Shown: positions 1 through 20,992 of the stretch, piece after piece
Position numbering within the stretch: position 1 is the first letter of the stretch
How the letters are laid out: each line of letters begins with the position of its first letter
Assembly (NCBI GenBank): GCA_910592205.1
Contig: CAJVPJ010000606.1
Location: 1-20,992, forward strand
Origin: Paraglomus occultum
Taxonomy: Eukaryota > Glomeromycota > Glomeromycetes > Paraglomerales > Paraglomeraceae
DNA length: 20,992 bases
Reading direction: 5' to 3'
Made by a program: the position numbers and the translations under genes
Notes under the pieces: model-generated
What the model saw: the letters and a program-made list of their open reading frames with translations, nothing else
Databases searched by the model: none
What the model was told of the DNA's origin: nothing

Positions 1-2830
1 AGGAGGAAAGGAAGGGACGTATAGGAACAAAGAGCAGCATAAAGCAAATTCAAAGTAAAAACTGAAATATGTAAATATTGTATATCAGAATTTAAATTTT
101 AAAATACTAATTTATATTGATGTTGATATCAGCGAGGTATATTTAATTAGAAATAAAATCTGATATGTGTTGATAAGGATTCAACGGAGGATGATATCAA
201 AAATTGATATATGCGGGAGAATTTAAATATGGGGAATCCGTTCTGTAACTACTGTAGCTAATAGAGAGAGGTGGATATTAACGGGGTGGATATTAGAGAG
301 GGTCGACTGTACCATATTAATTTGGAATGCGTGTCTGTTTAAAATAAATTGTCGTCGAAATTACAAAATTGACATACGTCTTGCTCTTATTTTGCATTTG
401 TCTCTCAAATATTACCAATAAACAATTGCAATGTTATATTCTTGTTCTCAAGATGTTTCTCGTTAATACTAAAATTTGTGTTTGGTGACATTTCTATCAC
501 GGCAAGATTGACGATCATAAACGCACGCGACGATCATTTTCGAAAAATGGGAGCAGGTCGTGAACTAACAACAGCTAAACTTCACAGATTATTGGACTTT
601 TCAAAGATGTCACAAAAGAGCAGATGTTAGTAAAACTCTTAAATTTAATATTCAAACGTCATAGTAACTCAGAATTTCATTGAAATGTCAGCATTTAATG
701 AGAATAAAAAAGGATTTGAAGGAAATCGTTACTAATAATAACCGGACACCGCTTAGTCGTATAAAGGAATTATTATATTAATTAACTGGCTTAAGCATTT
801 CAACCAAGACAATATTTCTAATTTACCGCGACACAAATTTTATCACTGAATTGTATGTCAGTTTGTGTTCAGCGACAATTTTTTTTGTCATAATACAATG
901 CAATTCGGCATTAATAAAAAAACTTGTTGGCTTTTAATGTATGTAAAAATTATAACTATTTGTTTAGTATTATTTGAAAAGCATTCAAAATAGTTTCAAG
1001 CACAAACTTTGGTCATTTAATTCTTCGAAGACGCGAATTAATTTTCGTTGCCAATCATCATTAAGTCAACAAGAGTTCAATGCTCATAAAATATTATCTA
1101 GATATATGAGTTAAAAAATAACTTTGTGCATGCTAGCATTAGCTCTGCAACCTCAAAGAATATGTTGCAATTTACCTATACCGTCGTTATGGAAGTCTTT
1201 GCAGTGACATAGCTATAAATATACGTTATTAGCAACAAATAATATTATATAGGTACTGTTAATATTCTAATACATAATCTTAATTGCTTATATTTATCCT
1301 TTTGACATTGTTTTAGAGTCGCGGTCCACCATGTTTGCTATAAGGCTATAGGGCCATTAATATTAACGGTAATGTTTTTATGCAAATGTTTAGGCGCTTC
1401 ACAGCAGTAGAGATTGCGCGCAAATATAAAAAACTATATTACTATTAAAGTTTTCCAAAAAAAACTTTGTCAACAAATTCTCGCCAAAAAACACGTTTAT
1501 TTTGTTATAAATAAAAAACTGTTCGAAAAACAAATCTAGAAGTAAACATTTTTGTTACAACTGTATCAATTGTTTGATTGTAACGTTCTATACTTTAATC
1601 CGTAATTTCATATGCGACTTTGGAAATAATCGATAAAAGAAATATTTTTGGAAATGGCTAGTGACTATTACTATTACTATAGAAGTAAAAAATATACGGT
1701 ATATAGGCAATGCAACGCGAGTTGTTTTAATCAAAAGATTCAAAAAACGAACCCGTCAATGTGAAAACTTTGGAATATTGAGATAAGATTATCTCGATCA
1801 GTCAAAATCTAAGTTTACCTTTTAACGCAAGTTAATTACAGGTCAAATCTGTTTAAACCGCACTAATTAAACCGGTCTCGGGTTTTATCGGCCACCTCAC
1901 AATTGTCACTAATTTTCGTCAAGTCTATCCGAACCGGTCTTTGGCATGTCGAATTTAACAGTTTAACCTGTAATTAATTCCAGCGCACGCTATAATAAAA
2001 ATTTTGGACTTAATGCAATTTTAGCTTAGCGTGGCTCCGTCTCAACGAGTCTGCTTTGCATTAATGTCAAATTGAGCGAGACTCAAAGTTTCAACTTTGT
2101 AATCCAAATTAATCGTAATTCAACTACTCTAGACATCGACATGTCTGATAGACATCCCCTCATTGAAATTTACAAATTGATAAAGAGCTGTTTGATAAAG
2201 ACTCAAAATTTCTGGCGCCAATTAGAATTTATAAAAAGCGCGCGAAAAACACGCGCATTATGATTACGACCCCCTGAAAAATGCAGTGGCGTTGTATTTA
2301 TTTTGTGGCGTCGACGTATCGCGTGACACATAACTAGCCCAATCCTCATATGACAATTCCCCCTTGTCCCCGTTCCCCGTGTTACTATGCAAATATCTGT
2401 AACTCCTCTGTTATGATATGATAATCAAAGTGCATTCCCGTTAATTATGTTCTAGGGTGACTATCGAAAGCAAGAAGTTGGTCAATAGTAGTAGACCGGA
2501 CAAGAGAAAGAGAATAAGACTGATGCATGATGACAAGAGGGTAACGATACGACGCATGTAGTTAATGATTTTGTCTTAATTTACAGTTATTGATATTTGA
2601 TGTGCAGAACAGTTTTCTTGTCAAATGCAAACGTGGTCGATGTCATTGCATCATGTTTGTCAAGTGATTTTTGACACGACCAATCACTTTGTATACGATA
2701 CATGTACATATATAAATACAGACTTGACTTGTAATCTTGATGATGATAGATAGTTACGAACGCAACGTAATAAACAGTTCCCCCGTTCGTCCCCATTTTC
2801 TTACAATTCCATACTTGGCCCATACAGAAA
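1..2830. other. AT-rich intergenic region, no convincing gene
   Basis: No long open frame or spliced conserved protein is visible on either strand. The longest open stretches are about 60 codons and look like chance. Near position 270 an 11-nt sequence (GGTGGATATTA) occurs twice, at about 271 and 285. At 1780-1795 there is a 16-nt palindrome with arms GAGATAA and TTATCTC. A MITE-like inverted-repeat element at 1832-1977 is listed separately. The last few hundred bases presumably hold the promoter and 5' UTR of the + strand gene that starts at 2831. Confidence 0.6.
1832..1977. mobile_element. MITE-like element with TTAA-flanked inverted repeats
   Basis: The 12-mer TTAATTACAGGT at 1832-1843 is matched by its perfect reverse complement ACCTGTAATTAA at 1966-1977. 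The inverted similarity continues inward imperfectly for about 25 nt (CAAATCTGTTTAAACCG against the reverse complement TTAAACTGTTAAATTCG). If the outer TTAA at each end is a target-site duplication, the element is 138 bp with TTACAGGT termini. A TTAA target is typical of piggyBac-type transposons, so a non-autonomous derivative is the simplest reading. There is no internal ORF. TTAA is itself palindromic and is part of the repeat, so the duplication cannot be proven from one copy. Confidence 0.45.
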
Positions 2831-4850
2831 ATGTACTGTTTTTACAAGACCTGTCCTTGTTTCTTTCGCCGTTCTGACACCCAGGTGTCCTTGGCGAATT
2901 ATGCCTCTGATGACGAAGGAAACGTGGAATTCGAAAACTTACTGGCTCAACGGGATCCTGAACCTATAGCCGCTTATCTTGATCGCACTGCTTCCAGTGG
3001 AAACAACGCACAAGGATATCTTAGGGTGAATCCCATGTCTCCGTTTGGTCGAAACGGTGCGTCTTCCAGTAGGGTTAGTTTCGCATCGGACGACGAAGAC
3101 CATACACAGGACGATGCTGTGTCTCTACCTGACGAACAGATAAGTAAATTCACGGAACAGTTAATTGACGAACAGGTAAGCAAATTAAGAGGGAAACGGG
3201 AGCGAAGATATTTCTAGTATCTGTAGAAAGAACCCGCGAGGAGAATATGGAATGTAAAGGAAAGTTTAAAGAGATTGATAAAACCCGACAAGTATTTACA
3301 TTGCGTAATATCCTATCATTGGTGTCAAGGAAAGACTATCGCTTATTCACAATCTAGTATATTGACATTTTGCTTGGATAATCACAAGTTTCCTGTATTT
3401 CAGCACGCAAAAATTCACGTTAGCGTGAAAAACTACTTTGCCGTCTATCCACGATATATATAATAATATCTTATATTTTTTAATTCTGAAAGTTCAAAAA
3501 CAACCAACAAGCTGACGCTCAACTAGCAGCAGAAGAAGAAGAAGCTCGTTTGATGGAAGAAGCAGAGATAGAGCGCAAGCGTCAAGCTGCACACAAAAAG
3601 GCCATCGCTAGAGGCTTTCTCCCTCCTATCGAATCCACGCGCACCAAAGATACCGTCTTCAGTCTCGAGGACGATGATTCCGATGAAGAGCAATTCACTT
3701 CAGCTACACTGGGAGGTTCACGAACGATGGAACTGTCTACCACGAAGAACAAGTCAGAACCAAGAAGAGTAGTGGAAGAAGAAGAAGAACAACTGTCGGT
3801 CTTAAACAAGCCGAGAAATCCACATCAGAGACTGTTCAATGCTGATATTGACTATAACGATGTTCGGGAATTCACTGATGAGCCGTAAGTGTTTATTTTA
3901 ATAGCAAGTTTTTTGTAGAGGTTGGTTATGTAGAGAGTTAGGTAGGAGAGAAGGCGATATTGCAGAGAGAAATTTCAAATAATTAATTATCCATGTCGAG
4001 CTATAACTCGGAATACTCAACTAAATCTTGTAAAAATATATTAAATTTTGATAAATCACATTTACATATGTTATATGCATATAATACAAATATATCTCTA
4101 TTATCAATATTATATACATGTTTATCATATAATTATAACATACAACCTTACATACAGTATAAATTTCGAGTATATGCTACGAGTCCATATAAATCAATAA
4201 AAGTATACTGACTTTTAGGCCCAATAAACCAATACAAGATCAACCTACACCTCGATTCCTCCATCTCCCAAACGACGATACTCCCGCCGAACACGCAGCG
4301 TGATACGCGAGAATGAGCAGAAAATGGAAACTTATTCCCCCTTCTCCGCTCACATCCTCCAAGACGAAGACGAATACGAACACGAACAGGAAGTCAGCAC
4401 AAGTAGCGAAGAACATCAGTACAGATACGATCCGTCTGCAACAGAGGACGAAATCGATCATCCATTTGCACACATCCTGCCGGACATTTCAGGGCGTATC
4501 GGAGCATTTTTGTTTGGGAAAAGGAACGAGGAAGAGGACGAGCGTGAAGACATTTATGAGACAGATGGTTCGGGTAAGGATGGCGATTGTGAGCAGCAAT
4601 AACGAACAGTATCGACTATGATTCTAAAACGTTTGTTGATTTAGGTCAGGTGAATATAGATATTGAACCGAGTGTGGATAGACAGTTTGCGAAAGATGTA
4701 GACGCCACAGAATTGGGCAGAACGGAAGAGCATAATTCCTCTCTGGAGGTACCTGGAAGTGGGAACGACAAAAGTAGATCGAGAAGTAGTAGTTTCAGGA
4801 GGTTTGTCGAGGGTGTGACGAGTGTTTTTGATACGGACGTTGATATTTAA
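2831..4850 (+). CDS. acidic coiled-coil protein of unknown function, 4 exons, 425 aa
   Basis: Exons 2831-3175, 3493-3884, 4239-4573 and 4645-4850 join in phase to give 425 residues. Donors are GTAAGC, GTAAGT and GTAAGG; acceptors all end in AG; introns are 317, 354 and 71 nt. ATG 2831 is the first ATG after an in-frame TAA at 2771. The N-terminus carries Cys3, Cys8 and Cys10 next to Phe and Arg residues, a pattern that could accept palmitate. Two short acidic motifs (ASDDEGN and ASDDEDH) follow. Around residues 116-150 the chain is rich in Glu, Ala, Arg and Lys and should form a coiled coil ending in a basic AHKKAIARGF stretch. Exon 3 is again acidic, and the C-terminus has a Ser/Arg run. There is no transmembrane segment and no recognised enzyme motif. 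The composition suggests a cytosolic or membrane-peripheral adaptor, but that is inference. I do not recognise the family. The gene model itself is well supported by phase and coding character. Confidence 0.75.
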
Positions 4851-5076
4851 TTTGTAGACTTGACCTTTGCGAATTTGTATTTCTGAACGATTTGTTATTT
4901 AATTAATATTTATGAATTTACTTTTATCTCTCTGGTCGATGACCCTGTTATTACCGCTATTGCGAAATGCGTTTCTTCCCTTAATATCTTCGTGTACTAT
5001 TACTATTACGAAAATTAATTATACATAAATATTAAATTAAATGTTGTCTTGTTACTTCTTGTATTAAAAACAAACA

Positions 5077-5473
5077 ATGGACGTGATGGAAGCACGTTCG
5101 TATAGTCGGTCAATTCCTAAGGGACTATTTCCATGTCAAAAAATAGAGCGATTATCGAGGTAAGTTATGAAAAGGCTAGAGAATTGTTGCATTCGTTATA
5201 ATACTTAAAGTATTAACTGCAAAGATAGACATTTTCACCAAATCTACTTTATTTTAAACATCGGATCGTAGCAATGCACACTTAAAATAAAAAGATATGC
5301 TTTCTTTACTTCTAAGATCGCTAATAGCACCCACCAAATATGCTTTGATAAACAAGCTGTAAAATAGCCATCTTGGCAATTCACCAACATTTACCTACTC
5401 TAATAATGCCTCAACTACCAATATTCAAACATCTAATCTATCGGTATCCCCAATCAGAATAATTCGGCCTTAA
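5077..5473 (+). CDS. possible small spliced gene, about 62 aa, uncertain
   Basis: ATG 5077 opens a 27-codon exon that ends at a strong donor (AG|GTAAGT, 5159/5160). An acceptor ending TAG at 5367 restores phase and leads into a Ser/Thr/Asn-rich stretch ending at TAA 5471, giving about 62 residues. Further exon-like sequence lies beyond. An alternative donor (GGTATCC, near 5447) and the acceptor GTACAG (near 5519) would link to a Lys/Glu-rich frame that is open to about 5579 and then meets another donor-like GTAAGG. The gene may therefore be longer, or be a decayed copy. I recognise no domain. It lies about 230 nt downstream of the preceding gene on the same strand, so it could also be a non-coding or readthrough transcript. 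Confidence 0.3.
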
Positions 5474-6059
5474 ATAAAAAAGCCCAACGGAAAGAAGAAA
5501 TACAAACATATGTACAGAAATTTCATGTAATAGAGACGAAGAAGGGACTTTTGATATCGCAAGCGAAACATGAGGTGGAAATGTAAGGAATTATTTACAA
5601 AAAACTTCAAGAGAGAAAGAAGGAGAAAATTAACGAATGGACACAGAAAGAAGAGTTGCTTAGATGTTGTACTGTCCGTAAAATGACAATAAATCAACAA
5701 CCAAGCTGCTTATTATAAATTCTAACCGGTAACTAAAGTATTTCTAAACTTTCATATTTCAAGTTATAAAACTTTGATCTGAGATAGTATCAATTGATAA
5801 TCTCATTACCGAAAGTCTAATATTTAAAAATAGAATTAAATCGAAGCAAATTAAAGCTTAAATACATATTTGGACCATTACGAATATATATATATGTACA
5901 CTTTAACCACAGAAGACAATGGCAAAGGTAAGGAAGGAAACCAAAAAACTCAACGGATACTCAATTCAACAATCAGGGAGATCACTAAATCCAGCAAGCA
6001 TTTTGATCACATTGATGCCATCAACATGCCGCATGCCGTTTCAATCGGTCGATTTGTTT
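5474..6059. other. intergenic stretch with ambiguous exon-like sequence
   Basis: The first 240 bases contain Lys/Glu-rich + strand open frames interrupted by a TAA near 5579, possibly further exons or remnants of the candidate gene that starts at 5077. The rest is AT-rich with an (AT)n run near 5886. It probably includes the 3' UTR of the - strand NYN gene that ends at 6060. Confidence 0.4.
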
Positions 6060-7678
6060 TCAGTAAGTACATCCCAACTCTTTAGCAAACCAATCCAAAA
6101 ACACGACATGATACAACCCCTTCCACTTGTGCAAGAACTTTGGCTGCAAGAAATTATGACTCAACTGATGTTGCCAAGAGATAATCTCGACCTTCCAGCC
6201 TCTGTTTAACGCCATGACGACACATTTTCTAAAACCGCCTTGGAAATACTCTCCGTCATTCCCATCCCCCGATGCCAGCACCAATGTTGCGGGTGGGTGA
6301 TATTCTAATAAACTTTGAAGAATCTTCAAGTGCAAAAGTTCGTCCACACATTGCTCTCGTTCAATGGAAGTATACTGTCCGCGACGACGAGTGTCATGCG
6401 TCTCGTCTGAGTTGGACTTCACAATCCGTTCTAATACGGAGACTTCGTAACCGGTCGCTTCGGCTTCTGTCAAGTCTTGATAAAGCGGACTAGAGGCTAC
6501 GAGGACTTTGCGCGTTACATTGCGGCCGCGCTCGAGAATTGTGAATAGGGCATCGTAGGACAACCTTGGTTGAATTTGCGCTTCCGTATTTACATTATCG
6601 CCGGCCGCTTTTCGTGATTTAGAATTTCTCGCGAGTTGTCCGCGGTAATAAGAATAGAATCCCATGAGAATGTTTGAATTATCGATGAATACGTGAATGG
6701 GATCTGTCGACAATTGAATTGGAATAGGAATCTGTGTTGAGTTTCCCGAAGAGGGAGTAGGTAATGGTGGTTTGGGTTTTTGTTTTTGTTTCTGAGACGA
6801 GATGACTGCTTGCGAACATGATGGTGTAAAGTGGACGACTTGTGGCGGGGAAGAATCAAAATGGACTTTTTTGTGTTTTTCCTAGTGGGCCAGTTAAACC
6901 GAAGAGAATGAATCAGTAACTTATTTACACACGTAACGAACTATTTAAAACTTGGTTAGTGAGGATTCTTTAAGACGCATACCATTTTCTCCTCTCCGCT
7001 CTCCTTCCCACTCTGATCATTCTCTTCCATGTTCCCTTCGCCCGCTTCCCTGTTCCCTTCTTTCTCTTTCTCTTTCACTTTCTTTTCCTCATTCTCTCCC
7101 TCTTGTATATCCTTTTTCTCGATTGCTTCCCCTTTGTCTGCCATGAGAATTCTCTGTGAATTCCCCTGCTTTTCTTTTTCCGCTTTTTTTAGAATTCGTT
7201 TGTTTTTATTCTTTTCATTTTCCTTGTCTTTTTTGTTTCCGTTCTTCTGCTTATCTTGTTGGTTTCCGTTCCCGTTCCTGTTCATGTTCCCGTTTTCCAT
7301 AGCCTTCTCATCCTTTTTCCCACCCTTCTTCTTCTTCTTCTTCTTTCTTTTCTTCTTTCCGTTCGCACCTTCTCTTTTCTCCTTCTCGTTACCGCTACTT
7401 ATATCGTCTGAAGGGTGAAGTAATACTCTAACCCTCTTCTGTACAGCTTTTATTGTTCGTTCTATCATTTCCTCTTCTGAGGAGTATTCTGAGGACGAAG
7501 AGTGTGGTAACTGAGGGGGGTTGGAGGAAGATGTGGGAAATAAGCTCGATATGTCAGCTGAAGGATCTATAGCTAGCCATTTCTGTTTTTCCGACTCCAG
7601 ATAACGCAACAATGTGCCAAAATCACCAAGGTTGGGTGCAGGCGGCGTTGGGGAATAGCGCGGGGAGGTCGAATTCAT
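6060..7678 (-). CDS. NYN/PIN-like domain protein with Lys-rich N-terminal half, 505 aa
   Basis: Two exons, 7678-6983 and 6881-6060, join in phase 0 across a 101-nt intron (ATG|GTATGC ... CTAG|GAA) to give 505 residues. Residues 1-100 are Ser/Pro-rich. Residues about 100-230 are extremely low complexity: a near-uninterrupted Lys/Arg block, Asn/Gly repeats and Glu/Lys stretches, probably disordered and possibly RNA- or nucleolus-binding. A Lys/Pro-rich linker follows. From about residue 294 comes a NYN-type fold: a hydrophobic strand ending in FIDNSN (Asp299), a helix with CVDELL (Asp412), then LVLASGDGN (Asp438) and a strand with WKVEIIS. The spaced acidic residues match the metal-binding pattern of NYN/PIN-like ribonucleases (LabA/MARF1-like superfamily). 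RNA cleavage is therefore the likely activity, but the substrate is unknown. The start is the first ATG of the open frame. The gene is divergent from the ORF at 8060. Confidence 0.8.
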
Positions 7679-8059
7679 TGTAAGTGTCTAGGTAGAGATG
7701 AGTATGTTGTGAATAGTATATGTTATGTATACGAGTATGTGATATGCGGCTGTTTATGTGGTTTCAGTTGTCTATAAGCCGGTATCAATAGCAATTCCTT
7801 CACTTTCACTATATAGTATGTGGGTATGGTTGTTAAGGTAAGCTCTCTTCATTTGGGGCGTTCTGCAGACAGACCAGAACACTGTGAAGTAGCGCCACAT
7901 AAATATTTCAGGGGCCGCACGCCACTTGACCTGTCTCACCCTGTCCCTAAATAAGTCTGAACAATGAACTGCGGAACATTGTAGAAGAGTGCTGCGGACC
8001 CTAGTTATTATTATTTTCAACACAATAAATTATATAGTCAATAGTAATAGTAAGGCTTG
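7679..8059. promoter_or_regulatory. intergenic region between divergent reading frames
   Basis: About 380 nt separate the ATG of the - strand NYN gene from the + strand ORF at 8060. The region should contain the NYN gene promoter and, if the + strand ORF is real, a shared bidirectional promoter. I see no clear TATA box or repeat. A - strand open frame here has Cys/Trp/Arg-rich content but no supported start or homology. Confidence 0.4.
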
Positions 8060-8422
8060 ATGAACAGCAATGACTGCGGACGAAGAAAGCAAGACTCCAA
8101 TGCGTGGAACCTGTATTTATTCACATTACAACTACAGTTTATAGCTGAAATGAGTCTAGAATCAAGATTATTTGACGAATTGGAATTGACTTACCTAAAT
8201 GAAGTTGCAGGACATCACGATGAATTTCTTTGCGAATCAAAAAAAAAAAAAGATGAGATTTGGTTTTTCATTTTGGGCCTATGCCATCTTAAAAACCACG
8301 TAAATTTCGAGCGTGGAAGAATCTTGTTGCTTCGCAATGTCACCTACTGCTTATGCGGGGATCGAACATTCGTTGAAGCAGTTGATATCGCGCAAGCGTG
8401 TAGAAAGGACACAAATGAATAG
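8060..8422 (+). CDS. hypothetical protein, single exon, 120 aa
   Basis: ATG 8060 to TAG 8422 is an uninterrupted 120-codon frame; an internal ATG at 8150 would give 90 residues. The sequence is amphipathic and mostly helical, with acidic residues in the first half, a Lys tract from a 12-nt A run near 8239-8250, then alternating aromatic and Leu segments and several Cys. The helical pattern loosely recalls TPR-like or DUF309-like helices, but I would not assign it. The length and balanced composition are better than chance frames in this AT-rich DNA. The A run is a place where a sequencing or biological frameshift could hide, and it may be an unannotated fragment. Confidence 0.4.
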   Translation: MNSNDCGRRKQDSNAWNLYLFTLQLQFIAEMSLESRLFDELELTYLNEVAGHHDEFLCESKKKKDEIWFFILGLCHLKNHVNFERGRILLLRNVTYCLCGDRTFVEAVDIAQACRKDTNE

Positions 8423-8840
8423 CTGCCTACAGCTTAAGAAAGCAGGAATGTGAACGCGCATGCTGATTACGAGAATCCATCACTAGCAACGCATAATAAA
8501 TGTATTGGCTAGCATTACACAAGTTCTAATAAGACAGTAGTAGAGCTTTTTAAACGGTATAATTTTGTTTAATGAATTCTGAAACAGACGCCCTCGAAAA
8601 TACACTGTAACAAACTATAAATAATAAAAAGCGAAAAGTGATTAGTTAAGATTAAGAAATTGCCTAATTATCAAAGATTTTGTATTTAATGGCTAATTAT
8701 TAATTTTTATTTTTTTTTTTTCAAATTTAGATGCATTAACTGATTATTTCCAATTCCATCTTTACGAATATATTAATATACGTTTACTAACCTAACGGAC
8801 ATTGTATATACAATGGTTCAAATGTTTTTCTCATCCTCCA
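8423..8840. other. AT-rich intergenic region, 3' flank of the large - strand gene
   Basis: No open frame of note. A T-rich stretch near 8706-8721 gives AATAAA-like sequence on the - strand about 130 nt past the stop codon of the gene ending at 8841, which could serve as its polyadenylation signal. Confidence 0.4.
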
Positions 8841-11800
8841 TCAATATAAAAGAATGATCTCGTCTTCCGCATATCCCAGATCCTTCAGTATGTTAAATAC
8901 AGTATTCATCATCCCATCTGGCCCACACACTACAATCTTCGATTTTGATATCTGAAAAGCACTCATCCATGGTGACGCCACACTAGGTGTAGCAGCGATC
9001 GGTGTCCAAGAGGGACTACTCCCTGCTTGAACGTTTCTATTCAGCATGGTGGGGCTATATGATGATGATAATGGTGTTCCAAGTACGTCATTATGCGGTG
9101 TGATCGGAACAAAACTAAGAGGTCTTGGTGCCCTTGATTGGATACGAGTAGGCTGTGAATTTTGGTTGATTGGTAGTGTTGTTTGGGTATCGGTCATTGT
9201 ATTGTTGACTTCGATGCCTTCGTTGAACGTTAACGTATTTGAATCGGTAACACTACCAACTTTACTATTTCTATTGCTATGATCAACCAGTTCATGCGCA
9301 CTGTTATCAACCACTTCATGCCCACTGTTGTCAATCACTTCATGCTCACTGTTGTCGATTACTTCATGTTCGCCATCAACATTCTCGGGAGTAGGTTCAC
9401 ATTCAGCGTGACCATAAACGTCACTTGCAACATAACCATTGTCCGTATGACCACAGGTCCTATCCCACACTGTAATCGGTCCCTGTGATGACTGTCGCCA
9501 TCGTTGTCTGTTTATCGTCTCATGATGGTTAAGCCAGGACTGTAATATATGAAGAGTAATACGTCCACGGAGACCATCCCATCCTTCTGCAGGCGGATAG
9601 TTAAGAATGTAGGTAGTCGTTAACATCCCATTGCTTCTAGCAGCGTATCCCTCGAGTTCGAGGCCATCAATGATGTCTTCTACATAATTATTGGCGTAAA
9701 GAAGATGCATTGAAATTGCACGGCCTGCATTTGCTGCCACCGTTTTTAGATGGTATTTGATTAACTGAGGGAAAGATAGTTACGATATGTAATTATTAAC
9801 GTTAAATTATAAAACAAATAGCGATTGCCATAATATTCCGCCTTAAAGAAAAATATGACATGCCTGGACCATCGGCGTTATGCCTGTTCCGCCCGCTATC
9901 ATGAATAGTTCATCCCAACATCCATCTGCACTTTCTGAATTCAATAACATATGACTAGATACGTCCGATATTTCTGACGTTATTGTAGAAGCGCGGGTCC
10001 GAGGACGTCTTCCCATTATAGTGGATAATTCGTTTTGTGACAGATGCGAGTATCCCACGCGGTCAGCCACATCGAATGGTCCTCTAACTTTGACCTCGTA
10101 ACCAATACGTTGTTTCCTCTGCAAATGTTAAGGTAGTAACAAATTAAAGTGATGAGCGGTAGCATAACATTGACCAGCAAATATCCTTACCAAATGCCTA
10201 GACATTAAACCGGTAGGATACACTTTAACGTAAATGGAAAACGATGTCGACATTCTTCCCTCCAATGGTGTATATGATCGCACAACTACTTGTTCCTTTA
10301 CGCGTGCTTGCAATTCTACATAATCTCCAGGCAAAAATCTATCCCCTACAAATCTTTGTGACTGATGTATCTTGGTAAAAGTAAATTTAATTACTGGATA
10401 CTGCTCACTAGCATTAACCCACGTCTTGTCTGACAGTTGATACCGCCTAAACACTCTTCTTCCGGGATTCTTAGCCAAGTCTTGTTCGAAATATGGATGA
10501 CTCTGAGGGCGAAAGTACGACTCGAATCGAGTAGAGTCCTCATCTGAAGCCACTGAATAATGGTCGTCGGCAATTTTAGCAACTATCATTTTGGAGAACT
10601 GAACCGTGGCAAAGGCAGAATGAGTATGTTTTGCAATCGGTGCTCGTAATTTATGGAACAAGTTCATGTTGGTCGAATCGATCACTTTTGAGAGCTTGCG
10701 TTGACGGAAGCTGGAATGAATATTGTGGTGTTGCCAGAGTTGAGAATATTTTCCCAAAATAGGGCTAACTAATGGGGCTGGTTGTTCATGACAATAAATT
10801 TGGACGTCTTGTAGTCCATCGTCCTCGTCTTCTTGTTGAGTAAGCTTGTGAGTATTGTAAAAATCTAGAAGATATTGTTAATGGGTATTAATCGTATTAG
10901 TGACGTCTTGTGAATTAATTTATATCCGCAGTTCCATATTACCGTTAGTGATATCAGTTCCTATGACCCTTTCTAATATTTTAGTTCCTCCAGGATGCTC
11001 GTTAAACCATTTTCTTATGTCAGCTACAAAGCCATCACAAACAACGAGAAAAGCCTAGAAATCAAATGGTTGCATTTAAAGTTATTGATATACTACATGC
11101 GATTGTGCAATTTAATTGAAGCACCAAGACAATTCCAACGATAAGTTTTCATTTACCCCTCGTTGAACTCGTTCGTTTACTTCATCCCATGACCACTCGG
11201 GTAGACCGACAAGTTTCTCATTTGCAACGTGGACTTGTAACGTCTCCTTTCCTTCACTTACAGGTTTCTTGCGTTGGAACTTGGATATAAATCCGCCATT
11301 TGTCGTTTTCCATAATTGAGCTAATAAAAACAGTAGAATTACGAACGATGTATAAACTGCGTATGCAATCCCATAGGGCTCGAAATTACTAAAATAGATT
11401 AGACAATGAGAATAATGTGAATATGACACCATGAGTTAATCGGAAATAAGATTTCTTACATTGAATATAGTTCTGCATAGAGTTGAATTCCCAAGTATTG
11501 GTTATACCTGTATAAACAATTAGATCAACTTGTATTGAACAAAATTTAAACGAATAATAGCCTGCTCATTTCTACTTACACCGCCAATACCATCATTGAC
11601 GCGCCAACATAACGATGCGCTCTCTTTAAAAATCTCGGAATACCCTCATTCACAGACTCGAAGCGTCTCTGACCCCAAAGCGTAATTAATCCCAGGATTA
11701 ACTCAAAGAACGTAAAGCTGTATAGTATCAATCCAATACTATGTAAAATGAAATATGTATTAAATCGATTGTAACGAAGAACATGACAATACCAAAAAAC

Positions 11801-14800
11801 AAATAATAACACATACACATTATGTCTTCTTTTAAAGGTTATAAGCGAGGCAATGGCGGCAGTTCCGAATATTGCGACCAAAAACCCGCCCAATATCTGC
11901 AGATTCCTATGCAACTGAAGATAGCCAAAGGTATGTTTATAGAAACGTACTAGGAAAATAGATATGGGGAAAATAAAACTGTCATAAGAGGAAGATAAGC
12001 AAAATTAATGTCGTTAAGAATTAATCCAATAATAGCCTGCGAATTGTCATAAAATATACCTCCAAGCAATTATCATTCCGATTCCATGAGCCAATCTTAT
12101 CTGCCGTTGCTTAGAATCGATTGAAACATCAGATTGAGCCGTGAAGAAATTAACGGTCACTGAACGGCGGTTGTTCATATGATAACCGATATTATCCGAA
12201 TCTGTGCCATATGCTATAATGACTATTCATATTACGAAATAAAATGTATCTCGATGAAAATCTTTGTAATCGCGCGAATCCGTTATAAAAAACACTCATT
12301 ATATTCAACCTTACATGGCATGCTGCCCCTTATAATTTCTTTTCTATTAGGCGAGCTAGCTGCAAGTGATCTTGCAAACTCAACTTTGACTGAAGACGCT
12401 GTTTCAGTAGCCTTAACAAATTTCACATCCTGATTACTGTCAAGCACTGGTCGATTATATCCCACCGATTTATAATTTTCAACTGTTGCATTACCATTTT
12501 TTACCTATGAAATAACACGTACGCTAAATAAACATGGACAATGTCACATTGAATGTGCAGAGCGTACTTACAGTTGTGATAATGAAATCGGCACCTATCA
12601 TTCCGCCATCTTCAGAACCAAAGCCCTAATGCGAAAAATCAATCATATACGCGTCATTACAATTTAGAACACACACAACCTTTTTCCATCCCCACCATTA
12701 ATGCCACTACTTACCATACCAAACCATCCATTAAGCGCACCAAAGTCAACCATAAAATTTATATCTTCATTTTGGATGTTCCATCTTATTGAATATGGCG
12801 GCGACAACACTTGGAGTTCCGAGGGATATCGGGCCTTGTCAGTGTCGGTTACGTTTGACAGGCTGGTAGTTTGGAGACTCCAGATGTTTTGGGGGACACC
12901 GTCAGCTGATGCATGGAGCATAATCAAATCACGGAATGTTGTGTTACGAACTTGTGCCCTTTCATCATCGGTAAAAGTATTTTCGTACCAAAACCGGTCA
13001 GAGTCGCGCAGGCGGGAATACTGCAAGATTTATTACAATGCACGAGTGTACGTAAGCACACACATAATAGGCCACAAATGTCAACTTGAATTGCAATACC
13101 TGATCGAGTATACTATTAGTCAACAATTGGCCAAAATTGGATCCATCCTGGGGATCTTCACTAAATGCACCAACATACGCTTCCAACTTGTCTACACTCC
13201 CGTAAGTATTCTGGAGTCGTGTCGCTATAGCATCATTGGAAGTAATCCCAGACCAATCAGTCTGTCTAGGCAATCCAAACGCCGCTCTCATGTCATTATA
13301 TAATGGGATACCTATAATCCAACCATTCTTCAAAATAAGCGTAAATTATGACAGGTTCCAAAAACGTTCATTAAGCACTCACCAAAATCTCGTGCCCTAT
13401 TCAAATCCCACGCAGCAACGTCAGCATAGTCGCCGAATGGATTTTGATACCCTCTTGCTTCGTCAGGAACGAATACGCTGACTTGTTGTTGAGACTGCGT
13501 AGCCATTGAGCGAAGTGTTTCAGCAAGACCAAATTTAGGGAGAAGCGTGTGATCTTGGATTCGAGACAGTGGGACGGTAGCTATCACTTCTCCGTTCAGA
13601 TTTTGCATATTGTATAAATTGCTTGTATTTATATAAACGCACGATTAATATACAGTCCATTTTTATAAAAAATCCTGCCAGCACAATAGCAACTCGTTGA
13701 CAATACGCGTCGTGATGTATAACTACCTGATTTCCGAATGACCATATCTCAGGGTCACAGTTAGGAAAAACGCGTCGATTGCTGGCATAAGTTGGTCATT
13801 ATAAGCTTGGTAGGGTGGCAATGGTTGACCAAGTATGGCTCCGAGATATTCTTCAGTTACTACCTTTTGGTATAGCCCAATCGTCCATCGTCTCTATAAT
13901 AAAACAACAGAAATCTCGTAAAGCAAGCCATTCACACGCGACTACTTGAAAAGTCTTTAAAAAAAAACAAAAGAAAAACAGACCGCCTCTTGGAAATACG
14001 TCTCATCATCCCACGCTGCTCCGTGTTCCGAGTACAACTTATCACACTTGGCATTATGCTCGCCGATCCAAATGGAAGCAACTGCTAACGTAAAAATGTT
14101 CTGTGACGTTATAGGTGCTCCAGTAATGAATGTTGATGTACTATTATCGAAAGCAGGAAAATTCGACCCGCTACTCGTCTTCAATTTTCCGCGTCCACTT
14201 CCAGAATCGCGTAATATCATTGATAGTTCCAGACTTTCACCATATATTTGATTGAGATCAAGAAACACAGAGACTTGGTTCGTTCCGACTGCATCGGGTG
14301 ATGGCGGTGGATTGTTGGCCGACCGATTGAAAGGCAAGGAAGTGAAAGAAGATAGTTTGGCTGCGGCAGAGTTGGGTATTTGGTAGGTGGCATCATCCGT
14401 TGGTATATATACCTTGTCTCCATTGAATATCCTTTGCGTTCTGACTAGATCAAAGATTATGAATTGGCCGAAAAATGTTACCTGTGCGATGTGACAGTCA
14501 TGTTAGTATTTATGGCGTATTCGTTGGATGAGACGAGTCTGATGTGCTGACGCGCCATTAAGTTAATCTCATTTACTTGCACCTTACCATATGGCTAATT
14601 TGCCTTTTTGAACTGAACGACGCTATAGCTGGGTCGTACGATGCTATACCATATCTTGAAATAAGATTTGAAACGCATCGAGGTAAAGGGTAAACATTTG
14701 TTGCCAATGCGGAAGAACAATTCACTGGGGTAGCTGGAGTCTGTAACATTGTTTGATTGGCATCACTGATTTTAATGAAAAGGGAAAGATGATATAAGCT

Positions 14801-15075
14801 GGTGATACAATACTATTTGCATTCTCTTCCCGTAAACCATTATCTTATTCACAGTTTCTATAACGCGTTTACCTGTAAAATGTATTTACGGATTTCAGCC
14901 GTTTGTAAGGTTGTGAATTCGATCCCGCTGAAGGGTTATTCTTATTATTTCCTGTTCCATCCAACGATCGATATTCTTGCGCATCGGCACAGCATGCTAA
15001 CATGATAGATAACAATACTAGCATCACATGAACTGCCGATTTTTTGTAGCAACATAATTCATATTTCATCATCAT
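8841..15075 (-). CDS. peroxidase-like / DOMON / cytochrome b561 / cytochrome b5 / FAD-NAD(P)H reductase fusion, 18 exons, 1584 aa
   Basis: Exons (- strand order): 15075-14873, 14765-14588, 14481-13984, 13893-13727, 13621-13383, 13311-13100, 13020-12715, 12625-12572, 12504-12315, 12201-12060, 11978-11817, 11738-11580, 11507-11460, 11388-11157, 11054-10943, 10864-10191, 10118-9864, 9764-8841. They total 4,755 nt with every phase matching, and introns are 67-113 nt. The start is the first ATG after an in-frame TAA four codons upstream. Domain order: signal peptide (1 to about 33), haem-peroxidase-like ectodomain (about 70-550), DOMON (about 555-705), b561 membrane core with His721/753/782/825, a fifth helix to about 879, cytochrome b5 (HPGG at 950), and ferredoxin-reductase-type FAD and NAD modules (RSYT at 1163, GGTGITPM at 1268, CGPDGM at 1557, terminal Tyr). 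Five helices place the reductase in the cytosol and the ectodomain outside. I infer electron flow from NAD(P)H through FAD, b5 and b561 to an extracellular acceptor, perhaps O2 or ferric iron. I know no name for this exact architecture. It differs from DUOX in having b561 rather than the NOX core. Confidence 0.88.
9276..9371 (-). repeat. four tandem 24-nt units coding EHEVIDNS-type repeats
   Basis: Four consecutive 24-nt units (9348-9371, 9324-9347, 9300-9323, 9276-9299 on the - strand) encode EHEVIDNS, EHEVIDNS, GHEVVDNS and AHELVDHS. They lie in the low-complexity insertion of the NAD-binding half of the fusion reductase. The units keep frame and diverge mainly at silent or conservative positions. 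This suggests an in-frame expansion under some protein constraint. Confidence 0.92.
9765..9863 (-). other. GC-AG intron in the large fusion gene
   Basis: The donor reads CAG|GCATGT and the acceptor CCCTCAG|TTA; the intron is 99 nt. It joins GGTGITPMVQ to LIKYHLKT in phase 0, which is exactly what the reductase family requires. Without splicing, the frame meets a stop a few codons later. GC donors are a known minor class of U2 introns; the exon side CAG matches the usual strong exonic context. Confidence 0.82.
10812..11204 (-). other. domain: cytochrome b5-like
   Basis: Residues about 915-985 across exons 14-16. It begins LPEWSWDEV, the usual b5 opening, has FLVVCDGFVADI, then the axial motif EHPGG (His950), and a second candidate ligand His973 in FYNTHK, 23 residues on, which fits the b5 spacing. 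The second His is not in the usual Gly-His-Ser setting, so its ligation is less certain. The domain sits on the cytosolic side between b561 and the flavin module, where it would relay electrons. Confidence 0.78.
11301..12097 (-). other. domain: cytochrome b561 membrane core
   Basis: Residues about 718-882 over exons 10-14. Five hydrophobic helices are visible. The four histidines expected to hold two haems are His721 (AHGIGM), His753 (LQLHRNLQ), His782 (RRHNVIGL) and His825 (AHRYVGA), spaced 32, 29 and 43 residues apart. Exon 11 contributes FIFPISIFLV and exon 12 contributes IGLILYSF. The third histidine sits directly on an exon junction, and only removal of the 78-nt intron gives the canonical His-x-x-Ile-Gly-Leu. 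The core moves electrons across the membrane one haem at a time. Confidence 0.87.
12140..12855 (-). other. domain: DOMON (dopamine beta-monooxygenase N-terminal-like)
   Basis: Residues about 555-705, encoded by the end of exon 7 and exons 8-10. The core reads IRWNIQ, then GWFGMGFGSEDGGM and GADFII, then a lysine/asparagine loop, and ends in YHMNNRRSVTVNFFT before the membrane. The glycine-rich GFG...GGM.GAD signature is the DOMON hallmark in proteins where the domain sits directly before cytochrome b561. Some DOMON domains bind haem b through Met and His; Met601 and His690 are candidates by position only. Confidence 0.8.
12868..14765 (-). other. domain: animal-haem-peroxidase-like ectodomain, distal site lost
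   Basis: Spans exons 2-7, residues about 70-550. Family landmarks in order: FFGQF (130-134), PFNRSA, FLDLNQIYG (200 onwards), the helix with GEHNAKC, WDDETYFQEARR across an intron, the proximal-His motif LRYGHSE (His345), DLNRARDFG (Asn423), and a C-terminal RLRDSDRFWYEN followed by VRNTTFRDL. The last blocks are most like the peroxidase homology domain of DUOX. The distal haem pocket is altered: the usual Asp-His after GQFx is Ile136-Phe137, and the usual Arg-Glu before the FLD block appears as Ala-Val. Classic peroxidase catalysis is therefore unlikely, while haem binding through His345 remains possible. Confidence 0.85.
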
Positions 15076-15156
15076 CAGAACGTTCCGTTACGATTTCGAG
15101 AAAATAGGTCGACACCACAACAATCCTCTTTCCCTCAAAAAACTTCTTTTACTGCT

Positions 15157-15165
15157 TATAAAAGA
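15157..15165 (-). promoter_or_regulatory. TATA-like sequence upstream of the fusion gene
   Basis: On the - strand TTTTATAAG lies about 85 nt upstream of the ATG at 15075. The distance and sequence fit a TATA element, but such strings are common in this AT-rich DNA. Confidence 0.2.
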
Positions 15166-16558
15166 TCAGGCGAATGTAAATCTCGTGTGCGTGATTTCTT
15201 GCCACATTTTATCAAACCCTGGGAAATTGTTGTTGCGGCCATCTAATTAACACTTCCCAGGATCTTCATTAAATTTTAGTCTTATCCTTTGCTACTGGAT
15301 CTGCATCAAATAGGCCCCCCATATTCAGTATTTGGTCAAGTTCATAAAGTGTGCGCCCGTCTCTCTATTAAAAAGGTAAGAGTGGGGGCTTACCCAAGAG
15401 TCGGTAAGAAACTTAATCATGATAGCACCAATGAAATCTATAATAATGGTTTTGCCGTCATAATAAAAAAAATACCACAACGAGGCTGGGCTTTTTCGTT
15501 TTTGTTTTGTTTGCTTTTTTGACAATGAATGACGCATCCCATCTCTTTGGAAATTTGGCTAGACTCTGACTACGAAAGATGACATAATTTAGCATCAGCC
15601 AAGTTCAACAAATTTTCAAAGCATCTTGACTGACAATAGAAGGTATCTTACGATAGCTCCACGCCCCCAAAAACTACGAACTGTCGTCTTGGCATAAACA
15701 GTTGGTAAAATCCGGCACAATAACGTATGTCATTCCCAGGCGTTCCCGCATGAGAAGCGGAATAAAATCATAAGTACACTTTTGGTAATTTGCTTTTTAT
15801 CACAAATTTGTTATCCTGATATAGCCTAGCATATATATATATGCATTGTTCTAATATAAAAAACGGGTACTTGATAAAACTGTGTCTTGTTAAGATTAAC
15901 CCTACTGAGTCTGATAGTTTTACAATCACATGTTTTTCACGAGAACTTTATTATTATAACTCAAACCGTCGGAAAAGGAATGTTGTTCAAATACGACAAA
16001 AACTGAAAATTTGTCTTTTTACATTTTGTGATTGTAAGCGTGGGTATACAATGAAGTTTGTTTTACCGGCGAAGTACAGCATAAATCAAGCATTTTTCTG
16101 ACATGCCAAAATCAATTGTGGCGATACTGTATCGAATTTGTATCCAACGTAGCAGAATTGGTAGAGGGCCGTTCGACAAGTGAAATTCCATTAGTTGAAT
16201 CGTTCATTTAATAAGTATTGATTTTCTTCATCATATTACGCGGTGAATAAAGAACTTTTATTTATAAGTAGTGATATATACAGTTTAGTGGCGAGTACTT
16301 TTTCTGAATAACATAAAGAGGACGTAATAACTATGTAAGACATTTAATGTTCCAAATGTTTATAAATGTAAGTTTATATTCCGAGACATGCGCTTTTACC
16401 GTAAAGCTATCTAACTTATAGCACAATCGTTATACAGTAAATGTTCCCTAGCTAAATGACAATGGGTATCAAAAATGGAAATGCCTTTTGGGACCGAAAG
16501 TGAGAGCGTGCATTAGAAAGAGTTTATTGTGTTCAACCAGTGCTTAGTAAAAAAAATT

Positions 16559-16591
16559 AAAAAAAAAAAAAAAATTTTTTTTTTTTTTTTT
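16559..16591. repeat. poly(A)-poly(T) palindrome
   Basis: A run of 16 A is followed directly by 17 T, giving a perfect self-complementary tract. Further A-rich sequence precedes it and T-rich sequence follows. It could form a hairpin or cruciform. The flanks AACCAGTG (left) and GACTGGTT (right) are also weakly inverted, so it may be the centre of a decayed inverted-repeat element. Confidence 0.85.
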
Positions 16592-18579
16592 GATTTTTAG
16601 AATGGGTCTGTTCCAAGAAAAGACTGGTTCTTTACTAGTTTGATTCTTCTATCCATCGAACTATACACCAATAATTATTACTATATCGAGATGTCGAATA
16701 ATAATATTAATATACTTTTCGGAGAGACCGTAAAAATACGTCAAAACGTCTTTGTTGTCCAACAGCTTGTAAAGTTTTTTTGAAAGCTCATGAACTCGAG
16801 TTTGATGTTCGAAACTGTTAATACGAGCTTGAGACCATAAACGTAGCTTAATATTCGATGTAGTCAACTGTTTTTAACCCATATAAACATCTTTTATCAA
16901 TATGTTTTAAATTAAGTGCGACTATTATTGGAGGAATTCTCTCCGACTCCCAAAGAACATCTGCGTCTATAATAATAACATGATAAAAAATAATCTATAC
17001 TCGATAAATATATATATTTAACAAACTGGTTCAGAGTGATTCTTACACTGTATGATAATTCAATATTATCGTACAGCTGTACAATGACATCAATGCGTTG
17101 TCTTTCGGATCTGAGCTAACAATTATTGCAAAAAAGAATTTACTGCGTAATTGCATATCATCGTCAAACCAATTGAAGAACGTTCACTGCAGGCCGTCTA
17201 CTGTGGCCGCAATGCACTCTTAATTCAAACTACAACAACTCAATCATCATGCGTTAGAAAGCCAGCAAAGTGATTTAATGTATTCTATTCACCACAAAGA
17301 CGCCTAATAGTTCTTGGAACCAACGTTGGATTAATTACACTTTCTGTGCTTCCGAAAACTCTGAATTTACACCTAGCGTAGCGTGACTTTGTAAATTTTA
17401 CTTTTTGCTTGTTATGACTTTCTCGTAATATTATCCATTACTCGATAAATCTAATGTGAACAATCAAGACATTGAATCCGGATTATCGATATCTAAACCA
17501 CGTATATTACGCGTGATTGTATATCTACTACACGTCTATTATAAAGAGAACGAACAAAATGCATATTAATTGTTCGCTACCATCCTTACACTGTTGTGTA
17601 TCTCTTATACATAGTGAACACTGAAATATCTAATGATAATCTAATACACAGTTATATCTCTTTTGTATTCCCATCCTTTATATCCAACCTGTGAAGCGGG
17701 ACTGATTATATTTCAACATAAATTTACCCTATTCGTGCCTCTTCAAAAATAACCCTATCCCCATTTTGTCGTCCCCCCAAATCTTCATATCATACCAATA
17801 TAGTTATCTATTAATATCAATATCATATACCCTATTTACTATACGTGCAGAAGTCATGTTCCTAATTTACATTCTCGAAAACGTGCTGAAAAGCGATGAT
17901 GTCATAACTTTAACTTTAGCAAACCAGATGACGTTAGCCAAGAGCATAGTTTTTAAATACACTATATACATATGTGCTTAACCTCCCCCGATACTAAAAA
18001 TAAATTTCCTCGAATTCATCATAATTTGTATGAGCAAGGCACTTGATATTGTTAAAACGTAATATAATTTATTAGCTAAATAAATTACGAAGAACAAATT
18101 CTCAACGAAAGTTCTGAAACTCCTTCGGTAAAATAAACAGACGAAAAATCGCCACCTCTTTATATTCCCCGTCACAAAGTGGAGATACAAACAAAGAGAC
18201 GACTATAAGCAATTCTATTCACATTAGGGTAAACATGTCTCTAAAACGTAAAAAATCCAAATAAGAAACTGTCAATGTTAACAGAGTTGAATTACTGATG
18301 TGTTCTGCAAAATGTTGGAGTTAAGAGAATTTGTTGTAACAATAATGGTCATTATTTGTAATATTATTGCATGAAGAAAACTTATTGTTTATCGTAGTCC
18401 CGAAATAAACACGTCTCTCTCTAAATGTTTTAAGCACCTTCATTAGGAATGTGAGCTAAATACTATTCGTAAACACTATTCAGAAACGTTTGCTATTGGG
18501 CGGAAGATACTAACGTGGAAGCAAGATTTTAAATAAATTTATTCTATCGACTTGTTGGCCTGAGTTGTTCTGCACCTAG

Positions 18580-18695
18580 AGGGAAAGGATGCATACTTGT
18601 TCGTGAGCACACCATAAATGTGTGTTGGAGTCAATGCAAACTTCAACGGCTACTTTGCAGGTCACGTACTTGTAGGGAAAAGATTGCGTACTTGT
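18580..18695. repeat. imperfect direct repeat, two copies about 94 nt apart
   Basis: AGGGAAAGGATGCATACTTGT at 18580-18600 recurs as an imperfect copy at 18674-18695, which begins AGGGAAAAGATTGCG and ends TACTTGT. No ORF spans them. It lies about 200 nt upstream of the ORF at 18897. Confidence 0.6.
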
Positions 18696-18896
18696 CACTG
18701 TTTCAGGCTGGTTATGTATGCGAGAAAGTAAAAATATGAAATCAACGGAGAATGATCACAAACCAGTTTGATAAAATTTGTGTTAGATGAGTAATCTCCA
18801 ACCTGTTGTGTTTACTGGATAAAATAGTCTGACACCTGATTCAAGAAACAGGAACAAAGTTCAAAATAATTTTATAGAAAAGCAAAGTGTGACAGT

Positions 18897-19160
18897 ATGG
18901 ATGAGAGTGTTATTGTTCCATTAGTGGAAACTTCAGAGACACCAAAATTGGAAGATACTACTTTGTATAAAATTACTCCAAGCACATTCCAACAATCCCC
19001 AACATTATTAGAAATTCCAGAAAATATTGCTACTTCATGTGAAGAAACAGTTATTCAATTGACTCAACAGTTATCATTAAATACTGTTTCTACTTCACTT
19101 GGTACACCACATTTAATTATCCAATCAACTCAACAAGTCATAATGCAAAACCTATTATAA
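18897..19160 (+). CDS. hypothetical small protein, 87 aa, possibly a gene fragment
   Basis: ATG 18897 opens an 87-codon frame ending TAA 19160. The product is acidic at the start and rich in Thr, Ser, Gln, Leu and Ile, with no Trp, no membrane segment and no known motif. Its composition (repeated TQQ and ETxxT patterns) is more protein-like than neighbouring chance frames. Just past the stop another frame stays open for about 20 codons, so the ORF could be the 5' part of a longer broken or spliced gene. I do not recognise it. Confidence 0.35.
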   Translation: MDESVIVPLVETSETPKLEDTTLYKITPSTFQQSPTLLEIPENIATSCEETVIQLTQQLSLNTVSTSLGTPHLIIQSTQQVIMQNLL

Positions 19161-19548
19161 CAATTTTCTATATTATTATCACGTTTTTGTTCCAAAACAT
19201 CAGCGTCGTCTAAACTGCAGAATGAGCTTCTTTGTATAAAATGCTTTTTGATAACTCTTCTTTATTATTAGCGCAGTTTTAATTCATCATCGCTTGAAGA
19301 ACCGAATTGGTTATCTCTTGATCACTCACCAAGTCTTCAACAGGGATATTCCTGTCAATATCAAACGATAATAACATTCATCCAACGATTTTATATTAAT
19401 TGAGTTACGATTACTATGGTATGTGTAACTTGTGTCGGAGCAGGGCACTCATTACACAACCCACACATTGGAATTTATTACACACAAATAAATACCTATA
19501 ATCGCACTGTAATCGCCTGTAATCGCACTGCAATCGCGAAACCTCTTC
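19161..19548. other. intergenic, short tandem repeats at 19501-19537
   Basis: No gene seen. Near the right edge the unit ATCGCACTGTA and variants (ATCGCCTGTA, ATCGCACTGCA, ATCGCG) repeat about three and a half times with a period of 10-11 nt. Confidence 0.55.
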
Positions 19549-20383
19549 TTAGTAAAAGTCTATATTTTCTTTAGAAATAGTATACAAAACGTACATACAA
19601 GAATTTGTTTCCGCACAGTTCCCGAACTCCCAACGTTCTATTCTTGGAATAATTCTCCCATTCTGATCTCTCCAGCCAGACCCTCGAAGGCTAATGTAAA
19701 CGAGTAAACGCGAACTTTCTAATGTCACAATTTTCTCATCATCTTTGCTGATCATTTCTCAGGTGACTCAATTTTGTATCGCATCACAGTATTTTCTACT
19801 TCAGTTTAATGATAACAGAATTGGTTTAGAATACGCAACTAGGGATGCTTATAAAAATGAAAAATGAAAAATAAAAAATAAAGCTTACCATAAATTTAAC
19901 ATATCTGTTTTCATCATAGGAATTTGATTCCGGAATAGAAGCAAATGTTAAACTTCCAAATTTCTCACATACATACACTCCGTCTTTCCACATTATAAGC
20001 ATAAAGATAACCAAATATTCCGAAGACCATATGGTTATTAGCCCTGTTCAATTCTGTTCCGTTCCCGTTTGGCCTCTGACGATTGGTGTTCGTAAAATTA
20101 TGAGGATTACGGTATACGTATCCGAACCGACGTATTCGCGAAATCCGTTTTGCCACGAAATGTCCATGTTTACAGAAACAACTTGATCGCATCTACTATG
20201 ACATGTGTTACAGAATTTACGGCTATAGACGGTAATTTTTTGAATAACCGAATCGACAAAGGTTTTGTTGTTGTCAGCGTCGTTGGTGTCACTGTTATCG
20301 TCGTTGTCGATGGGAACCAATGCAATCGGGTTCTTCGTTATCGACACAGGTTGCTTCTTGTGAGATACATTTTTTATTTGCAT
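19549..20383 (-). CDS. possible spliced or decayed gene, exact structure unresolved
   Basis: ATG 20383 (in-frame stop just upstream) opens a 111-codon frame with balanced codon use: an Asp/Asn-rich segment, then a CNTCHSRC cysteine cluster, ending at TGA 20048. The same frame reopens immediately and runs to a strong donor (ATG|GTAAGC, 19889/19888). A last exon in another frame could start after GATGAG at 19734 and end at TAA 19549, with Trp/Arg/Gly-rich residues. A single intron removing the TGA would need an unusual donor (G|GTTCGG) paired with acceptor GAACAG. A different frame between 20192 and 19965 is also open, rich in Asn and aromatics. It may therefore be a real multi-exon gene or a pseudogene. 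No family was recognised. Confidence 0.3.
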
Positions 20384-20992
20384 GTGTGTATCTCAACTTT
20401 GCGCTTTTCTGTTTCGCTACTATCCTTTGTATGATGTAGACGTTATCGAACGGGCAGAAAAAAAAAGCAAGGTCTATTTACGACCATTCGTTCCCACCAC
20501 GCGATATCAGGCAAGAAAAATATGGTTATTTTATAGAAGAAAATGTGTTTTGAGTCGTGCTTATGCTCGGTTGGTGATGACATAGGACTCTGCTTTCAAG
20601 TACGCTGAGATTGAAGCTTTGCTTATCTACTTGAAGAAAATTTGGAGTTCGGGTAAAAAGGTGTTTTATAGGAAAATGGCGATTACCGTGTAGTTCCGAA
20701 AATAAACACCTCCTTTAATATTAACGATAGGGGGTGCTTATTTATTTTCCTTTGTGTAATAGTAATAAAATTAGGTAATCACATTTTAATAGCAAGTAAA
20801 ACAAACGCGAGAATATAAAAGACAGGAAACATTAAATGATACATAAATATGTATTTAAAAGATCTGTTTACTCGATAAAGTTAATTAGTTCTCGTCTAAA
20901 CGAGTTAAATTATTATAATAGTCATGGGACATGTTATGGTACAGGGGTTCGAAATGTTGTCAATAGTGGTGGTCAACATGCCGATCATTATT
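20384..20992. other. right-end region, short + strand ORF and inverted repeat
   Basis: A 67-codon + strand frame starts at ATG 20382, whose CATG is shared with the ATG of the - strand frame on the opposite strand. It is Arg/Lys/Tyr-rich with no motif and may be chance. An inverted repeat at 20698-20750 is listed separately. The rest is AT-rich. Confidence 0.4.
20698..20750. repeat. short inverted repeat, possible transposon-end relic
   Basis: GAAAATAAACACCTCC at 20698-20713 is mirrored by GGGGGTGCTTATTTATTTTC at 20730-20749, whose reverse complement is GAAAATAAA-TAAG-CACCCCC: the same core with a 4-nt insertion. The loop is 16 nt. A related string, TAGTCCCGAAATAAACACGTC, occurs at 18395-18415 and matches TAGTTCCGAAAATAAACACCTC here. 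This suggests a dispersed repeat family. Confidence 0.55.

Follow-up and report, generated by a model that had tools for sequence, protein, structure and literature searches.

A gene of the arbuscular mycorrhizal fungus Paraglomus occultum was found to encode, in one polypeptide, a signal peptide, an animal-type haem peroxidase domain, a DOMON domain, a cytochrome b561 core, a cytochrome b5 domain and a b5-reductase-type FAD/NAD module, in this order from the N to the C terminus. Taken as a whole, the explanation that suits these features best, and towards which we lean, is a self-contained membrane electron relay whose outside end would be a peroxidase-fold domain. What is new, judging from the alignments, is that the distal His of peroxidases has been lost throughout the 50 fused members compared, with the proximal His and nearly all of the putative ligands of the other haems being kept.

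The gene lies at 15075–8841 on the minus strand of the window (the whole 20,992-nucleotide stretch of DNA that was analyzed), and all of the coordinates below refer to this strand. Its splice reading over 8841..15075 was checked against relatives and gave 18 exons (15075-14873, 14765-14588, 14481-13984, 13893-13727, 13621-13383, 13311-13100, 13020-12715, 12625-12572, 12504-12315, 12222-12060, 11978-11817, 11738-11580, 11507-11460, 11388-11157, 11054-10943, 10864-10191, 10118-9864, and 9764-8841). The original prediction of 18 exons spliced in phase into 1,584 residues was right in the number of exons; the length is now 1,591 amino acids. This model is the same as the NCBI protein P0001 apart from the start and two residues, and the NCBI start, at amino acid 25, would cut the signal peptide of the longer model. 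An automatic splice reading (23 exons, 1,520 codons including the stop) over-split the gene and was superseded by the reading checked against relatives.

The signal peptide (amino acids 1 to about 32; 14980..15075) contains a hydrophobic segment at amino acids 14–32 and is followed by the peroxidase domain (amino acids 35–544; 12886..14973; PF03098, 9.3e-93). By sequence, this ectodomain matched Dictyostelium peroxidase A (6erc) at 6.1e-49 and DUOX1 at 1e-30 in the PDB. A viral fold library gave a giant-virus haem peroxidase and an alpha-dioxygenase. The DOMON core (amino acids 575–675; 12337..12795; PF03351, 2e-17) carries the putative haem ligand Met610, and the putative ligand His697 (codon 12181-12179) stands just past it. 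The b561 membrane core (11253..12100; PF03188) contains His728, His760, His789 and His832. The b5 domain (10563..11225; PF00173) is interrupted between its first His, His957, and the second, His1056, where a loop some 70 residues long is inserted. The FAD-binding domain (10074..10388; PF00970, 1.2e-11) shows the motif RSYTP, and the NAD-binding domain (9528..9902; PF00175, 6.9e-15) shows GGTGITP and, after a variable insert, a final CGP (8927-8919). A 24-base in-frame tandem repeat of 3.6 copies (9282..9368) was located in this insert. The nearest PDB match of the reductase part by sequence was NADH-cytochrome b5 reductase (2eix, 5.1e-27). For the other parts, sequence searches of the PDB returned only tailspike rows for DOMON (E 0.32 to 0.93) and a single row, a plant b561 (E 0.76), for b561; a Foldseek search with the model of P0102 ranked plant b561 first, with no row reaching E 0.001. 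Neither EF hands nor a P450 domain were found in the window's protein by Pfam at E 0.001.

The residues expected to carry the electrons were strongly conserved across the family. Each count omits the rows without a letter at the column, and the rows are related paralogues rather than independent events. The garbled model P0060 (Jimgerdemannia) was left out of the tree and of the peroxidase-site, DOMON, b561, His957 and Arg826/Lys829 counts, and was included in those of glycosylation, His1056, the haem-linking acids and the Arg one place on. The putative DOMON ligands were Met in 61/61 and His in 56/57; the four b561 His were present in 54/54, 56/56, 55/55 and 50/51; those of b5 in 63/64 (His957) and 65/65 (His1056); and the Arg and Tyr of the FAD motif in 61/63 and 62/63, with Ala replacing the Arg in the protist protein P0059. 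Because the reductase is nearest to NADH-cytochrome b5 reductase, NADH is a likelier donor than NADPH; the joining of an NAD(P)H-fed b5/flavin reductase to b561, as proposed earlier, holds with this narrowing of the donor. At the inner face of b561, spacing alone pairs R307 and N311 of plant HYP1 with Pro/Val825 and Lys829. Given the basic residues that remain there (Arg826 in 42/53, Lys829 in 44/52), ascorbate may also enter at this face. Across 56 proteins, the outside parts had 10.7 glycosylation sites per 1,000 residues where composition predicts 10.4, hence no enrichment; the assumed orientation therefore rests on the signal peptide and on knowledge of the family.

That the protein is an outward relay, supplied with electrons by its flavin/b5 part, is held with good confidence. 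Electrons from cytosolic NADH would pass to FAD, from FAD to the b5 haem, and from there to two b561 haems that would take them across the membrane; the DOMON haem outside, ligated by Met and His, would then hand them to an acceptor outside the cell, at the domain with the peroxidase fold. Until this last step, the relay coincides with an alternative in which the main job of the protein would be the reduction of iron or copper outside the cell, as in plant CYBDOM proteins, with the peroxidase-like domain binding a substrate or a cell-wall partner. This alternative is backed by the many copies in soil fungi and by the resemblance of the DOMON–b561 part to HYP1, described as an outward ferric and cupric reductase (PMC10784544). 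HYP1 also speaks for the outward relay itself: it moves electrons outward, and the Met/His pair modelled in its DOMON and the His pairs modelled in its b561 are of the same kind as the putative ligands of the fused family (PMC10784544). Against this, the HYP1 mutants in the DOMON haem ligands were mislocalised, so the electron-transport role could not be tested there (PMC10784544). However, HYP1 works without a peroxidase-like domain and a similar chain in chytrids has none; the added domain should therefore do more, and we consider metal reduction as the main job rather unlikely.

The ectodomain itself has kept the proximal haem-ligand His345 (13738..13740), which is His in 52/52 rows. Asp421 (13405..13407), where the catalytic references have Asn (or Ser) adjoining the proximal His, is Asp in 54/54. 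By eye, the unfused paralogue of the same genome also has Asp at this place. The column of the catalytic Arg was placed with PDB-chain references, and Ile251 (14110..14112) aligns to it in a locally uncertain stretch: Arg was found at the aligned place in 2/54 and one place on in 26/46, which makes the alignment doubtful there. Both haem-linking acids are absent from the ectodomain of the fused family in the alignment. As the aligned Arg is missing in 52/54 and these acids are gone, a haem-free domain fits as well. In such a case the ectodomain would be a scaffold like that of human DUOX1, which is reported to lack the haem-ligand His and to show no haem there (PMC7794343); O2, or some other acceptor, would be reduced by the DOMON haem, with the ectodomain doing no more than shaping or shielding the site. 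We find this unlikely, since the proximal His and the neighbouring Asp are invariant, whereas in the four DUOX sequences compared the proximal residue is Ala or Ser. At position 267, Gly occurs in the window's protein alone and Arg in 53/54 family rows, and this copy may therefore be undergoing drift.

At the place of the distal His, the window's protein has Phe137 (14452..14454). None of the 50 fused members with a letter there has His, and 43/50 have Phe, Met or Tyr, whereas an unfused peroxidase of the same genome retains it. A domain that still uses H2O2 and receives its electrons from inside, in the service of defence or of wall cross-linking, is therefore very improbable. Wall cross-linking, one of the roles suggested in the original prediction, is accordingly unlikely by peroxidase chemistry, since the ectodomain is without the distal His, without either haem-linking acid and, as far as the alignment can be trusted, without the catalytic Arg. 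Loss of the distal His with retention of the proximal ligand suggests instead that the ectodomain most likely holds a His-ligated haem reduced from inside. In the relay that we prefer, this haem would meet O2 and yield superoxide or H2O2, with no consumption of peroxide. That the ectodomain keeps a haem is probable, and O2 as the main acceptor is an even call. Tentatively, the protein could be a second machine of the DUOX type, built around a different membrane core, as an NADH-to-outside chain with up to five haems (b5, two b561, DOMON and peroxidase-fold) and one flavin, in which the distal His loss would have turned a consumer of H2O2 into a reduced end that meets O2.

The fusion into one polypeptide is real, because two other loci of the P. 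occultum genome (L014 and L015) share the domain order with the window and have unspliced frames across the domain junctions. These frames run from the peroxidase end through DOMON to the first b561 helix (L015:5603-6682; L014:1908-2639), over the b561–b5 junction (L015:4631-5086; L014:2729-3385, the latter reaching the start of b5), and from b5 through FAD to the start of NAD (L015:3565-4602; L014:3623-4681). Pfam and these loci bear out the order of peroxidase-like, DOMON, b561, b5 and FAD/NAD parts foreseen at the outset, and no break into separate genes was found. The protist transcript P0059 also reads as a single chain: Pfam recognized its peroxidase, b5 and NAD domains, and the alignment showed all of the DOMON, b561 and b5 ligands. 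The mistaken joining of two or more neighbouring genes, conceivable in that the Paraglomus chain is known here from genomic sequence alone, is rejected in view of the other loci and their junction-spanning frames, and next to nothing is left for it given the protist chain and the 44 of the rows P0001-P0055 that combine peroxidase, DOMON, b5, FAD and NAD.

The other 11 of these rows miss one or more of the domains. The fusion stands as an architecture but is not unique to this gene: it defines a family that is large in Glomeromycotina and includes one blastoclad, one chytrid and one protist transcript. In a peroxidase tree of 51 tips, the fused family was recovered with support 93 (39/39 tips together), and its grouping with DUOX with support 41. 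The ectodomain may thus share its origin with that of DUOX, and the independence of the two, as put forward originally, is no more than possible. Chytrids also have a comparable DOMON–b561–b5–reductase chain without peroxidase (P0104-P0106); the other short relatives, being fragments or incomplete models, were excluded as evidence for a peroxidase-less relay. The family genes are annotated as 'heme peroxidase' or 'hypothetical', if named at all, and no published description of the fused architecture, a point left to be checked by the original prediction, was found among the literature matches listed. On the tentative DUOX-like reading, the spread of the fused chain would make it older than the divergence of chytrids, blastoclads and mycorrhizal fungi. 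In the arbuscular mycorrhizal lineage, where its copies multiplied, it would supply oxidants from the fungal side where fungus and root meet.

If this is true, eukaryotes have used two different membrane cores to build the DUOX plan of an inner reductase and an outer peroxidase-like domain, and the arbuscular mycorrhizal fungi, rich in these genes, gain a candidate oxidase or metal reductase. To our knowledge, the purpose of the peroxidase-like ectodomain is an open question for DUOX itself. A kept proximal and a lost distal His offer a direct test of what such ectodomains do on electron-transfer proteins.

Among the known systems, the CYBDOM proteins, of which FRRS1 is an animal member, share through plant HYP1 the outside DOMON with a Met/His pair and the b561 with four His in two pairs. 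The fused family differs by the peroxidase-like domain ahead and the b5 and flavin reductase behind, which would give it its own NADH supply, and by Pro/Val and Lys in place of R307 and N311, as matched by spacing. The chytrid proteins P0104-P0106 have the same relay order and keep the DOMON Met/His and the b5 His, but they have no peroxidase and carry an SH3 inside the reductase; two of the three have Lys at one b561 His place, and the third has an altered FAD motif. As in the b5-reductase fusions (CYB5R4, nitrate reductase), the FAD/NAD reductase adjoins a b5 with two His, but here the b5 is interrupted by a loop and attached to a membrane core. Compared with Dictyostelium peroxidase A and other animal-type peroxidases, the fused family is joined to a relay and no longer has the distal His, the haem-linking acids or, at the aligned place, the catalytic Arg. 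The fungal psi-producing oxygenases (Ppo) have a peroxidase domain from the same Pfam family but differ by the P450 domain, not found in the window's protein; the peroxidase–P450 plan is that given for Mucoromycota animal-type peroxidases in PMC10629195.

With DUOX, finally, the family shares a peroxidase-homology ectodomain outside and a reductase inside. It differs in its b561 core, without a NOX/ferric-reductase core, in lacking EF hands, in having DOMON and b5 in addition, and in the proximal His that it keeps. A DUOX-like plan on a non-NOX core, as originally predicted, is supported in so far as the NAD(P)H-FAD-b5 reductase, b561, DOMON and peroxidase-like ectodomain stand in one chain, and the best reading is that the protein would work like DUOX without being a member of it.

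Paraglomus occultum is an arbuscular mycorrhizal fungus of the Glomeromycotina, and the assembly that contains the window comprises 32.3 Mb in 1,408 contigs. The gene under study, located on the minus strand from 15075 to 8841, was read as 18 exons joined in phase, as the original prediction had it, yielding 1,591 residues free of stops where about 97 would be expected by chance at the composition of the message. The other two frames of the spliced message contained 95 and 130 stops, and the G+C content was 42.5% in the exons and 32.7% in the introns. The NCBI protein of this species (P0001) is the same product except for the start and two residues, the latter being lost because the NCBI model takes a nearby GT in place of the GC-AG intron at 9863-9765 (minus strand); the residues given by the GC-AG choice are present in relatives. 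When translation starts at the first in-frame Met, a hydrophobic stretch covers residues 14-32, which the NCBI start truncates. Additionally, the NAD domain has a variable insert in which an in-frame tandem repeat of 24 bases (3.6 copies, 88% match) was observed at 9282-9368; the repeat may be a length-variable site. Elsewhere in the window, an open frame of 273 aa (6060-6881, minus strand) gave a weak match to the nuclease-like NYN domain (E 6.7e-4), under the family cut-off.

At least ten peroxidase matches on four contigs and at least three DOMON matches on three contigs were detected in the genome search, and a peroxidase adjoins each of three DOMONs in the same direction. One b561-like match was found by itself, at 12877-13146 of contig C69, which has no DOMON match. 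In the two other fused loci of this genome, L014 and L015, unspliced single frames cover the peroxidase end, DOMON and the first b561 helix, then the passage from b561 to b5 (only as far as the b5 start in L014), and finally b5, the FAD domain and the beginning of the NAD domain. With the domain junctions bridged in this way, the prediction of a single polypeptide was borne out: the window gene encodes one protein, not two. In P0059, a protist MMETSP transcript marked as complete, Pfam gives peroxidase, b5 and the reductase NAD domain; its DOMON and b561 fall beneath Pfam's reach, yet every aligned ligand of these two is present.

The fusion is conserved. Among the 90 rows returned by the search, P0001-P0055 carry Glomeromycotina names from ten genera, P0028 excepted. 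According to the precomputed Pfam column, peroxidase, DOMON, b5, FAD and NAD domains occur together in 44 of these 55 proteins, and the remaining 11 are without one or more of them. Paraphysoderma (P0056, Blastocladiomycota), Phlyctochytrium (P0057, Chytridiomycota) and the protist P0059 were also returned, and the rest included 23 bird DUOX2 or DUOX-like proteins, animal and metagenome peroxidases, a Jimgerdemannia protein (P0060) and one nitrate reductase.

The residues of the relay were counted in the window model and 65 family proteins. The putative DOMON ligands were Met in 61/61 and His in 56/57, and the four b561 His were present in 54/54, 56/56, 55/55 and 50/51. The first b5 His was found in 63/64 and the second in 65/65, the latter past an insertion of about 70 residues that is absent from P0059; the Arg and Tyr of the FAD motif were kept in 61/63 and 62/63, respectively. 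With the haem loading and orientation that we infer for the relay, electrons would most likely pass from NADH to FAD, b5, the b561 pair, DOMON and the peroxidase fold. Glycosylation sites of the family proteins, used as a test of orientation, gave no signal. Here the flavin/b5 module would supply the electrons, whereas in the plant DOMON-b561 protein HYP1 ascorbate does so. Although the site for ascorbate on the inner side has changed, it is still basic, so ascorbate is a possible donor as well.

Across 56 family rows, the peroxidase domain had the distal His in 0/50, its place being held by Phe (23), Met (14), Tyr (6) or others (7); among nine catalytic references it was present in all eight having a letter there. 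The proximal His was kept (52/52), Asp was found beside it in 54/54, and Arg stood at the aligned catalytic place, where the alignment is locally uncertain, in 2/54. The haem-tying acids of mammalian enzymes were absent from the family (Asp 0/51, Glu 0/55). The genome's fourth locus for an animal-type peroxidase, L016 on contig C47, has no DOMON match; read by eye, its distal His lies in GQFVNHDL and its proximal His in RYGHS, and the position beside the latter is again Asp. Because L016 keeps the distal His and has the Asp, in this genome the loss of the distal His accompanies fusion (three loci versus one) and the Asp does not track it. Taken together, these residues form a clear signature of a putative change of role: rather than acting as a peroxidase, the domain would accept electrons at the end of a relay. 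With the distal His absent, H2O2 should be used poorly, and since the proximal His is kept, an ectodomain haem reduced from the inside could meet O2. Met occupies the distal place in 14/50 (P0030-P0032, P0034-P0037, P0039-P0044 and P0048), where it could act as a sixth haem ligand, and the peroxidase domain would then be a cytochrome.

The DOMON-to-reductase part was also used as a search query. Three of the 23 rows returned, from Globomyces (twice) and Polychytrium (P0104, P0105 and P0106), have DOMON, b5 and an SH3 inside the reductase part but no peroxidase; two of them show FAD_binding_6, and b561 is at or near the Pfam cut-off. Their DOMON and b5 ligands align; Lys replaces one b561 His in two of the three, and the third has an altered FAD motif. 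Since such peroxidase-free chytrid proteins exist, the relay looks like a module that the peroxidase joined or was lost from. Moreover, the metagenome protein P0058 combines peroxidase, DOMON, a hydrophobic segment and a protein kinase in one chain, with Ala at the distal place, the His being lost as in the family; judged from this arrangement, it looks like a receptor kinase with peroxidase-DOMON outside.

The fusion is real. As for its novelty, none of the literature matches listed describes it, judged by titles, the opening lines of abstracts and available text, although papers behind a subscription, for example the 2007 survey of DOMON proteins cited in PMC3591440, may mention it. The word "peroxidase" occurs nowhere in the main text of the P. 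occultum genome paper (PMC9453076). The accessible part of a survey of the ferric-reductase superfamily reports DOMON on some FRE proteins and a peroxidase-like domain on DUOX, and does not contain the peroxidase-DOMON-b561-b5-reductase combination (PMC3591440). In Mucoromycota, the animal-type peroxidases treated in the available sections of a lipid study have the peroxidase-P450 plan common to oxylipin enzymes (PMC10629195); the domain search found no P450 domain in the window gene.

The overall plan is like that of DUOX, but of four DUOX features tested, the window gene product departs from three: it has neither a NOX core nor EF hands, and it keeps the proximal ligand that DUOX loses. In four DUOX sequences (three bird DUOX2 and one DUOX1), Ser replaces the distal His, and the proximal residue is Ala or Ser, whereas the family keeps the proximal His; no haem was seen in the DUOX1 peroxidase domain, according to the accessible part of that report (PMC7794343). 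Of the predicted DUOX-like route for outward electrons, the plan is supported, and a role as an H2O2-using peroxidase is unlikely given the missing distal His. HYP1 moves electrons outward from ascorbate through three haems in its authors' model, and the ligands that the available text assigns to these haems are of the same kinds as the putative ligands of the relay (PMC10784544). The window gene product has the DOMON-b561 features of the CYBDOM proteins, with additions at both ends.
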